Source of the DNA: Gammaproteobacteria bacterium
GTDB taxonomy: Bacteria > Pseudomonadota > Gammaproteobacteria > Xanthomonadales > Wenzhouxiangellaceae
Length of the DNA: 64,000 nucleotides
Assembly: GCA_009908385.1 (NCBI GenBank)
Contig: JAAAPE010000073.1
Coordinates: 1 to 64,000, forward strand
Direction: 5' to 3'
The first letter of the stretch is position 1. The number at the start of each line of letters is the position of its first letter. The notes under the pieces are model-generated. The model was given only the letters and a program-made list of their open reading frames with translations. It had not been told where the DNA came from and made no database searches. The position numbers and the translations under genes were made by a program. This document shows positions 1-64,000 of this stretch, piece after piece.

Positions 1-65
1 AGTCCGAAGGACAAGCGGCCGCAGGCCGCGCAGCCATCCTTCCGGGCGCGCCAAACAAAGAAGAG

Positions 66-90
66 GCCCCATCCCCGAATGGGGCTTTTT
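66..90 (+). terminator. Rho-independent terminator
   Basis: A 7 bp stem (GCCCCAT/ATGGGGC) with a 6 nt loop is followed by five T residues. It would end transcription of a gene lying to the left of the window. Confidence 0.75.
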
Positions 91-108
91 CGTATCCGGG
101 GTTTCTGT

Positions 109-190
109 TTGTCCGTGCGTCAGTAGTCCGTACGTCTGTGGTCCGTACGTCTGTGGTCAGTACGTCCGTAGTCAGTGGTCAGTGCGTCTG
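109..190. repeat. Short tandem repeat array, GTGGTC/GTACGTCTGT type
   Basis: Degenerate 7-8 bp units related to GTGGTCAGT and CCGTACGTCT are stacked without spacers. The same family recurs at 311-441 in the opposite orientation, at 16935-17220 and at 43969-44060. Reading frames through it are low-complexity artefacts. Confidence 0.85.
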
Positions 191-216
191 GTGCGCGGCT
201 GCCCCGGAACTCTGAA

Positions 217-242
217 GCCCCGGACTCGATCCGGGGCCTTTT
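217..242 (+). terminator. Terminator-like hairpin between two repeat arrays
   Basis: A perfect 8 bp stem (GCCCCGGA/TCCGGGGC) with a 5 nt loop is followed by CTTTT. It lies in the roughly 120 bp between two oppositely oriented repeat arrays. No gene ends directly before it, so it may belong to the repeat structure or be a second terminator for the upstream gene. Confidence 0.5.
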
Positions 243-310
243 CGCGGTTGGCGGCTGGGGCAGAGAAGGTCCCGGCTCTCCGCTGTCGCTCCGGCCGGGA
301 CTACCGGTGC

Positions 311-441
311 TGACGCACTGACCACGGACGCACAGACGCACAGACGCACTGACGCACAGACGCACTGACGCACTGACGCACTGACCACGGACGCACAGAC
401 CACGGACGCACAGACGACGGACGCACAGACGACGGACGCAC
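311..441. repeat. Short tandem repeat array, GACGCACA/GACCACG type
   Basis: About sixteen units of 7-8 bp (GACGCACA, GACGCACT, GACCACG, GACGACG) run head to tail. They are the reverse complement family of the array at 109-190, so the two arrays face each other. The rest of 1-510 holds no gene that I can support. Confidence 0.9.
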
Positions 442-510
442 CGCTCTAAGTCCACCCAAACAGCCAACCACGGGTAGTATCGTTACGTCACCGAAACACA
501 GTTGGCCGCC

Positions 511-1755
511 ATGAACCCTTCACAGCGAATTTTCCTCGTCGCCGTTGTGCTCGTTCTCGTCTTGCCCGCTCCGGCTGCCGATTTGCGCGATCTCGGCAGC
601 CCGGCAGGGCCGGGCAGTCTCGCGCCGTCCCTTGCCGAATTCGGGGGAGATCGCCTGATACTGAGCTGGATCGAGCCCGTCGGCGACGGGCACGCCCTCA
701 TGTTCTCGGTGCTCGGCAGCGATGGTTTCGGGCCGGCACGGCGGATCGCGCGCGGCGATGACTGGTTCGTTAACTGGGCCGATACGCCCGGGCTGTTCGT
801 CCTGCCCGGAGGTGACTGGGTGGCTCACTGGCTGGTCAAGTCGGGCCCTTCGACCTACGCCTACGACGTCGTGATGGCGCGCTCCAGCGACGAGGGTGCC
901 TCCTGGAGCGTACCGGTCTCCCCGCATCGCGACGGTACGCCGACCGAGCACGGCTTCGTGAGCTATTTCGCCGATTCCCCCGCTGCCGTGGGTGTCACCT
1001 GGCTGGACGGTCGCCTCATGGCTCGCGCCGGAGGCGAAAAGGGCGCGATGACGCTGCGCACTGGGGTGCTCGAAGCGGATGGTCGCGTGTCCGCCGAGGC
1101 GGTGCTCGACGAGCGGGTCTGCGACTGCTGCCAGACGGCCTCGGCGATGACCGCGGCGGGGCCGATCGTGGTCTATCGCGATCGTAGCGAAGACGAGACA
1201 CGCGACCATTACGTAATCCGCCGAACGGCCGATGGCTGGAGCGAGCCGGAGCGCCTCCACGAAGATAACTGGCGAATCGGCGGCTGCCCAGTCAATGGCC
1301 CGGCCGTGGTGGCGCAGGACGAGCGCGTCGCGGCGGCCTGGTTCACCATGGGGGGCGGCGAGCCACTGGTGCGTGTCGCCGTTTCGGCCGACGGCGGTCG
1401 CTCGTTCGAGCCTGCCGATACACTCGGCAAAGGTACGGCCGTGGGGCGCGTCGATCTCGCGATTGCGCCGCGGGGATTCCTGTTGTCCTGGATCGACCGG
1501 GTGGATTCTTCCGGGGCGCTGGTCGTGGCCGGCTACGATTGGAAAGGGCGGCGGCTCTGGCAGGAACGGATCGGGCATGTCGACGCGGGCCGTGCGAGCG
1601 GGTTTCCGCGCCTCGGTGTTCTGACGGATTGCCGGCCGGTGGTTGCCTGGACGGGGCGCTATGATGATGAGCAGCGTGTTCGGGTCGCTCGGCTCGTCGT
1701 CCCGGAGGCCTGTGCTGACGCGCGCGGGGTTGACCGTCCGGGAACGAATCCGTAA
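511..1755 (+). CDS. Secreted sialidase-like (BNR/Asp-box repeat) protein
   Basis: 414 aa. I start at ATG 511 rather than the in-frame TTG nine bases earlier because the ATG begins a clean signal peptide (MNPSQRIF followed by a hydrophobic stretch, likely cleavage after APA near residue 22). Two Asp-box-like motifs, SSDEGASW and SADGGRSF, and repeated short beta-strand patterns point to a six-bladed propeller of the exo-alpha-sialidase superfamily. A VCDCCQT cluster in the middle is unusual for true sialidases, and I see no clear arginine triad, so substrate and activity are unknown. The protein should be periplasmic or secreted. It stands alone, followed by four tRNA genes. Confidence 0.7.
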   Translation: MNPSQRIFLVAVVLVLVLPAPAADLRDLGSPAGPGSLAPSLAEFGGDRLILSWIEPVGDGHALMFSVLGSDGFGPARRIARGDDWFVNWADTPGLFVLPGGDWVAHWLVKSGPSTYAYDVVMARSSDEGASWSVPVSPHRDGTPTEHGFVSYFADSPAAVGVTWLDGRLMARAGGEKGAMTLRTGVLEADGRVSAEAVLDERVCDCCQTASAMTAAGPIVVYRDRSEDETRDHYVIRRTADGWSEPERLHEDNWRIGGCPVNGPAVVAQDERVAAAWFTMGGGEPLVRVAVSADGGRSFEPADTLGKGTAVGRVDLAIAPRGFLLSWIDRVDSSGALVVAGYDWKGRRLWQERIGHVDAGRASGFPRLGVLTDCRPVVAWTGRYDDEQRVRVARLVVPEACADARGVDRPGTNP

Positions 1756-1775
1756 TATCGATCGGCTTGAAATGC

Positions 1776-1852
1776 CGGGGTGTAGCGCAGCCTGGTAGCG
1801 CAACTGCTTTGGGAGCAGTAGGTCACAGGTTCGAATCCTGTCACCCCGACCA
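1776..1852 (+). tRNA. tRNA-Pro (anticodon TGG)
   Basis: 77 nt cloverleaf with acceptor CGGGGTG/CACCCCG, anticodon loop TTTGGGA, T-loop GTTCGAATC and encoded CCA. First of four tandem tRNA genes. Confidence 0.97.
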
Positions 1853-1887
1853 ATCGCGTCGCAGGCGCGACCCGGCAATCAGTTTCG

Positions 1888-1964
1888 GCGCCCGTAGCTC
1901 AACCGGATAGAGCATCGGCCTTCTAAGCCGACGGTTGCAGGTTCGAGTCCTGCCGGGCGCGCCA
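1888..1964 (+). tRNA. tRNA-Arg (anticodon TCT)
   Basis: 77 nt cloverleaf with acceptor GCGCCCG/CGGGCGC, anticodon loop CTTCTAA, T-loop GTTCGAGTC and encoded CCA. Confidence 0.97.
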
Positions 1965-2029
1965 ACCCGCCACGATACGGGTTATAATGGCGGTTTTGCG
2001 ACTTCGGGTTGCCGTAAAATTTGTTCGAT

Positions 2030-2106
2030 GGTGGGCGTAGCTCAGTTGGTAGAGCACTGGATTGTGGCTCCAGAGGTCGCGGGTTCAATCCCCGTCGCTC
2101 ACCCCA
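2030..2106 (+). tRNA. tRNA-His (anticodon GTG)
   Basis: Cloverleaf with acceptor GTGGGCG/CGCTCAC and anticodon GTG. An extra 5' G at 2030 is opposite the discriminator C at 2103, the G-1:C73 identity pair of bacterial tRNA-His. CCA is encoded. Confidence 0.96.
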
Positions 2107-2111
2107 CCCGA

Positions 2112-2187
<76 letters not shown>

Positions 2188-2194
2188 ATTCCTG

Positions 2195-2224
2195 GCCGGC
2201 CGGGTTCACCGGCCGGCTTCGTTC
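2195..2224 (+). terminator. Hairpin after the tRNA cluster
   Basis: A perfect 9 bp GC stem (GCCGGCCGG/CCGGCCGGC) with a 5 nt loop is followed by the T-rich TTCGTTC. Probable terminator of the tRNA operon upstream of tig. Confidence 0.6.
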
Positions 2225-2256
2225 AATTCATCAAGACACTTCACAAAGACACGAAC

Positions 2257-3537
2257 ATGCAGGTATCCGTCGAGAAAACTGGTGATCTGGAGCGCAAAAT
2301 GACGGTCCAGGTTCCGGGCGAGAGCATTGACAGCAAGGTTTCGGGACGGCTCAACGAGCTGCGCCGACAGGTCCGCCTGAAGGGATTCCGGCCGGGTCGC
2401 GTGCCGATGAACATCATTCGAAAGCGCTACGGCGACCAGGTTCGCGAGGAAATCCTGCAAGAAGTCATGCAGTCGAGCCTGCAGGAAGCGATCGGCGAGC
2501 AGGAGCTGCGCGTGGCCGGCGTCACCCGGGTCGAGCCGAAGCCGCGGGAGGATACCAGCGACTTCGAGTTCACGGCCGATCTGGAAGTGTTTCCCGACAT
2601 GCCCATGATCGACGTCTCGGACATGGAGGTCGACAAGCCGGACGTCGGGGTGTCGGAAGAGGACGTCGACGACATGCTCAACACCCTCCGGGAGCAGCGT
2701 CGCAGCTGGCAGCCGGTCGAGGCTGCTGCGGCCGAGGGTTACCGCGTGCACGTCGCCTACGTGGCCGATCTCGACGGGGAGCGCATTCCCGATGTCGGTC
2801 AGCACGAAATCGCCCCGGTGATCGGGCAGCTCTCGTCCTTCCCGCAGCTCGAAGAGCAGCTGAGCGGTGCCGAAGCGGGCACTGAGAAGGAAGTCGAGCT
2901 GACCTTCCCCGACACTTACCGCCACGAGAGCCTCGCCGGAAAGACGGCCAGGGTGCAGCTGACGGTCAAGGCCGTCGAAGAGGCCCACCTGCCCGAGGTC
3001 GACGAGGAATTCGCCGAGAGCTTCGGCGTCGAAGGCGGTGTCGAGCAGCTGCGTTCCGACGTCCGGAGGAATCTCGAGCGCGAAATGCGCCAGGCCGTGG
3101 CCAACCGGCTCAAGCAGACGGTGACCGACCGCCTGGCGGAACGCTACGGCGACTTCCAGCTGCCGGAAAGCGCCGTCACCCAGGAAGTTCGCCAGATGCA
3201 GAGCCAGATCCAGGAGCGCGGCAACCAGCAGCCGCCCCCGGCCGAACAGCTGCGGGAAGGCGCCGAGAAGCGGGTCCGTCTCGGGCTGCTGCTCGCCGAG
3301 ATCGCCCGCCAGCACGACATCAAGCTCGATGCCTCGCGCGTGCAGGCGCGCATCGAGGAGATGGCCGAAACCTACGACCATCCCGAACAGGTTATCGAAG
3401 TCTACCGTTCGGAACCGCGCCTGATGGATCAGGTCGAAAACATGGTGCTCGAAGACCAGGTAGTCGACTGGGTGCTGGAAAACGCCCGGGTCGACGCCAA
3501 GAGCATGACATTCAAGGAACTGATGGGTCAGGGATGA
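2257..3537 (+). CDS. tig: Trigger factor, ribosome-associated chaperone
   Basis: 426 aa, normal for the family. It binds ribosomal protein L23 at the exit tunnel and shields nascent chains. The N-terminal domain carries the ribosome-docking signature as GFRPGRVP near residue 46. A FKBP-type prolyl isomerase domain follows (about 150-240), then the helical C-terminal chaperone arms. The last four bases overlap the clpP start (ATGA), so tig and clpP are translationally coupled, the usual gammaproteobacterial order. Confidence 0.97.
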
Positions 3538-4139
3538 ACGAAAAAGCGCTCAATTTGGTACCGATGGTCGTCGAGCAATCGGCTCGCGGCGAACGGGCCT
3601 ACGACATCTACTCGCGCCTGCTCAAGGAGCGGGTCATCTTCATCGTCGGCCCGATCGAGGACTACGCGGCCAACCTGATCGTCGCGCAGTTGCTCTACCT
3701 GGAATCGGACAATCCCGACAAGGACATCAACATCTACATCAATTCACCGGGCGGGTCGGTGACGGCCGGCATGGCGATCTACGACACCATGCAGTTCGTC
3801 AAGCCGGACGTGGCGACGATGTGCGTGGGGCAGGCCGCCAGCATGGGTGCCCTGCTTCTGGCGGCGGGCGCCAAGGAAAAGCGCTACGCGTTGCCGCATT
3901 CCCGGGTGATGATCCACCAGCCGCTGGGCGGCTACCAGGGCCAGGCGTCGGACATCGACATTCACGCCCGCGAAATCCTCAAGATGAAGGACACGCTCAA
4001 CCGCATACTGGTCAAGCACACCGGCCAGGATCTGGAAACGATCGAGCGGGATACCGATCGCGACAAGTTCATGTCGGCCGAAGACGCCCAGGACTACGGG
4101 CTCGTCGACGCCGTGCTCAGTGACCGCCGCTCACAGTAG
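3534..4139 (+). CDS. clpP: ATP-dependent Clp protease proteolytic subunit
   Basis: 201 aa. The tetradecameric serine peptidase that partners with ClpX, encoded next. The catalytic triad is visible as Ser103 (GQAASMGA), His128 (MIHQP) and Asp177 (RDTDRD). A propeptide of the usual short length precedes the conserved core. Its ATG overlaps the tig stop codon. The 60 bp to clpX contains no terminator. Confidence 0.98.
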
Positions 4140-4199
4140 GGGCGTGCATAATCGGTTAAACTCCTCGGTAGTTTGCCGAATCGAGATTATTGACGGGAT

Positions 4200-5459
4200 A
4201 TGAGCGAATCGACCAGCGACGGCAAGATTCTGTATTGCTCCTTCTGCGGGAAGAGTCAGCACGAGGTGCGAAAACTGATTGCCGGCCCGAGCGTCTACAT
4301 CTGCGATGAGTGTGTCGAGCTGTGCAACGACATCATTCGCGAGGAGCTCGAGGGCGCCGGCGAGGCAGAGCGCGAGGCGTTGCCCACGCCGCACGAAATC
4401 CACGACTTCCTGGACAACTACGTCATCGGCCAGCAGCCGGCCAAGAAGGTTCTGTCCGTTGCGGTCTACAACCACTACAAGCGGCTCGAGTCGTACAAGC
4501 ATCGTGACGACGTCGAGCTGGCCAAATCCAACATCCTGCTGATCGGGCCGACCGGGTCCGGAAAGACCCTTCTGGCCGAAACGCTGGCGCGCATGCTCAA
4601 CGTGCCGTTCACGATCGCCGACGCCACGACCCTGACCGAGGCCGGCTACGTGGGGGAGGATGTCGAGAACATCATCCAGAAGCTGTTGCAGAAGTGCGAC
4701 TACGATGTCGAGCGAGCCCAGCAGGGCATCGTCTACATCGACGAGATCGACAAGATTTCCCGCAAGGCCGAGAACCCCTCGATTACCCGTGATGTGTCCG
4801 GCGAGGGCGTGCAGCAGGCGCTGCTCAAGCTGATCGAGGGCACGATGGCCTCGGTCCCGCCGCAGGGCGGACGAAAGCACCCCCAGCAGGAGTTCCTGCA
4901 GGTCGACACGCGCAACATCCTGTTCATCGTCGGCGGGGCCTTCGCGGGTCTCGACAAGGTGATCCAGGAGCGGTCGCAGTCGGCCGGCATCGGTTTTCGC
5001 GCGGAGGTGCGCAACCCCGAGATCGAGGACGTGTCCCGCATCCTGGCCGGGGTCGAACCCGAAGATCTCATCCGTTACGGCCTGATTCCGGAATTCGTCG
5101 GCCGCCTGCCGGTCGTGGCCACGCTGACCGAGCTGGACGAGGAAGCCCTCGTTCGAATCCTCACCGAGCCGAAGAACGCCGTGGTCAAGCAGTTCCGCAA
5201 GCTGTTCGAAATGGACGACTGCGAGCTCGAGGTCCGCGAAGACGCTCTGCATGCCATCGCTCGCAAGGCGATGGCGCGCAAGACCGGCGCGCGCGGCCTG
5301 CGCACGATCATCGAGAACGTGCTGCTCGACGTGATGTACGACTTGCCCTCGACCGAGAACGTGACCAAGGTCGTGGTCGACGAGGCGGTCATCGACGGTG
5401 AATCCGCTCCCTACCTGATCTACGAGAACCAGCCGCAGCGCGCCGGCGCGGAATCCTGA
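4200..5459 (+). CDS. clpX: ATP-dependent Clp protease ATP-binding subunit ClpX
   Basis: 419 aa AAA+ unfoldase that recognises tagged substrates and threads them into ClpP. The N-terminal zinc-binding domain has Cys13, Cys16, Cys35 and Cys38. Walker A is GPTGSGKT (116-123), Walker B is VYIDEID around 178-184, and the pore-1 loop reads GYVGED. SspB, the adaptor that delivers ssrA-tagged proteins to ClpX, is encoded later in the window (54914-55321). Confidence 0.98.
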
Positions 5460-5585
5460 TCGCGGCTGTCCGGAGCGCCGCCTGCACCGGTCGGGTTGAA
5501 TCGACCGGCGGCGGCGCCAATATCTGTTCCCAGTTCACACCAAGCCGGTCGGGCCTCGCGGTCCGCGGCGCTATCAGAGAGATCA

Positions 5586-8009
<2,424 letters not shown>

Positions 8010-8012
8010 TTG

Positions 8013-8056
8013 AAGCCCGGAAATGCCCTGAAAAGGGGCTTTTTCGGGCTTTTTTG
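8013..8056 (+). terminator. Rho-independent terminator after lon
   Basis: An outer stem AAGCCCG/CGGGCTT encloses a smaller GCCC/GGGC hairpin and is followed by a run of T residues. It separates lon from hupB, so hupB is likely to have its own promoter in 8060-8200. Confidence 0.75.
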
Positions 8057-8211
8057 CCGCCATTCCTATTGATGACCGCCTGCGGCTGATATACCATCGT
8101 TGGCCAACAGACGGTCGGTTGCTGCCGATGGGGGGCGACTCTTGAAACGCAGCGCGGGGACTGGCCGCTGCCACCCACTAACGAACAGATAATGTCTGGA
8201 GCGAGACAAAC

Positions 8212-8484
8212 ATGAATAAATCCGAACTGATTGAAAGCGTAGCTGCCGGTGCCGGCCTGTCGAAGGCCGACGCGCAGCGCGCCCTGGATTCCACCATCGA
8301 TTCGATCACCAAGGCGCTGAAGAAGGGAGACACGGTGTCCTTGGTCGGTTTCGGCACGTTTTCGGTCAAGAAGCGTGCAGCTCGCACCGGCCGCAACCCG
8401 GCCACCGGCGAGACGATCAAGATCAAGGCGTCCAAAACTCCTTCGTTTAAGGCTGGCAAAGGCTTTAAAGACGCGATAAAATAA
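8212..8484 (+). CDS. hupB: DNA-binding protein HU, beta-type
   Basis: 90 aa, the standard HU length. It shows the HU/IHF family pattern: N-terminal helices ([11 protein letters not shown]), then [10 protein letters not shown] and the DNA-embracing arm [12 protein letters not shown]. It compacts and bends nucleoid DNA without sequence specificity. It sits downstream of lon, its usual place, and directly precedes two tRNA genes. Confidence 0.97.
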
Positions 8485-8499
8485 CAGGCTTGTGCCCAG

Positions 8500-8575
8500 G
8501 GGTGCTTAGCTCAGCTGGGAGAGCATCGCCCTTACAAGGCGAGGGTCGGAGGTTCGATCCCTCCAGCACCCACCA
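8500..8575 (+). tRNA. tRNA-Val (anticodon TAC)
   Basis: 76 nt cloverleaf with acceptor GGGTGCT/AGCACCC, anticodon loop CTTACAA and encoded CCA. Starts 16 nt after the hupB stop. Confidence 0.97.
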
Positions 8576-8581
8576 GGATTA

Positions 8582-8658
8582 GGAGTGGTAGTTCAGTTGG
8601 TTAGAATACCGGCCTGTCACGCCGGGGGTCGCGGGTTCGAGTCCCGTCCACTCCGCCA
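8582..8658 (+). tRNA. tRNA-Asp (anticodon GTC)
   Basis: 77 nt cloverleaf with acceptor GGAGTGG/CCACTCC, anticodon loop CTGTCAC and encoded CCA, 6 nt after tRNA-Val. Confidence 0.97.
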
Positions 8659-8666
8659 CTGATCTT

Positions 8667-8696
8667 CAGGGCGCCCCTCGGGCGCCCTGTTCATTT
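8667..8696 (+). terminator. Hairpin after tRNA-Val/Asp
   Basis: A perfect 10 bp stem (CAGGGCGCCC/GGGCGCCCTG) with a 3 nt loop is followed by the T-rich TTCATTT. Likely end of the hupB-tRNA transcript. Confidence 0.65.
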
Positions 8697-8734
8697 GAGC
8701 AAACCGAAACCACAGCCGGAGTCATCCAAGGATC

Positions 8735-10624
8735 ATGCTTCAGGCCATTCGCGAACGCGTCACCGGAATCGTCGCCATCTTCGTGCTCGGCCTGTTGGCC
8801 GTTCCCTTTCTTTTCTTCGGACTGGATAGCTACACGCGCTCGGTGCCGCAGGACGCCATCGCCGTCGTCGGCGACGCCGAGATTTCGACCAGCGAGTTCC
8901 AGACCAGCTTCGCCCGCTACAAGTCCCAGTTGCGCCAGCAGCAGGGTGATCGCTACAACGAAATCGCCACCAACCAGCCGTCGGTGCGCCGGGAGCATCT
9001 CGAGGGGATGATCGACCAGCTGTTGCTTCAGCAATATGCCGCCGACCTGGGCCTGCGGGTGAGCGACCGCGCGCTGGCCGAAACGATCCAGGGTATCCCG
9101 GCTTTCCAGATCGAGGGCGAATTCAATCGGGAAATCTATCGGCAGGCGCTCCAGGCGGCGGGCGAGTCGCCCGGCAGCTTCGAGCAGGATCTGCGCGACG
9201 ACATGCAGACGCGCCTGGTGCCCGCGGCACTTTCGGAATCGGTCATCGTCACCGAGGCGGAAATCGACCGGATGATCAGCCTGCAGCAGCAGAAGCGGCA
9301 GGTCAGCCTGATCGACATCGACGCCCAGCAGTTCGCCGAATCGGTGTCGGTCGGCGAAGATGATATCGAGGCGTTCTACCAGGACAATCTCGATGCCTTC
9401 ACGACCGAGGAACGCGTGAAGCTCGCCTACGTCGAACTCCGGCCCGAGGAGCTGCTCGAGGAAGTCTCCCTGAGCGAAGAGGAGCTTCGCCAGCGCTACG
9501 AGGCCGCTCGCCAGCGTTATCTGACCCCCGAGGCCCGGCGCGCTTCGCATATTCTCATCGAGTCCGGCGAGGGTGCCCTGCAACAGGCCGAGCAGCTGCG
9601 CGAGCGGCTCGCCGAAGGTGAGTCGTTCGAAGCGCTCGCCGAGGAGTATTCCGACGACATCGCTTCGGCCGAGCAGGGCGGGGAGCTGGGCTGGCTCGAG
9701 CCCGGTGACATGGTCGAACCCTTCGAGGACGCGCTCTACGATCTGGCCGAGCCCGGTGACCTGTCCGAACCGGTCGAGTCCCAGTTCGGTTGGCACCTCA
9801 TCCGTCTCGAAGACGTCCGGCCGCCCGAGGGCATGAGCTTCGAAGAGGCGCGCGGGGAAATTCTCGACGAGCACCTGCAGCGCCAGCGCGAAGAGCTCTA
9901 CATCGAACTGTCGCAGCGAATGGTCGATCTCGTCTACGCCAACGACAACAGCCTCGAGCCGCTGGCCGAGGAGCTGGGACTGGAGATCCGGGAGACCGAC
10001 TGGATCACGCGCGCCGGCGCCGAAGACGGCATCGCGGCGAATCCGGAGGTGGTCGATGCGGCGTTTTCCGACCTGGTGCTGGTCGACGGCGCCGTTTCCG
10101 ACCCCATCGAGGTCGAACGCAACCACATGGTGGCCGTCAAGGTGGCCGAGCACGAGCCGGCCGAGCCCCGGCCGCTTGCCGAAGTCTCCGACCGCATTCG
10201 CGAGCGCCTGGCCGCCGAGCGGCGCCGGGAACTGGCCCGGGAACGGGCCGAGGCCCTCCTGGAAAGGATCTCGGCCGAAGGGGCCACGCTGGAATCCGTG
10301 GCCGAGGCCGAAGGGCTCGAAATCACGTCCATCGAGGCGCTGGGCCGCAACGATTTCCAGCGCGGTATGGGATTCGTCGAGGCGGTCTTCCGCCTGTCCG
10401 ATCCGGGCGAGGCCTCGACCCTGCATGTGCTGTCCAAGCAGGGCAGCTACGCCGTGGTCAGGCTCGAGTCGGTACAGCCGGGCGACCCTGCCGCCGCCGG
10501 CGATTCGGAACGCGACATGGTCCGGCGTCAGCTGCGCTTCAGCCGGATGAACGAAGAGGTCGAGGGGCTGGTTGCCCGTCTTCGCGAAGAAGCCGACGTC
10601 AGCGTGGTCGAGGAAAGGCTCTAG
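8735..10624 (+). CDS. ppiD: Membrane-anchored periplasmic chaperone PpiD (parvulin-type PPIase)
   Basis: 629 aa. One N-terminal membrane anchor (residues about 12-30, IVAIFVLGLLAVPFLFFG) is followed by a SurA_N-like chaperone domain. A parvulin rotamase domain spans about 265-365 (from SHILI through GGELGW to FGWHLIRLE), and a second, degenerate parvulin-like region follows. It helps proteins emerging from the SecYEG translocon to fold. Its place after hupB is conserved across gammaproteobacteria. Confidence 0.95.
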   Translation: MLQAIRERVTGIVAIFVLGLLAVPFLFFGLDSYTRSVPQDAIAVVGDAEISTSEFQTSFARYKSQLRQQQGDRYNEIATNQPSVRREHLEGMIDQLLLQQYAADLGLRVSDRALAETIQGIPAFQIEGEFNREIYRQALQAAGESPGSFEQDLRDDMQTRLVPAALSESVIVTEAEIDRMISLQQQKRQVSLIDIDAQQFAESVSVGEDDIEAFYQDNLDAFTTEERVKLAYVELRPEELLEEVSLSEEELRQRYEAARQRYLTPEARRASHILIESGEGALQQAEQLRERLAEGESFEALAEEYSDDIASAEQGGELGWLEPGDMVEPFEDALYDLAEPGDLSEPVESQFGWHLIRLEDVRPPEGMSFEEARGEILDEHLQRQREELYIELSQRMVDLVYANDNSLEPLAEELGLEIRETDWITRAGAEDGIAANPEVVDAAFSDLVLVDGAVSDPIEVERNHMVAVKVAEHEPAEPRPLAEVSDRIRERLAAERRRELARERAEALLERISAEGATLESVAEAEGLEITSIEALGRNDFQRGMGFVEAVFRLSDPGEASTLHVLSKQGSYAVVRLESVQPGDPAAAGDSERDMVRRQLRFSRMNEEVEGLVARLREEADVSVVEERL

Positions 10625-10650
10625 GGCCGGGACCGAACCCGCTAACCGAA

Positions 10651-10676
10651 AAAGCCGGGCTCTGCCCGGCTTTTTT
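10651..10676. terminator. Bidirectional terminator between ppiD and fabI
   Basis: Stem AAGCCGGGC/GCCCGGCTT has an A tract on its left and six T residues on its right. It can therefore end both ppiD (+) and the convergent fabI (-). Confidence 0.85.
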
Positions 10677-10699
10677 CGTTTCTGGAACGAGTTCGGTGC

Positions 10700-11485
10700 T
10701 CAGTCGAGGCCGGCCATGCCGACGATGCTGTAGCCACCGTCGACGTAGGTGATTTCGCCGGTGATGCCGGCTGCCAGGTCCGAGCACAGGAAGGCGGCGG
10801 CGTTGCCCACGTCTTCCTTGGTCACGTTGCGCCGGATCGGGGAGGTTTCCTCCACGTGATCCAGCATCGCGCGCAGCTTCGATACGCCCGAGGCGGCAAG
10901 GGTCTTGATCGGCCCGGCCGAGATGCCGTTGACGCGGATGCCATCCGCGCCGAGGCCGTGGGCCAGGTAACGTACGGAGGCCTCAAGCGATGCCTTGGCC
11001 AGGCCCATGACGTTATAGCTGGGCATGGCGCGCACCGAGCCCAGGTAGCTGAGCGTCAGCATTGCGCCGCTCCGCCCCTTCATCAGGTGGCGGCCGGCCC
11101 GGGCCAGGGCGGGGAAGCTGTAGGCGGAGATGTCGTGCGCGATGCGGAAGCCGTCTCGATCGACCACGTCGGCGAACTCGCCTTCGAGCTGCTCGCGCGG
11201 CGCATAGCCCACCGCGTGCACGATGATGTCGAGTGCGCCCCATTCCTTCTCGATGGTTTCGAAGACCGCCTGGATCTGCTCGTCGCTGCCGACGTCGAGC
11301 GGCATCGTCAGGTTAGAGCCCGTCTGGTCGGCGATCTTCTGGACGCGCGACTGAAGCTTCTCGTTCTGGTAGGTGAATGCCAGTTCGGCGCCTTCGCGAT
11401 GCATCGCCTCGGCGATTCCCCAGGCGATCGAGCGCGGGCTGGCGACACCGACGATCAAGGCTTTCTTGCCTTCGAGCATGCCCAT
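10700..11485 (-). CDS. fabI: Enoyl-[acyl-carrier-protein] reductase (NADH), FabI
   Basis: 261 aa short-chain dehydrogenase that performs the last reduction in each fatty-acid elongation cycle. It has the glycine-rich nucleotide site [11 protein letters not shown] (13-23) and the FabI active-site arrangement Tyr147, Tyr157 and Lys164 (YNVMGLAK). It is the triclosan-target class of enoyl reductase. Convergent with ppiD and divergent from the TetR-RND operon. Confidence 0.97.
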
Positions 11486-11557
11486 GTTTCCGGTTTCCTC
11501 GTTGTTTTGTCTCGAACTGCGCCGATTGTAACGGCGGCAATGCTAGAATGACACCAA

Positions 11558-11573
11558 CCGACCGATCGGTCGG
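11558..11573. promoter_or_regulatory. Probable TetR operator (perfect 16 bp palindrome)
   Basis: CCGACCGATCGGTCGG is a perfect palindrome 22 nt before the tetR start. It lies just after a TAGAAT -10-like element at 11544-11549, so bound repressor would block the operon promoter. TetR-family efflux regulators commonly use operators of this form. The assignment is inferred from position and symmetry. Confidence 0.75.
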
Positions 11574-11594
11574 GCCACGATACAGGGAACGAAC

Positions 11595-12242
11595 ATGCCG
11601 CAAAGCGCCACGACCAAAGAAGACACCGCGGGCGGCCGGCAGCGCCTGCTCGATGCCGCCGCCGCCGTTTTCTCGGATGGCGGATACGCCGGCTCGTCGA
11701 TCGCCGCCATCGCACGGAGGGCCGGTATGAGCAAGTCGACGGTCTTCCATCACTTTCCCTCCAAGGAAGCGCTCTACCTGGCCGTGATCGCCGGGGCCGT
11801 CGAGGACTTCGGCCAGCGGCTCGACCAGTTCTTTTCCACGTCCGAGCATGTCGCCGTCGCGCTGGGGCGGTTCCAGCGCGAGCATCTCCGCCACATGGCC
11901 CGCCACCGTCAGGTCGTTCGCCTGATCATGCGGGAAATCCAGGATCCCGCGCTGGAATACAAACGCCCCCTGATCGTCGAACTGCTGTCGAGTAACTTCG
12001 CGCGGGTCGTCCATCATCTTGAGGCTGCGCGTGAGACCGGCCGCATCAGGAAATCCGCGCACTGTCATGTCGCCGCTCTGGTGCTTTTCGCCACCAACGC
12101 CTTCTTCTTCCAGCATGCCGGCGAGCTGTCCGGGTTGCCCGGACTCGAACTGATTGCCGATCCCGACGATTTCGCCGATGCCGTTATCGACGTTCTCTAC
12201 CGCGGGCTTGCGCCCGACAACGAGCATGGAGTGTCCCGATGA
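11595..12242 (+). CDS. TetR/AcrR family transcriptional regulator
   Basis: 215 aa. The N-terminal helix-turn-helix is typical of TetR (RQRLLDAAAAVFSDGGYAG, then MSKSTVFHHFPSKEALY, residues about 15-65). The variable C-terminal ligand-binding domain gives no ligand prediction. It is the first gene of a four-gene operon. Its stop overlaps the start of the adaptor gene (ATGA), and a perfect palindrome lies just upstream, which suggests autorepression and control of the pump by an unknown compound. Confidence 0.93.
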   Translation: MPQSATTKEDTAGGRQRLLDAAAAVFSDGGYAGSSIAAIARRAGMSKSTVFHHFPSKEALYLAVIAGAVEDFGQRLDQFFSTSEHVAVALGRFQREHLRHMARHRQVVRLIMREIQDPALEYKRPLIVELLSSNFARVVHHLEAARETGRIRKSAHCHVAALVLFATNAFFFQHAGELSGLPGLELIADPDDFADAVIDVLYRGLAPDNEHGVSR

Positions 12243-13312
12243 ACACGAGAGTCCTGTCGGTCTGCTTTCTGCCCCTGGTCCTGGTCGCCTGCGGCGAGTC
12301 CGACCAAGCCGGGCCGCAGGAGCGGGCCACACCGGTGACCACCACCGCCGTCGTCACGCAGGGGGTGGAGCGCGTCGAGACGTCCGTCGGGCGGCTGCGG
12401 GCGAACTCTGCACCGCTGGTCTCGGCCGAGACGGCCGGGCGGATCGAGCGAGTTCATGTCGACGTCGGGGACGCCGTCGAAGCCGGTGCGCCGCTGGCCG
12501 TGATCGATCCGGAGGTGCAGCGCATCGCGGTCAGTTCCGGGCAGGCCGAACTGGCGCGGCTCGAGGCCCTGCTCGACAACGAGCGCCGTCGTGTCGGCCG
12601 CCTGAGCAACCTCGCCGAACAGCAGTCCGTCGCACAGGACCAGCTCGACGAAGCCCGGACCGCGGTCGAGTCGCTCGAAGCACAGGTCCAGGCGGCCCGG
12701 GCGCGCCTGGAAGACGCCGAGTACAACCTGCGACAGACTCGGATCGCCAGCCCCGTGGGCGGTCGCATCCAGGCGCGCATGATCAGCGTCGGGGACTATG
12801 TCGCGCCCGGCATGCCCGTCTTCGAGATGGTCTCCGGTCAGGCCCTGCGGGCCTTCCTGCCTGTGCCCGAACATCTGCAGGGCGAGGTCGGCGTCGGCCA
12901 GCCCGTGCGCCTGTCGGTGCCCGCGCAGCCCGGTAACGAGCTCGAGGCCGAGGTCGCCGCACTCGGTCCGACCATCGGGGAGGGATCACGGGCGATCGAG
13001 CTCATCATCGACCTCGAAAATCCCGACGACTGGCGCTCGGGCGGCTCGGTGACCGGCCGCATCGTTCTCGAACGCCATGAAGGCCTGGTCGTGCCGCCGA
13101 CCAGCGTCGTGCGCCGGCAGGCCGGCCCAGTGGTCTACGTGGTCGACGGCAATCGTGCCGCTGAAAGACCGGTCCGGGTCGGCCTGCGGGGTGACGGGTG
13201 GATCGAGATCATCGAAGGCGTCGAAGTCGGTGACGTCGTGGTGGTCGACGGCGCAGGTTTCCTGACCGACGGCGCCCTGCTCGAGGTCCGTGGCCGCGGA
13301 GAGCGCCCGTGA
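12239..13312 (+). CDS. RND efflux periplasmic adaptor (membrane fusion) lipoprotein
   Basis: 357 aa. The signal peptide ends in a lipobox (LVAC, Cys18), so it is a lipoprotein. Then come a biotinyl-lipoyl-like half (VSAETAGRIERVHVDVGD), an alpha-helical hairpin (about 90-160), the second lipoyl half and a beta-barrel/MP domain. It links the inner-membrane RND pump encoded next with an outer-membrane channel. No TolC-type gene is present here, so a channel from elsewhere must be used. Overlaps both neighbours by 4 bp. Confidence 0.94.
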   Translation: MNTRVLSVCFLPLVLVACGESDQAGPQERATPVTTTAVVTQGVERVETSVGRLRANSAPLVSAETAGRIERVHVDVGDAVEAGAPLAVIDPEVQRIAVSSGQAELARLEALLDNERRRVGRLSNLAEQQSVAQDQLDEARTAVESLEAQVQAARARLEDAEYNLRQTRIASPVGGRIQARMISVGDYVAPGMPVFEMVSGQALRAFLPVPEHLQGEVGVGQPVRLSVPAQPGNELEAEVAALGPTIGEGSRAIELIIDLENPDDWRSGGSVTGRIVLERHEGLVVPPTSVVRRQAGPVVYVVDGNRAAERPVRVGLRGDGWIEIIEGVEVGDVVVVDGAGFLTDGALLEVRGRGERP

Positions 13313-16300
13313 CGCTTCCGGAGCTGTCCATTCGCCGCCATGTGCTGGCCTGGATGATTTCGGCGGTGATGGTGCTTTTCGGCCTGATCGGATTCCGGTC
13401 CATCGGCGTGGACCGTTTTCCCGAAATCGAGTTTCCCCTGGTCTCGATCACCACGGTGCTGCCAGGCGCCAGCCCGGAAATCGTGGACGCCAGCATCACC
13501 AACATCGTGGAGGGCTCGGTCAACAGCGTTCCCGGCGTCGACTACATCCAGTCCAACTCCTCGCCGGGCGTCTCCAGCGTGGTCGTCACCTTCAACCTGG
13601 ACAAGGACATCGACGTGGCCTTCAACGAGGTGCAGGCCAAGGTCAACCAGGTGGTTCGCGAATTGCCTGAAGACGCCGATCCGCCCGTGGTCGCCAAGAT
13701 CGAAGCCGGTGCCAGTCCCGTGATGTGGCTTTCATTGCAGGGCGACCGCACGCTCCAGCAGCTCAACCAGTACGCCGACAACGTCATCCGCAAGCGTCTC
13801 GAGACCATCGACGGCGTCGGTGAGGTGCGAATCGGTGGGCGGCGGGCCCGCACGATCCGCGTTGAAGTCGATCTCGAGCGAATGGCTGCCCTCGGCGTCA
13901 CGGCACGGGACATCCGCAGCGCCTTCGCGACCGAGCACGTCCAGTTTCCCGGCGGATTCCTCGTGTCCGGCGCGACCGAGTCCCTGGTCAAGCTGGATCT
14001 CGAATACCACTCGCCGGAAGCGCTGGAGAGCCTGGTGGTCCGGTATGTCGACGGATCGCCCATCCGGCTTTCGGATTTCTCGGAGGTCGTCGACGGTCTT
14101 TCCGACAACCGGTCCATCGCGCGCTTCATGGGTGAGCCGACCGTGGGGCTGGGCATCGTCAAGATCGCCGGCACCAACACGGTGGCCATCGTCGACGAGG
14201 TCAAGCGCCGACTGGACGAGCAGATCATTCCGCAGCTGCCGCCGGGGATGACGCTCGAGATCGCTTCCGACGACTCGGAGCTGATCGAGGAGATCGTCCA
14301 GGCGCTGGAAGATCACCTGCTCGAGGGCACGCTGCTCGCAGCCCTGGTCGTTCTGTTCTTCCTGCGCACCTGGCGCGGCACCCTGATCATCGCGCTGGCC
14401 ATCCCGGTGTCGCTGCTGGCCGCCGTTGCGGCGATCTACATGCTCGGCTACACCTTCAATACCATGACCCTGCTGGGCCTGCTGCTGCTGATCGGGGTGG
14501 TGGTCGACGATGCGATCGTCGTGCTCGAGAACATCTACCGCTTCCGCGAGGAGAAAACCCCCGATCCGATCGAGGCCGCCATCGGGGGCAGCAACCAGGT
14601 CTTCTTCGCCATCGTCGCCACGACGCTGACGCTCGTGTCCATTTTCGCTTCGGTGGTTTTCCTCGGCGGGATCATCGGCCGCTTCTTCGAGTCCTTCGCC
14701 GTGACCGTGACGGTCGGCGTGCTGGCCTCGGCCGTCGTGTCGCTGACGCTCACGCCGATGCTCAGTTCGCGCTTCCTTCGAGTCCGCCGCAAGGGCGAGG
14801 AACACGGACGGCTCTACCACGCCTTCGATCGCTTCTTCGCGGCCATGAACGACGCCTACCGGCGCGCTCTCCGCTGGACCCTGACTCGCCGTTGGAGCGT
14901 TCTCCTCATCGCCCTGCTGATCGTCCTCAGCTCGGGCTTTTTCCTGGCCGACATCGACAAGGAGTTCGTGCCCGAGGAAGACGAGGGTCGTTTCGTCGTG
15001 TCCTTCCGTGCGCCGCTGGGGACCGGCATCGAGGCGACCGACCGCTACCTGGCCCGGATCGAGCAGGTGCTGGGCTCGCACGAGGAGATACGGACCTACT
15101 TCACGGCCATCGGCCTGGGTGAGGCCGGCGAGGTCAACCGCGGCACCGCTTTCGTCCGGATGGTCGATCGGAGCGAACGCGAGGTCTCGCAACAGGACTA
15201 TCTCGACACGCTCCGGGCCGAGCTCGCGGGCATCCCCGGCGTCGTGGCATTCGCCGCGCCGCCGTCGATCATCGGAGGACAGCGGGGCGAACCGCTGCAG
15301 TTCGTCATCAGCGGCCCCGATCTAGAGCGTGTGTCCGAGCTGGCGAGCCGAATGCGCGATCGGCTCGAAGACATCGACGGGATGGGCCGCCTCGATCTCG
15401 ATCTCCAGCTTGATCTGCCCCAGCTCGCCATCGAGATCGACCGCGTCCGAACCGCCGCGGCCGGATTGACTTCGGCGGACGTGGCCTTCGCCGTCAACAT
15501 GCTGGTCGGCGGGTTCGACATCGCCCGATACAACGACGAGCCCGGTGACGGTGAACGCTACGACATACGCGTCAAGGCCGCCGGGGGCGAGGTGGTCCGC
15601 CCGGCCGACCTGGGCCGGATCCACCTGCGCTCGGCCGACGGCTCGCTGGTGCGTTTCGATACCCTGGCCCGGGCCAGGGAGACCGTCGGGCCGGCCGTCA
15701 TCACACGGTTTGACCTCAATTACTCGGCCGACTTCTACGGCAACCCCGAGATGCCGCTGGGCGAAGCCGTGAATGCGATCGACCGCGCCGCCGAAGAGAT
15801 CCTGCCGCTGGGCTACCGGGTGGCCTACAAGGCAGAGGCGAGAGAGTTCCAGCAGACCGTCGGCTACGTGCTGTTCGCGTTCGTGCTGGCGGTGATCCTC
15901 GTCTATATCGTTCTGGCCAGCCAGTTCAACTCCTTCATCCAGCCGCTGATCGTGATGACCGCCCAGCCCCTGGCAGTCGTCGGCGGCGTGTTCCTGCTCT
16001 GGCTCACCGGGCACTCACTCAACATCTACTCGATGATCGGTATGGTGCTGCTTGTCGGCCTGGTGGCCAAGAACTCGATCCTGCTGGTGGACCTCGCGAA
16101 CCAGTACCGGGAGAAGGGGCAGGGCGTTGACGAGGCGCTGTCCGAAGCGTGTCCCGTGAGGCTCCGTCCCGTGCTGATGACGTCCTTCACGGTTATCCTC
16201 GCCCTGCTGCCGCCGGCCCTGGGCCTCGGCGCCGGTGCCGACACCAACGGCCCGCTGGCCGTGGCGGTGATCGGTGGCATGCTCAGCTCGACATTGTTGA

Positions 16301-16395
16301 CACTGGTCGTGGTGCCGGCCGCGTATTCGCTTATCGAGGGCTTCATCGGCCGAGGCCGGGCCCGAACCGAAGCAACCCGAGGAGAAACGACATGA
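13309..16395 (+). CDS. RND family efflux permease (AcrB/MexB-like)
   Basis: 1028 aa, full length, with a GTG start overlapping the adaptor stop. It has the RND plan: one N-terminal helix, a large periplasmic loop, a helix block around 340-560, a second loop and a final helix block. The proton-relay aspartate pair is seen in IGVVVDDAIVVLENI (about 396-410). It belongs to the hydrophobe/amphiphile exporter group. The substrate cannot be read from sequence. Confidence 0.95.
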   Translation: MTLPELSIRRHVLAWMISAVMVLFGLIGFRSIGVDRFPEIEFPLVSITTVLPGASPEIVDASITNIVEGSVNSVPGVDYIQSNSSPGVSSVVVTFNLDKDIDVAFNEVQAKVNQVVRELPEDADPPVVAKIEAGASPVMWLSLQGDRTLQQLNQYADNVIRKRLETIDGVGEVRIGGRRARTIRVEVDLERMAALGVTARDIRSAFATEHVQFPGGFLVSGATESLVKLDLEYHSPEALESLVVRYVDGSPIRLSDFSEVVDGLSDNRSIARFMGEPTVGLGIVKIAGTNTVAIVDEVKRRLDEQIIPQLPPGMTLEIASDDSELIEEIVQALEDHLLEGTLLAALVVLFFLRTWRGTLIIALAIPVSLLAAVAAIYMLGYTFNTMTLLGLLLLIGVVVDDAIVVLENIYRFREEKTPDPIEAAIGGSNQVFFAIVATTLTLVSIFASVVFLGGIIGRFFESFAVTVTVGVLASAVVSLTLTPMLSSRFLRVRRKGEEHGRLYHAFDRFFAAMNDAYRRALRWTLTRRWSVLLIALLIVLSSGFFLADIDKEFVPEEDEGRFVVSFRAPLGTGIEATDRYLARIEQVLGSHEEIRTYFTAIGLGEAGEVNRGTAFVRMVDRSEREVSQQDYLDTLRAELAGIPGVVAFAAPPSIIGGQRGEPLQFVISGPDLERVSELASRMRDRLEDIDGMGRLDLDLQLDLPQLAIEIDRVRTAAAGLTSADVAFAVNMLVGGFDIARYNDEPGDGERYDIRVKAAGGEVVRPADLGRIHLRSADGSLVRFDTLARARETVGPAVITRFDLNYSADFYGNPEMPLGEAVNAIDRAAEEILPLGYRVAYKAEAREFQQTVGYVLFAFVLAVILVYIVLASQFNSFIQPLIVMTAQPLAVVGGVFLLWLTGHSLNIYSMIGMVLLVGLVAKNSILLVDLANQYREKGQGVDEALSEACPVRLRPVLMTSFTVILALLPPALGLGAGADTNGPLAVAVIGGMLSSTLLTLVVVPAAYSLIEGFIGRGRARTEATRGETT

Positions 16396-16928
16396 AACTG
16401 CTGGCCGTTTCCGGAAGCCTGAGAAAGGACTCCTTCAACACCCGCCTGGCGAAACTGATTGCCGATGCCTCGAACGTGGACATCGACGTCGCCACGCTGC
16501 ACGAGATTCCGCTTTACAACGGCGACGATGAAGCCGAAACGGGCATTCCCGAGGCGGTCGAGACATTGCGTCGGCGCATCAAGGCCGCCGACGGCCTGAT
16601 CATCGTCACGCCGGAGTACAACGCGGCCATGCCCGGCGTGCTCAAGAACGCGCTCGACTGGCTGACCCGGCCCGGCGAGGAAATGAAGCCCACCTTCGGT
16701 GGGCGCCCGACTGCGCTGGCCGGCGCCACCCCGGGCGCCTGGGGGACGGCCTTCGCCCAGGCCGGCGCCCTGATCAACCTGCGCCAGCTGGGTTGCTGGC
16801 TGTTTCCCGACTACTTGCGCATATCGAAAGCCGGCGACCGCTTCGACGGCGACCGGGCCGACGACGAGCTGAAGGGGCAGGTCGCCGGCTGGGTGAAGCG
16901 ATTCGTCGACTTCGCCGGACGGGGGTGA
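16392..16928 (+). CDS. NADPH-dependent FMN reductase / flavodoxin-like quinone reductase
   Basis: 178 aa starting at ATG 16392, overlapping the RND stop by 4 bp. The flavodoxin-like fold is shown by the FMN-phosphate loop SGSLRKDSFN near the N-terminus and the family motif TPEYNAAMPGVLKNALDW (residues about 78-95). It resembles the chromate/quinone reductases of the NADPH-dependent FMN reductase family. Translational coupling to an efflux pump suggests that it chemically reduces the compound, probably a quinone or nitroaromatic-like electrophile, that the pump removes. That role is inference. Confidence 0.9.
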   Translation: MKLLAVSGSLRKDSFNTRLAKLIADASNVDIDVATLHEIPLYNGDDEAETGIPEAVETLRRRIKAADGLIIVTPEYNAAMPGVLKNALDWLTRPGEEMKPTFGGRPTALAGATPGAWGTAFAQAGALINLRQLGCWLFPDYLRISKAGDRFDGDRADDELKGQVAGWVKRFVDFAGRG

Positions 16929-16934
16929 GGGGCG

Positions 16935-17110
16935 GTGGTCGGTCTTCAGTGGTCCGTGCGTCAGTGGTCAGTGGTCAGTGGTCAGTGGTCAGTGGTCAGT
17001 GGTCAGTGGTCAGTGGTCGGTGGTCAGTGGTCAGTAGTCAGTGGTCAGTGGTCAGTGGTCAGTAGTCAGTAGTCAGTAGTCAGTAGTCAGTAGTCAGTAG
17101 TCAGTAGTCG
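16935..17110. repeat. Short tandem repeat array, GTGGTCA/GTAGTCA heptamers
   Basis: More than twenty consecutive 7 bp units, GTGGTCA changing to GTAGTCA toward the right, begin directly after the FMN reductase stop. Same family as the arrays at 109-190 and 43969-44060. Confidence 0.95.
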
Positions 17111-17129
17111 GTGTGGCTGGAGACCGGCG

Positions 17130-17220
17130 GACGCACGGACCACAGACGCACGGACGCACGGACCACAGACGCACAGACGCACGGACCACAGACGCACAGA
17201 CGCACAGACCACGGACGCGC
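17130..17220. repeat. Short tandem repeat array, GACGCACG/GACCACA units
   Basis: Units of 7-8 bp (GACGCACG, GACCACA, GACGCACA) lie in the orientation opposite to the array at 16935-17110 and 20 bp away from it. The pair is bounded on the right by a tRNA-Arg gene. Confidence 0.92.
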
Positions 17221-17229
17221 GTCGCGAAT

Positions 17230-17306
17230 TGGCGCCCCGGGCAGGATTCGAACCTGCGACCTGCCGCTTAGGAGGCGGCTGCTCTATCCTTCTGAGCTAC
17301 CGGGGC
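17230..17306 (-). tRNA. tRNA-Arg (anticodon CCT)
   Basis: 77 nt cloverleaf on the minus strand with acceptor GCCCCGG/CCGGGGC, anticodon loop CTCCTAA and encoded CCA. It begins 31 nt downstream of the rnd stop codon. Confidence 0.97.
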
Positions 17307-17337
17307 GTGGAAGAGGGGCCTGCTGCCCGGCGCTGTC

Positions 17338-18504
17338 TCAGCCCCGGGGCGCCGAAATACTAACAGAAGCGGCTTCCAGCTGCCGCCCGAGAACGCTGCC
17401 ACGCCAGCCGTCGAGCCAGTCCGGCCGCTCACCGCGCACCAGGCGGGTCAGTTCCTTCTTGCTGGCGATCAGGGCCGGTTCGATTCCGATTTCCGCGGCA
17501 ATGTCGCGCACGATCTTCTGCGCGGCCTTGATCTGCTCGCGTTGCTCGTTGGTGAGTGGAAACATCCAGGCGGGGCGTTCGAAAGCGCCCGGGTCGACGC
17601 TGCCCAGCTCGGCTTCCAGTTCCTTGCCGTAACGCCGTTGCTGACCCGAATGAAGGGCCTCGAGTGCTGCGCCGAGTGCACCTCCCGAGTGAGCCCGGGC
17701 AAGTTCGATCAGCGCTTCGTCGGAAAGGACGAATCGCCGCGGCAGGTCGCGTTGGGCAGCGGTTCGCTCGCGCCAGCGCGACAGCACATCGAGTCTCGCC
17801 AGCAAGCCGTCCTCGAGTCGGCCGGCGCCCTTGACGCGGCTGAGCGGCGGTGCGTCGTCGCCGGCCCGTGCGCGCACCACGATCCGCCGGCAGTCCTCGC
17901 GAAGCCATACCAGGCGGTCTGCCCGGTCCAGCAGTTCTTCGAGGCGCGACTTGAGTCGGGGCAGCCAGATGACGTCCTCTGCCGCGTAGCGAAGCAGGGC
18001 AGGGGGCAGCGGTCGTCGCCGCCAGTCGTTGCGTGCTTTGCCCCCTTCCAGTTCGACACCGAATGCGTCCCGGACCAGGTGTTCATAGCGGCACTGAAGG
18101 GGCAGCCCCAGCATCGCGGCGGCCACCTGGGTATCGAACAGCGGCGCAGGCCAGGTTCCCCCGATGGCATTGAGAACCTCGAGGTCCTCGCCGACGCTGT
18201 GCAGCACCTTGGTGACGTTTTCGTTCTCGAGCGTTCGACCCAGGGCCGGGATGTCCGGGCAGGCAACCACATCGAGCAGCCAGACGGAGCGACCGTCGCT
18301 GATCTGGACCAGCCCGGGCTGGGCGCGGAAGGTCTTTTCGCGCACGAATTCGGTATCGAGTCCGATCACCGCGCTGGATTGCCAGGCGTCGCTGGCCGCC
18401 CGGATGGCGTCGGTATCGTCGAGCAGGCCGGCGCCGGCGACGGCCGCACGCGCATCCCGAATGACCCCGTCAGGGGGGGCGAGGCTTGGCATTGAGGCGG
18501 TCAT
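17338..18504 (-). CDS. rnd: Ribonuclease D
   Basis: 388 aa 3'-5' exoribonuclease that trims tRNA 3' ends. The DEDD exonuclease motifs are visible: VIGLDTEFVRE (Exo I, near residue 50), HSVGEDLEVL (Exo II) and YAAEDVIWLPRL (Exo III). HRDC domains follow in the C-terminal half. ATG at 18504 or the in-frame ATG four codons later are both possible starts. A tRNA-Arg gene lies directly downstream on the same strand. Confidence 0.96.
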   Translation of the reverse strand: MTASMPSLAPPDGVIRDARAAVAGAGLLDDTDAIRAASDAWQSSAVIGLDTEFVREKTFRAQPGLVQISDGRSVWLLDVVACPDIPALGRTLENENVTKVLHSVGEDLEVLNAIGGTWPAPLFDTQVAAAMLGLPLQCRYEHLVRDAFGVELEGGKARNDWRRRPLPPALLRYAAEDVIWLPRLKSRLEELLDRADRLVWLREDCRRIVVRARAGDDAPPLSRVKGAGRLEDGLLARLDVLSRWRERTAAQRDLPRRFVLSDEALIELARAHSGGALGAALEALHSGQQRRYGKELEAELGSVDPGAFERPAWMFPLTNEQREQIKAAQKIVRDIAAEIGIEPALIASKKELTRLVRGERPDWLDGWRGSVLGRQLEAASVSISAPRG

Positions 18505-18665
18505 CGGTCGGCATTCTCCGGGCGGGACAGTGGTTGTCGTGAAGCGCTTGATACGCTATTTTCACACATTCGGTCGGTGTGCCCCGGGCTCGTCGCCATC
18601 GAGCGGCCGGGCCGAGCGGGGAACGTCGACGCTTCCAAAGACCAGCAACAGGAGCCAATTTTCAG

Positions 18666-20489
18666 ATGAGATATCTGCCGCTCGCATTCAGCGTCGTTCT
18701 CGCGCTCGCCCCGTTCGGCATCAGCGCCCAGGAGTCGACGGAAGAAACCGGGTCGGAGGCGCAGGCCGAAGATCAGGGAGAGGAAAGGCGGGTTCGCCGG
18801 CTGGGGGACGTGCTGGGGGAAGGTTCCGACGAGTTTTCCATGGACATTCCCAACATCGCAGTGCCCGCAGAGCCGGTGGAGGATGTTCCGCAGGTCACAT
18901 TGCCCGACCCGGAACAGGATCAGCGCCTGCAGATGCTGCTGCGCACGCGCGCCTTCGTTCCCAACGACCCCGACACCGAACAGGCCATCAGCGACCTGCT
19001 CGACGAGGTGGAGGTCGATATCCGCGCCGCGCTCGACGAGGAGAATTTCGAGCTGGCCCAGCAGCTGGCCGGCGTGGTGCGTGAAGTCGAGCCCGAGCGG
19101 GAGATCATCGCTGAGGTGGCCGACGCGGTCGAGCGGGACGCGACCGTGGGCCAGTGGCTCGAGCAGGCCCAGGCGGCACTGGAAGCGGGGCAGCTGACCG
19201 CGCCGCCGGGCGCGAACGCCGTCGAACTGTTCAACCAGGTGCTGGAAGCCGAACCGGACAACGCCGAGGCGCAGGCCGGCCTGGTCAGCACGCACCAGGC
19301 CCTGCTTGCCGACGCGATCGCCATGGCGCGCGACGATCTCGACTTCGAGGGCGCCGAAGCCCGTCTGGTTGAAGCCGAGGAAGTCCGCGAGGCCCCGGAG
19401 GCCGTGACCGAAGCACGCGCCAGCATTGCCGATTTCAGAACGCGCTACGTCGAACAGCTCGACAGCGAAGTGCTCGCTCACATCGACGAGGGCCGCTTCG
19501 AGGAGGCGGAGGACGCCATTACCGAGCTGGTCGCCCTGGGCCACGACCGCAATCGGATCGACGCGCTCCAGGCGTCGCTGACCGACGCGCGTCGATACGG
19601 CAGTTTCCAGCCGGGCCAGGTCTTCAGCGAGCAGATCGAGCGACTCGGTATCAGCGGTCCCCAGATGGTCGTGGTCCCGGCGGGCAGCTTCATGATGGGC
19701 TCGCCCGAAGACGAGGAAGATCGCATGGCCAACGAGGGGCCGCAACGCCGGGTGACCTTCGATCGCGGCTTCGCCGTCGCGCTGACCGAGGTCACCGTGG
19801 GCCAGTTCGCCGAATTCGTCAGCGATACCGGCTATCGGACCGATGCCGAGATATCGGGCGGGTCGCGCGTCTACGACCTCGAATCGGGGCGCATGGACGA
19901 AGAGGACGACATACACTGGCGGCACGATTACTCCGGCGAGGATGCCGATGAGGATCTGCCGGTCATCCACATCTCATGGCGTGACGCCAGTGCCTACGCC
20001 AACTGGCTTTCCGACCAGACCGGCCGCACCTACCGGCTGCCGTCCGAAGCCGAATTCGAATATGCCCTGAGAGCCGGCAGCCAGGCGCCCTACTGGTGGG
20101 GCAACGGTTCGCCGCCGGAGGACGAAGTCGAGAACGTGACCGGTGACGGAGACGTATCGCCGACGGGCGCGCGCTGGAACGTGGCCTTCCGTCGTTACAC
20201 GGACGATTTCTGGGGTCCGGCCCCGGTGGCCACGCTGCAGACCAATCCCTTCGGTTTGTACGACATGAGCGGCAACGTCATGGAGTGGGTCGATGACTGC
20301 TGGCACGACAGTTTCGTGAGGGCGCCCTCGGACGGCACTGCCTGGGTCAACCCCGGCTGCGAGCGCCGTGTCATCAAGGGCGCGTCCTGGTCGAGCACGC
20401 CGGCCATGTCGCGTTCCGCCTTCCGGATTTCCAGCAGCACTTCGAGCACGGACATGCGGGTCGGATTCCGCATCGTCCGGGATCTCTGA
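18666..20489 (+). CDS. Secreted formylglycine-generating-enzyme-like (SUMF1 domain) protein with helical N-terminal half
   Basis: 607 aa from ATG 18666. The ATG begins a signal peptide (cleavage near SAQES, about residue 20); earlier in-frame starts do not. Residues about 60-320 are acidic, glutamate- and alanine-rich helices resembling TPR-like repeats. The C-terminal 280 residues are a SUMF1/FGE-sulfatase domain, from VVVPAGSFMMGS through LPSEAEFEYA and SGNVMEWVDD to VGFRIVRDL. Many bacterial proteins with this fold are not formylglycine enzymes, and no sulfatase is present nearby. I call only the fold; the location should be periplasmic. Confidence 0.85.
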   Translation: MRYLPLAFSVVLALAPFGISAQESTEETGSEAQAEDQGEERRVRRLGDVLGEGSDEFSMDIPNIAVPAEPVEDVPQVTLPDPEQDQRLQMLLRTRAFVPNDPDTEQAISDLLDEVEVDIRAALDEENFELAQQLAGVVREVEPEREIIAEVADAVERDATVGQWLEQAQAALEAGQLTAPPGANAVELFNQVLEAEPDNAEAQAGLVSTHQALLADAIAMARDDLDFEGAEARLVEAEEVREAPEAVTEARASIADFRTRYVEQLDSEVLAHIDEGRFEEAEDAITELVALGHDRNRIDALQASLTDARRYGSFQPGQVFSEQIERLGISGPQMVVVPAGSFMMGSPEDEEDRMANEGPQRRVTFDRGFAVALTEVTVGQFAEFVSDTGYRTDAEISGGSRVYDLESGRMDEEDDIHWRHDYSGEDADEDLPVIHISWRDASAYANWLSDQTGRTYRLPSEAEFEYALRAGSQAPYWWGNGSPPEDEVENVTGDGDVSPTGARWNVAFRRYTDDFWGPAPVATLQTNPFGLYDMSGNVMEWVDDCWHDSFVRAPSDGTAWVNPGCERRVIKGASWSSTPAMSRSAFRISSSTSSTDMRVGFRIVRDL

Positions 20490-20509
20490 AGCCCGATCCC
20501 GTCTTCCGG

Positions 20510-20537
20510 CCGGGCCGCGCTCCGACGCGCGGCCCGG
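20510..20537 (+). terminator. GC-rich hairpin after the SUMF1-domain gene
   Basis: Perfect 10 bp stem CCGGGCCGCG/CGCGGCCCGG with an 8 nt loop, 20 nt after the stop codon. There is no T tract, so intrinsic termination is uncertain. Confidence 0.4.
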
Positions 20538-20603
20538 TCGCTCCCCCCGAGTTTTCGCTCCGGCCCGGCCCGGTTTTCCGGGCACCATATGGCCTTGCGC
20601 CAC

Positions 20604-20626
20604 TATTAGAAAAAGCTTATATTAGA
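20604..20626 (+). promoter_or_regulatory. AT-rich promoter region with TATTAGA direct repeat upstream of sqr
   Basis: TATTAGA occurs at 20604-20610 and again at 20620-20626, a 16 bp spacing, inside an AT-rich island of an otherwise GC-rich window. The island extends to GATATAAAG at 20634-20642. It is the likely promoter and perhaps an operator for sqr. Which half is the -10 element and which the regulator site cannot be decided from sequence. Confidence 0.5.
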
Positions 20627-20702
20627 TGGTGAAGATATAAAGGGCGCCCGGTAACAACGTGGATCCTCCGCGTGACGCGGGGTGCCGACCAAGGAGGAGT
20701 CC

Positions 20703-21986
20703 GTGGCCAGAATCGTCATCATCGGAGCCGGCATCGGCGGCGTGCCGGCCGCCTACGAGCTGCGCGACCAACTCGGATCAGAGCATTCGATCACCCTCAT
20801 CGGCGCCCAGCCGTATTTCCAGTTCGTGCCGTCCAATCCCTGGGTGGCCGTGGGCTGGCGCGACGCCCGGGCGATCACGGTCGACCTGGCCGGTCCAATG
20901 GAAAAGCGCGGCATCCGGTTCGTTCAGGGCACGGCGAGCAATATCGATCCCCAGGCTCGCGAGGTCAGCCTGTCAGGCGGGGAGAAACTCGATTACGACT
21001 ACCTGGTCATCACCACAGGGCCCGAGCTCGCTTTCGACGCCATCGAGGGCCTGGGGCCCGAGCATGGTCACACCCACTCCATCTGCACGCTCGAACACGC
21101 CGAGAAGGCCTGGGCGGACTATCAGCGATTTCTCGACGACCCCGGGCCGATCGTCATCGGTGCGGTGCAGGGCGCCAGCTGTTTCGGACCGGCCTACGAG
21201 TTCGCCATGATCGTCGATGCCGACCTGCGCAAGCGCAAGCTGCGCGACAAGGTGCCGATCACCTTCGTCACCAGCGAACCCTACATCGGTCATCTCGGCC
21301 TGGGCGGCGTGGGCGATTCCAAGAGCCTGATGGAGCACGAGCTGCGCGAGCGCCATATCCGCTGGGTGACGAATGCGCGGGTGGATCGAGTCGAAGCGGG
21401 CAAGATGCAGATTACCGAGGTCGACGACGACGGCGAGGACCGTCGCAGCCAGGAGCTGCCCTTCGAGTTCTCCATGATGCTCCCTTCCTTCCGCGGCGTG
21501 CCGGCCGTGGCGGCCACCGAGGGCCTGTGCAACCCGAAGGGCTTCGTCAACATCGATCGTCACCAGCGCAATCCGAACTATCCCGAGATCTACTCGGCCG
21601 GCGTCTGCGTCGCCATTCCGCCGGTCGAGGAGACCCCGCTGCCCGTAGGTGCGCCCAAGACCGGCTACATGATCGAATCGATGATCAGCGCGATCGTTCA
21701 CAACATCGCCGCGGATATCGCCGGACGGCCGGTCGACGCAGAGGCGACCTGGAACGCGATCTGCCTGGCCGACCTGGGCGACTCGGGTGTGGCCTTCGTG
21801 GCCCTGCCGCAGATTCCACCGCGCAACGTGACCTGGGCCAAGCAGGGCAAGTGGGTGCACTGGGCCAAGATTGCCTTCGAGAAGTATTTCCTGCGCAAGG
21901 TTCGCAAGGGCCACGCCGAGCCCGTCTACGAGCGCTACGTGCTCAAGGCGCTGGGGATCACGCGACTGACCGGAAGCGCCCGTTAG
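20703..21986 (+). CDS. sqr: Sulfide:quinone oxidoreductase
   Basis: 427 aa from GTG 20703, preceded by a strong AAGGAGG ribosome-binding site. It is a FAD flavoprotein of the disulfide-reductase superfamily that oxidises sulfide and reduces ubiquinone at the membrane. The N-terminal dinucleotide site is IVIIGAGIGGVPAA (4-17). Candidate redox cysteines are Cys128, Cys160 (GASCFGPAYEF) and Cys354 (AICLADLGD). These positions closely match the three essential cysteines of the Acidithiobacillus-type enzyme. Electrons could enter the bc1 complex encoded at 51.6-54.2 kb. The long AT-rich leader suggests separate regulation. Confidence 0.9.
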   Translation: MARIVIIGAGIGGVPAAYELRDQLGSEHSITLIGAQPYFQFVPSNPWVAVGWRDARAITVDLAGPMEKRGIRFVQGTASNIDPQAREVSLSGGEKLDYDYLVITTGPELAFDAIEGLGPEHGHTHSICTLEHAEKAWADYQRFLDDPGPIVIGAVQGASCFGPAYEFAMIVDADLRKRKLRDKVPITFVTSEPYIGHLGLGGVGDSKSLMEHELRERHIRWVTNARVDRVEAGKMQITEVDDDGEDRRSQELPFEFSMMLPSFRGVPAVAATEGLCNPKGFVNIDRHQRNPNYPEIYSAGVCVAIPPVEETPLPVGAPKTGYMIESMISAIVHNIAADIAGRPVDAEATWNAICLADLGDSGVAFVALPQIPPRNVTWAKQGKWVHWAKIAFEKYFLRKVRKGHAEPVYERYVLKALGITRLTGSAR

Positions 21987-22029
21987 GCGAGTCCGCGCCG
22001 CGCCCGGCCGTCGCGGTATCATCGACGGC

Positions 22030-22737
22030 ATGTGTGGACGAGGTGGGCTCGACTATTCCTGGAGCGAGGTCTATCGCTACCTGGACATCTTCGGTTCGCC
22101 GCCATCCGGCGGCGTGAGACGGCTCAACGTAGCGCCGTCGCGCCGCCAGGGCGGCGAGGTTCACTGGACGCGTCTTCCCGTCTGTCGCGCCGCCGACTCG
22201 AAGCGGCGCCTCGACGAACTGGTGTGGCCGCTCGTGCCGAACTGGGCCCGCGCCGAACTTCCCGAGTATGCGACCGCCAACTGCCGTTCGGAACCCGGAC
22301 GGCCGTTCGGCGAGACGGTGGGGCGCAAGCCTGCGTTTCGCACCGCCTGGAAGCGCGGCCAGCGGTGCCTGGTGCCGTTTTCCTGGTTCTACGAGTGGGA
22401 CCAGCGTAGCCAGCCAAAGCAGCCCTACCGGGTCACGAGCGCCGGCGGAGAGCTCCTGGTCATGGCCGGCCTCTGGGATCGTTCGCAGTCGCCGTCCGGA
22501 GAGGCCGTGGAGAGCTTCACCCTGATCACGACCGAACCCAACGAACTGCTACGGGCCATCGGCCATCACCGGTCACCGGTGATCCTCGATCCCGGAGGCT
22601 TCGAAACCTGGCTGGCAGGCAGCGCGGAAGAAGCCGAGCGCTTGATCGTGCCGCCGACGGAGGGGCTTCTGGCGGCCTCCGCGGTCACGCGTGCGGTCAA
22701 CAACCCCGGCTACGAGGGCGAAGACCTGCTGCCCTGA
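22030..22737 (+). CDS. SOS-response-associated peptidase / abasic-site crosslinking protein (YedK/HMCES family)
   Basis: 235 aa. The catalytic Cys2 is in place (MCGRGG) and becomes N-terminal after Met removal. The family also shows NVAPSR, VPFSWFYEW and LLRAIGHHRSPVIL, carrying the Asn, Glu and His that support abasic-site binding. It forms a stable thiazolidine crosslink with abasic sites in single-stranded DNA. No LexA-like operator was identified upstream. Confidence 0.95.
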   Translation: MCGRGGLDYSWSEVYRYLDIFGSPPSGGVRRLNVAPSRRQGGEVHWTRLPVCRAADSKRRLDELVWPLVPNWARAELPEYATANCRSEPGRPFGETVGRKPAFRTAWKRGQRCLVPFSWFYEWDQRSQPKQPYRVTSAGGELLVMAGLWDRSQSPSGEAVESFTLITTEPNELLRAIGHHRSPVILDPGGFETWLAGSAEEAERLIVPPTEGLLAASAVTRAVNNPGYEGEDLLP

Positions 22738-22782
22738 CACCGCGCTGGCCGCCCGACGCGCACACGGGGAGCAAGGAGGTCG

Positions 22783-22869
22783 TGGTGCCGGGAGCGGGAA
22801 TCGAACCCGCACTGCCTTTCGGCAAACGGATTTTGAGTCCGTCGCGTCTACCAGTTCCGCCACCCCGGC
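22783..22869 (-). tRNA. tRNA-Leu (anticodon CAA)
   Basis: 87 nt class II cloverleaf on the minus strand with acceptor GCCGGGG/TCCCGGC, anticodon loop CTCAAAA, long variable arm (TTTGCCGAAAGGCAG) and encoded CCA. Confidence 0.96.
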
Positions 22870-22922
22870 ATCGGCCGCCTATTGTCTTTCGCTGCCCCGC
22901 GATTGTCCAGTCGCCCGGATGG

Positions 22923-23495
22923 TCAGCTGGCGTCCAGGCTGAGGCTGGTCGGCCTGGGCTGGTACCAGTCGCCGTCGACGGGCTTGAACACGCAGCACTC
23001 GTTCATCACGCCGGAATAGATGTGGATGGTGATGGCCGGCTGGTCCTCGCTCGGGTTGGCGATGGTGTGATGCTCGTGCGGCGGAATCAGGCTGCCGGCG
23101 CTGCCGACTCCCGTTCGCATGGTCGTGCGCGGTTCCAGCCGGAACTGATCCTTGCCCCGCTCGACCAGCTCGTACTGAACCACTTCGATTTCCCCGTGCC
23201 AGACGGCTTCCACGCACCACATGCCGGCGTGGTCGTGAAGCGGCGTACCCTGGCCGGGCCCCCAGGTCATGGCCAGCACGGTGTAGCCAAGCTCCTCGTC
23301 CTGGTGCAGCAGTCGCCGGCAGTAGTGATCCTTGCTGTACTCGTAGACGCACTGCGGCAGCTGGATGCTTTCGTCCGCAACGAGCTCGCAAAGGCACCGG
23401 CGCAGGTTTTCGGTAATGTCCTCGGCGCAATCGGCCGAGACGGCGCGGTGGATCTTGTCGATCATGCGCGACTTTCCGGGGAATTCGAGGCTCAT
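22923..23495 (-). CDS. Cysteine dioxygenase family protein (cupin)
   Basis: 190 aa from the ATG at 23495, which overlaps the metX stop (ATGA). It is a cupin that should oxidise cysteine to cysteine sulfinate with non-heme iron. Iron ligands are His87 and His89 (PLHDHAGMWC) with a third His in PPHEHHTIAN (142 or 143). Cys94 sits five residues after His89 and Tyr160 lies in HIYSG. These are the spacing equivalents of the Cys93-Tyr157 crosslink pair of mammalian CDO. The much longer open frame running to 26150 is not a gene. Substrate could also be a related thiol. Confidence 0.88.
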   Translation of the reverse strand: MSLEFPGKSRMIDKIHRAVSADCAEDITENLRRCLCELVADESIQLPQCVYEYSKDHYCRRLLHQDEELGYTVLAMTWGPGQGTPLHDHAGMWCVEAVWHGEIEVVQYELVERGKDQFRLEPRTTMRTGVGSAGSLIPPHEHHTIANPSEDQPAITIHIYSGVMNECCVFKPVDGDWYQPRPTSLSLDAS

Positions 23496-24577
23496 TTCAA
23501 CCACTTCCTGATGGGTTTGCCAAATGTCGGGACGTCGGCCAGGAATGCGTCGTGCCCCTGGACCGAAGGCAGGGCCTGGTAGGTGACGTCGTTGCCGCTG
23601 GCCTCCAGGGCCGCGGACAGTTCCTTCTGCTGGATCAGGGGGAACAGGATATCGGTCTTGACGCCCAGCACCAGGGCCTCGCCGGAGAAACAGCGATCGA
23701 ACATCCGCTTGAGCGTCTCCTCGCTGTCGCAGAAATCGAAGTTGTCCATCGCGCGCGACAAGTAGAGGTAGCTGCAGGGATCGAACTGGCCGACGAACTT
23801 GCGTGCGTGGGTCTCGAGGTAGGACTCGACTGCGAAGCGCATGCCGAACAGCGTGGGCGGGAAATAGTCCTGGCTTTGCCGCCCGAATCGCTGCTGCCAT
23901 TCGGTAGCCGATCGATAGGAGATCATGCCCAGCTTGCGGGCCAGCCGCATGCCGACCTCGGGCCAGGCATCCTCGGTGTATTGCCCGTCGCGGAAATTGC
24001 GATCGGTGACGATCGCTTCGCGCTGCAGGGAGCGGATCGCGATGGCCATGGGGGTCGCCGAGCAGGCGGTCGAGATCAGCGCCAGTTTGCGCGTGCTCTG
24101 CGGATACTGCTTGAGCCATGCCAGGGCCGTGAGGCCGCCCATCGACGGCCCGATGACCGCGTGCAGGGTCTCGATGCCCAGGTGCTCGACCACCAGGCGC
24201 GTGGCGCGGGCGATGTCCTCGATGGCCAGCTCCGGAAAGGCCAGCCGCCAGGGCTTGCCGGTTTCCGGGTTGATGCTGGCCGGGCCCGTGGATCCCATGC
24301 AGGAGCCGAGCGAATTGACGCAGAGCACGAAGAAACGATCGGTGTCGATGTGCTTGCCCGGCCCGATCATGTCTTCCCACCATCCGGGCTCGGGATCCTG
24401 CGAGCTGGAGGCCGCGTGCGCGCCCGGCGAGAGGCCGGTGAATATCAGAACCGCGTTGGACTTGTCGGCGTCGAGCTCGCCCCACGACTCCCAGGCGAGG
24501 CGGACGTGGGGCAGCCTTCCGCCGCGGTAGAGCGTGAACGGTCGCTCGAGGTCGAAGTAGTGGGTGGCCGGACCCAT
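23492..24577 (-). CDS. metX: MetX-family O-acyltransferase (homoserine O-acetyl/succinyltransferase or serine O-succinyltransferase)
   Basis: 361 aa alpha/beta-hydrolase-fold acyltransferase. The nucleophile elbow is GPSMGG (about 152-157), with an oxyanion-region motif NSLGSCMGSTGPASINP. Members activate homoserine for methionine synthesis, but some proteobacterial members acylate serine for cysteine synthesis. Overlap with a cysteine dioxygenase gene makes the serine/cysteine branch worth considering. The leader from the divergent intergenic region is short (a TAGAAT element about 30 nt upstream), leaving no room for a SAM riboswitch. Confidence 0.92.
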   Translation of the reverse strand: MGPATHYFDLERPFTLYRGGRLPHVRLAWESWGELDADKSNAVLIFTGLSPGAHAASSSQDPEPGWWEDMIGPGKHIDTDRFFVLCVNSLGSCMGSTGPASINPETGKPWRLAFPELAIEDIARATRLVVEHLGIETLHAVIGPSMGGLTALAWLKQYPQSTRKLALISTACSATPMAIAIRSLQREAIVTDRNFRDGQYTEDAWPEVGMRLARKLGMISYRSATEWQQRFGRQSQDYFPPTLFGMRFAVESYLETHARKFVGQFDPCSYLYLSRAMDNFDFCDSEETLKRMFDRCFSGEALVLGVKTDILFPLIQQKELSAALEASGNDVTYQALPSVQGHDAFLADVPTFGKPIRKWLK

Positions 24578-24701
24578 GCCTGCTCTCTGTCTTGCAAAGA
24601 TCCCATTCTATAACGCATCGCCGGGGCGGGCAGCGGGCATGACGATTCGCGCACGGTTCGCGTGCTAGCGTCCCGGTTTTACTGGGAGCAAAGAGCGCGA
24701 C

Positions 24702-26231
24702 ATGGGAATCCGCCTCGGTCTGATCTGCGGCGACCAGCTTCACTGGCCCAACCCGGTCTGCGATGCACTCGATCCGGAAAGCGACCGGCTCCTGATGGGC
24801 GAGCTGTCGCACGAGACGCGCTATGTCTGGCACCACGCCAAGAAGATCGCGCTCATCTTCTCGGCGATGCGCCATTTCGCCGAAAACGCCCGCGAGTCCG
24901 GCTGGAACGTCGATTACCAGCGATTCGATCCGGCCAGCGAGATCGCCACCTTCTCGGATCTGGTCGGGCAGGCCTGCCGGCAGCACGACGTGGACGAGAT
25001 CGTCGTCACCTGGCCCGGCGAATGGCGGGTGCTCGAGGAGATTCAGGGCTGGGGATCCCGCTTCGGCGTGGACGTGACCCTCCTGCCGGATTCGCGCTTC
25101 GTGTGCGCTCTCGAGGAGTTCGAGGAGTGGGCGGGCGAACGACGTCAGCTGCGCATGGAGTTCTTCTATCGGCGCATGCGCAAGAAGACCGGCTTCCTGA
25201 TGGACGGTGACGCGCCCGCGGGCGGGGACTGGAACTTCGACCGCGACAACCGCAAGGTCTGGAAGGGCGAGCCGCCGCCGAGCAGTCCGATGTCCTTCAC
25301 GCCCGACGCGATCACCGAGTCGGTGATCGAAACCGTCGACCGGCATATCGATGCCTTCGGCGAACTCGAGGGCTTCGACTATCCCGTCACCATCGAACAG
25401 GCCCGGCGCGCCCTGGCGCATTTCATCCGTTCGGCCGCGGCGCATTTCGGCGATTACCAGGACGCCATGCACACCGAGTCCGACTGGCTGTTCCACAGCC
25501 GATTGTCCTCGAGCCTGAATATCGGCCTGCTGACGCCGACCGAGGTCTGCGAGGCGGTCGAGCGGGCCTGGCGGGATGGTGACATGCCGCTCAACGCGGC
25601 CGAGGGGTTCATCCGGCAGGTCATCGGCTGGCGCGAATTCGTGCGCGGCATCTACTGGCGGGAGATGCCCGGCTACGCGAAACGCAACGGACTGGGCAAC
25701 GAGCGTGATCTCCCGGCCTTCTACTGGAGCGGCGACACCGGGATGAACTGCCTGCGCGAAACCATCGACGCCACTCGCCGCAACGCTTATGCCCACCATA
25801 TCCAGCGCCTGATGGTCACCGGCAACTTCGCCCTCCTGCTCGGCGTCGAACCCGAGCAGGTCTGCGACTGGTACCTGGCGGTTTACGCCGATGCTTTCGA
25901 CTGGGTGGAGTTGCCCAACACACTCGGCATGGTGATGCACGCCGACGGCGGAATGCTGGGTTCCAAGCCCTATGCCGCCAGCGGCAAGTACATCGACCGC
26001 ATGAGCAACTACTGCGCGGGCTGCCGCTACGAAGTCAAGGAAACGACCGGCGAGGACGCGTGCCCGTTCAACGCCCTCTACTGGGACTTCCTGATGCGGC
26101 ACCGCGAGCGATTCGAGCCGAACCCCCGCATGAAGATGATGTATCGCCACGTCGATCGCATGAGCGACGAGCGACGGCGGGACGTGGCGCAGCGCGCAAG
26201 CGAGGTCAAGCGGCGGATCGAGTCGCTCTGA
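24702..26231 (+). CDS. Cryptochrome/photolyase family protein, iron-sulfur (6-4)-photolyase type
   Basis: 509 aa, the length of the FeS-BCP/PhrB group. The N-terminal DPRP domain (LGLICGDQLHWPNP) is followed by the FAD-binding helical domain. Four cysteines, Cys350, Cys438, Cys441 and Cys454, have the positions and spacing (CxxC-x12-C) of the 4Fe-4S ligands of Agrobacterium PhrB. It is therefore expected to carry FAD, a 4Fe-4S cluster and a lumazine-type antenna and to repair (6-4) photoproducts with light. Divergent from metX. Confidence 0.95.
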   Translation: MGIRLGLICGDQLHWPNPVCDALDPESDRLLMGELSHETRYVWHHAKKIALIFSAMRHFAENARESGWNVDYQRFDPASEIATFSDLVGQACRQHDVDEIVVTWPGEWRVLEEIQGWGSRFGVDVTLLPDSRFVCALEEFEEWAGERRQLRMEFFYRRMRKKTGFLMDGDAPAGGDWNFDRDNRKVWKGEPPPSSPMSFTPDAITESVIETVDRHIDAFGELEGFDYPVTIEQARRALAHFIRSAAAHFGDYQDAMHTESDWLFHSRLSSSLNIGLLTPTEVCEAVERAWRDGDMPLNAAEGFIRQVIGWREFVRGIYWREMPGYAKRNGLGNERDLPAFYWSGDTGMNCLRETIDATRRNAYAHHIQRLMVTGNFALLLGVEPEQVCDWYLAVYADAFDWVELPNTLGMVMHADGGMLGSKPYAASGKYIDRMSNYCAGCRYEVKETTGEDACPFNALYWDFLMRHRERFEPNPRMKMMYRHVDRMSDERRRDVAQRASEVKRRIESL

Positions 26232-26245
26232 GCTCCGTCGCCGGG

Positions 26246-26515
26246 TCAGACCGGTTCGGTGAACTGCGTGGTGCCGATGCCGCGATCCGGCAGCAGGACG
26301 GGAATTCCGTCGATCACCAGGTAGATGACCTTGTCGTCGCGGGTAATCAGCGCCTCGCGCGGCTTCTCTTCCACCGGGCTGTGATCGACATACTGGACGC
26401 CGCCGTCGGCGATCCGGTCGGCAAGCTTCTTCAGCCGGCTTTTCTCCAGCGGTCGCAGCGGCTCGTGGCTGACCGGGCAGCAGAGGATGTCGAGGAGGGG
26501 GTCGGGAATGGCCAT
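26246..26515 (-). CDS. Trm112-like small protein
   Basis: 89 aa from ATG 26515. An upstream extension of the frame to 26605 lacks family similarity. The start MAIPDPLLDILCCPVSHEPL and the end VIYLVIDGIPVLLPDRG are the two conserved blocks of the Trm112/YcaR family. Bacterial members are small and poorly defined; some support methyltransferases. Convergent with the photolyase gene, 14 bp apart. Confidence 0.85.
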   Translation of the reverse strand: MAIPDPLLDILCCPVSHEPLRPLEKSRLKKLADRIADGGVQYVDHSPVEEKPREALITRDDKVIYLVIDGIPVLLPDRGIGTTQFTEPV

Positions 26516-26638
26516 GGCGTGATTGTATCCGGTCAGCGCGAGTGCTGGAAGCGCCTCCGGCCGAGTCGATGAGCGCTTCCCTGGGGCTTGCGGCGCTGCT
26601 ACCATTGCCAGTTTTCCCTAAAGCGGAAGGATCCTCAA

Positions 26639-27136
26639 ATGGCCGAAGCCCCCCTGGTCGGCATCATCATGGGCTCGAAGAGCGACTGGGAGACGATGTC
26701 GCACGCAGCCGAAGTGCTCGAATCGCTGGACGTGCCGCACGAGGTCAGGGTCGTTTCGGCGCATCGCACGCCCGACGCCATGTTCGAGTACGCCGAGACG
26801 GCCGAGGCACGCGGCCTCGAGGTCATCGTCGCCGGCGCCGGCGGTGCGGCGCACCTGCCCGGCATGGTCGCGTCCAAGACGGTGCTGCCGGTGCTCGGCG
26901 TGCCCGTGCAGTCGCGCACCCTCAACGGTCTCGATTCCCTGCTCTCGATCGCACAGATGCCCGGCGGCGTGCCGGTGGGCAGCCTGGCCATCGGCAAGGC
27001 GGGCGCGACCAATGCCGGACTGCTGGCCGCCTCGATGCTGGGCCAGTCCCATCCGGACATCCGCGAGCGCTATCGGCAGTGGCGTGAGCGCCAGACCGAC
27101 GCCGTGCTGGCGGCTACCGACCCGCGCCCGTCGTGA
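26639..27136 (+). CDS. purE: N5-carboxyaminoimidazole ribonucleotide mutase
   Basis: 165 aa. It converts N5-CAIR to CAIR in purine synthesis. The N-terminal [13 protein letters not shown] and the SAHRTPD motif (active-site His near residue 43) are characteristic. I chose ATG 26639 because the preceding 17 residues in frame are not conserved and a GGAAGG ribosome site lies 9 nt upstream. Its stop overlaps the GTG start of purK. Confidence 0.97.
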
Positions 27137-28257
27137 AGATCGGCATTCTCGGCGGTGGACAGCTGGCCCGGATGATGGCCCAGGCGGGGCTGCCGCTGGG
27201 CGGGGAGTTCATCTTTCTCGACCCCAAGGCGGACGCCTGCGCCGGCCAGCTCGGACGCCTGGTCACGGCCGATTGGGAAGACGAGAGCGCGCTCGCGAAG
27301 CTGTCGGAATGCGATCGCGTCACCTGCGATTTCGAGAACGTGCCGGCCACGGTGCTCGAGCGCCTGGCGGATTCGGGTCATCCGGTCCGGCCGGCCGCCA
27401 ACGCGTTCGCCGCCGCGCAGGACCGCCTGACCGAGAAACGCCTGTTCGAGTCGCTCGGCATCGAGGTCGCGCCTTTCGCGGCCGTGTCGGGGCGCACCGA
27501 CCTGCTCGAGGCGCTGGATCGAATCGGCTATCCGGCCGTGCTCAAGACACGGCGGATGGGTTACGACGGCAAGGGGCAGTATCTGCTGCGCGCGCAGGAG
27601 GACCTCGAATCGGCCTGGTCGGCCCTGGGTGATCACGAGCTGATCCTGGAAGGCTGGGTGGACTTCGATTTCGAGTGCGCGATTACCGTGGTGAGGAACG
27701 CCCTCGGCGAGATGCGTTGCTATCCGCTGTCGCGCACGGTGCACGCCGACGGCATGCTGCGACTGGCGGCCGCGCCGGCCAACGTGGACGTGGGCCTGGG
27801 CGAGCGGGCGCAGGCCTGCGGTCGCATGCTGGCCGAACACCTCGACTACGTCGGCTGTCTCACGCTCGAATTGTTCGTCGCCGGAGAGCGGATCCTCGGC
27901 AACGAGTTCGCGCCGAGGGTGCACAATTCCGCGCACTGGACCATCGAGGGCGCGGTCTGCTCCCAGTTCGAGAACCATATCCGGGCCGTCTGCGACCTGC
28001 CCCTGGGCAGTACCGCGCTGCGGGCGCCGGCCCTGATGTTCAACTGGATCGGCGAGATGCCTTCGAAGACCGGGCTGCTGCCCGTGCCCGACCTGCACTG
28101 GCACGACTACGGCAAGCAGCCGCGCCCGGGGCGCAAAGTGGGGCATGCCACGCTGCTGGCCGAAACCTGGCCGGCGCTCCTGCCGGTTGCCCTGGACCTG
28201 CGCGAGGACCTGCCGCAGCCGCTCGATCGCCTGCTCGACGACCTGGTGTCGATGTGA
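27133..28257 (+). CDS. purK: N5-carboxyaminoimidazole ribonucleotide synthase
   Basis: 374 aa ATP-grasp enzyme that makes N5-CAIR from AIR, bicarbonate and ATP, the substrate of PurE. GTG start in a GTGA overlap with purE. Motifs: GGGQLARMM near the start, [13 protein letters not shown] in the ATP-grasp loop, and [16 protein letters not shown] for metal and phosphate binding. Confidence 0.97.
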
Positions 28258-28270
28258 CCGGCTCCCGGTT

Positions 28271-28828
28271 TCAGCCGCGCCGCGCGCGCCACTCGGCGAT
28301 CGTGCACCGGGGGATCGGGAAATAGCCGTTGGTGACGGCCGGATCGCCGGCCTCCCGATCCGCGTCCAGCACCACGTGCCAGTCATTGCCCGCGGTCACC
28401 TCCAGCACGTCGTCGATGTCGTAGAGATCGTCGCGATGCACCGATTCGCGCCCGATCAGCAGTTCCTTCCTGGCCCGCGTCTTGACCTCGGCCGGTGATC
28501 GACCGGCGTAGAGGGCGTAGGCGTGGCGCTCCCAGAGCTCGCCGGGCGCGTAGCCGCCGATGTTGACGAAATAGAGCCGTAAGTCGTTGCCCGGCGCGCT
28601 CGTCGACAGGGACACCCGGTAACCGGGCACCTGACCGACCCGTGCCCAGGCGTCGATATGCAGGCCGTCCGGCTGGCCGAACCACCGGTCGAGCAGCTGC
28701 CCGTGCGTGGATTCGATGTCGTGCCCCACTGCGAAGACGACGTCATGGAGTTCCACGTTGCAGCCGGGGGCGCGCCCGCCCAGGCAAACCACGAAAAGGG
28801 AGGGGGTCGGATCGTTGTCAGATGGCAT
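28271..28828 (-). CDS. DUF1543 domain-containing protein
   Basis: 185 aa. The sequence LFVVCLGGRAPGCNVELHD and later VGYRV-like and YFVNIGGY segments match the two-part DUF1543 pattern; the molecular function is unknown. The start overlaps the ABC ATPase stop by 11 bp, so it is the last gene of an argD-ABC-DUF1543 run transcribed leftward. Confidence 0.8.
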   Translation of the reverse strand: MPSDNDPTPSLFVVCLGGRAPGCNVELHDVVFAVGHDIESTHGQLLDRWFGQPDGLHIDAWARVGQVPGYRVSLSTSAPGNDLRLYFVNIGGYAPGELWERHAYALYAGRSPAEVKTRARKELLIGRESVHRDDLYDIDDVLEVTAGNDWHVVLDADREAGDPAVTNGYFPIPRCTIAEWRARRG

Positions 28829-29888
28829 CGTCGTTCGAAGGGGTGATGAAGGACTCGGCCTGCGCCGTCGGAAACAGCACCAGGTGGCGGGCATCGAGCG
28901 TCACGCCGATGGTCTGATCGACCGCGTAGTCGTCGTGGCTCGGGAACAGGGCGGCGATTTCCTCGCCGGAATCGAGCGCCAGGCGGTAGAGGATCTGCGC
29001 CCCCTGGAACTGGCGCGCGATGACCCGCGCCCTTGGCCCGTCGGCGTCGGGGCGAATGTCGTCCGGGCGGATCAGCAGGGCCAGCTCGCTTCCCTCGGGA
29101 CGGTCCCGCGGGACGGGCGAACGGCCGAGACCGTGAACCAGCACGTCCCGCTCGACGCGGGCCCGCAGGTAGGACCCGCGGCCGGTGAACGCGGCCACGT
29201 AGTGACTGGCCGGGCGGTGATAGAGCTGGTAGGGCGAGTCCCACTGCAGCATGCGACCGTCCTTGAGCAGGCCGACCCGGTCGGCCAGGGCGAAGGCCTC
29301 CTGCTGGTCGTGGGTGACCATCAGGGTGGCCGTCCCGCGCGCCTTGAGAATGCTTCGGATTTCCTCGCCCATGTGCCGCCTCAGTCGCGCGTCGAGGTTG
29401 GAGAAAGGCTCGTCCATCAGGAGGACGTCCGGCTCGGGCGCCAGGGCCCGGGCCAGGGCGACGCGCTGCTGCTGGCCGCCCGACAGTTCGTGCGGGTAGC
29501 GGTGGGAATAGCCGCCGAGCCCGGTCAGTTCCAGCAATTCCGCGACGCGGCTCGCGCGCTCGCGCCTGGACAGGCGCCGCAGGCCGAAGCCCACGTTGCC
29601 GGCCACATCGAGGTGCGGAAACAGGGCGTGGTCCTGGAAGACCATGCCGACGCTCCGCTTTTCCGGCGGCAGGCGGAAGGTGGGCGTGGACGCCACGCGG
29701 TGGCCGATGCGGATTTCGCCGTCGCGCAGCGGCTCGAAGCCGGCGATGGCGCGCAAGGCGGTGGTCTTGCCGCAGCCCGAGGCGCCGAGCAGGCAACCGA
29801 TCCCGCCCTTGTCGAGCCCGAAACTCAGGCCGCGAATGACGCTCGATTCCTCGTACCCGAGCCAGATGTCGTCGACTTCCAGGATCAT
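28818..29888 (-). CDS. ABC transporter ATP-binding protein (FbpC/PotA-like)
   Basis: 356 aa. Nucleotide-binding domain with Walker A GASGCGKT (about 36-43), signature LSGGQQQR, Walker B VLLMDEP and an H-loop MVTHD, then a C-terminal TOBE-like regulatory domain from about residue 240. Architecture matches ATPases of ferric iron, sulfate or polyamine importers. No permease or binding-protein gene is in the neighbourhood, so it must work with subunits encoded elsewhere. Overlaps the aminotransferase gene by 4 bp. Confidence 0.92.
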   Translation of the reverse strand: MILEVDDIWLGYEESSVIRGLSFGLDKGGIGCLLGASGCGKTTALRAIAGFEPLRDGEIRIGHRVASTPTFRLPPEKRSVGMVFQDHALFPHLDVAGNVGFGLRRLSRRERASRVAELLELTGLGGYSHRYPHELSGGQQQRVALARALAPEPDVLLMDEPFSNLDARLRRHMGEEIRSILKARGTATLMVTHDQQEAFALADRVGLLKDGRMLQWDSPYQLYHRPASHYVAAFTGRGSYLRARVERDVLVHGLGRSPVPRDRPEGSELALLIRPDDIRPDADGPRARVIARQFQGAQILYRLALDSGEEIAALFPSHDDYAVDQTIGVTLDARHLVLFPTAQAESFITPSNDDAI

Positions 29889-31060
29889 GGACAGTAGCGT
29901 TCGCGGACGCAGCGGACGACGACTTCGACGATCCGGTCGACCTCCCCGTCGCTGACGATCAGGGGCGGCAGCAGGCGGATGGTCCGGCCCCGGGTGACGT
30001 TGAGGATCACGCCGGCCTTCAGGGCGTCGGACTTGATTTCGGGGCAGTCACGGTCGAGCTCGATCCCGATCATCAGGCCGCGGCCGCGGATCTCGGTCAC
30101 CGGCGCCAGTCCATCGAGCCCACGGCGAAGCCCGTCGATCAGGCGCTGGCCGGCTTGCGCCGCCCGCTCGGCGATCCGGTCGTCGCGCATGATATCGATG
30201 ACCGTCAGGGCCGCCCGGCAGGCCAGCGGGTTGCCGCCGAAGGTCGTGCCGTGGCTGCCCGGCTGCATGAGCGCCGCGACGGCTTCCCGCGCCAGGCAGG
30301 CGGCGACCGGCACACCGTTGCCGAGCGCCTTCGCGACGGTGACCACGTCGGGCTTCAGGCCCGCGTGGTGCTGGAAGGCGAACCACCGGCCGGTCCGGTT
30401 CATGCCGCTCTGGATTTCGTCGAGCATCAGCAGGGCCCCGTGCTCGTCGCTGAGGCGCCGCAGGCCGGGAAGGTAATTGTCGGGCGGAACGCGTACGCCG
30501 CCCTCGCCCTGGATCGACTCGACCAGGACGGCGACGATGTCCGGGTTGTCGGCGAACGCGCGTCCGGCCGCTTCGAGGTCGCCGAAGGGCACGCGGACGA
30601 ACCCGTCGACCAGCGGCCCGTAACCGGCCTGGATGGCCGCGTTCCCGGAGGCGCTGATGCCGGCCAGGGTGCGGCCGTGGAAGCTGTGCTCCGCGACCAG
30701 GACGGCCGGTCGCTCGATCCCCTGTCGGTGGGCGTGCAGGCGCGAGAGCTTGAGCGCGCATTCGATCGCTTCGGCGCCGGAGTTGGCGATGAACGCGCGT
30801 TCGAGGCCGCTGATGTCGGCAAGGGCATCGCCGAGTTTCTCCTGCAGCGGCAGCTCGACGATATTGGCGGTGTGAATCAGCTTGTGCGCCTGGTCGGCGA
30901 GAGCGTCGGCCAGGCGGGGATGGGCATGCCCCAGGCTGCACACGCCGATGCCCGAAATGGCGTCGAGGTGACGCTGCCCCCGGTCGTCGATCAGCCAGGC
31001 GCCCTCACCGCGAACGATGCGCACCGGCATGCGCGCATAGGTATCGAACAGATGCGACAT
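29885..31060 (-). CDS. argD: Class III aminotransferase, acetylornithine aminotransferase (ArgD) type
   Basis: 391 aa from ATG 31060 (a GTG one codon earlier is possible). PLP fold-type I enzyme with ANSGAEAIECALKLSR for phosphate binding, LMLDEIQSGMNRTG and the Schiff-base lysine in VTVAKALGNGVP. Best reading is acetylornithine or succinyldiaminopimelate aminotransferase. It is not in an arginine operon, and a related omega-amino acid substrate cannot be excluded. A TAGAAT -10 element lies at 31091-31096 on the minus strand. Confidence 0.85.
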   Translation of the reverse strand: MSHLFDTYARMPVRIVRGEGAWLIDDRGQRHLDAISGIGVCSLGHAHPRLADALADQAHKLIHTANIVELPLQEKLGDALADISGLERAFIANSGAEAIECALKLSRLHAHRQGIERPAVLVAEHSFHGRTLAGISASGNAAIQAGYGPLVDGFVRVPFGDLEAAGRAFADNPDIVAVLVESIQGEGGVRVPPDNYLPGLRRLSDEHGALLMLDEIQSGMNRTGRWFAFQHHAGLKPDVVTVAKALGNGVPVAACLAREAVAALMQPGSHGTTFGGNPLACRAALTVIDIMRDDRIAERAAQAGQRLIDGLRRGLDGLAPVTEIRGRGLMIGIELDRDCPEIKSDALKAGVILNVTRGRTIRLLPPLIVSDGEVDRIVEVVVRCVRERYCP

Positions 31061-31159
31061 CACACCCGTCAGGAAGTCGAGAACGCGGTCATTCTACCGC
31101 CGATCAGGGGCCGGCGGCGCCGCTGCGCCGCCCGACCGGAGGAAAGTCCGATGCGTCGA

Positions 31160-31741
31160 TCAGTCGCGCAGGCGGGAGCCGACGAAGTCCCAGTCGACGA
31201 TTTCCAGGAAGGCCTCGACGTACTTCGGACGCGCGTTGCGGTAGTCGATGTAGTAGGCGTGTTCCCAGACGTCGCAGCCGAGCAGGGCGGTGCTGTCGGT
31301 CAGCAAGGGGTTCTCGGCATTCGGCGTGGAGTTGATTTCCAGCTTGCCGTCGGGCGTCTGGACCAGCCAGCCCCAGCCCGAGCCGAAGCGCTTGGCGCAG
31401 GCCTGGGTGAACTCGTCGACGAACCGGTTGTAGTCGCCGAAGTCGCGCTGGATGAGCTCGCCCAGCTTGCCTTCAGGCTCCTTGCCGCTGTTCGGTGACA
31501 TGCAGCGCCAGTAAAGGTTGTGGTTCCAGATCTGGCCGGCGTTGTTGAACATCGGGCCGGAGGACTTGCGCACGATGTCTTCGAGTTCCATGTCGGCGAA
31601 CTCGGTGCCGTCGATCATGTCGTTGAGCGTGTTGACGTAGGTCTGATGGTGCTTGCCGTAGTGGTACTCCAGCGTCTCGCGGGAAATGTTGGGCGCCAAT
31701 GCGTCCATCGCGTAGGGAAGGTCGGGAAGCTCAAATGCCAT
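31160..31741 (-). CDS. sodB: Superoxide dismutase [Fe]
   Basis: 193 aa. Metal ligands His27, His74, Asp157 and His161 (DVWEHAYY) are all present. Gln70 in NNAGQIW is the outer-sphere glutamine typical of the iron form, where manganese enzymes have Gly. It dismutates superoxide in the cytoplasm. I start at ATG 31741 (MAFELP); five extra codons upstream are not conserved. Confidence 0.97.
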   Translation of the reverse strand: MAFELPDLPYAMDALAPNISRETLEYHYGKHHQTYVNTLNDMIDGTEFADMELEDIVRKSSGPMFNNAGQIWNHNLYWRCMSPNSGKEPEGKLGELIQRDFGDYNRFVDEFTQACAKRFGSGWGWLVQTPDGKLEINSTPNAENPLLTDSTALLGCDVWEHAYYIDYRNARPKYVEAFLEIVDWDFVGSRLRD

Positions 31742-31828
31742 GGTGCGGTCCTCCATTGCGTTCGGATGTACGGGATTACGTGGAATGATAAACCCTTCGT
31801 TTCAAGGGCGCGCGAAATGACTTCGCGC

Positions 31829-32449
31829 TCAGCCGCCGTCCTCCTCGAGGTCCTCGAGGTGGCGCCAGCGATTGACGATGGTGCAGAACAGCGTGGCCGT
31901 TCGCTCGGTGTCGTAGGCCGCGGAGTGCGCGCGGCTCTTGTCCCAGTCCAGTCCGGCAGCCGCCACCGCGCGCGCCAGCACCGTCTGGCCGTATGCCAGG
32001 CCGCCCAGGGTCGCGGTATCGAAGCAGCTGAACGGGTGGAAGGGGTTTCGCTTGTAGCCGGTCCGTTCCACGGCCGCATTCAGGAACCCGAGATCGAAAT
32101 GCGCGTTGTGTCCGACCAGCACGGCCCGCTTGCAGCCGGTCTCGCGCAGGCTCTTGCGGACCGGAAGAAACAGGTTCTTGAGGGCTTCCTGTTCGTTGAC
32201 CGCCGGGCGCAGGGGATGGTCCGGCCGGATGCCGTTGAACTCGAGCGCGGCGTCCTCGATGTTGGCGCCTTCGAACGGCTTGATATGCTGCATCATGACC
32301 TCGCCGGGACGAAGCCAGCCGTCGGCATCCATGTCGATGATGCACATGGCCAGTTCCAGCAGCGCGTCGGTACGGGCGTTGAACCCACCCGTTTCGACGT
32401 CGACGACGACCGGCTGGAAGCCGCGAAAGCGATTGACTATGGAAAACAT
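31829..32449 (-). CDS. rnt: Ribonuclease T
   Basis: 206 aa DEDD-family 3'-5' exonuclease that matures tRNA, 5S and 23S rRNA 3' ends. Motifs: [19 protein letters not shown] (Exo I, near residue 15), [11 protein letters not shown] (Exo II) and the late [11 protein letters not shown] (Exo III). The ATG at 32449 lies on the complementary strand of the start codon proposed for the neighbouring TraB gene, so the two genes diverge with no intergenic space. Confidence 0.96.
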
Positions 32450-33362
32450 GGAAGGTAACTGGGAAAAGTTCAGGATAAAGCACCCTCCGCGCTTTGACCA
32501 CCGGCTGACGACCGCGCTCGGTTGCTGCCTCGTCTTTGGCCTTTTTCTACTGCTGCCGGCGGTCGGGGCCGCGCAGGTTTTCTGGTCGGTCAGCGACGAC
32601 GAGGGGCGCCAGAACTGGATTCTGGGGACGATCCACAGCGAGGATCCCCGGCTGCTCGAGTGGCCCGAGGCGCTGGTACAGGCCCTGGTCGAGGCCGACC
32701 GCCTCGCCCTGGAGCTGGCGCCCGATGCCGCCATGCTCGATCGCATGGAGCAGGCCATGCGCTACCAGGACGCACGGCTCGAAGCGGTGCTCGGCGCGCA
32801 GCTTTACAGCCAGGTTGTCGACGTGCTGGGCAACCATTACGGGCTGGCGGAGTCGGCGGTCGAGCGCTTGCGGCCCTGGGCGGTGGCGATGACCCTGGCG
32901 ACGCCACCGGCCGAAACCGGCATGTTCATGGATCTGATGCTGTCCGTTCGCGCCCGCGGGGCCGGCACGGAGGTGCTCGCGCTCGAAACCCTGGACGAGC
33001 AGATCGACTTCCTGGCGGACCTGCCCCGGTCCGAGCAGATCGAACTCATCCGTCACGCGCTTGCGCGGCGCAGCCTGCAGGGCGAGGACTTCGAGGCCAT
33101 CCTGTCGGCGTACCTGGCGGGCGACCTGGAAAGGCTCGTGGAAGTGGCCGATAGGCAGCTGTCGGGTTTGAGTCGCGGAATAGTCATGCATTTCAAGGAG
33201 ATCGGGCTTGAACGCAGAAACCGTGTCATGCTGGAGCGCGCCCGGCCCTGGCTCGAGGAGGGCGGCTTGATCATTGCCGTCGGGGCCCTTCACCTGCCCG
33301 GTGAAGCGGGTTTGCTGAGCCTGCTTCGCGAAAGCGGCTGGCGGGTCGAGCCCGTCTATTAG
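32448..33362 (+). CDS. TraB/GumN family protein
   Basis: 304 aa from ATG 32448; ATG 32439 is an alternative. An N-terminal hydrophobic segment ([22 protein letters not shown]) after a long basic stretch looks like a signal peptide, so it is probably periplasmic. The family's two GxxH-type motifs appear as LGTIHSED (near residue 60) and VGALHLPG (near 280). The TraB fold is related to metalloproteases such as Tiki; bacterial roles are unclear. It converges on the hvf operon with only 7 bp between stop codons. Confidence 0.87.
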
Positions 33363-33369
33363 CGATCCG

Positions 33370-34155
33370 TCAGCCTGGCTTACGGGTCCCCAGGACGAGT
33401 TCACGCCGGTGCAAACGTTCCAGCATGGTCAGCCCGGACGCGACGATCGCTGCGGTATCGCTGCTGCCCATCTCCCGGGCGATCCGCTCGAGGATGTCGC
33501 GGCCGGACGAGGTGGGCTGGGCTTCGATCAGTTCGAGCAGCCGGGCGGTCACCGCGTTGAGCTTCATGAAGCCGGGGCGGTCTTCACGCGTGCGCCAGGC
33601 GGCCAGGATCAAGTCCTGTTCGAGCGGCGCCTCGGGCAGGTAGTCGGCCCGGATCTCGTGGACCGGCCACTCGTACTTCGCCAGGCGTAGGGTCGGGTTG
33701 AGCACGATCGGGGCCTCGAGCAGTTCGCCGTCCGGGTCGCAGTCGACCGCACGCGGATCGGCCTCGGCCAGGCGCACGCAGGTTTCCAGGTATTCCCAGT
33801 GCGCCAGTTGCAGCGCGAACGGCGGCAGATCGCGCGGCTGTCTTTCCTGCAGGAAGCGCACGAATTCCCGGCCGATCTCGGTGAACATCGGCGTGCTCGG
33901 GCGGTGCTCGGTCATGAATTCCCGGATCAGGGACCGCCAGCGCTTGTCGTCGACGATCCTGCGCAGCACGGGGAAATTCTTCGAAAACAGGTTGTTGAGA
34001 TTGCCGAAGAACAGTCGCCGATAGATCGCGAGCCGACGCTCCTCCGGTCCCTCCGGCGCCGCGACGCCTTCGGGGTTACGGAGGTGATCGGCGAAGCGGC
34101 GCTGCAGTTCGAGCAGTTGCTCAGGAGGCGAATTGCTGTCGCTTGGCGGGGGCAT
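33370..34155 (-). CDS. hvfC: HvfC/BufC-like DUF2063 (putative DNA-binding domain) protein, MNIO partner
   Basis: 261 aa from ATG 34155, overlapping the end of hvfB by 35 bp. The N-terminal half ([42 protein letters not shown]) is the DUF2063 domain, and the C-terminal half is a winged-helix-like region. In MNIO RiPP systems this partner binds the precursor peptide and presents it to the HvfB-type enzyme. Despite the domain name, DNA binding has not been the demonstrated role. Last gene of the operon. Confidence 0.9.
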
Positions 34156-34978
34156 GGGTTTCCTGCAGGTTGCGAATCTCGTCGATTTCGGCGAGCAGCT
34201 CGGCGACGGGCGGAAAATTGAAGTCGCGCTCGAGCAGTGTCGGCACGGCCCCGAAGCGCTGGTAGGCCTCGGCGAGCAGCTGCCAGACCGGTTCGATGAC
34301 GGGTGCACCGTGGGTATCCACGATCAGGTCTTCGGCCTCGTTGTGGTGCCCCGCGACGTGGATGTAGGCAACGCGGTCGTCCGGCAGGCCGGCGAGGAAC
34401 TCGTGGGGATCGTAGCGGTGATTGACGCTGTTGACGTAGATGTTGTTGACGTCGAGCAGCAACAGGCAGTCGGCCCGCTCGAGGACCGCGTTGATGAAAT
34501 CCAGCTCGCTCATTTCTGCGCCGACGGTCGCGTAGTAGGAAATGTTCTCGACCGCGATTCGCCGGCCGACCAGCTCCTGGGTCCGGGCGATGCGGGACGC
34601 GACCCAGTCGACGGCCTGCTCCGTGAAGGGGATCGGCATCAGGTCGTAGAGGTGGCCGTGCTCTGAGCAGTAGCTGAGGTGTTCCGAGTAGCCGCGGATG
34701 CCGTGTTCGTCCAGAAAGCGCCTGACCCGCGCGAGAAAGCCGCGGTCGAGCGGTTCCGGCGCGCCCAGCGACAGGGACAGGCCGTGACAGACGAAGGGAA
34801 AGCGTTCGGTGTACTCGGCGAAGCGGCGGCCGAGACGGCCACCGACGCCGATCCAGTTTTCCGGAGCGACCTCCATGAAGCCGACCCGTGACAGGTCGGC
34901 TTCACGAAGGGGGTCGAGCAGGCCGCGTCTGAGGCCCAGCCCGGCTCCGGTCAGGTCGAAGGACGAAGCCCGTGTCAT
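34121..34978 (-). CDS. hvfB: DUF692 multinuclear non-heme iron enzyme (MNIO), HvfB/BufB type
   Basis: 285 aa TIM-barrel protein. Likely iron ligands run in the family order: Glu of VAPENWIG, His of [11 protein letters not shown] of SEHLSYCS, Glu/Asn of AVENISYY, Asp/Asn of DVNNIYVN, His of YIHVAGH, Asp and His of VDTHGAPV, and Glu of LLERDFNFP. Family members use oxygen at a two- or three-iron centre to convert peptide cysteines to oxazolone/thioamide or thiooxazole. Here the substrate should be the adjacent cysteine-rich peptide at 34990-35328, 11 bp upstream. Confidence 0.94.
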
Positions 34979-34989
34979 GATCGAATCGA

Positions 34990-35328
34990 TCAGGCCGCGC
35001 CGCAGCTTCCCTCGCCGCAGGACCCTTCTTCGTCCTTGTCGTCGCCCGAATCCTCGCCGCAGTTGCCTTCACCGCAGCTGCCTTCGGAATCCTTGTCTTC
35101 GCCGCAGTTGCCTTCACCGCAGCTGCCTTCTTCGTTCTTATCTTCACCGCAATTGCCTTCGCCACACTTGCCTTCCTGGTGGTCATCGGCGGAGACCTGG
35201 AAGCCGGCCGGGAGATCTTCGGCCTGGAAGGGGTTGGCGCCGGCGTCGTGAGAGGCCATCGCGCTGAGTGAGAATGACGCCGCTGCAACGGTGCTGATGG
35301 CGGTCAGGAGATGTTTCTTGTCGGACAT
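34990..35328 (-). CDS. hvfA: Cysteine-rich secreted precursor peptide with eight EGxCG motifs (HvfA-like)
   Basis: 112 aa. A Sec signal peptide ([20 protein letters not shown], likely cleavage after AMA near residue 25) is followed by an acidic region holding eight EGxCG motifs as four doublets: [20 protein letters not shown] twice, and [10 protein letters not shown]. They are separated by short acidic linkers. All eight cysteines lie in these motifs. HvfA-type peptides of this form are modified by the MNIO partner and bind copper. Strong GGAGG ribosome site 9 nt before ATG 35328. The DNA repeat structure itself spans about 35000-35175. Confidence 0.92.
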
Positions 35329-35382
35329 GACTGATCCTCCAGGGATTGGATTGGAATGGAACACCAAACTTGATGTTCGTCG

Positions 35383-35393
35383 ATAATCTAGCA
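35383..35393 (-). promoter_or_regulatory. Extended -10 promoter element of the hvfA operon
   Basis: On the minus strand TGCTAGATT (TGn followed by TAGATT, 35385-35390) lies 57 nt before the hvfA ATG in an AT-richer stretch. I saw no convincing -35 and no Caulobacter-type SigF box, so the controlling sigma factor is open. Confidence 0.45.
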
Positions 35394-35452
35394 TCTTCTC
35401 GCGGAATCTGCCCTAGTGGCTTCTACCTAGCCGGCAGCCGGGCGCCGTGGCG

Positions 35453-36115
35453 CTAGATCCCTTCGGGCCGGCTCTCTTCGCGGTAGCGCCCTTTCTGCCG
35501 CCAGCGGCACAGGTCATAGACCGGGCATTGCCCGCACAGCGGCCGGCGTGCCTTGCAGGTGTAGCGGCCGTGCAGGATCAGCCAGTGATGCGCATCCTTC
35601 AGGTATTCGCCGGGCACGCGCTTGAGCAGTGCCTTCTCGACCGCCAGGGGCGTCCTTCCCGGCGCCAGGCCGGTCCGGTTGGATACCCGGAATATGTGTG
35701 TATCCACGGCCATGGTCGGCTGCTCGAATGCCGTGTTGAGCACGACATTGGCGGTCTTTCGACCGACCCCGGCGAGGGCTTCCAGCCCGGAACGGTTGTC
35801 CGGCACCACGCCGCGGTGCTTCTCGACCAGGTCCCGGCAGGTCCTGATGATGTGCTTCGCCTTGGAATTGAACAGGCCGATGGTCTTGATGTAGTCTTTC
35901 AGGCCCTCTTCGCCCAGCTCGAGGATTTCCTGCGGCGTGCTGGCGACCTGGAACAGCCGGCGAGTGGCCTTGTTGACGCCCACGTCCGTGGCCTGGGCCG
36001 ACAGGATGACGGCCACCAGCAGCTCGAAGGGCGTGTCGTACTCCAGTTCCGTGGTCGGGTGGGGATCGAGTTCCTTCAGGCGGCGAAAGAAGGCTTCGCG
36101 ATCGGCCTTGTTCAT
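35453..36115 (-). CDS. nth: Endonuclease III
   Basis: 220 aa bifunctional DNA glycosylase/AP lyase for oxidised pyrimidines. Helix-hairpin-helix with catalytic Lys120 (GVGRKTANV), Asp138 (VDTHIFRV) and 4Fe-4S ligands Cys187, Cys194, Cys197 and Cys203, the same numbers as in E. coli. ATG 36115 overlaps the rnfE stop, keeping the classic rnfE-nth coupling. Confidence 0.98.
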   Translation of the reverse strand: MNKADREAFFRRLKELDPHPTTELEYDTPFELLVAVILSAQATDVGVNKATRRLFQVASTPQEILELGEEGLKDYIKTIGLFNSKAKHIIRTCRDLVEKHRGVVPDNRSGLEALAGVGRKTANVVLNTAFEQPTMAVDTHIFRVSNRTGLAPGRTPLAVEKALLKRVPGEYLKDAHHWLILHGRYTCKARRPLCGQCPVYDLCRWRQKGRYREESRPEGI

Positions 36116-36807
36116 GGCGTGGACGGCTCCGCGGGCGATGGAGAGGCGCCCGATTCTAGGCCGGACTCGCGGGAACGGTTGACCAGCTTCTGCCGCAGCG
36201 CCACGAGCAGGCCCAGCCCGATGAAGGCGCCCGGAGGCAGTACGGCCAGCAGTAGACCCTGGTCGAAAGGCAGCATCGGGATCGTCCAGTCCGCCGCCGC
36301 CGGGCCGAAGAGCATGTCGGCACCGGCCAGGAGGGTGCCCTGACCGACGATCTCGCGCCCGGCCCCCAGGACGAGCAGCACGGCGGCGAAACCGGCGCCC
36401 TGGGCGAGGGCGTCGACCAGGCTGGCGCTCACCGGCTGTTTCGACGCGAAGGCCTCGGCCCGGGCGAGGATGGTGCAGTTGGTGACGATCAGCGGCACGA
36501 AGATGCCGAGCGTTCGGCTCAGGTCGTGCAGCCAGGCCTGCATCGACAGGTCGATGGCGGTGACGGTCGAGGCGATGATCAGGACGAAGGCCGGAATGCG
36601 GATTTCCGGGCGCCACGCGTGGCGCAGGGCCGAGACCAGCAGGCCGCTGACGACCAGCACCAGCAGGGTCGCCAGCCCCAGCGCGAGGCCGTTGACCGCC
36701 GTGTTGGACACCGCCAGCAGTGGACACAGGCCGAGCAGCTGCACCAGGCCGGGATTGTTGTCCCAGAGCCCGTTGCGCCAGATTCGTTTCGCGTCGCTTG
36801 CGGCCAT
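36112..36807 (-). CDS. rnfE: Rnf electron transport complex subunit E
   Basis: 231 aa, six-helix membrane protein of the RnfA/RnfE pair. Conserved WDNNPGLVQLLGLCPLLAVSN and the internal cysteine segment VPLIVTNCTILARAEAFA correspond to the parts that carry the membrane-embedded iron-sulfur centre shared with RnfA. Overlaps nth by 4 bp. Confidence 0.96.
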   Translation of the reverse strand: MAASDAKRIWRNGLWDNNPGLVQLLGLCPLLAVSNTAVNGLALGLATLLVLVVSGLLVSALRHAWRPEIRIPAFVLIIASTVTAIDLSMQAWLHDLSRTLGIFVPLIVTNCTILARAEAFASKQPVSASLVDALAQGAGFAAVLLVLGAGREIVGQGTLLAGADMLFGPAAADWTIPMLPFDQGLLLAVLPPGAFIGLGLLVALRQKLVNRSRESGLESGASPSPAEPSTP

Positions 36808-36857
36808 GCTTCAGTGATTCCGTTCAAGGCGCCGTCGGCAACCCGGCGACTCCGATT

Positions 36858-37490
36858 CTAGTCCGGTCCGTTAGCGTTGGCGGGACCCGACTCGGCGAAG
36901 ACACGGTTCCTGTGCGACTCGAAAGTCGCGAGAACCCGTTTGACCGCGTCGATCACCGCCGAGGAGGTGATGGTCGCACTCGTGACGGTGTCGAATGCGC
37001 CGTCCCGCCGGTCGGGCGCCCACCGGTCGCGGGACGGATTGCCCAGCGACTTGCCCTCGAACTGTTCCAGCCAGTCACTCCGGCCGCTTTCGATGCGGTC
37101 GCCGAGGCCGGGCGTTTCGCGATGCTCGAGGACGCGAACCCCGAGCACGTCGCCGCCGTCGTCCACGGCGACCAGCAGCCGGATATCACCACTGTAGCCG
37201 CGCGGCGTCGTGACGTCGAACACGGCGGCGACGGGCTGGCCGTCCAGTCGTGCGGTGTAGACCGTTGTCGCTTCCAGGCCGTCGATATCGATCGGCCGGG
37301 CGGAATCGAGCAGGTCGTTGTCGTGGTTTCGTCCGGCGAGTATGGCCGAGACGGCCCGCAATGCGTATGCACGGCGTTGATCATCGATCGTCGATCGAGT
37401 CAGCTCGTCGATTCCGCCAAGGGTGACGGCGGCTCCCAGGCCGATCAGGCCGAGCAAGGCCAATGGTCGCCATCTGGAAGCGTCAGGCAT
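36858..37490 (-). CDS. rnfG: Rnf electron transport complex subunit G (FMN-binding)
   Basis: 210 aa. One N-terminal membrane helix (about 10-27) and a periplasmic FMN-binding domain. The flavinylation site reads DTVTSATITSSA, so FMN should attach to Thr173. The usual SGAT core is TSAT here, with Ser in the glycine position. Followed by rnfE. Its normal upstream partner rnfD is 1.36 kb away, beyond an unrelated gene and an inverted-repeat element. Confidence 0.94.
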   Translation of the reverse strand: MPDASRWRPLALLGLIGLGAAVTLGGIDELTRSTIDDQRRAYALRAVSAILAGRNHDNDLLDSARPIDIDGLEATTVYTARLDGQPVAAVFDVTTPRGYSGDIRLLVAVDDGGDVLGVRVLEHRETPGLGDRIESGRSDWLEQFEGKSLGNPSRDRWAPDRRDGAFDTVTSATITSSAVIDAVKRVLATFESHRNRVFAESGPANANGPD

Positions 37491-37659
37491 GGTGGATTGC
37501 GCCCGGAGTCATGGCCTGCATTGTATGAAATCCTCGCCATGGTCGAGTTGTCGTGCCTGCGGATTGTTCGGGCTTGCCGGGGAGCGGGTTGCAGGGCTCG
37601 AGGCCCGGTGGCAGACTTCGGCGGCGTTGGGGGCAACGTGAACGATCGAAGGTGTTGGC

Positions 37660-38418
37660 ATGAACACGAGTATCGGAAATATCCTGATCGAGGCCGCGCG
37701 GGAGCTACAGCGAAACGCATCGGCATTGCTGCTGGCCGTTGCGGTGCCGGCGCTGCTTGCCGCCCTACTGGAAACGTTCAAGACCCAGTACCAGCAGCCT
37801 TTCCCCATCTCGCTGCTCACGACGATCGCGATGTTCTTTCTCTACGGCCAGATTGCCGTCACCTGCCATCGCATCATCCTGCTGGGACCGGACAGTCTGC
37901 CCAATCGATGGGGGATTTACGCCACTGCCCCGGTCTGGCGTTTCTTTGGCGCGATGCTGGTATTTTTGGGAATCTGGATGATGGGCATGATGCTGATCAT
38001 TCCGTTCGTCACGCCGATGCTGATGGCCGTGGAGCCCGGTGCCGCCAGGATCCTGGCCCTCCTGATCTTTTCCGGTCTTGCCCTGGTCGCGATCCTGGCC
38101 ATGAGTCGGGTCGTCCTCCTGTTTCCGTCGCTGGCGGTGTCTGGCGGGCATGATGTCAACGACATCATCGAGCTCAGCGCGCCCGTCTGGGCTCGACTGG
38201 CGGCCATCATGCTGTTGGCGGGCATCGCTACGGCCATCGTTGCTTTCCCCCTGACGTGGTTGGGCCTGGCAACGGATTCATTCGTGATTGAATTGACTTC
38301 GGCCCTCATCGGATGCCTGGCCGGAATCTACACTGTGGCGGCCATCAGTTGCGCTTACCGCGCCGTCCTGCAAGTTTCTCCGGCAAGGGCTGATAGCGAG
38401 AGGGTGGAGCGCGCCTGA
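37660..38418 (+). CDS. Uncharacterised multi-pass membrane protein
   Basis: 252 aa with about six hydrophobic helices: ALLLAVAVPALLAALL, SLLTTIAMFFLYGQIAV, FFGAMLVFLGIWMMGMMLII, ILALLIFSGLALVAILAM, LAAIMLLAGIATAIVAF and LIGCLAGIYTVAAISCAYRAV. It lacks recognisable catalytic motifs; the helix pattern resembles generic membrane proteins of the YciC/DUF-type. On the opposite strand, it splits rnfG from rnfD and ends 84 bp before a 0.33 kb inverted-repeat element. Function unknown. Confidence 0.75.
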   Translation: MNTSIGNILIEAARELQRNASALLLAVAVPALLAALLETFKTQYQQPFPISLLTTIAMFFLYGQIAVTCHRIILLGPDSLPNRWGIYATAPVWRFFGAMLVFLGIWMMGMMLIIPFVTPMLMAVEPGAARILALLIFSGLALVAILAMSRVVLLFPSLAVSGGHDVNDIIELSAPVWARLAAIMLLAGIATAIVAFPLTWLGLATDSFVIELTSALIGCLAGIYTVAAISCAYRAVLQVSPARADSERVERA

Positions 38419-38502
38419 ATGATGGGATACGTGATCGGCGAGGCCCGCCGCTGACGCGTCGCGACCGGGCTCGCAAGAGGCAGGCCGCCTGTACCGTCGA
38501 AG

Positions 38503-38838
38503 CTAGTGTACCCCGTCACTCATTGTGTAACTTATAGCGAGTCGGAAAGCGTTTAGCTGCAAGGCCTGTCTCGCAGGGAATGGTGGTGCCATTTTCAAGA
38601 GACAGAACGCCGCAGGTGAACGCTTCCCGGCTCGCCCTTCGGGAGCGTGCCTGAACCGACATTGCAGGGCAGGCGGAGCCGCATGGCGGATTTCGCGAAG
38701 CGAAAAAAGCCATGCGAGCGCAGCCGTCGCCCGTGTTGCCCCCTTGCAAAGGGCCCTGCCATTCACTGCGGGGCGCGCCTTGCACTGTCGGCTCAGGCGC
38801 GCTCTATAAGTTACACAATGAGTGACGGGGTACGCTAG
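38503..38838. mobile_element. Non-autonomous inverted-repeat (MITE-like) element
   Basis: 31 bp terminal inverted repeats at 38507-38537 and 38804-38834 differ only at the outermost base. Left end begins TGTACCCCGTCACTCATTG. Each end is flanked by CTAG (38503-38506 and 38835-38838), which may be a 4 bp target duplication or part of the repeat. The 266 bp inside has no convincing gene. No matching transposase is in the window. The inner sequence contains several small hairpins. Confidence 0.8.
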
Positions 38839-38845
38839 AAGCTTG

Positions 38846-39886
38846 TCAGCGGCCTGCGCGGCGGTGCCCGTAGGTGCGCGGCCGCGTCAGCCGATCGGTC
38901 AGCGGTGCGGCCATGTTCATCAAGAGGATCGCGAACGCCACGCCGTCCGGGTAGCCGCCCCAGCGACGGATGACCAGCGTGAGAATGGCCACGCCGGCGC
39001 CGAAGACCAGTTTGCCGCGCATGGTGCTGCAGCCGCTGACCGGATCGGTGGCGATGAAGAAGGCGCCCAGAACCAGTGCGCCCGAGAAGATGTGCTGCAG
39101 CGGCGAGGGGTGGGTGTCGGGGCCGAGCAGCCACAGCGGGGTCGACACGACGATGGTCGTGGCGATGACGGCGACGGGCACGTGCCAGGATATGACGCGC
39201 CGCCAAAGCAGGTAGAAGCCTCCGAGGGCGTAGAAATTGGCGATCCACTCCCAGCCCAGGCCGCCGAAGTCCCCGAAGATGGGTGCGTCCCGGATTTCGC
39301 TGATGGCCAGGTTCTCGGTCACGCCCGTGCGGAGTTCGTCGAGCGGCGTCGCGCCGGTCACGGCATCCAGGCGGGTCGAATCGGGCAGGGCGCCCGTGAA
39401 GATGGCCTGCGCCGTTTCGAGGAACCCCGGGATGCCCGGGGACAGTTGCCGGGGCAGCAACCACTGGCTCAGCTCCAGGGGAAAGGCGATGATGACGGCG
39501 GCGAAGCCGACCATGGCCGGGTTGAACAGGTTGTATCCGAGCCCGCCGTAGAGATGCTTGGCGACGACGATGGCGAATACCATGCCCACGGCCGCGATCC
39601 ACCACGGCGCCAGCGGCGGCATGCACAGGGCGAACAGCACGCCGGTGACCACCGCGCTGTAGTCGGACAGGAAGGGGCCGAGCGGCCGGTCCCGCAGCTT
39701 GAGCATGGCGGCCTCGAGGCCGACGGCGAAACCGACGGCCAGCAACAGCTGAAACAGAATGCCCGGTCCGAAGTACCAAACGTGCGCGGCCACCGCGGGC
39801 ACCAGGGCATAGAGCACCTGCCGCATCACGCCGCCCACGGTTGTGGCGGGTGGCTGGAAGGGCGCGCCGGAGGTCGCGAATTTCAC
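38846..39886 (-). CDS. rnfD: Rnf electron transport complex subunit D (FMN-binding membrane subunit)
   Basis: 346 aa from GTG 39886, which has a G-rich ribosome site (GGGGGG) directly upstream. The frame is open to 39982, but those 32 codons are translated repeat DNA (CCTGAAC-type units) and are not conserved. Multi-pass NqrB/RnfD fold. The flavinylation site DAVTGATPLD puts covalent FMN on a Thr near residue 180. Its stop is 8 bp from the CTAG-flanked inverted-repeat element. Confidence 0.95.
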   Translation of the reverse strand: MKFATSGAPFQPPATTVGGVMRQVLYALVPAVAAHVWYFGPGILFQLLLAVGFAVGLEAAMLKLRDRPLGPFLSDYSAVVTGVLFALCMPPLAPWWIAAVGMVFAIVVAKHLYGGLGYNLFNPAMVGFAAVIIAFPLELSQWLLPRQLSPGIPGFLETAQAIFTGALPDSTRLDAVTGATPLDELRTGVTENLAISEIRDAPIFGDFGGLGWEWIANFYALGGFYLLWRRVISWHVPVAVIATTIVVSTPLWLLGPDTHPSPLQHIFSGALVLGAFFIATDPVSGCSTMRGKLVFGAGVAILTLVIRRWGGYPDGVAFAILLMNMAAPLTDRLTRPRTYGHRRAGR

Positions 39887-39915
39887 GATCCCCCCCGTCG
39901 GTCCGAAGGCGGGTC

Positions 39916-39980
39916 TCCTGAACCCTGAAACCTGAACCCTGGAACCGCTTCCGACCCTGGAACCGAGCCCTGGAACCCCC
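39916..39980. repeat. Short repeat array, CCTGAAC/CCTGGAA type
   Basis: Consecutive 7-8 bp units (CCTGAAC, CCTGAAA, CCTGGAAC) fill the rnfC-rnfD gap. Same family as 49354-49398 and 49510-49540. It supplies a spurious N-terminal extension of the rnfD frame. Confidence 0.85.
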
Positions 39981-39988
39981 ATGACCGC

Positions 39989-41530
39989 TCAATCATCGCC
40001 CCCCTCCTTCTTGCGCCTGGCGCGTTCGATCGCCGCCTGGATCTCGCTCTTCGCGTCGGTGTCCGAGCGTTGGAGCTTTTCCTCGCGCTCGCGGCGCTTG
40101 GCCCGCCGCGCGTCTTTCTCGCGCTGCAGCCGCTCCTCGCGCGCTTCGTAGCGCCGCCTGGCCAGGTCCGCACGGCGCCGGTCGAGCTTGCGGCGGGCGA
40201 GTTCGTCCTTGCCGTGCTTGTAGAAGTCGACCAGCGGTATGTGGCTCGGGCAGACCGCGGCGCAGCAGCCGCATTCGATGCAGTCGATCAGGTCGTAGTC
40301 CGCCGCGGCGTCGTAATTGCCTGCCTCGACCAGCTTGAAGAGCGTCTGCGGCAGCAGCCTGGCCGGACAGACACGGACGCATTCGCCGCAGTTGATGCAG
40401 GGCAGGGCCGGTTGCGTGGGCGTCGTCTCCTCGCGGCTCAGGGCGAGCACGCAGTTGCTCCCCTTGGTGACCGGGATGTCGTCGCTGGGCAGCGCGGTGC
40501 CCGACATCGGTCCGCCCAGGACGAGGCGCGTGACCTGCTCGCGATAGCCGCCGGCGGCCTCGACCAGATGGCTGAAGGGCGTGCCGATCAGTGCCAGCAG
40601 GTTGCGCGGGTCGGCGATGCCCGGGCCCGTGATCGTGACGATGCGCTCGATCAGGGGACGGCCCTCGACGGTGGCGTCCCGGGCGGCCACGGCGGTACCC
40701 ACGTTGTGCACGACCACCCCCAGATCCTGCGGCAGGCCGTCGTGGGGCACCTCGCGTCCCGTCAGGGCCTGGATGATCTGGCGCTCGCCGCCTTCGGGGT
40801 AGATCGTGAAGACCTTGCGGATGCGCACCCTCTCCCCGGCGACGAGTTGCCTGGTGGCGTCGTGGAGCTTCTCCTCGACGAGGCCCATGCGGTCCTCGAT
40901 GGCGATCACGACGCGCTCCGCCCCGGCGGCGCGCGCCAGCACCAGGCCGCCTTCGACGACGTCGCGGGCGCGTTCCCGCATCAGCATTTCGTCGCAGGCG
41001 ATCCAGGGTTCGCATTCGGCGCCATTGAGAATGACGGTATGCAGCCCGGACCAGCCGCCGCGCAGCTTCGCGGCCGTCGGGAACATGGCGCCGCCCAGGC
41101 CGGCGAGTCCGGAACGGTGGAGGTGTTCGACGATCTCCGCCGCCGGGCGCTCTCGCCAGTCTTCGAGGGGGTGCAGGCCGGTCCAGCGATCCTCGCCGTC
41201 CGTGACCAGGACGATGCTACGCTGCGTCCCGCCCGGCGGCAGGGCGGCTGGGTGGTCGATCACGCCTTCGATCGTCCCCGACGTCGGCGCGTGCTCGGGC
41301 ACGATGAAGTCGTCGCCCGTTTCGGTCAGCGCCTGGCCCTTCAGGACGTGGTCCCCGGCCTCGAACAGCGGTCTGCCCGTGTCGCCCTGGTGCTGGCGCA
41401 TGGCGATGAACAGGCGCCGAGGGAGCGGCGGCCGCTCGACCGGATGCTGACACGCCAACTGCTTGTGGTGCTGAAGCTTCAGGCCACCGGAGAACGCATG
41501 GATACGGTCGCCGGGCAGGGCGTCATCCAT
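39989..41530 (-). CDS. rnfC: Rnf electron transport complex subunit C (NADH-binding iron-sulfur protein)
   Basis: 513 aa. It has an NADH/FMN-binding NuoF-like core ([25 protein letters not shown]) and an SLBB-like section. Two 4Fe-4S motifs follow, [17 protein letters not shown] and [16 protein letters not shown] (about 385-440). The tail is highly charged (Arg/Lys/Glu repeats, likely coiled coil) as in other gammaproteobacterial RnfC. It takes electrons from NADH or passes them to it. Overlaps rnfB by 8 bp. Confidence 0.97.
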
Positions 41531-42080
41531 GCGCCGCCTCGCGGATCTTCAACGGGATGGCGTCCGGGCGCGGCCAGCGCCAGGGCTCGCCATGCGCGAC
41601 CAGATCGATGCAGTCGACGGGGCAGGGGTCGATGCACAGTTCGCATCCGGTGCACTCGGCTTCGATGACGGTATGCATCTGCCGCTGTGCACCCAGGATC
41701 GCGTCGACCGGGCAGGCCTGGATGCAGAGCGTGCAACCGATGCAGCGGTCCTCGTCGATCACCGCGACCATCGGCGGCTTGTGTTCGCCGCGGGACGCGT
41801 CGAGCGGCCTCGGCTCGACGCCCAGCAGATTGGCCAGCTGCTTCACGCCTTCCTCGCCGCCCGGGGGGCACTGGTTGATGTCGGCCTCGCCGTCGGCGAT
41901 GGCCTGCGCGTAGGGCCGGCACCCGGGATAGCCGCACTGCGCGCACTGGGTCTGCGGCAGGATCTCGTTGATCCGCTCGACCAGGCTGTCCTCGTCGGGA
42001 GCGAGTCGTCGACCCAGCCAGAGCAGCACGGCCCCGATGACGAGCACCATGGCGGTCAGTGTCAGGATGGCGATCAGCAT
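41523..42080 (-). CDS. rnfB: Rnf electron transport complex subunit B (ferredoxin-like)
   Basis: 185 aa. An N-terminal membrane anchor is followed by the 4Fe-4S domain [13 protein letters not shown] and two ferredoxin clusters, [16 protein letters not shown] and [16 protein letters not shown]. It moves electrons between ferredoxin and the membrane subunits. ATG 42080 gives the conserved start [11 protein letters not shown]. rnfA, normally directly upstream, is 3.35 kb away. Confidence 0.97.
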
Positions 42081-42206
42081 GCCTTCATGATAGTGCCGCG
42101 CGCCACCTCGGTGCGACGAATCGCGCAAGCCTTGATTTGGGACAAATGCCGCCCCGGTATCCTATGAGACAATGCCACATCAAGACATCGATCGCGAGGA
42201 GACAGG

Positions 42207-42575
42207 ATGAAGGAGACGAACCGCACCACGATGCCCGTCGTGCAGATGGCGAAGGACAACGACGAATTCCGCAAGGTGATCTGGACCGGCGAGAACAGCC
42301 AGCTGGTGCTCATGGCCGTGCCCGCGGGTGACGAAATCGGCGGCGAAGTGCACGAGGGCCACGACCAGCTGCTTTGGTTCGTCGACGGTGAAGGCATGGC
42401 CAAGATCGGCGATCGGGAAGAGCCGGTCAAGGCGGGCGATCTGAGCATCGTGCCGTCGGGCACCTGGCACAACTTCAAGAATACCGGCGCGGGGATGCTC
42501 AGGCTCTACACCACCTATTCGCCGCCGGAGCACGAACCCGGTACCGAGCACGAGACGAAGGACGAAGCGTCCTGA
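42207..42575 (+). CDS. Small cupin-domain protein
   Basis: 122 aa single-domain cupin. Metal-site motifs are GGEVHEGHDQLLWFVDGEG (cupin 1) and PSGTWHNFKNTG (cupin 2). Such stand-alone cupins have diverse roles and the substrate is unknown. Divergent from rnfB, convergent with the DUF2189 gene. Confidence 0.9.
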   Translation: MKETNRTTMPVVQMAKDNDEFRKVIWTGENSQLVLMAVPAGDEIGGEVHEGHDQLLWFVDGEGMAKIGDREEPVKAGDLSIVPSGTWHNFKNTGAGMLRLYTTYSPPEHEPGTEHETKDEAS

Positions 42576-42582
42576 TCGACCT

Positions 42583-43371
42583 TCAGACCTCGAGCGCCGG
42601 CCACTGGCTGGCGTCGATGGTCGACCGGTAGGCGTGCCAGGTCGCGTGGCCGATCAGCGGCAGCAGCGCGACAAAGGCCAGCCAGGCCGTGATGGCGCCG
42701 AGCAGGACGCAGCCGACGATGATGGCGGCCCAGACCGCCATCGCACCCTTGTTTCGCAGCACCGCGTTGACCGAGGTCACCACGGCCGTCACGGTATCGG
42801 TCCGGCGGTCCATCAGCATGGGCAGCGAGAACGCGCTGGCCGCGAAGACGATGGCGCTGAACAGCGCGCCGAGCGCCGTGCCGACCGCCAGAAACGGAGC
42901 CAGATCGGCCCAGCTGGGCTGCTCGGTCGGGGGGAAAAACACGTGGACCATCGTGGCTGCCCGTGCCCAGACCAGGAACACCACGGTCAGGATGACCGCG
43001 AATACCAGCGCGTTGCCGACGGCCCGCGCCGCGTCTCCCATGCTGCGCCCCAGGCTGACCCGGCGGCCTTCCTCCAGGCGGCGGCTGATCGAATAAAGCG
43101 TGAGCGCCAGCCAGGGGCCGACGAAGACGAATCCGGACACGAGGCCCAGGTAGAGGCCGATGTTGCCGAACAGCCACGTGGCCGCCGTGATCACGTGGCT
43201 CAGTAGTAGCATCACGACGCCGTAACACAGGCTCTGCCGTGGCGCCGCCCGCAGATCGGCCCAGCCGAGCCGCAGCCACTCCAGCGGTGCCCCGATGCCG
43301 AGGCGCCGGCAGGGCGCCGCGAACGGCAGCTCGTCGGGCGCGGGTGATTCTCCCCCGCCTCGATCGCTCAT
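42583..43371 (-). CDS. DUF2189 family membrane protein
   Basis: 262 aa with about six transmembrane segments and the family start LGIGAPLEWLRLGWADLRAAP; also LEEGRRVSLGRSMGDAARAV. Members are often found near cytochrome oxidase genes and are of unknown function. ATGA overlap with the PH-domain gene upstream shows coupling. Confidence 0.87.
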   Translation of the reverse strand: MSDRGGGESPAPDELPFAAPCRRLGIGAPLEWLRLGWADLRAAPRQSLCYGVVMLLLSHVITAATWLFGNIGLYLGLVSGFVFVGPWLALTLYSISRRLEEGRRVSLGRSMGDAARAVGNALVFAVILTVVFLVWARAATMVHVFFPPTEQPSWADLAPFLAVGTALGALFSAIVFAASAFSLPMLMDRRTDTVTAVVTSVNAVLRNKGAMAVWAAIIVGCVLLGAITAWLAFVALLPLIGHATWHAYRSTIDASQWPALEV

Positions 43372-43940
43372 GACCGTTCGTCGCGCTCGGCCAGGCCGCG
43401 TTCGATTCTCTGCAGGCTGTCGCGAATCTCGGCCAGGAGGGCCAGGCTTTCCTGGCCCTGGCCTTGGTCAGGTTCCGAAGGCCCGGGGCGAGTTGGGCCC
43501 GGCTCGTCGTCCTGGTCGCTGATTCGGTCGCGCTGGTCGAGCACGGCGTCGCGGAAGTCGTCGACTTCCCGAATGCCGACGACCGAGACCAGCGCACCGC
43601 CGGAGGATTGCCCGGCGGTTTCCACTTTCATGCCCTTGAGATCGAACAGGCGCATCAGCGGGCCCTGGTAGAGCGCCAGGTCGGTCACCTTCTCCAGCGG
43701 GATGCTCTTCTCCTCGACGTTGAGGATCCCTCGGCGGACCTTGAGGTCGCGTCGGGTGAGCACGATTTCCAGGCGTTCGTAATAGCGTTTCGTCAGCCAC
43801 CAGGCGATCGGCAGGATGATCGGCATCAGCGGGATGGTCACGACCAGCAGCAACAGGGTGAAGAACAGGCCCCAAATCTGGTACCGAACCACCTCCGGCA
43901 TGATCTCGGCATGACGAAGGACCGGACTGCGTTGCGTCAT
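43368..43940 (-). CDS. PH domain-containing membrane protein (bPH2/YdbS-like)
   Basis: 190 aa. Two adjacent hydrophobic helices (about 22-52, WGLFFTLLLLVVTIPLMPII) precede a bacterial pleckstrin-homology domain (LEIVLTRRDLKVRRGILNVEEKSIPLEKVTDLALYQ split over about 58-125). The C-terminal tail is charged, proline- and glutamine-rich and probably disordered, ending in a short coiled coil. Function unknown. Confidence 0.87.
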   Translation of the reverse strand: MTQRSPVLRHAEIMPEVVRYQIWGLFFTLLLLVVTIPLMPIILPIAWWLTKRYYERLEIVLTRRDLKVRRGILNVEEKSIPLEKVTDLALYQGPLMRLFDLKGMKVETAGQSSGGALVSVVGIREVDDFRDAVLDQRDRISDQDDEPGPTRPGPSEPDQGQGQESLALLAEIRDSLQRIERGLAERDERS

Positions 43941-43968
43941 GAGTGCTTGTCTCCCGTATTGAGTGGGC

Positions 43969-44060
43969 CGTGGTCTGTGCGTCTGTGCGTCTGTGCGTCA
44001 CTGGTCCTTAGTCGGACTACTGACCACTGACCACTGACCACCGCCTACTGACCACCGACC
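43969..44060. repeat. Short tandem repeats in opposed arrays (GTGCGTCT and ACTGACC units)
   Basis: The left half is GTGCGTCT units, the right half ACTGACC(ACTGACC) units, the reverse complement of the GTGGTCA family, around a short centre. The right end abuts the stop codon of the PQQ-dependent dehydrogenase gene. Confidence 0.92.
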
Positions 44061-45377
44061 TCATTCCCCGGCCGGCACGATCCGGAGCACCTGGCCGTCG
44101 TCTTCGTCGGTGACCAGGTAGACGGCACCGTCGGGCCCGGTCTTGACGTCGCGCACGCGGCTGCCGATGTCCAGCCATTCCTCCCCGGTGACCCGGTTGT
44201 CCTCGATCACCAGGCGCGAAACGCGTTCGGTCCGCAGGCCGCCGACGAGCAGGTCGCCCTGCCAGGATTCGAAAGCCTCGCCGTCGTAGAAGTCCATGCC
44301 CGAAGGCGCGATGACCGGATCCCAGAAGTAGACCGGTTGCTCCATGCCTTCGGCCTCGGTGCGGCCCTCGTAGACGTCGCCGCCGCGGTATTCGATGCCG
44401 TAGGAGATGGTCGGCCAGCCGTAGTTCTTGCCGGCCTCGGGTCGGTTCAGCTCGTCGCCGCCGCGTGGACCATGCTCGATGGTCCAAAGTCGCCCCCGGG
44501 CGTCCCTGGCCGCGGCCTGGATGTTGCGATGGCCCCAGGACCAGATCTCGGACCGATTCGATTCGTGCCCGACGAAGGGGTTGTCCTGCGGCGTGGAACC
44601 GTCGAAATTGATGCGAACCACGGTGCCGATGTGATTGGTCGGATCCTGCGCGTTCTGGCGTACCGGGTGACCCTGGCGGTCGCCCATCGCCAACCACAGC
44701 GTGTCGTCGTCCTCGAAGACGATGCGCGAACCGTAGTGACCGGTGGACTCGACCGCCGGCTGCTGGCTGAAGACGATTTCGACATTCTCCAGGGCCGTGC
44801 GGTCTTCGCTCAGCCGCGCGCGGGCCAGCGCGGTGTTGTTGGTGCCGTCGTCGTGCGGTTCCGAGAAGGACAGGAAGATCGTCCGCGTCGACCCGAAATC
44901 GGGCGCCACCGCCACGTCGAGCAGGCCGCCCTGGTTGCGGCTGTCCACCGCGGGGACGCCCAGTAGGGGATCCGAAACGCTGCCGTCGGCGCCGACGACG
45001 CGCAGGCGGCCCGGACGCTCGGTCACGAGCATCGAGCCGTCCGGAAGGAATTCGATCGCCCAGGGGTGTTCGAGGCCCCCGGCGACGGTATCCACCGACC
45101 ATTCTTCGGTCGACTGCGGGACGGGCGCGCGTGTCTGCCCGGAGAAGGCGGGCTCGAGGTGCGGTGCCTCGCGCTCCCGGGTTTCCGCGACGCGCGGCGA
45201 CTGATCCGACGATTCGTTGCCGACGCCGTCGGCAGAAGCCGTCTGTTCCGCTCCCTGCGCGGTGGTGGACGTGGTGTCGTCGCCGGACGTGGTCGCCTCG
45301 TCGTTGGCGCTGGTCGCCGGTTCGGAGCTGCAGGCGGTCAGCACGATCAGGCTGAAGGCGATCAGGATGCTTTTCAT
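44061..45377 (-). CDS. PQQ-dependent sugar (glucose/sorbosone-type) dehydrogenase, lipoprotein
   Basis: 438 aa. The signal peptide ends in the lipobox LTAC (Cys16), then a Ser/Thr/Asp-rich linker to about residue 90. The rest is a soluble-type six-bladed propeller: HPWAIEFLPDGSMLVTERPG, WSWGHRNIQAA, HGPRGGDELN and YFWDPVIAPSGMDFY. These hold the His/Arg residues expected to bind PQQ and calcium in the Asd/GdhB family. Expected in the periplasm on a membrane anchor. No PQQ synthesis genes are in the window. It lies inside the broken Rnf cluster. Confidence 0.9.
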   Translation of the reverse strand: MKSILIAFSLIVLTACSSEPATSANDEATTSGDDTTSTTAQGAEQTASADGVGNESSDQSPRVAETREREAPHLEPAFSGQTRAPVPQSTEEWSVDTVAGGLEHPWAIEFLPDGSMLVTERPGRLRVVGADGSVSDPLLGVPAVDSRNQGGLLDVAVAPDFGSTRTIFLSFSEPHDDGTNNTALARARLSEDRTALENVEIVFSQQPAVESTGHYGSRIVFEDDDTLWLAMGDRQGHPVRQNAQDPTNHIGTVVRINFDGSTPQDNPFVGHESNRSEIWSWGHRNIQAAARDARGRLWTIEHGPRGGDELNRPEAGKNYGWPTISYGIEYRGGDVYEGRTEAEGMEQPVYFWDPVIAPSGMDFYDGEAFESWQGDLLVGGLRTERVSRLVIEDNRVTGEEWLDIGSRVRDVKTGPDGAVYLVTDEDDGQVLRIVPAGE

Positions 45378-45431
45378 GACAGTTTTCCTCTGCGGGATCT
45401 ACCCAATGAGACGTATCTTAGCAGTCGTTCT

Positions 45432-46010
45432 TCACAGCTTCGCAAAGCCTGCGAAGCCCATGAAGGCCAGGGCCATCAGGCCCGCCGTGACGAGACCGAT
45501 CGGCGCGCCGCGGAAACTCTCCGGAACGTCCGCCATGGCCATACGCTCGCGGGCGGCGGCGAGCATCACCAGCACCAGGCCGAAGCCCAGGGCGGCCCCG
45601 AAGCCGTAGAAGGCGGACTCGAGAAGGCTGTGCTGTTCGCGCACGTTCAGCAGGGCCACGCCGAGCACGGCGCAGTTCGAGGTGATCAGGGGGAGGTAGA
45701 CGCCGAGTACCCGATGCAGCAAGGGGGCCGTGTGGCGCATGTAGAGCTCGGTCAGCTGGACCAGCGCGGCAATGACCAGGATGAACGCCACGATACGCAG
45801 GTACTCGAGATCGAGCGGCACCAGCAGCCATTCGGTGATCATGAAACTCGACACCGACGCCAGCGTCAGCACGAAAGCCGTTGCCACCGACATGCCGACG
45901 GCCGAGGACACGCTGTTCGAAACCCCCAGGAAGGGGCACAGGCCCAGGAACTGGACCAGTACGAAGTTGTTGACCAGTGCGGCCGATAGGACGATCAGTA
46001 CCAGATCCAT
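45432..46010 (-). CDS. rnfA: Rnf electron transport complex subunit A
   Basis: 192 aa, six-helix membrane subunit. Conserved [19 protein letters not shown] near the N-terminus and [15 protein letters not shown], each with the cysteine that helps hold the membrane iron-sulfur centre together with RnfE. Separated from rnfB by the PQQ-dehydrogenase, PH-domain, DUF2189 and cupin genes. Confidence 0.97.
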
Positions 46011-46027
46011 GTTTCAGCAAACCCGGG

Positions 46028-46105
46028 AATCACCGAAAACACTGGATACACCGAAAATCCGGAGCTCGAGCCCTTGTTCGGTGATTTCGGTGTATCCGGC
46101 GGTTC
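46028..46105. repeat. Inverted short repeats, ACCGAAA type
   Basis: Units ATCACCGAAAAC and ATACACCGAAAAT on the left are mirrored by GGTGATTTCGGTGTATCC on the right, around about 25 bp. They occupy the metG-rnfA gap. Confidence 0.75.
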
Positions 46106-46112
46106 CATTGTC

Positions 46113-48152
46113 TTATTTGATCCGCATGCCGGGTTCGGCGCCGCTGTCGGGTGACAGCAGGAACGGCCGACCGTCCTCGCCGCTGGCTGCCAGCACCATG
46201 CCCTCGGAGACGCCGAATCGCATCTTGCGCGGCTCCAGGTTGGCCACGACCATGGTCAGCCGGCCGTCGAGCTCGCCCGGCTCGTAATGGCCGCGGATGC
46301 CGGCCAGGACCTGGCGCTTGCCCGCGTCGCCCAGGTCGAGCTGCAGTCGGAGCAGCTTGTCGGCTCCCTCGACTTCCTCGGCCTTTTCGATGCGCGCCAC
46401 GCGCAGCTCCACTTTCATGAAATCGTCGAACCGGATCATGTCGTCTTCTTCGTCTTCGTGTTGGTCGTGGTCACTCGGGGCGCCGGCTTTCGTCCGGGGC
46501 TCGTCCAGCGATTCCCGGCTGGCCTCGAGCAGCGCGTCGGTCTGCTTTTCATCGACGCGCTGAAGCAGGGGTTCGAACTTGTTGATGGCATGATCGAGCA
46601 GCGGCGTGCCGATCCGGTTGAAGTCGTCGAGGCGGGCGTCGAGGAAGTCGGCGGCCTTCCCGGCCGTGAGCGGGATCACCGGCGACAGCCAGGTCATCAG
46701 CAGGCGGAAGAGGTTGAGCGCCTGGGTGCAGATCGCCACGACCTCGTCCTCGCGGCCTTCCTCCCTGGCCAGTTTCCAGGGCTCGCGATCGTTGATGTAG
46801 GCATTGGCCTCGTCGGCCAGCGCCATGATGCGGCGGATCGCGCTGTGGAAGTTTCGTTTTTCGAAGTCCTCGGTGATCGCCAGGTGTTCGCCGACGAAGC
46901 GCTGATGCAGTTGCGGGTCGGGCAGTTCGGCGGCCAGCTTGCCGCCGCCGAGCTTGTGGATGAAGCCGGCCGAGCGGCTTGCTATATTGACCAGCTTGCC
47001 GACCAGGTCTGAATTGACCCGGTAGCGAAAGTCCTCGAAGTTGAGGTCGATGTCGACCAGGCCCGAACCGAGCTTGGCCGCGAAGTAGTAGCGCAGGTAG
47101 TCCGGATGCAGGTGCTCGAGCCAGGTGCGCGCCATGATGAAGGTACCGCGCGACTTCGACATCTTGGTGCCGTTGACGGTCAGGAAGCCGTGGGCGTGGA
47201 CGCCATCCGGGCGCTTGAGCCTGGCGCCCTCGAGCATGGCCGGCCAGAACAGGCAATGGAAGTAGATGATGTCCTTGCCGATGAAGTGGTGCATCTCGGC
47301 ACTGGATTCTGGGCGCATCCACTCCTCGAAGTCCCATCCATGACGTTCGCAAAGCTCCATGAAGCTCGCCAGGTAACCGACCGGTGCGTCCATCCAGACG
47401 TAGAAGAACTTGTCTTCGGTATTGGGAATCCGGAATCCGAAGTAGGGCGAGTCGCGGGTGACGTCCCAGTCCCGCAGGCCGTCGGCGAACCACTCCTCGA
47501 GCTTGTTGGCGACTTCATCCTGCAGCGCGCCCGAGCGCATCCATTCCTTGAGGCTGTCGCTGAAGGCCGAGAGCGTGACGAAATAGTGTTCGGTCTGTTT
47601 CATGATGGGCGTCGTGCCCGAAACCACCGAGCGTGGATCGGCCAGTTCGGTCGGATCGTAGGTGGCCCCGCAGGCCTCGCAGGAGTCACCGTACTGGTCA
47701 TCGGCGCCGCAGCGCGGGCAGCTGCCCTTGATGAACCGGTCGGGCAGAAACATGTTGCGCTCGGTGTCGTAATACTGCTCGATCGTATCGGTGCGCACGA
47801 CGTCGCGGTCCTTGAGCGCCGACCAGATGCGTTCGACGAGCTTGCGATTCGTGTCGGTATGGGTCGAGGAGAAGTTGTCGAAGGACAGTGCGAAGTCCTC
47901 GAAGTCCTCGAGATGTTCGGCGTGCATGCGCTCGATCAGCTGGTCGGGCGATGTGCCTTCCTTCTCCGCGCGCAGCATGATCGGCGTACCGTGGGCGTCG
48001 TCGGCCCAGGCGAACACCACCTGGTGACCCATGGCCCGCTGGAATCGCGCCCAGATGTCGGTCTGGATGTACTCGAGCATGTGCCCCATGTGGATCGAGC
48101 CGTTGGCATAGGGCAGGGCGGCGGTGACCAGGATGCGGCGCGGGGTGGTCAT
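46113..48152 (-). CDS. metG: Methionyl-tRNA synthetase
   Basis: 679 aa from ATG 48152; the open frame continues upstream to 49247 only as a shadow of apbC. Class I synthetase: HIGH motif HMGH (21-24), zinc knuckle CPRCGADDQYGDSCEACG, KMSKS motif KMSKSRG, anticodon-binding helical domain and a C-terminal tRNA-binding EMAP-like domain (from about 575, DFMKVELRVARI). Divergent from apbC. Confidence 0.98.
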   Translation of the reverse strand: MTTPRRILVTAALPYANGSIHMGHMLEYIQTDIWARFQRAMGHQVVFAWADDAHGTPIMLRAEKEGTSPDQLIERMHAEHLEDFEDFALSFDNFSSTHTDTNRKLVERIWSALKDRDVVRTDTIEQYYDTERNMFLPDRFIKGSCPRCGADDQYGDSCEACGATYDPTELADPRSVVSGTTPIMKQTEHYFVTLSAFSDSLKEWMRSGALQDEVANKLEEWFADGLRDWDVTRDSPYFGFRIPNTEDKFFYVWMDAPVGYLASFMELCERHGWDFEEWMRPESSAEMHHFIGKDIIYFHCLFWPAMLEGARLKRPDGVHAHGFLTVNGTKMSKSRGTFIMARTWLEHLHPDYLRYYFAAKLGSGLVDIDLNFEDFRYRVNSDLVGKLVNIASRSAGFIHKLGGGKLAAELPDPQLHQRFVGEHLAITEDFEKRNFHSAIRRIMALADEANAYINDREPWKLAREEGREDEVVAICTQALNLFRLLMTWLSPVIPLTAGKAADFLDARLDDFNRIGTPLLDHAINKFEPLLQRVDEKQTDALLEASRESLDEPRTKAGAPSDHDQHEDEEDDMIRFDDFMKVELRVARIEKAEEVEGADKLLRLQLDLGDAGKRQVLAGIRGHYEPGELDGRLTMVVANLEPRKMRFGVSEGMVLAASGEDGRPFLLSPDSGAEPGMRIK

Positions 48153-48206
48153 GGTGTCGTCGCGGGTTGATTGAAGGCAGCCTGAAATTATCGCATGCAC
48201 TGGGAA

Positions 48207-48243
48207 GGTTTGCTGGTTGGCGCCAACCAGCCAACCAAACCGG
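48207..48243. repeat. CCAACC-family repeat with 20 bp palindrome between metG and apbC
   Basis: GCTGGTTGGCGCCAACCAGC (48212-48231) is a perfect palindrome followed by another CCAACCA unit. Same family as 50182-50220, 59910-59978 and 62566-62590. A TACAAT -10-like hexamer for apbC follows at 48244-48249. Confidence 0.75.
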
Positions 48244-48281
48244 TACAATATCGGTCCTGATTTCGACAGGGCACGCAGGGC

Positions 48282-49355
48282 ATGAACAACGAGGAAGGCA
48301 AGACGCTCGTCGCCGCAATCGAGGATCCCAACACGGGGCGTCCGCTGGGGGACGCCGTTCGCGGCGTGGCCGTGAGCGACCGCCGGGCGGCCGTTGACAT
48401 TCGCCTGTCCTATCCCGCCGCCGGCTGGAAGGACGAATTGGCCGCGATCGTCTCCGATCGGCTCCGCGACGGGGGCGACGTGGACGAGGTCACCGTCGAC
48501 GTCGACTGGCAGATTCCCCAGCACGCCGTGCAGGGCGGGCTCGACCCCATCGAGGGGGTGCGCAACGTCATCGCCGTGGCCTCGGGCAAGGGGGGGGTCG
48601 GCAAGTCCACGGTGAGCGCGAATCTGGCGCTGGCCCTGGCGGCCGAAGGCGCGACGGTCGGCGTCCTCGATGCGGATATCTACGGACCCAGCCAGCCCCG
48701 CATGCTGGGCCTCCAGGGCGGGCCGAAGACGACCGAGAATCGCCGCATCCTGCCGATGCGGGCCCACGGTCTGCAGGTCATGAGCATCGGCGTTCTGGTC
48801 GACACCGACCAGGCCATGATCTGGCGCGGCCCGATGGCGACCCAGGCCCTCCAGCAGATGGTCTCCGAAACGCTCTGGGAAAGCCTGGATTACCTGGTGG
48901 TCGACCTCCCGCCCGGCACCGGTGACATCCAGCTCACTCTGGCCCAGCGCATCCCGGTCGCCGGCGCTGTCACCGTGACGACGCCGCAGGAAGTGGCCGT
49001 CGACGATGTCCGCCGCGCCGTTGCCATGTTCAACAAGGTCAAGGTGCCGGTGCTGGGCGTGGTCGAGAACATGAGTACCCACATCTGTTCCAGCTGCGGG
49101 CACGAAGATGCCGTGTTCGGTCGCGGCGGCGGCGAACGCATCGCACGCGAGGCCGGCGTGCCTAACCTGGGCCAGTTGCCGCTGGAATCCGAGGTGGGTC
49201 GCACCACCGACGAGGGAACGCCGATCGTGGTCGCCGACCCCGATCACCCGGCCGCCCGGCGCTTTCGCGAGATCGCTCGCCGCGTGGCCGGCCGCCTGTC
49301 GACGCAGTCGAGGGAGGCGAAGGTGCGGATGCCGAAAATCCGGATTACGGATTAG
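48282..49355 (+). CDS. apbC: Iron-sulfur cluster carrier protein ApbC (Mrp/NBP35 family)
   Basis: 357 aa. N-terminal MIP18-like domain (about 1-85), then the P-loop ATPase domain with a deviant Walker A GKGGVGKST (about 102-110), DADIYGPSQ and DLPPGTGD. A C-terminal CxxC (ICSSCGHED) can bridge a 4Fe-4S cluster between two subunits. It delivers clusters to apo-proteins. The stop codon is embedded in the beginning of a TTTCAGG repeat array. Confidence 0.96.
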   Translation: MNNEEGKTLVAAIEDPNTGRPLGDAVRGVAVSDRRAAVDIRLSYPAAGWKDELAAIVSDRLRDGGDVDEVTVDVDWQIPQHAVQGGLDPIEGVRNVIAVASGKGGVGKSTVSANLALALAAEGATVGVLDADIYGPSQPRMLGLQGGPKTTENRRILPMRAHGLQVMSIGVLVDTDQAMIWRGPMATQALQQMVSETLWESLDYLVVDLPPGTGDIQLTLAQRIPVAGAVTVTTPQEVAVDDVRRAVAMFNKVKVPVLGVVENMSTHICSSCGHEDAVFGRGGGERIAREAGVPNLGQLPLESEVGRTTDEGTPIVVADPDHPAARRFREIARRVAGRLSTQSREAKVRMPKIRITD

Positions 49356-49398
49356 GGTTTAGGTTTCAGGGTTCAGGTTTCAGGTTTCAGGTTTCAGG
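49354..49398. repeat. Short tandem repeat array, TTTCAGG heptamers
   Basis: Six units of 7 bp (TTTCAGG, GTTCAGG variants) start on the apbC stop codon. The same heptamer occurs in the opposite orientation at 49510-49540. The 110 bp between the two arrays contains no supported gene. Confidence 0.92.
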
Positions 49399-49509
49399 AG
49401 CGAGTGAAGTGGCGGCGCTTGCGGTGCCGATCGGCCTTACGCCGTGCACGCCGGTTGGTCGGAGCGGGCGGTGCCAGGTTGAGCCCGATTCCAGAAGATT
49501 GTGGCTTTT

Positions 49510-49540
49510 CCTGAAACCTGAAACCTGAACCCTGAAACCT
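49510..49540. repeat. Short tandem repeat array, CCTGAAA heptamers
   Basis: Four 7 bp units in the orientation opposite to 49354-49398, ending 8 bp before the dcd stop codon. Confidence 0.92.
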
Positions 49541-49547
49541 TTCTTTA

Positions 49548-50117
49548 TCAGGCCTTGGGCAATGTCACGCCGCGCTGGCCCATGTACTTGCCGGCGCGAT
49601 CGGCGTAGCTCGTCTCGCAGGGTTCGTCGGATTCTAGGAACAGGAACTGGGCCACACCCTCGTTGGCATAGACGCGGGCGGGCAGGGGCGTGGTGTTGGA
49701 GAACTCGAGCGTGACATGGCCCTCCCACTCCGGTTCTAGCGGCGTGACGTTGACGATGATGCCGCAACGCGCATAGGTCGACTTGCCCAGGCAGATGGTC
49801 AGCACGTTGCGGGGGATCCGGAAATACTCGACCGTGCGCGCCAGGGCGAAGGAGTTGGGGGGAATGATGCAGCAGTCCCCGGTGAAGTCCACGAAGCTCT
49901 TCTCGTCGAAGGACTTGGGATCGACGATGGCTGTGTTGATGTTGGTGAAGATCTTGAATTCATTGGCGCAACGCCCGTCGTAGCCGTAGCTGGACGTGCC
50001 GTAGGACACCAGCTTGCTGCCCTCGGCCGTGTTGCGGACCTGGCCGGGTTCGAACGGTTCGATCATCCCGTGCTCCTCGGCCATGGTGCGAATCCAGCGG
50101 TCGGACTTGATGCTCAT
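49548..50117 (-). CDS. dcd: dCTP deaminase
   Basis: 189 aa. Converts dCTP to dUTP, feeding dTTP synthesis. Family motifs: [24 protein letters not shown] and [19 protein letters not shown] (split over about 118-150), with the catalytic Glu in the last block. Paired with apbC as in many gammaproteobacteria. Confidence 0.97.
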
Positions 50118-50181
50118 CTCTCGAGGCGGCTCACGTTGCGGCTTGCGGGCGCCGGATTATCGCACGACTTCGGCCGGCGTT

Positions 50182-50220
50182 CGCTGGTTTGCACCAGCCA
50201 ACCAGCAAACGAGCCAACAC
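50182..50220. repeat. CCAACC-family inverted repeat between dcd and degS
   Basis: GCTGGTTTGC, then CCAGCCAACCAGC and GAGCCAAC, form overlapping inverted and direct copies just before the degS stop codon. Confidence 0.65.
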
Positions 50221-50223
50221 CAC

Positions 50224-51318
50224 TCACCCCTGCGGCGGCGGCTGCTGGATCAACTCCACGCTCGTGGTGAACAGCTGGTTGCCGCGAATGATCTCGAGTT
50301 CCATCTCAGATCCGGGCTCTGCGTTGGCGATGCGCTGCATGAGCTCGCGGGCGCTGCCGACGGGTTGGCCCTCGGCGTACACCAGGATGTCGCCGACCTG
50401 GATGCCGGCGCCCCAGGCCGGGCCGTCGCGATGGACCTGGGTCACTCGCGCGCCCGGCTGCAGGCCCTGCTGGCTGGCCAGCTGCAGGCTGACATCGCCG
50501 AGTTCCAGGCCCATCCATCCGCGCCGGACGCGGCCGTACTCGATGATCTGCTCGGTCACGCGCCTCACGACCGATGCGGGAATGGCGAAGGAGATGCCCT
50601 GCGCGCCGGTCTCCTGTCCCATCGAAGCGGAATTGATGCCGACGACCTCGCCGGCCGGGTTGATCAGGGCCCCGCCGGAGTTGCCGGCGTTGATGGCGGC
50701 GTCGGTCTGGATGAAATCTTCGTGCGAGGGAAGGTTGAGGTGGCCTCGGGCAGTTGCGCTGACGATCCCCATCGTCACGGTGTGACTCAGTCCGAAGGCG
50801 TTGCCGATGGCCAGGACGACGTCTCCGGCCCGGAGGTTGTCGTCGCCGGCCAGGGTCGCGACCGGAAGATCGTCGAGTTCGACGCGCAGCAGGGCGAGGT
50901 CGCTGGCGGGATCCGAGCCGACCACTTCGGCGTCGGCGACGCGGCCGTCCCACAGGGCGACGAGGATGTCGTCCACGCCGGCAATGACGTGCTGCGTGGT
51001 CAGGATCAGCCCGTCGCTGGAGATGATCACGCCGGAACCCAGCCCGCGCCGCGGCCGCGTCACCATGCGATCGCGATAGAGCGCGTTGAACAGCGGGTCC
51101 GAGAACTCGAGGCCGAGCGGTTCGGTAACCAGCGTGCGCGTGTAGACGCTGACCACCGAGGGCGCTGTGCGGTTGACGGCCTCGGCGTAGGAGCCGGGTG
51201 CCGTGTCACGGCCCTGTCTCCAGGCCGGCAAGAGTTCGGGCCAGACCCAGACGATGACGAAAGCCACGGCCAACCCCACCATCACGAACTGAATGGCAAA
51301 ATGAATGATGCGAGTCAT
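50224..51318 (-). CDS. degS: DegS/AlgW-type periplasmic serine endoprotease
   Basis: 364 aa. N-terminal membrane anchor (about 7-27), trypsin-like domain with His in LTTQHVIAG, Asp in PASDLALLRVE and Ser in GNSGGALINPAG, then a single PDZ domain (about 265-350). The single PDZ and membrane anchor fit DegS rather than DegP. It should sense misfolded outer-membrane proteins and start cleavage of the anti-sigma factor RseA. A TATAAT -10 hexamer lies at 51361-51366 (minus strand). Confidence 0.94.
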   Translation of the reverse strand: MTRIIHFAIQFVMVGLAVAFVIVWVWPELLPAWRQGRDTAPGSYAEAVNRTAPSVVSVYTRTLVTEPLGLEFSDPLFNALYRDRMVTRPRRGLGSGVIISSDGLILTTQHVIAGVDDILVALWDGRVADAEVVGSDPASDLALLRVELDDLPVATLAGDDNLRAGDVVLAIGNAFGLSHTVTMGIVSATARGHLNLPSHEDFIQTDAAINAGNSGGALINPAGEVVGINSASMGQETGAQGISFAIPASVVRRVTEQIIEYGRVRRGWMGLELGDVSLQLASQQGLQPGARVTQVHRDGPAWGAGIQVGDILVYAEGQPVGSARELMQRIANAEPGSEMELEIIRGNQLFTTSVELIQQPPPQG

Positions 51319-51446
51319 GGATTCCGGGCAGCGCGTTCTGTCAGGATAGGGCGTGAGGACATTATAGACGGCCGTCCGCGGATACCGCCGGTTCGGGCCG
51401 GGAGCGCCTTTGCCGGCGCCGAGAAGCGCAGAATAGCAGTCCGGAA

Positions 51447-51476
51447 TTGAGTATTTGCTTAATTTTTCGCTAAAAT
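51447..51476 (+). promoter_or_regulatory. Sigma-70 promoter of the bc1 operon
   Basis: TTGAGT (-35, 51447-51452) and TAAAAT (-10, 51471-51476) with an 18 bp spacer in an AT-rich island, 163 nt before the petA ATG. The long untranslated leader (about 51485-51638) shows no structure I can name. Otherwise 51319-51638 holds only the degS promoter. Confidence 0.65.
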
Positions 51477-51638
51477 AGTCGGCTGATTGCCGTCTCGTTC
51501 CGGAAATTCGGTCGCCGTGGCCCGCGATGGTCCCCGCCGGCGCTTTCGGGTGAAGCGTCGCCAGGCAGCGCCGGGATCGGTCTCGCCCGGCGATTTTGAA
51601 TGATCTTGTGATCTTGATCTTTTTATCGGGAGTGTTTC

Positions 51639-52259
51639 ATGTCGGAAACTGATCTTGCTTCCACGCAGCCGCCGGAGAATCCCGGCCGCCGCCGTCTGCT
51701 GACCTGGACGACGGGCGTGGTAGGTGCCATGGGCGCCGGTCTCGCGATCTGGCCGTTCGCGGCGTCCTGGAAACCAAGCGCCAAGGCCCGCCTGGTCGGT
51801 GCGCCCGTCGAGGTCAATATTTCCAACCTGGAGTCGGGCCAGATCATGCGCGTGGTCTGGCGCGGCCAGACCATCGGTGTCATGCGCCGCAGCGAGCGCA
51901 TGATCAACGACCTGCCGGAACTCAACGAGAAGCTGGCCGACCCGCAGTCCGAGGTCGAGTCCCAGCAACCGCAGTACGCCCAGAACGTCCACCGTTCGAT
52001 CAAGCCGGAGTACCTGGTGGCCAACATCCACTGCACTCACCTTGGCTGTATCCCGCAGGTGTTGCCGCAAGTCGAGGCGCAGCCGTTCGATTCCCAGTGG
52101 CGCGGCGGTTTCTTCTGCCCCTGCCACCGCTCCCGCTTCGACCTGGCCGGCCGGGTCTACAGCGGCGTACCGGCGCAGCTCAACCTCGTGATCCCGGAAT
52201 ATCATTTCGTTGACGACAACACCCTCATCATTGGTGTCGGTCCCGAAGGAGCAGCTTGA
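51639..52259 (+). CDS. petA: Ubiquinol-cytochrome c reductase iron-sulfur (Rieske) subunit
   Basis: 206 aa. N-terminal twin-arginine-like RRRLLTWTTG and one membrane helix, then the Rieske domain. 2Fe-2S ligands are Cys132/His134 (CTHLGC) and Cys160/His163 (CPCHRS); Cys137 and Cys162 form the stabilising disulfide. First gene of petABC. Confidence 0.98.
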   Translation: MSETDLASTQPPENPGRRRLLTWTTGVVGAMGAGLAIWPFAASWKPSAKARLVGAPVEVNISNLESGQIMRVVWRGQTIGVMRRSERMINDLPELNEKLADPQSEVESQQPQYAQNVHRSIKPEYLVANIHCTHLGCIPQVLPQVEAQPFDSQWRGGFFCPCHRSRFDLAGRVYSGVPAQLNLVIPEYHFVDDNTLIIGVGPEGAA

Positions 52260-52261
52260 TC

Positions 52262-53506
52262 ATGGCCAAGCCAGCCAGCAATCTCAGCAAGAACGTACAG
52301 GCCTTCGGAGCCTGGGTCGACGAGCGGCTGCCGGTCAGCCAGTTCTGGCGGGAGCACCTGACCGAGTACTACGCGCCCAAGAACTTCAATCTCTGGTACT
52401 TTTTCGGTTCACTGGCGCTGCTGGTGCTGGTCAACCAGCTGGTGACCGGTATCTGGCTCACGATGTTCTACACGCCGCAGGCCGACCAGGCCTTCAGTTC
52501 AGTCGAGTACATCATGCGTGACGTCGAGTGGGGATGGCTGATTCGCTACATGCACTCAACCGGCGCGTCGTTCTTCTTCATCGTGGTCTACCTGCACATG
52601 TTTCGCGCGATGCTCTACGGCTCTTATCGCAAGCCGCGCGAGCTGATCTGGATTCTCGGGGTGTTCATCCTGCTGGTCCTGATGGCGGAAGCGTTCATGG
52701 GCTACGTGCTGCCCTGGGGCCAGATGTCTTACTGGGGTGCCCAGGTAATCATTTCACTGTTCGGAGCGGTTCCATTCGTCGGCGACGCCCTGGTCGAGTG
52801 GATTCGCGGCGACTACATGATCTCGAACGCCACGCTCAACCGCTTCTTCGCACTCCACGTGGTGGCGCTCCCGCTGGCGCTGCTGCTGCTCGTCGTACTG
52901 CACCTGGTGGCGCTGCACGAGGTCGGTTCCAACAACCCGGACGGCATCGACATCAAGAAGAACAAGGATGAGAAGGGTCGGCCGCTCGACGGCATTCCGT
53001 TCCACCCGTACTACACCGTCAAGGATCTTTTCGGTGCGGGCGTGTTCCTGATCCTGTTCGCTTTCGTGCTCTTCTACGCGCCGACCTTCGGCGGCCTCTT
53101 CCTCGAGAAGGACAATTTCGTGCCGGCCGATCCGCTGGTCACGCCGGAGCACATCGTCCCGGTGTGGTATTTCACGCCCTATTACGCCATGCTCCGGGCC
53201 GTGCCGGACAAGTTCTTCGGCGTCGTGGTGATGGGCGCGGCCATTTTCGTCCTGTTCTTCCTGCCCTGGCTGGATCGCTCCCGCGTGCGGTCGATCCGAT
53301 ACAAGGGGCTGCCCAGCAAGATCATGCTGGCTCTGTTCGTGGTCGGCTTCATCCGGCTGGGCATGCTGGCGCTGGCCGAGGGAACCCCCATCCAGACGCT
53401 CGAGTCGCGAATATGGACCGTCTACTACTTCGCGTTCTTCGCGTTGATGCCGTTCGTGACCATGTTCGAAAAAACCAAACCGGAACCGGAGCGGGTGACC
53501 AAGTGA
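52262..53506 (+). CDS. petB: Ubiquinol-cytochrome c reductase cytochrome b subunit
   Basis: 414 aa from ATG 52262, two bases after the petA stop. Eight-helix membrane protein binding two b hemes and both quinone sites. Seen: MHSTGASFFFIVVYLHM, GYVLPWGQMSYWGAQV, HVVALPLALLLLVVLHLVALHE (heme histidines) and the Qo loop PEHIVPVWYF. Stop overlaps the petC start (TGATG). Confidence 0.98.
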   Translation: MAKPASNLSKNVQAFGAWVDERLPVSQFWREHLTEYYAPKNFNLWYFFGSLALLVLVNQLVTGIWLTMFYTPQADQAFSSVEYIMRDVEWGWLIRYMHSTGASFFFIVVYLHMFRAMLYGSYRKPRELIWILGVFILLVLMAEAFMGYVLPWGQMSYWGAQVIISLFGAVPFVGDALVEWIRGDYMISNATLNRFFALHVVALPLALLLLVVLHLVALHEVGSNNPDGIDIKKNKDEKGRPLDGIPFHPYYTVKDLFGAGVFLILFAFVLFYAPTFGGLFLEKDNFVPADPLVTPEHIVPVWYFTPYYAMLRAVPDKFFGVVVMGAAIFVLFFLPWLDRSRVRSIRYKGLPSKIMLALFVVGFIRLGMLALAEGTPIQTLESRIWTVYYFAFFALMPFVTMFEKTKPEPERVTK

Positions 53507-54240
53507 TGAGATTCAGAAACCTACTTGCGGCGGCCGCGATGCTGGCTTCCGGGTTCGCCTTTGCCGCCGGCGGCGGGGACCTGGAACACGCCGACATCAA
53601 CGTGCACGACAAAGCCTCGCTGCAGCGTGGTGCCTCGCTGTTCGTCAACTACTGTCTGGGCTGCCACTCGATGCAGTACCTTCGCTACAACCGCCTGGTC
53701 GACGATCTGGGCCTGAGCGAAGAGCAGGTCCAGCAGTTCATGCTTCACGGCGATCAGGAAGTGGCCGATGCAATGGTCAACAGCATGGACCCGGACCAGG
53801 CGGAGCAGTGGTTCGGCATCGCCCCGCCCGATCTCAGCCTGACCGCCCGCTCGCGCGGCCCGGACTGGATCTACTCGTTCCTCAAGAGCTTCTACATGAC
53901 CCAGGACGGCTGGAACAACACCGTGCTGGAGAACGCTTCCATGCCCCACGTGCTGTGGGAGCTGCAGGGCGTGCAGCGCGCCGTGACCGAGAGCCATACC
54001 GACGCCGAAGGCGTGGCGCACTCGGAGATCGTCGGGCTGGAACTCGACGAGGCCGGCAAGCTCTCGCCCGAACAGTACGAAGCGCACATCCAGGACCTCG
54101 TGGCATTCATGCGCTATGCGTCCGAACCGTCCATGCTCCAGCGCGAGAAGATGGGCATCTGGGTGCTGTTGTTCCTGGTGGTCTTCACCTTCCTCGCCTG
54201 GCTGCTCTACCAGGAATACTGGAAGGAAATCAAGAAGTGA
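53506..54240 (+). CDS. petC: Ubiquinol-cytochrome c reductase cytochrome c1 subunit
   Basis: 244 aa. Signal peptide (cleavage near AFA-AG, residue 21), covalent heme site CLGCH (50-54), probable axial methionine in ENASMPHVLWE and a C-terminal membrane anchor (about 218-236). Completes the three-subunit bc1 complex. Confidence 0.97.
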   Translation: MRFRNLLAAAAMLASGFAFAAGGGDLEHADINVHDKASLQRGASLFVNYCLGCHSMQYLRYNRLVDDLGLSEEQVQQFMLHGDQEVADAMVNSMDPDQAEQWFGIAPPDLSLTARSRGPDWIYSFLKSFYMTQDGWNNTVLENASMPHVLWELQGVQRAVTESHTDAEGVAHSEIVGLELDEAGKLSPEQYEAHIQDLVAFMRYASEPSMLQREKMGIWVLLFLVVFTFLAWLLYQEYWKEIKK

Positions 54241-54295
54241 AGGCGGCTTCGATGACGCTTTCGCGGCGATCGTCGCTGCATGGAGTAGCCCGCTC

Positions 54296-54910
54296 ATGAT
54301 GGCCCTGTACTCTTCCGAGAACTGCCTCGACTGCCATCGCGTGCGCTTCGTGCTCGCGGAAAAGGGTATCAACGTCGAGATCATCCACGTCGAGCAGGAT
54401 CGAGCGGCCTCGGCCGACCTTGCCGAGCTCAATCCCTATGGCGAAACGCCGACTCTCGTCGACAAGGATCTGAAGCTCTACGGTACCTGGGTCGTCACCG
54501 AGTATCTCGACGAGCGCTACCCGCATCCGCCGCTGATGCCGGTCGATCCGCTCTCGCGGGCCTACCTGCGCCTGGCGATGTACCGAATCAACCGCGACTG
54601 GGTCGAGTCGGCCAAGATCATCGAGACCTCGAGCGGCCAGAAAAAGGTCGCCGCCGCACGCAAGCAGCTGCGGGAAAGCCTGATCGCCTCCGACGACCTG
54701 TTCAGTCTCAAGAGCTTTCTGCTGAGCGACGAACTGTCGCTGGTCGACTGCGCCCTGGTGCCGCTCCTGTGGCGCTTGCCGGCTTACGACGTCGACCTGA
54801 CGGCCAAGAAGGCGCCCAATATCGTTCGATACATGGAACGCATGTTCGGGCGCGACTCGTTCAAACGCAGCCTGACCGAAGCGGAGCGCATTCTGCGGGA
54901 GGGCAAATAG
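54296..54910 (+). CDS. sspA: Stringent starvation protein A
   Basis: 204 aa glutathione-S-transferase-fold protein. ATG 54296 or the adjacent ATG 54299 is the start. N-terminal thioredoxin-like half (YSSENCLDCHRVRFVLAEKG, NPYGETPTLVD) and helical C-terminal half. SspA binds RNA polymerase and alters promoter use under starvation. Standard order petABC-sspAB. Confidence 0.96.
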   Translation: MMALYSSENCLDCHRVRFVLAEKGINVEIIHVEQDRAASADLAELNPYGETPTLVDKDLKLYGTWVVTEYLDERYPHPPLMPVDPLSRAYLRLAMYRINRDWVESAKIIETSSGQKKVAAARKQLRESLIASDDLFSLKSFLLSDELSLVDCALVPLLWRLPAYDVDLTAKKAPNIVRYMERMFGRDSFKRSLTEAERILREGK

Positions 54911-54913
54911 GGC

Positions 54914-55321
54914 ATGCTCTCGAGCCGTCCCTACCTCGTCCGCGCCATCAACGAATGGATCGTCGATAGCGGTCTGACGCCCCACCTGCTGGTCAGCGCC
55001 GACTTCCCCGGCCTGGACGTGCCCGAATCCAGCATCCAGGACGGGCGGGTCGTTCTCAACATTTCGCCGACGGCCGTGCGCGACCTGCTGATCGACACCG
55101 AGATGGTCACCTTCGTGGCGCGCTTCGGCGGCGTCTCGCGAGCCGTGACCGTGCCGATCCAGGCGGTCGAAGCGGTCTACGCCCGGGAAAACGGGCGCGG
55201 CATGATGTTCCCGGCCGACGAGGAGGACGAGGACGGCGCCCCGGACCAGGGCGCGGACGACTCCGGCGAGGGCGAGAAGCGCGATCGCAAGTCCAAGCCG
55301 AATTTGAAGGTCGTTAAATAG
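54914..55321 (+). CDS. sspB: ClpXP protease specificity-enhancing factor SspB
   Basis: 135 aa. N-terminal substrate-binding domain (SRPYLVRAINEWIVDSG, RVVLNISPTAVRDL), an acidic flexible linker and the ClpX-docking tail KPNLKVVK at the very C-terminus (compare the XB peptide of E. coli SspB). It hands ssrA-tagged proteins to the ClpX encoded at 4200-5459. The stop codon merges into a short TTTCAGG repeat (55321-55341). Confidence 0.96.
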   Translation: MLSSRPYLVRAINEWIVDSGLTPHLLVSADFPGLDVPESSIQDGRVVLNISPTAVRDLLIDTEMVTFVARFGGVSRAVTVPIQAVEAVYARENGRGMMFPADEEDEDGAPDQGADDSGEGEKRDRKSKPNLKVVK

Positions 55322-55331
55322 GGTTCAGGTT

Positions 55332-55670
55332 TCAGGGTTCCGGCTCGATCAACCGCCCGCCGTCCTCGAGTTCTCCCCAGACGCGGATCACCCGGCCGCC
55401 GCGGAGCGTCAGTTCTCCCTTCCGTCTGCCCGTGCCCTCGGGGCTGAAATCGAAACGATAGCGTCGTTGCCAGCGCAGGCCTTCGGTGGTGCGGACCGGT
55501 CGCAGCGAACGCAGCGCGACGGTCTGGTCCAGCAGTTGCCAGCCCTGGCGCTTGCAGAAGCTTCGGGCCAGTTCACGCGCCCGATCGTGCGCCGATACCG
55601 CCGAGAACCAGAACAGCACGGCGGCGGCGAGCAGGAGCAGGGCGCCGAAGGGGCCCTCGAGGCCGCTCAT
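55332..55670 (-). CDS. DUF3301 domain-containing membrane-anchored protein
   Basis: 112 aa. One N-terminal helix (GALLLLAAAVLFWFSAVSA) and a small C-terminal domain with the family segments CKRQGWQLLDQTVAL and RYRFDFSPEG. Function unknown. ATGA overlap with the Smr gene upstream. Convergent with sspB, with 10 bp between stops. Confidence 0.85.
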   Translation of the reverse strand: MSGLEGPFGALLLLAAAVLFWFSAVSAHDRARELARSFCKRQGWQLLDQTVALRSLRPVRTTEGLRWQRRYRFDFSPEGTGRRKGELTLRGGRVIRVWGELEDGGRLIEPEP

Positions 55671-56200
55671 CGCCGGGCCCGGAGAAGCACGTAGACGGCG
55701 CCCGTGCCGCCGTCGTGGGGTGGGGCGGACGCAAAGGCGGCGACCCGGTCGTGGCGGCTGAGCAGGCGCGCGGTCAGGCGCTTGAGCTGCGGTCCCCCCG
55801 GCCCGGAGCGAAGCCCCTTGCCGTGGATGATGCGCACGCAGCTCATCCGGTCGCGGTCGGCATCCGAGAGAAATCGGCGGATCGAACCCGAGGCCGCCTC
55901 CAGGTTCATCTGGTGCAGGTCGAGCTCGTCTTCCACCCGCCAGTGGCCGCGCTTGAGTCTCGTCAGGACGCGTCGCTGCAGGCCGGGGCGCAAGTAGCTG
56001 ATTTCCTCGCCGGTTTCGACGCTCGCGAAATCGATCGGCGCGTTGGCCAGTTCGTCCATGACCCGGGCCTCGTCGCGCTCGCTCTGGGTCGCCTCCGGCG
56101 GAGGCGGCTTGGGACGGGACCGGGCCCGGTCGCTCCGAATGCGCCGCACCGGGCCCACGGCGGAGCGAAACAGCTCGAGTTCGTCGTCGGATTCGCTCAT
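55667..56200 (-). CDS. Smr/MutS2-type domain protein (SmrA/SmrB-like)
   Basis: 177 aa from ATG 56200. A charged N-terminal half precedes a Smr domain from about residue 88: ELDLHQMNLEAA, VRIIHGKGLRSGPGGP, and AFASAPPHDGGTGAVYVLL. The LDLHG and HGxG motifs are the nuclease/RNA-binding signatures. The closest role is ribosome-collision mRNA cleavage (SmrB) or a DNA-nicking Smr, not decidable here. Confidence 0.9.
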   Translation of the reverse strand: MSESDDELELFRSAVGPVRRIRSDRARSRPKPPPPEATQSERDEARVMDELANAPIDFASVETGEEISYLRPGLQRRVLTRLKRGHWRVEDELDLHQMNLEAASGSIRRFLSDADRDRMSCVRIIHGKGLRSGPGGPQLKRLTARLLSRHDRVAAFASAPPHDGGTGAVYVLLRARR

Positions 56201-56259
56201 GATCGCTCCTGCACGATGGGCTTGGTTTATAGTTATGGCTTTGACCTTCCGGTTCAAGC

Positions 56260-57045
56260 ATGCATATTCTGATTGCCAACGACGACGGGCTGCACGCGCC
56301 CGGCATCCGGCTGTTGTCCGAACGGCTCGCCGAGCACAGCGACGAAGTCACCATCGTCGCGCCCGACCGCGACCGCTCCGGGGCTAGCAACTCGCTGACG
56401 CTCGATCAGCCCATTCGCGTCGAAAAGCGGCGAGAGGGCGTTTTCAAGGTTTACGGCACGCCGACCGACTGCGTCCATATCGCCATCACGGGCCTGCTCG
56501 GCGACGAACCCGACATGGTGGTCTCCGGGATCAACGCGGGCGCCAACCTCGGTGACGACGTGCTCTACTCCGGCACGGTCGCCGCGGCGATGGAAGGACG
56601 GTTCCTCGGCCTGCCGGCGATGGCGGTTTCCCTGGTCTACACCGAGGGCGGGCAGCCGCACCACTACGAAACGGCGGCCGAAGCGGCCTGCCTGCTGATG
56701 GCCCAGCTCAAGGAAAAGCCCCTGCCGGCGGACACCATCCTCAACGTCAACGTACCCGACCTGCCGTGGGAGGAGATCAAGGGCTTCGAAAGCACGCGCC
56801 TGGGGCACCGCCACCGGTCCGAGGACGTCATTCCCATCGAGGATCCGCGCGGCCGCCAGTTCTTCTGGATCGGTCCGGCCGGCACGGAAGAGGACAACGG
56901 TCCGGGAACCGATTTTCACGCCGTTCGCAATCGCTACGTCTCCGTCACGCCGATCCACGTCGATCTGACGCGCTACCAGGCACTCGACGACGTCAGCCAC
57001 TGGATCGACGAGCTCAACAGCGGACCCTACAGCCGGCAGAAATGA
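56260..57045 (+). CDS. surE: 5'/3'-nucleotidase SurE
   Basis: 261 aa metal-dependent nucleoside monophosphate phosphatase. Active-site [10 protein letters not shown] (Asp8, Asp9), the conserved Ser in GASNSLT and Asn in [11 protein letters not shown]. First gene of surE-pcm-yqaA-nlpD. Confidence 0.97.
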
Positions 57046-57704
57046 TGTCCTCGAGCGCCTACAGCGGGATCGGGATGACTTCGGAGGGAACGCGCGAACG
57101 CCTCGTCCGGCGGCTGCGCGAGAAGGGTATTCGTGACGAGCGGGTGCTCGAGGCGATTCGACGCACGCCGAGACACCTGTTCGTCGACGAAGCGCTGTCG
57201 TCGCGGGCCTACGAGGACACGGCGCTGCCCATCGGCCGGGGACAGACGATTTCGCAGCCCTACGTCGTGGCCATGATGACCCAGGCGGTGATGCGAGACG
57301 AGCCGCTGGGCAAGGTGCTGGAAATCGGCACGGGTTCCGGCTACCAGGCGGCGATCCTGGCGCGCCTGGCCGAACGGGTATTCACGACCGAGCGTATCGG
57401 CGAGCTGCAGCGCGCGGCCCGGCAGCGGTTCCATCGACTCGGTCTGCACAACGTCTACACACGGCACGCCGACGGGCTGGAGGGCTGGCCCGGCCAGGCG
57501 CCCTTCGACGCCATCGTGGTGACGGCGGGCGGACGGATTCCGGATCGACTGCTCGATCAGCTGGGGGAAGGAGCGGTACTCGTCGCTCCGGAAGACGCCG
57601 GCACTTTCCAGCAGCTGGTGCGGGTGACCCGCACCGCCCAGGGCTTCGAGCGCGATGAGCTGGGTGCCGTCAGCTTCGTGCCGCTGCTCGAAGGCCTGGA
57701 CTGA
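57042..57704 (+). CDS. pcm: Protein-L-isoaspartate O-methyltransferase
   Basis: 220 aa. Repairs isoaspartyl damage by SAM-dependent methylation. Motifs [17 protein letters not shown] and the SAM loop [19 protein letters not shown] 57042 overlaps the surE stop; the following ATG at 57045 is also possible. Confidence 0.96.
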
Positions 57705-57713
57705 CGATCGCCC

Positions 57714-58289
57714 GTGTTTCGCAGCCTCTACGATCGGGTCCTCGTGTGGTCGCGGCATCGCCATGCCCATCGCTACCTGTTCGCGCTGAGCTTCTCCGAG
57801 GCCACCTTCTTTCCGATACCGCCGGACGTGATGCTCGCGCCGATGGTGCTGGCCGATCGGGCCTCGGCCTGGCGGCTGGCCATGCTCACGACACTGGCTT
57901 CGGTGCTCGGCGGGCTGTTCGGCTACCTGATCGGCCTGCTCGCCATCGAGGCCGTCCTGCCCCTGATCGAGAGCGCCGGTTACCTGCAGGCCTATGCATC
58001 AGCCGTCGAAGCATTCGAGCGCTACGGCATCTGGTTCGTCATCCTGGCCGGATTCACGCCGATTCCGTTCAAGATCATCACGATCGCCGCCGGTGCCCTG
58101 GGTATGCCCCTGCCGGGCTTCGTGCTGGGCTCCCTGATCGGCCGCGGCGCCCGCTTCTACCTGGTCGCGGGCCTGATCTGGTCGGGCGGCGACCGTGCTG
58201 CGGAGTATCTGCGCCGCTGGGTCGACGCCCTGGGCTGGGCGGTCGTGGCGATCGCCGTCGTGGCGGGGGTGATCTGGTGGCTTTACTAG
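57714..58289 (+). CDS. yqaA: YqaA family (DedA/SNARE-associated) membrane protein
   Basis: 191 aa with a GTG start. Four to five helices and the DedA-type motif FSEATFFPIPPDVML near the N-terminus, plus FTPIPFKIITIAAGALGMP. The wider family translocates or flips lipids. Placement between pcm and nlpD recurs in related genomes. Its end overlaps nlpD by 13 bp. Confidence 0.92.
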   Translation: MFRSLYDRVLVWSRHRHAHRYLFALSFSEATFFPIPPDVMLAPMVLADRASAWRLAMLTTLASVLGGLFGYLIGLLAIEAVLPLIESAGYLQAYASAVEAFERYGIWFVILAGFTPIPFKIITIAAGALGMPLPGFVLGSLIGRGARFYLVAGLIWSGGDRAAEYLRRWVDALGWAVVAIAVVAGVIWWLY

Positions 58290-59140
58290 GCCGGCCGGCG
58301 CGACTGCTTGTCCTGTCGGTCCTGCTCCTGACCGCCGCCTGCGCACCCTGGCAGCCGACGCCATCGAGAGGGGGTGAGGGCGCAGGGAGCGCGAGCGAGC
58401 GGAGCGCCGAATCCCCGCCCGCCTGGTATCGCGTCGAGCGCGGCGACACGCTTTACTCGATCGCTTTCCGCTTCGGACTGGACTGGCGCAACGTCGCGCG
58501 CTGGAACGGAGTCGGTGCCCCGTACACCATCCGGCCGGGACAGGAGCTTCGCATGAGCGCGCCGCCCCGTCCGTCGCCTGCTCCGGACCGGGAAGAGAGT
58601 CCGCCGGCGGAATCGAGCCGGCCGCAACCCGCGCCGCCGGCGAGCGAACCCGAGGCGGCCGGGCCCGAAGCCGGGGCCGGGTCCGAAAGCGGCGCTTCCG
58701 CCGGCGCGGCCCAACCGTCTCCGGCTCCGTCGGGATCAACGGCGGCTTCGGGTCCGACGCGATCCGTCGGCGGCGTGTCCTGGCGGTGGCCAACCGAAGG
58801 GCGGGTGAGCCGACCCTTCGATGCGGCCGCGACCCGGAAAGGCATCGGCATCGCGGGCAGTGAAGGCCAGCCCGTTCACGCGGCGGCTTCCGGCGAGGTG
58901 GTCTACAGCGGAACGGCGCTGATCGGCTACGGCGAGCTGATCATCATCAAGCACTCCGAGAAGCTGCTGTCGGCCTACGGTCACAATCGCCGGCGCCTGG
59001 TCGCCGAGGGCGATCGGGTCGAGCGCGGGCAGAAGATCGGCGAAATGGGGCTCAACGACCGGCAGGAGGACATGCTGCACTTCGAGATACGGCTCGACGG
59101 CCGGCCGGTCAATCCCCTGGACTATCTGCCGGCGAGATGA
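58277..59140 (+). CDS. nlpD: NlpD-like lipoprotein with LysM and LytM (M23) domains
   Basis: 287 aa from GTG 58277. Lipobox TAAC (Cys near residue 20), LysM domain (YRVERGDTLYSIAFRFGLDW), a Pro/Ala/Ser/Glu-rich linker, then a LytM domain from about 160. The first zinc-ligand position reads KGIGIAG instead of the HxGxD form of active enzymes, so it is probably a non-catalytic activator of the amidase AmiC in daughter-cell separation. rpoS, the common next gene, is absent. Confidence 0.92.
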   Translation: MALLGRPARLLVLSVLLLTAACAPWQPTPSRGGEGAGSASERSAESPPAWYRVERGDTLYSIAFRFGLDWRNVARWNGVGAPYTIRPGQELRMSAPPRPSPAPDREESPPAESSRPQPAPPASEPEAAGPEAGAGSESGASAGAAQPSPAPSGSTAASGPTRSVGGVSWRWPTEGRVSRPFDAAATRKGIGIAGSEGQPVHAAASGEVVYSGTALIGYGELIIIKHSEKLLSAYGHNRRRLVAEGDRVERGQKIGEMGLNDRQEDMLHFEIRLDGRPVNPLDYLPAR

Positions 59141-59501
59141 TCAGGGCGGCCAGGGCCCGCCGATTCTCGCTCATCAGGACATTGAAGGTGCGTGCGGCGG
59201 CGTCCAGGGTCATGCACTCGACGCCGATACCGTGACGGATGATCTCGAGCTGGATCTCCCTGGGCAGGAACTGCTGCCGTTCGCCGGCACCGAACACGAT
59301 CAGTTCCGGGCCGAGTTCGATCAGCTTCGCAATCGCTGCTTGATCCACGCCGGACAGGCTCGAAACCGGCCAACGGGGATCGAGGTAGCGGGCGCCCACC
59401 ACGAGGCTGGATTCGTACCACTGGTCGGTGACGAATACGCGCGAAGGCTCGACGCCACGGATCTGGTGGTGATTGTCGGCAGTGTGTTCGGTCAGTTCCA
59501 T
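59109..59501 (-). CDS. Mth938-like domain (DUF498) protein
   Basis: 130 aa. The family pattern (RVFVTDQWYESSLVV, LIELGPELIVFGAGERQQFLP, GVECMTLDAAARTFNVL) is clear; relatives act in respiratory complex assembly or are uncharacterised. The 3' end overlaps nlpD by 32 bp in antisense. Confidence 0.88.
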   Translation of the reverse strand: MELTEHTADNHHQIRGVEPSRVFVTDQWYESSLVVGARYLDPRWPVSSLSGVDQAAIAKLIELGPELIVFGAGERQQFLPREIQLEIIRHGIGVECMTLDAAARTFNVLMSENRRALAALIISPADSPGD

Positions 59502-59513
59502 GTCGTGCTGCTT

Positions 59514-59810
59514 CTATCGACGGGGCAGTTCGATTCCGGGCTTTTCGGGGTGGCGGCGGTACAGGCAGACCACCTGGCCGATCCGGTGGACCAGCTCGGC
59601 CCCGGTCGTCGACACGAGGTGATCGATCCAGGCGTCCCGCTGCGCGCGGTCTCCGCGAAGCTTGATCTTGATGAGTTCGTGGTGCTCGAGCGCCTGTTCC
59701 ACTTCGGCGAGCACGTTCTCGCTCAGGCCCTTGTCGGCGACCATCACGACCGGGTGCAGGTCGTGGCTCAGGCCGCGAAGGTGCTTTTTCTGGCTGTTGC
59801 TCAGGGGCAT
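59514..59810 (-). CDS. yhbY: Ribosome assembly RNA-binding protein YhbY
   Basis: 98 aa CRM-domain protein: LSNSQKKHLRGLSHDLHPVV with the GLSENVLAEVEQALEHHELIK block. It binds pre-50S particles. Divergent from rlmE as in E. coli. Confidence 0.95.
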   Translation of the reverse strand: MPLSNSQKKHLRGLSHDLHPVVMVADKGLSENVLAEVEQALEHHELIKIKLRGDRAQRDAWIDHLVSTTGAELVHRIGQVVCLYRRHPEKPGIELPRR

Positions 59811-59909
59811 TGCATGCGCCGCTTGATATGAAGTTGCAATGGTAACTTGGATCGGTTTACAGGACGCGGGATTCAGGGTTCAGGGGACCCGCAAGCGGTT
59901 ACCATTGCG

Positions 59910-59978
59910 AAACCAGCCAACCAGCGAAGCCAGCCAACGAACCAACGAACCAACGAACCAACGAACCAACGAATCAGC
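59910..59978. repeat. Short tandem repeat array, CCAACCAG then CCAACGAA octamers
   Basis: Eight or more 8 bp units, ending four bases before the rlmE ATG, so the array lies in the rlmE leader. A short TTCAGGG repeat (59869-59885) precedes it. Confidence 0.92.
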
Positions 59979-59982
59979 CGCC

Positions 59983-60582
59983 ATGGATTGGAAAAAGCGC
60001 CAGCAAGCAGACCCTTACGTGAAGCGCGCCCGCGAGGCGGGCTATCGGGCGCGGGCGGCGTTCAAGTTGCTGGAGCTCGACGAGAAGGACCGGCTCTTCA
60101 GGCCCGGGCAGTTCGTGGTGGATCTCGGGGCCGCGCCCGGCAGCTGGTGCCAGGCGGCGCTCGAGCGGGTCGGCCCGGACGGCCGCGTGGTCGCGCTCGA
60201 CATCCTGGAAATGGATCCGATCGACGGCGTCGTGTTCATCCAGGGCGACTTCCGGGAGGACGAGCCCCTGGCCGAGCTGGAGACGGCCATGGCGGGCAGG
60301 CTCGCCGACCTTGTCCTGTCTGACATGGCCCCCAATATCTCGGGTATCGGCCCGGCGGACCAGGCCCGCAGCATCCACCTGGCGGAACTGGCCGCGGCCT
60401 TCGCCGAAGACTGGCTGGCCGCATCGGGAAGCTTCGTGGTCAAGATCTTCCAGGGGGAGGGCTTCGACGCCTTTCTGGCCGAACTGAAGCGGAAATACGC
60501 TGCCGTGCGCGTCCGCAAGCCGCGCGCCTCCCGCCCCGAGAGCCGGGAAGTGTACGTGGTGGCCACTCGGCCGAGGCGTTGA
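59983..60582 (+). CDS. rlmE: 23S rRNA (uridine-2'-O-)-methyltransferase RlmE (FtsJ/RrmJ)
   Basis: 199 aa. Methylates U2552 of 23S rRNA. SAM site VVDLGAAPGSWCQAA and the K-D-K-E catalytic tetrad: Lys in RAAFKLLEL, Asp in VLSDMAPN, Lys in FVVKIFQG, Glu in RPESREVYVV. Only repeat DNA and a weak ribosome site precede ATG 59983. Confidence 0.96.
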   Translation: MDWKKRQQADPYVKRAREAGYRARAAFKLLELDEKDRLFRPGQFVVDLGAAPGSWCQAALERVGPDGRVVALDILEMDPIDGVVFIQGDFREDEPLAELETAMAGRLADLVLSDMAPNISGIGPADQARSIHLAELAAAFAEDWLAASGSFVVKIFQGEGFDAFLAELKRKYAAVRVRKPRASRPESREVYVVATRPRR

Positions 60583-60648
60583 ACGCAGCGTTGATCGGAT
60601 TGTCGTAGAATCGAATGAAGTGGATGTCGCCAACCGGAGATCAGAATT

Positions 60649-62562
<1,914 letters not shown>

Positions 62563-62565
62563 ATC

Positions 62566-62590
62566 GGGTTGGCTGGTTGGCACCAGCCGA
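62566..62590. repeat. CCAACC-family inverted repeat after ftsH
   Basis: GGTTGGCTGGTTGGCACCAGCC, directly after the ftsH stop codon, is a partial palindrome of the same family as 48212-48231. It sits between the convergent ftsH and Ada-like genes. Confidence 0.6.
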
Positions 62591-62607
62591 CAAAAAGAAC
62601 GACAGCG

Positions 62608-63438
62608 TCACGCGTCTCGCTCCTCCTGCGCCAACAGCGCCCGCTTCCTTTCGATCCCCCACCGATAGCCGCCGAGTCCGCCGTCTGCAGCCACCACCCG
62701 GTGGCAGGGCACGATGACGGCCGCGGGGTTGGCGCCGCAGGCCTGTGCCACCGCTCGAGCGCCGCCGGGCAGGCCGACCTGCCGGGCCAGGTCCCCGTAA
62801 GTGATCGTCCGGCCGGGCGGGATGTCCTGGAGCGCGTTCCAGACCTTGCGCTGGAAGATCGTGCCGCGCAGGTCCAGGTCCGGGATCGGCCGGGCGGTGG
62901 ATGAGCGGTCGATCAGCGCCACTACATCGTTCAGCGTGGAGCGGAAGGGATCCCCGGCCGGTTCCAGCTTGGCTCGCGGAAACCGATGCTGCAGGTCCTC
63001 CATCAGCGACTCGTCCCTGTCGCCCAGAAGAACCGCGCAGAGGCCTTTCGGCGTCGCCGCGACGAGCACGCGCCCGAGGCTGAGCGCAGCCGTGCCGTAG
63101 TGCAGGGTCTCGCCGCGGCCGCCGCGCGCCAGCCGCGAGGGCGACATGCCGAGCCCGTCGCGCGCCGCCTCGAAGGCGCGGCTGGAAGAGCCGAATCCGG
63201 CCTCCAGCGCCGCGTCCGTCACGGCCATGCCCCGGCGCAGCAGTGCGGCGAAGCGGTCGATTCTGCCGTGCCGCAGGAATCGTCCGGGGCTGATCCCGAA
63301 GTGCCGACGAAATACCCGCTGGAAGTGACCCGGGCTGTAGCCGGCCAGTGCAGCCAGGCCGGCCACGTCGATATCGAAATCGTCGCTCGCGGCCTGCCGG
63401 AGGGCACGGGTGAGTCGCTGGCTCTGGTCGTCGTTCAT
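62608..63438 (-). CDS. Ada-like AraC regulator / methylated-DNA-[protein]-cysteine S-methyltransferase
   Basis: 276 aa from ATG 63438. An AraC-type helix-turn-helix (LAALAGYSPGHFQRVFRRHF, about 28-47) is followed by an Ogt methyltransferase domain with acceptor cysteine in VIVPCHRVV near residue 240. The N-terminal zinc domain of E. coli Ada, which takes methyl groups from phosphotriesters, is missing. It can repair O6-methylguanine but must be activated differently. Inserted against the flow between ftsH and folP. Confidence 0.92.
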   Translation of the reverse strand: MNDDQSQRLTRALRQAASDDFDIDVAGLAALAGYSPGHFQRVFRRHFGISPGRFLRHGRIDRFAALLRRGMAVTDAALEAGFGSSSRAFEAARDGLGMSPSRLARGGRGETLHYGTAALSLGRVLVAATPKGLCAVLLGDRDESLMEDLQHRFPRAKLEPAGDPFRSTLNDVVALIDRSSTARPIPDLDLRGTIFQRKVWNALQDIPPGRTITYGDLARQVGLPGGARAVAQACGANPAAVIVPCHRVVAADGGLGGYRWGIERKRALLAQEERDA

Positions 63439-63556
63439 GCGATCAGCATATCGCCGGCCGCCGGACCGCGCATTCCGATTTCTGACCGCCCGAACGATCG
63501 CTGCCCGCGCCCCGACACGATAGAATGACGGGTTGGACACTGCCTGATCCCCGCCG

Positions 63557-64000
63557 ATGCCGGAAAAGCTCGAACAGCGCCTGCAGCACGCGCATGCCGA
63601 CGGCCGCACGCTGGTCATGGGCGTGGTCAACGTCACGCCGGATTCCTTTTCCGACGGCGGGCGTTTCCTGTCGCCCGATCGCGCGGTCCGCCACGCGCTC
63701 GAGCTCGTGGCCGCCGGGGCCGATATCCTCGACGTGGGCGGCGAGTCGACCCGGCCCGGCGCGCAACCGGTGGACGAGCAGGACGAGCTCGAGCGCGTCC
63801 TGCCGGTGATAGAGGGATTGGCCGCCGCCACGGACGTGCCGGTGTCCATCGATACGGCCAAGCCCGCCGTGATGCGGCGTGCCGTCGCCGCGGGTGCCGC
63901 CATGATCAACGACGTCAACGGCCTGCGCGCCGAAGGCGCGGTCGATGCGGTGGCCGAACTCGGCGTTCCGGTCTGCATCATGCACATGCTCGGCGAGCCC
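63557..64000 (+). CDS. folP: Dihydropteroate synthase (N-terminal part, runs off the window)
   Basis: 148 codons seen, cut by the window end within MHMLGEP. TIM-barrel enzyme joining p-aminobenzoate to the pterin. Signatures MGVVNVTPDSFSDGG and DVGGESTRPGA, then IDTAKPAV and INDVNGL. A TAGAAT -10-like element lies at 63521-63526. ftsH-folP order is conserved apart from the intervening Ada-like gene. Confidence 0.96.
   Translation, partial: MPEKLEQRLQHAHADGRTLVMGVVNVTPDSFSDGGRFLSPDRAVRHALELVAAGADILDVGGESTRPGAQPVDEQDELERVLPVIEGLAAATDVPVSIDTAKPAVMRRAVAAGAAMINDVNGLRAEGAVDAVAELGVPVCIMHMLGEP

Follow-up and report, generated by a model that had tools for sequence, protein, structure and literature searches.

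Facing arrays of exchangeable 7- and 8-base units in a genome of the Wenzhouxiangellaceae

Results

Opposed arrays in the window

The window analysed here is a stretch of 64,000 nucleotides, positions 1 to 64,000 of contig JAAAPE010000073.1 (assembly GCA_009908385.1), from a gammaproteobacterium of the Wenzhouxiangellaceae. The genome under study (G000) comprises 2.94 Mb in 155 contigs and the assembly is 85% complete. Three loci in the window carry two arms of short abutting units in opposite orientation. At locus 1 the left arm (111..190, + strand) is a mixture of 7- and 8-base GTC units, while the right arm (312..441, - strand) is built from GACGCACA and GACCACG units. Between them lies a GC-rich hairpin followed by a T run (218..245, + strand), read directly and resembling an intrinsic terminator. 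Locus 2 begins 6 bp beyond the end of an NADPH-dependent FMN reductase gene (16392..16928, + strand), which served as the anchor for comparison of orthologs. Its left arm (16935..17113, + strand) holds approximately 25 heptamers, GTGGTCA and then GTAGTCA, and its right arm (17130..17218, - strand) consists of GACGCAC(A/G) with GACCACA every 23 bp. A tRNA-Arg (CCT) gene (17230..17306, - strand) adjoins locus 2 downstream and is the tRNA that the original prediction had placed beside one array. Locus 3 combines a left arm of 8-base GTCTGTGC units (43969..44005, + strand) with a right arm of 7-base GACCACT units (44015..44060, - strand).

The units of these loci belong to one family (GTC family, F1), whose motif is GTCNGTR in the 7-base arms and GTCNGTRY in the 8-base arms, with opposite arms often differing in form. 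None of the units at loci 1-3 contains GGG. The window contains 36 two-unit matches to the 7-base form, where 100 dinucleotide shuffles give an expectation of 0.00, and 22 to the 8-base form, where such shuffles give 0.01, confirming that opposed arrays lie at the three places originally proposed. The right arms had been called a reverse-complement family; a single motif, GTCNGTR(Y), does underlie both orientations, but GTGGTCA and GACGCAC are inexact reverse complements, one being of the 7-base and the other of the 8-base form. Since the units abut with no unique spacers, the exclusion of CRISPR stands. Unit counts per arm scatter from approximately 3 to 23, and four units are not preferred.

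Other families share the window. A second family (F2, GGTTTCA/GGGTTCA) forms a pair with a left arm of GGGTTCA and GGTTTCA (49354..49398, + strand) and a right arm of CCTGAAA (49510..49540, - strand), as well as a lone array (39917..39977, - strand) that is also found, in degenerate form, in the related genome G003. A third family is represented by five copies of CCAACGAA (59934..59973, - strand).

The families across the genome

The three recurrences originally noted are the window's share of a genome-wide family. In G000 the 17-base form of the F1 motif has 137 matches (90 + 47) and the 8-base form 82 (42 + 40), the reversed control giving 0 in both cases, and F2 has 206. Further units include TTCGTTGG, AAATTCG (F4) and the 10-base ATCTGTGTTC. 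Within a 417-kb sample of the genome, made up of the window and stretches of five contigs, the 26 F1 arms are all paired, and each of the 13 pairs starts with its GT-rich arm. Inclusion of other contigs raises the number of opposed F1 pairs to 22, again with the GT-rich arm leading in 22/22; a single further pair has both arms in the same direction, and 11 arms stand alone. Three of the opposed pairs are second alleles of loci already counted, which leaves 19 distinct loci. The F2 pairs follow the G-rich-first order in 11/11 cases, and the F4 pairs are reversed, with the A/C-rich arm first in 3/3.

All 13 F1 elements of the 417-kb sample are intergenic, where intergenic DNA has a share of only 9.6%, in agreement with the claim that the arrays lie outside genes. 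Orientation is non-random across the opposed pairs found in the genome, and intergenic sites are preferred in the 417-kb sample, the opposite of what would have spoken against the original prediction. Six of the 13 lie in same-direction gaps, three in convergent gaps, three in divergent gaps and one at a contig edge (background 134/24/51), and a preference for gene ends is not evident. Locus 2 and an element at C155:82.6k have a common arm order and common outer sequence (81% over 269 columns), which accords with the suggestion that arrays were copied between loci.

Other repeats were encountered alongside these families. A 10-base repeat pair, CACAGATGAA/ATCTGTGTTC, lies at C73:25764-25946 with the A/C-rich arm first and is kept at the same gap of G003. 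Longer inverted elements of the form GTAGGTCGCGGTCGC...GCGGCCCCGACCTAC, a different dispersed repeat family, occur at C73:14355-14625 and C44:12242-12452 and are missing from the matching gaps of G003. At C85:3115-3320 a 15-bp tandem repeat, AAGAAGGCTTCCAAG, with 13.7 copies fell outside the gene calls; the repeat looks like lysine-rich coding sequence and may belong to a missed gene.

Period and polarity

We surveyed period in long stretches of six genomes. These stretches, some of them picked for holding matches, gave 204 intergenic arrays of period 5-12, of which 155 have period 7, 24 have period 8 and 20 have period 9, all of the last from Calothrix; 31 more arrays lie inside genes. Where neighbouring arrays in these stretches have opposite G-C skew, the G-rich array comes first in 29/29 pairs. 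The same order was found in 33/34 pairs from 80 foreign loci, in 9/11 from the loci of relatives and in 4/4 from further loci. Across own, relative and foreign sequence it holds for complementary (37:0) and non-complementary (21:1) pairs alike, and facing polarity was 40:1 in an opposed-pair sample of 41 pairs. Several results count against a universal polarity: the reversed F4 pairs (3/3), the 9:2 split in the loci of relatives, and the 10-base ATCTGTGTTC pairs, which by eye have the A/C-rich arm first. Quadruplex formation by G-runs was rejected as a common cause, because the order persists in pairs with no GGG in either arm (28:0).

Genes provide a second reference for polarity. With respect to the closest gene end, the G-rich strand is directed outward by 63:12 at 3' ends and by 43:7 at 5' ends, an effect that fades beyond 100 bp (8:8 and 6:5), and with the arrays disregarded the sequence near gene ends has no strong skew. 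The rule is weaker for arrays without any GG (14:6), and in Acidobacteria AB60 it stands at 6:5. Selection at gene edges was considered as the primary rule and set aside: the facing order is retained (9:1) by opposed pairs that are separated from both genes by more than 80 bp, and because of this we provisionally take the gene-edge rule to follow from pair geometry.

Exchange of units at orthologous sites

The FMN reductase gene was compared across 24 same-genus loci, G000 included, and in 19 of these tRNA-Arg is still the next gene. Short-unit arrays occupy the gap between the two genes in 7/19 loci, and the units differ. The GTC family is present in G000 and G011, ACCTCGA in G009, TTCGTCGG with AACCTAG in G021, TTCGTTGG with TTTTGCC in G029, TTGGCTGG in G008 and CCTCGAA in G018. 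In 6/19 loci the gap is shorter than 20 bp and free of arrays, and in the remaining 6/19 it holds other sequence, with tRNA-tail repeats in four of these. The four (L288, L289, L292 and L293) carry repeats resembling the tRNA-Arg 3' tail, tandem in L289, at the position where other species have heptamer arrays.

Automatic scoring of 85 syntenic gaps between G000 and G003 found arrays in both genomes at 3, in one genome only at 3 and 4, and in neither at 75. Slot occupancy is thus somewhat correlated (Fisher p 0.006; 0.04 for gaps of at least 60 bp), which could reflect either function or permissiveness. At several common gaps the two genomes hold different pair families, as judged by eye, and the array of locus 3 is absent from the syntenic gap in G003.

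Some heptamer pairs lie in frame within a gene, in the linker of a 2-oxoacid dehydrogenase acyltransferase (E2) between the lipoyl and E3-binding domains. Here too the units vary, being GGGTTCA with CCTGAAA in G000 and GGGAGAC with CCGGAAA in G025 and G014, with none in G017; this comparison covered 14 loci, 4 of which yielded no linker by the search pattern. Between similar flanks, the linker has four GGGTTCA units in G000 and one in G003. In L151 (C44) two adjacent lipoyl-domain proteins, an acyltransferase and a dihydrolipoamide-dehydrogenase-like protein, each have in-frame heptamer pairs in their linkers (12453-13871 and 14551-16395).

Allelic changes at contig ends

Three pairs of overlapping contig ends lie in arrays, which probably add to the breaks in the assembly. 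Two alleles of one array locus are found, one at positions 1-476 of the window and one where contig C64 (L055) begins, with the contig break at the array. Relative to C155, the C64 allele of locus 1 is 67 bp longer in the left arm and 62 bp shorter in the right arm, with the centre and flanks nearly identical and the terminator-like hairpin between the arms (218..245) unchanged. Contigs C59 and C114 agree at 263/264 aligned bases, and their left arms differ by 40 bp (5x8) and their right arms by 63 bp (9x7). In the C22/C46 overlap 226/227 bases are identical and one arm only differs, by 24 bp (3x8). On the sequence evidence we read these differences as strain variation in which each arm changes unit-wise by itself, although collapse during short-read assembly could account for them in part. 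Alleles that differ by whole units support the original suggestion of slippage.

Spread beyond the genus

Among 101 genomes (G000 and 100 relatives) F1-like matches were found in 21 and F2-like matches in 43, with just 1-2 per genome outside the family. At least 120 exact stretches of the 21-mer (GTCAGTG)3 were found among bacteria, across many phyla. In 15 genomes with this 21-mer the corresponding 14-mer has between 2 and 415 matches, and the reversed control is matched in 2 of them. Of 294 evenly drawn Planctomycetota genomes, 8, seed included, contained the 21-mer and 3 the reversed heptamer. A sequence conserved across phyla was rejected on this count, the exact unit being mildly special at most, and horizontal spread is not claimed. 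The array class is widespread, arrays being found in Calothrix and Argonema as well, while the exact GTC word is not clearly special.

Discussion

The arrays change by whole units between alleles, their two arms vary independently, different units stand in for one another at orthologous sites, and the head-to-head polarity extends over the genome. We favour, with somewhat better than even confidence, the reading that they are slippage-driven heptamer and octamer satellites whose sequence has no specific function, because satellites of exchangeable sequence fit the allele and ortholog data. A word of 7-8 bp would be duplicated in tandem through slippage, the tract would lengthen and shorten by whole units, and such tracts would recur at many permissive intergenic gaps. 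An opposed pair would then be two satellite tracts facing each other over a gap, with arms that evolve separately and no maintenance of a stem. In this reading we infer that slippage is the growth step, that copying between loci spreads the arrays and that they are nearly neutral. The slippage account covers neither the inward G-rich strand nor period 7; plain slippage does not predict the polarity seen in 29/29 neighbouring pairs and in the 40:1 sample. The correlated slot occupancy of G000 and G003 also weighs against it, the unit differences at contig ends could partly reflect assembly collapse, and F1 arms may owe their poor pairing to one asymmetric ancestor and not to repeated evolution.

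A structural element, in which the two arms would fold into a long hairpin of RNA or DNA for termination, mRNA 3' protection or insulation and any folding sequence suffices, seems unlikely. The three elements of the window do fold strongly (-192.3, -128.1 and -39.5 kcal/mol), most own pairs are complementary, and some G000/G003 gaps appear by eye to retain an opposed pair despite a switch of family. Selection for a hairpin predicts, however, stronger pairing between the two arms of one locus than between arms drawn from different loci, and the reverse was found. The inner 24 bases of F1 arms gave -20.1 kcal/mol within loci and -25.2 kcal/mol between loci (n=13; fraction of permutations less than or equal to observed, 1.0). 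Full arms also pair worse within loci (n=20, two of which are alleles of one locus; permutation fraction 0.9996), because one arm is often of the 7-base and the other of the 8-base type. The poor pairing may be an inherited asymmetry, yet it counts against maintenance of a stem, and on this duplex comparison we rejected hairpin selection for F1. The polarity of non-complementary arms (21:1) and the independent length changes of the arms also fail to support the originally suggested hairpin as a selected feature, and arrays are missing from some orthologous gaps. Pairing of this kind and the lack of a gene-end preference likewise led us to reject intrinsic terminators, and the suggestion of a transcription boundary fares no better, given that gene orientation is not preferred and that some pairs lie inside open reading frames such as the acyltransferase linker. 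A role as regulatory sites bound by a GTGGTCA-specific protein is highly improbable: the unit is strongly conserved within the genome, but orthologous sites carry different units and promoters are not preferred.

Two further explanations address how the pairs arise. Fused eukaryotic telomeres offer a comparison for facing G/T-rich tracts, and growth at DNA ends might by analogy add tracts at the two facing 3' ends of a break, gap or stalled fork before the ends are joined, leaving the inward strands G/T-rich. We regard this as doubtful. It would suit an inward strand that is G-rich whatever the unit or complementarity (37:0, 21:1), the polarity of pairs distant from both genes and the different units in the arms of one locus. 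Against it, native sequence lies between the arms at some loci, the F4 pairs run the opposite way (3/3), and a search of the 85% complete G000 assembly for PF00078 reverse transcriptases found none, which would speak against templating by reverse transcriptase in this genome; telomerase-like repeat addition would call for such an enzyme together with a template RNA. Its broader form, a directional process that in several phyla would deposit heptamers of any sequence wherever two DNA ends face each other, always with the G-rich strand oriented 5' to 3' toward the centre, and so leave scars between genes like those of telomere fusion, is improbable. Movement of the pair as a unit with a transposase acting in trans, in the style of REP/BIME or MITE elements, is very unlikely. 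As would suit a mobile element, locus 2 and C155:82.6k match in the order of their arms and in outer sequence, and Y1 transposases occur in 9/30 genomes of the genus, but there is none in G000 or in the array-rich G003, G025 and G029, and units vary among loci and species. RAYT/REP mobility was rejected on 0 matches to PF01797 in the 85% complete G000 assembly.

The slippage satellites favoured here have counterparts among described repeats. Cyanobacterial heptanucleotide repeats are named STRR, and they resemble the present arrays in period 7, in having many unit sequences and in lying between genes; they are described as tandem, and the descriptions found do not state an opposed polarity of unlike units. 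Rehm et al. 2015 (PMC4692102) cite the heptanucleotide repeats of Calothrix and Nostoc, and describe dispersed intergenic pairs of convergent GGGAATC heptamers in Xanthomonas, 70 in Xcc and 75 in Xac. With respect to ORFs, the G-rich strand there is on the sense strand when downstream and on the antisense strand when upstream; quadruplexes are proposed, and 83% of the Xcc repeats are at the same place in Xac. Our arrays are like these in being tandem heptamers that are mostly intergenic (13/13 for F1, with periods 7 and 8 dominant), in being convergent (22/22 opposed pairs, 19 loci after removal of alleles) and in their placement relative to ORFs. They differ in unit sequence, F1 having no GGG where the Xanthomonas unit (GGGNATC) is quadruplex-capable, in mixing 7- and 8-base units, in having arms of unlike heptamers, in showing no preference for four units and in holding different heptamers at orthologous sites. 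Convergent heptamer pairs are already known from Xanthomonas (PMC4692102), and the arrays here are a variant with unlike units.

MacGregor 2015 (PMC4679880) reports TAACTGA heptamers in intergenic DNA of marine Beggiatoaceae and also in cyanobacteria and Bacteroidetes, mostly as direct repeats immediately before start codons and in one case inverted. In this they differ from our opposed pairs, which occupy same-direction, convergent and divergent gaps. For Geobacter metallireducens, the genome paper (PMC2700814) describes 49 sites at which GGGACCG is repeated four times in tandem, and another class in which five heptamers are depicted as a loop. A role as binding sites or as regulatory elements in RNA is proposed there, and the sequences differ from those of our arrays. 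No statement of a facing-polarity rule for unlike heptamers was found in the literature searched, subscription journals lying outside its scope.

Bacterial heptamer arrays have so far been explained unit by unit, whether as signals for translation, as binding sites or as quadruplexes. In the arrays described here a given gene neighbourhood can carry different units, while the period of 7-8 bp and the facing polarity persist, even where GGG or complementarity is lacking. Sequence-specific explanations can be tested against one common question, namely what generates and orients these tracts, and unit changes at the level of strains provide a direct handle on the dynamics of the arrays.

Follow-up and report, generated by a model that had tools for sequence, protein, structure and literature searches.

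A very probable HvfABC-type captophorin operon with a lysine-poor, acidic precursor in Wenzhouxiangella

Loci that combine an MNIO enzyme with a DUF2063 partner number more than 20,000-24,000; captophorin is the name proposed for this class (PMC13097082). The published products of the same three genes carry a 5-thiooxazole on every repeat and bind copper (PMC13097082, PMC13419390, PMC12538549). Fontiphorin, oxazolin and gonophorin all contain this group, and the oxazolone/thioamide assignment for HvfBC has been revised (PMC13097082, PMC13419390). About 2,000 precursors of the EGKCG kind have been described, with up to 58 Cys; their first type has two motifs per repeat, and another carries EF-hand domains (PMC12452194). 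At the residue preceding the Cys, FonBC tolerates Ala, Arg and Thr and rejects Glu and Phe; the position-3 variants that the FonBC text names do not include Ser or Asn (PMC13097082). The solved structures 3BWW and 3DEE are treated in the literature on this class as its MNIO and PME1 structures (PMC13097082), and in the related TglH the iron ligands are H71, H107, E151, D184, H216 and E258, with a third site formed by D184, N187, D229 and H231 (PMC10880893).

The locus analyzed here lies in a window of 64,000 nucleotides (the whole stretch of DNA that was analyzed) from a gammaproteobacterium of the genus Wenzhouxiangella with a 2.9-Mb, 85%-complete genome; the closest matches, at 88-89% identity, come from Wenzhouxiangella sp. 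15190 and W. sediminis. For the most part it is an ordinary member of the large, recently described captophorin class that includes oxazolin and fontiphorin. Its three genes, all on the minus strand, very probably form an HvfABC-type captophorin operon encoding a precursor, an MNIO and a DUF2063-RRE partner. The features are as follows:

33370-34155, minus strand: DUF2063 and RRE partner (PME1, HvfC type), 261 aa, from NF050145, Pfam and NGO1945 (PDB 3DEE)
34121-34978, minus strand: MNIO (DUF692/PF05114), HvfB type, 285 aa, from NF003818, Pfam and alignment
34990-35328, minus strand: HvfA/FonA-like captophorin precursor, 112 aa, from the NF050137 match and its motifs
34999-35175, minus strand: core region (residues 52-110), four doublets of EGxCG motifs, eight in total, from the sequence
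35336-35340, minus strand: Shine-Dalgarno GGAGG of the precursor gene, from the sequence and kept in relatives
35359-35378, minus strand: inverted repeat GAACATCA-N4-TGGTGTTC, putative 5'-UTR hairpin or operator, from a related hairpin with compensated pairs in a Wenzhouxiangella subclade
35388-35393, minus strand: TGCTAG, possible extended -10 element, conserved directly upstream of the hairpin
35453-36115, minus strand: nth (endonuclease III), downstream of rnfE/G/D (36112-39982), a conserved upstream neighbour listed as context rather than as part of the pathway

The precursor gene is separated by 11 bp from the start of the MNIO gene (34978), the end of which overlaps the start of hvfC by 35 bp (34121-34155), and the identical overlap is present in the relatives L052 and L053. 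These coordinates, the precursor length, the number of motifs, the gap and the overlap are exactly those given in a first-pass annotation of this DNA. In the profile search proposed there against the DUF692, DUF2063 and HvfA families, the precursor, the MNIO and the partner exceeded the curated NCBIfam thresholds of the HvfA-family repeat, HvfB and HvfC models, respectively, with matches far beyond chance (NF050137, E=2.2e-15; NF003818, E=2.2e-130; NF050145, E=9.8e-80). Its reading of the genes, an MNIO operon for a secreted and probably copper-binding modified peptide, finds support: these profiles, the relatives with solved structures, the iron ligands, the gene order and the published relatives all favour an operon of the HvfABC type, with an exported modified peptide that probably binds Cu(I). 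No DoxX-like HvfX gene is adjacent to the operon, and the sole DoxX found in the genome is located on another contig. One MNIO gene was found in the 85%-complete assembly, a search for DUF2282 across the host genome returned none, and a Cu-ATPase match above cut-off is present. A TraB/PrgY/GumN-family gene (32500-33362, plus strand) converges on hvfC, the stop codons of the two genes being just 7 bases apart. The partner need not be linked to the precursor and MNIO genes: in two Wenzhouxiangella genomes that each consist of a single contig (G027 with L037/L132 and G026 with L044/L133), hvfC is hundreds of kilobases away from these two genes.

The precursor ATG at 35328 is preceded by GGAGG at a distance of seven bases. 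A start at ATG 35394, which the mechanical ORF list uses (134 aa), is less probable because the Shine-Dalgarno sequence, the putative signal peptide and the homologues all place the beginning of the protein at MSDKK. By eye, residues 1-25 or thereabouts appear to form an N-terminal Sec-type signal peptide (KK, a hydrophobic stretch and AMA-S), a pattern conserved in relatives. The EGxCG motifs begin at residues 52, 57, 67, 72, 82, 87, 101 and 106 and account for all eight Cys of the precursor; the residues preceding the Cys are, in order, K, N, S, N, S, N, S and S, so that Lys is found in one of eight. A Lys at this position typifies the EGKCG/oxazolin branch of the captophorins without strictly defining it. 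Among relatives the E-G-x-C-G frame is retained and the linkers are divergent. The repeat domain scored 56 bits against NF050137 (cut-off 19.5), and the full-length HvfA equivalog NF050188 was not reached (48.5 bits, cut-off 95), so membership of the precursor in the HvfA family rests on its repeats and partner genes. Eight motifs in four doublets had initially been taken for an uncharacterised precursor type. This layout is not new: the Microbulbifer loci L109 and L130 have exactly the same one, EGKCG doublets are standard, and MmrA of Microbulbifer is described with five to eight Cys in EGKCG units (PMC12538549). Some EGKCG precursors of other Gammaproteobacteria (L006, L010, L038, L075 and L102) have an insert that resembles an EF hand (for example DTNKDGQVSKAEY) and lies between motifs or after them, and at L113, L123 and L039 a single locus holds two Cys-rich precursor frames, EGKCG-like or KKCGEGKCG.

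The MNIO matched the HvfB model NF003818 with 433.9 bits (cut-off 360) and Pfam PF05114 with E=6.8e-104, and its closest solved structure is 3BWW (E=6.6e-72). The partner scored 267.8 bits against the HvfC model NF050145 (cut-off 142), matched DUF2063 (PF09836, E=1.5e-26) and NGO1945_C (PF22106, E=3.9e-24), and is closest to 3DEE (NGO1945, E=1.3e-11) among solved structures. Judged by these sequence matches to solved relatives, the folds are settled. The NCBIfam enzyme models for bufferin, methanobactin, chryseobactin and ApyH all left the MNIO below cut-off, including BufB with 266.5 bits (cut-off 310) and MbnB with 40.4 bits (cut-off 325), and the partner gene encodes a DUF2063 protein, not MbnC. 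Putative iron ligands are H65, H100, E144, D176, N179, H207, D221, H223 and E250, with D252 as putative base. E151, D184, N187, H216, D229, H231 and E258 of TglH align to E144, D176, N179, H207, D221, H223 and E250, respectively, and H65 and H100 were paired with their TglH counterparts through conserved motifs. The first-pass annotation had named loss of the iron ligands as a finding that would speak against it; the ligands are intact and, together with R18, D252 and F253, invariant in 100 of 100 homologues, R17 being Lys in one. R17/R18, D252 and F253 appear to be the positional counterparts of Arg15/Arg16, the catalytic Asp249 and Phe250 of FonB (PMC13097082).

What sets this operon apart is a lineage-level loss of Lys before Cys, which the first-pass annotation did not mention, combined with strong acidity. 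We compared the precursors of 100 distinct loci, 18 of which formed the Wenzhouxiangella group (MNIO identity of at least 70.5%). Lys precedes the Cys in 12% of the motifs in this group versus 80% in the other 82 loci, the most frequent residues in the group being Ser (39%) and Ala (35%), with Asn at 8%, and the net charge of the core region averages -20 versus -2. Ser and Lys motifs are mixed within the precursors of some other lineages. GC content was considered as the cause of the Lys loss and is insufficient, as most other high-GC lineages keep Lys (rho = -0.27). Since, in addition, the charge of the MNIO is alike in Lys-poor and Lys-rich loci (-18.8 versus -18.0), neither overall protein charge nor GC explains the loss simply. 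MNIO columns that differ between the Lys-rich and Lys-poor sets exist and are confounded by phylogeny, so none of them is put forward as determining specificity. The acidity of the core may stem from haloalkaliphily, a lifestyle described for at least one Wenzhouxiangella member (PMC7691419). These natural replacements of Lys by Ser, Asn, Ala or Thr lend themselves to testing the requirements of the enzyme and of the copper site.

We consider it likely that the locus is a minimal captophorin operon for a RiPP of the oxazolin/fontiphorin type, the product being an exported Cu(I)-binding thiooxazole peptide. The starting points are the observed gene anatomy, family membership, intact iron ligands and three-gene conservation, and from the published relatives we infer that the peptide is modified, that all eight sites are used, that the product is exported and binds copper, and what its physiological role would be. 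The precursor would be synthesised with its Sec signal peptide and presented by the DUF2063-RRE partner to the MNIO, which, via a multi-iron centre and O2, would turn the Cys and the preceding carbonyl of each EGxCG into a 5-thiooxazole, each Cys losing 4 H and the eight sites together up to 32 Da. The modified peptide would then be exported to the periplasm, where its thiolates would bind Cu(I), probably buffering copper or oxidative stress. With respect to the chemistry, the first-pass annotation had left a choice between oxazolone/thioamide and thiooxazole groups; thiooxazole stands, and the oxazolone/thioamide part falls with its reassignment to 5-thiooxazole (PMC13097082, PMC13419390). 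A role in copper stress is not secure, because the Microbulbifer operon went undetected under copper and conferred only weak protection in E. coli (PMC12538549).

As FonBC accommodates Ala, Thr and Arg at this position, the Ser and Asn motifs are expected to be modified, and in spite of the replacement of Lys the modification most likely extends to all or most of the motifs. The MNIO might instead act on the Lys motif or a subset of motifs and leave the Ser/Asn motifs as free thiols, resulting in a mixed thiol/thiooxazole, metallothionein-like peptide, a possibility suggested by the single Lys among eight motifs, compared with 80% of motifs elsewhere, and by a model in which Lys3 is placed near Phe250 of FonB (PMC13097082). 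We regard this as unlikely, given that the tolerance of FonBC for Ala, Arg and Thr at the Lys position (PMC13097082) is joined by entire Wenzhouxiangella-group precursors that have no Lys motif at all next to an intact MNIO and partner, and by long EGSCG arrays in lineages outside the group (L104 and L072).

A different function, copper acquisition by a methanobactin-like chalkophore rather than copper buffering, could be imagined since methanobactins also use MNIO chemistry and the MbnB profile does match weakly (40.4 bits, cut-off 325). With no MbnB/MbnC-type match above cut-off, a DUF2063 partner, an enzyme that groups with HvfB and the placement of PME1-dependent MNIOs with stress and copper excess in the literature (PMC13097082), we find such a function very improbable. 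That the operon is decayed or silent in the Wenzhouxiangella lineage is hardly credible in view of three intact reading frames, invariant catalytic residues and a conserved Shine-Dalgarno sequence and upstream element, even though 9 of 30 genomes of the genus (some incomplete) gave no MNIO match and the Microbulbifer homologue was undetected in the proteome (PMC12538549).

Directly upstream of the operon and on the same strand are rnfD, rnfG, rnfE and nth (35453-39982). The nth gene precedes the MNIO gene in 27 of 68 loci with sufficient upstream sequence, where rnfE/G usually accompany it, and in 17 of 29 loci from the same genus, family and order. A class-wide sample of Gammaproteobacteria, with one genome per family, was evaluated, by manual comparison of two listings, for a co-oriented nth no more than 5 kb upstream. 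The gene was present in this position in 16 of 38 genomes with an HvfB-type enzyme (G000, G065, G067, G072, G090, G091, G098, G099, G100, G128, G134, G136, G140, G155, G164 and G166) and for about two lower-scoring MNIOs (G095 and G153); for 5 kb on one strand of a genome of about 3 Mb, adjacency by chance would be expected at a rate of roughly 1 in 1,000. Because each of these genomes represents a different family, the linkage is old and widespread. The same rnf-nth synteny was seen at loci within L052-L126. The main texts of two papers on the captophorin class make no mention of Rnf or endonuclease III. The plain reading of the rnf-nth-hvfABC order is shared ancestry of the gene order; that the genes are linked in function, through redox supply or oxidative stress, is hypothetical. 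It would be a long shot that the Lys-free acidic captophorins constitute a distinct functional subtype, in metal binding or as a salt-adapted matrix, and at the same time that the rnf-nth-hvfABC order reflects a working link, with Rnf/Rsx supplying electrons to the MNIO or taking part in a joint oxidative/metal-stress response. As a lead, the neighbourhood bears on the purpose of the peptides and on the source of MNIO reducing power.

About 50 bases before the precursor, a Wenzhouxiangella subclade carries a block composed of TTAAC, approximately 10 bases, TGCTAG plus TTGAC and then a hairpin, and the window has the hairpin and TGCTAG without TTAAC. The TGCTAG plus hairpin element is found at 35359-35393 of the window and at L148-L152, L154, L155 and L157. 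In seven sequences, two stem pairs change from A-U to G-C on both sides between subgroups, yielding six double-changed cells, a value reached in 0 of 500 shuffles and by none of the slid controls (at most 3); the compensated pairs may represent a single evolutionary event. By a strict pattern, the element is single-copy per genome in 8 of 30 genomes of the genus. The genome of the window has no second site of its own element variant, which argues against a regulon. A dedicated 5'-UTR hairpin or operator is the most plausible reading of the element. A general 5'-UTR hairpin before captophorin precursors across Gammaproteobacteria was rejected, the mean folding z-score near the ATG (-0.54) equalling that of a control segment (-0.53). 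A sigma-70 promoter scan of the region found none, the one terminator-like match lies inside the precursor coding region on the opposite strand and is below shuffled expectation, and an Rfam search of the window detected tRNAs only.

The locus is thus a well-formed addition to a very large RiPP class, and its lasting value lies in two leads, the Lys-free lineage and the synteny with rnf-nth. Bufferins 1 and 2 (BufABC; PMC12452194) likewise rely on an MNIO with a DUF2063-RRE partner and, as is probable here, on a Sec-exported precursor and a thiooxazole, but have DUF2282 or Cys-Lys precursors, whereas no DUF2282 was found in the genome of the window and its enzyme falls below the BufB cut-off. 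The bulbicupramide operon mmrABC of Microbulbifer (PMC12538549) also consists of three genes, and L109 and L130 share the eight motifs in four doublets, but with Lys at every motif, in contrast to Ser/Asn in the precursor of the window. The hvf operon sensu stricto differs by its adjacent HvfX; fon is a known case of a minimal operon lacking DoxX. Oxazolin (hvfABCX, nontypeable Haemophilus influenzae; PMC13419390) is alike in the HvfB/HvfC profiles, the EGxCG doublets and, in all likelihood, the signal peptide, but has three Lys-containing doublets and an adjacent DoxX-like gene, in contrast to the operon of the window, whose four doublets are poor in Lys and which has no DoxX next to it. Fontiphorin (fonABC, Fontimonas thermophila; PMC13097082) is likewise encoded by a minimal three-gene operon with EGxCG repeats and an MNIO plus PME1 without DoxX; it has seven modified EGKCG sites, whereas the operon of the window encodes eight motifs, seven of them with Ser/Asn for Lys, in a strongly acidic core.
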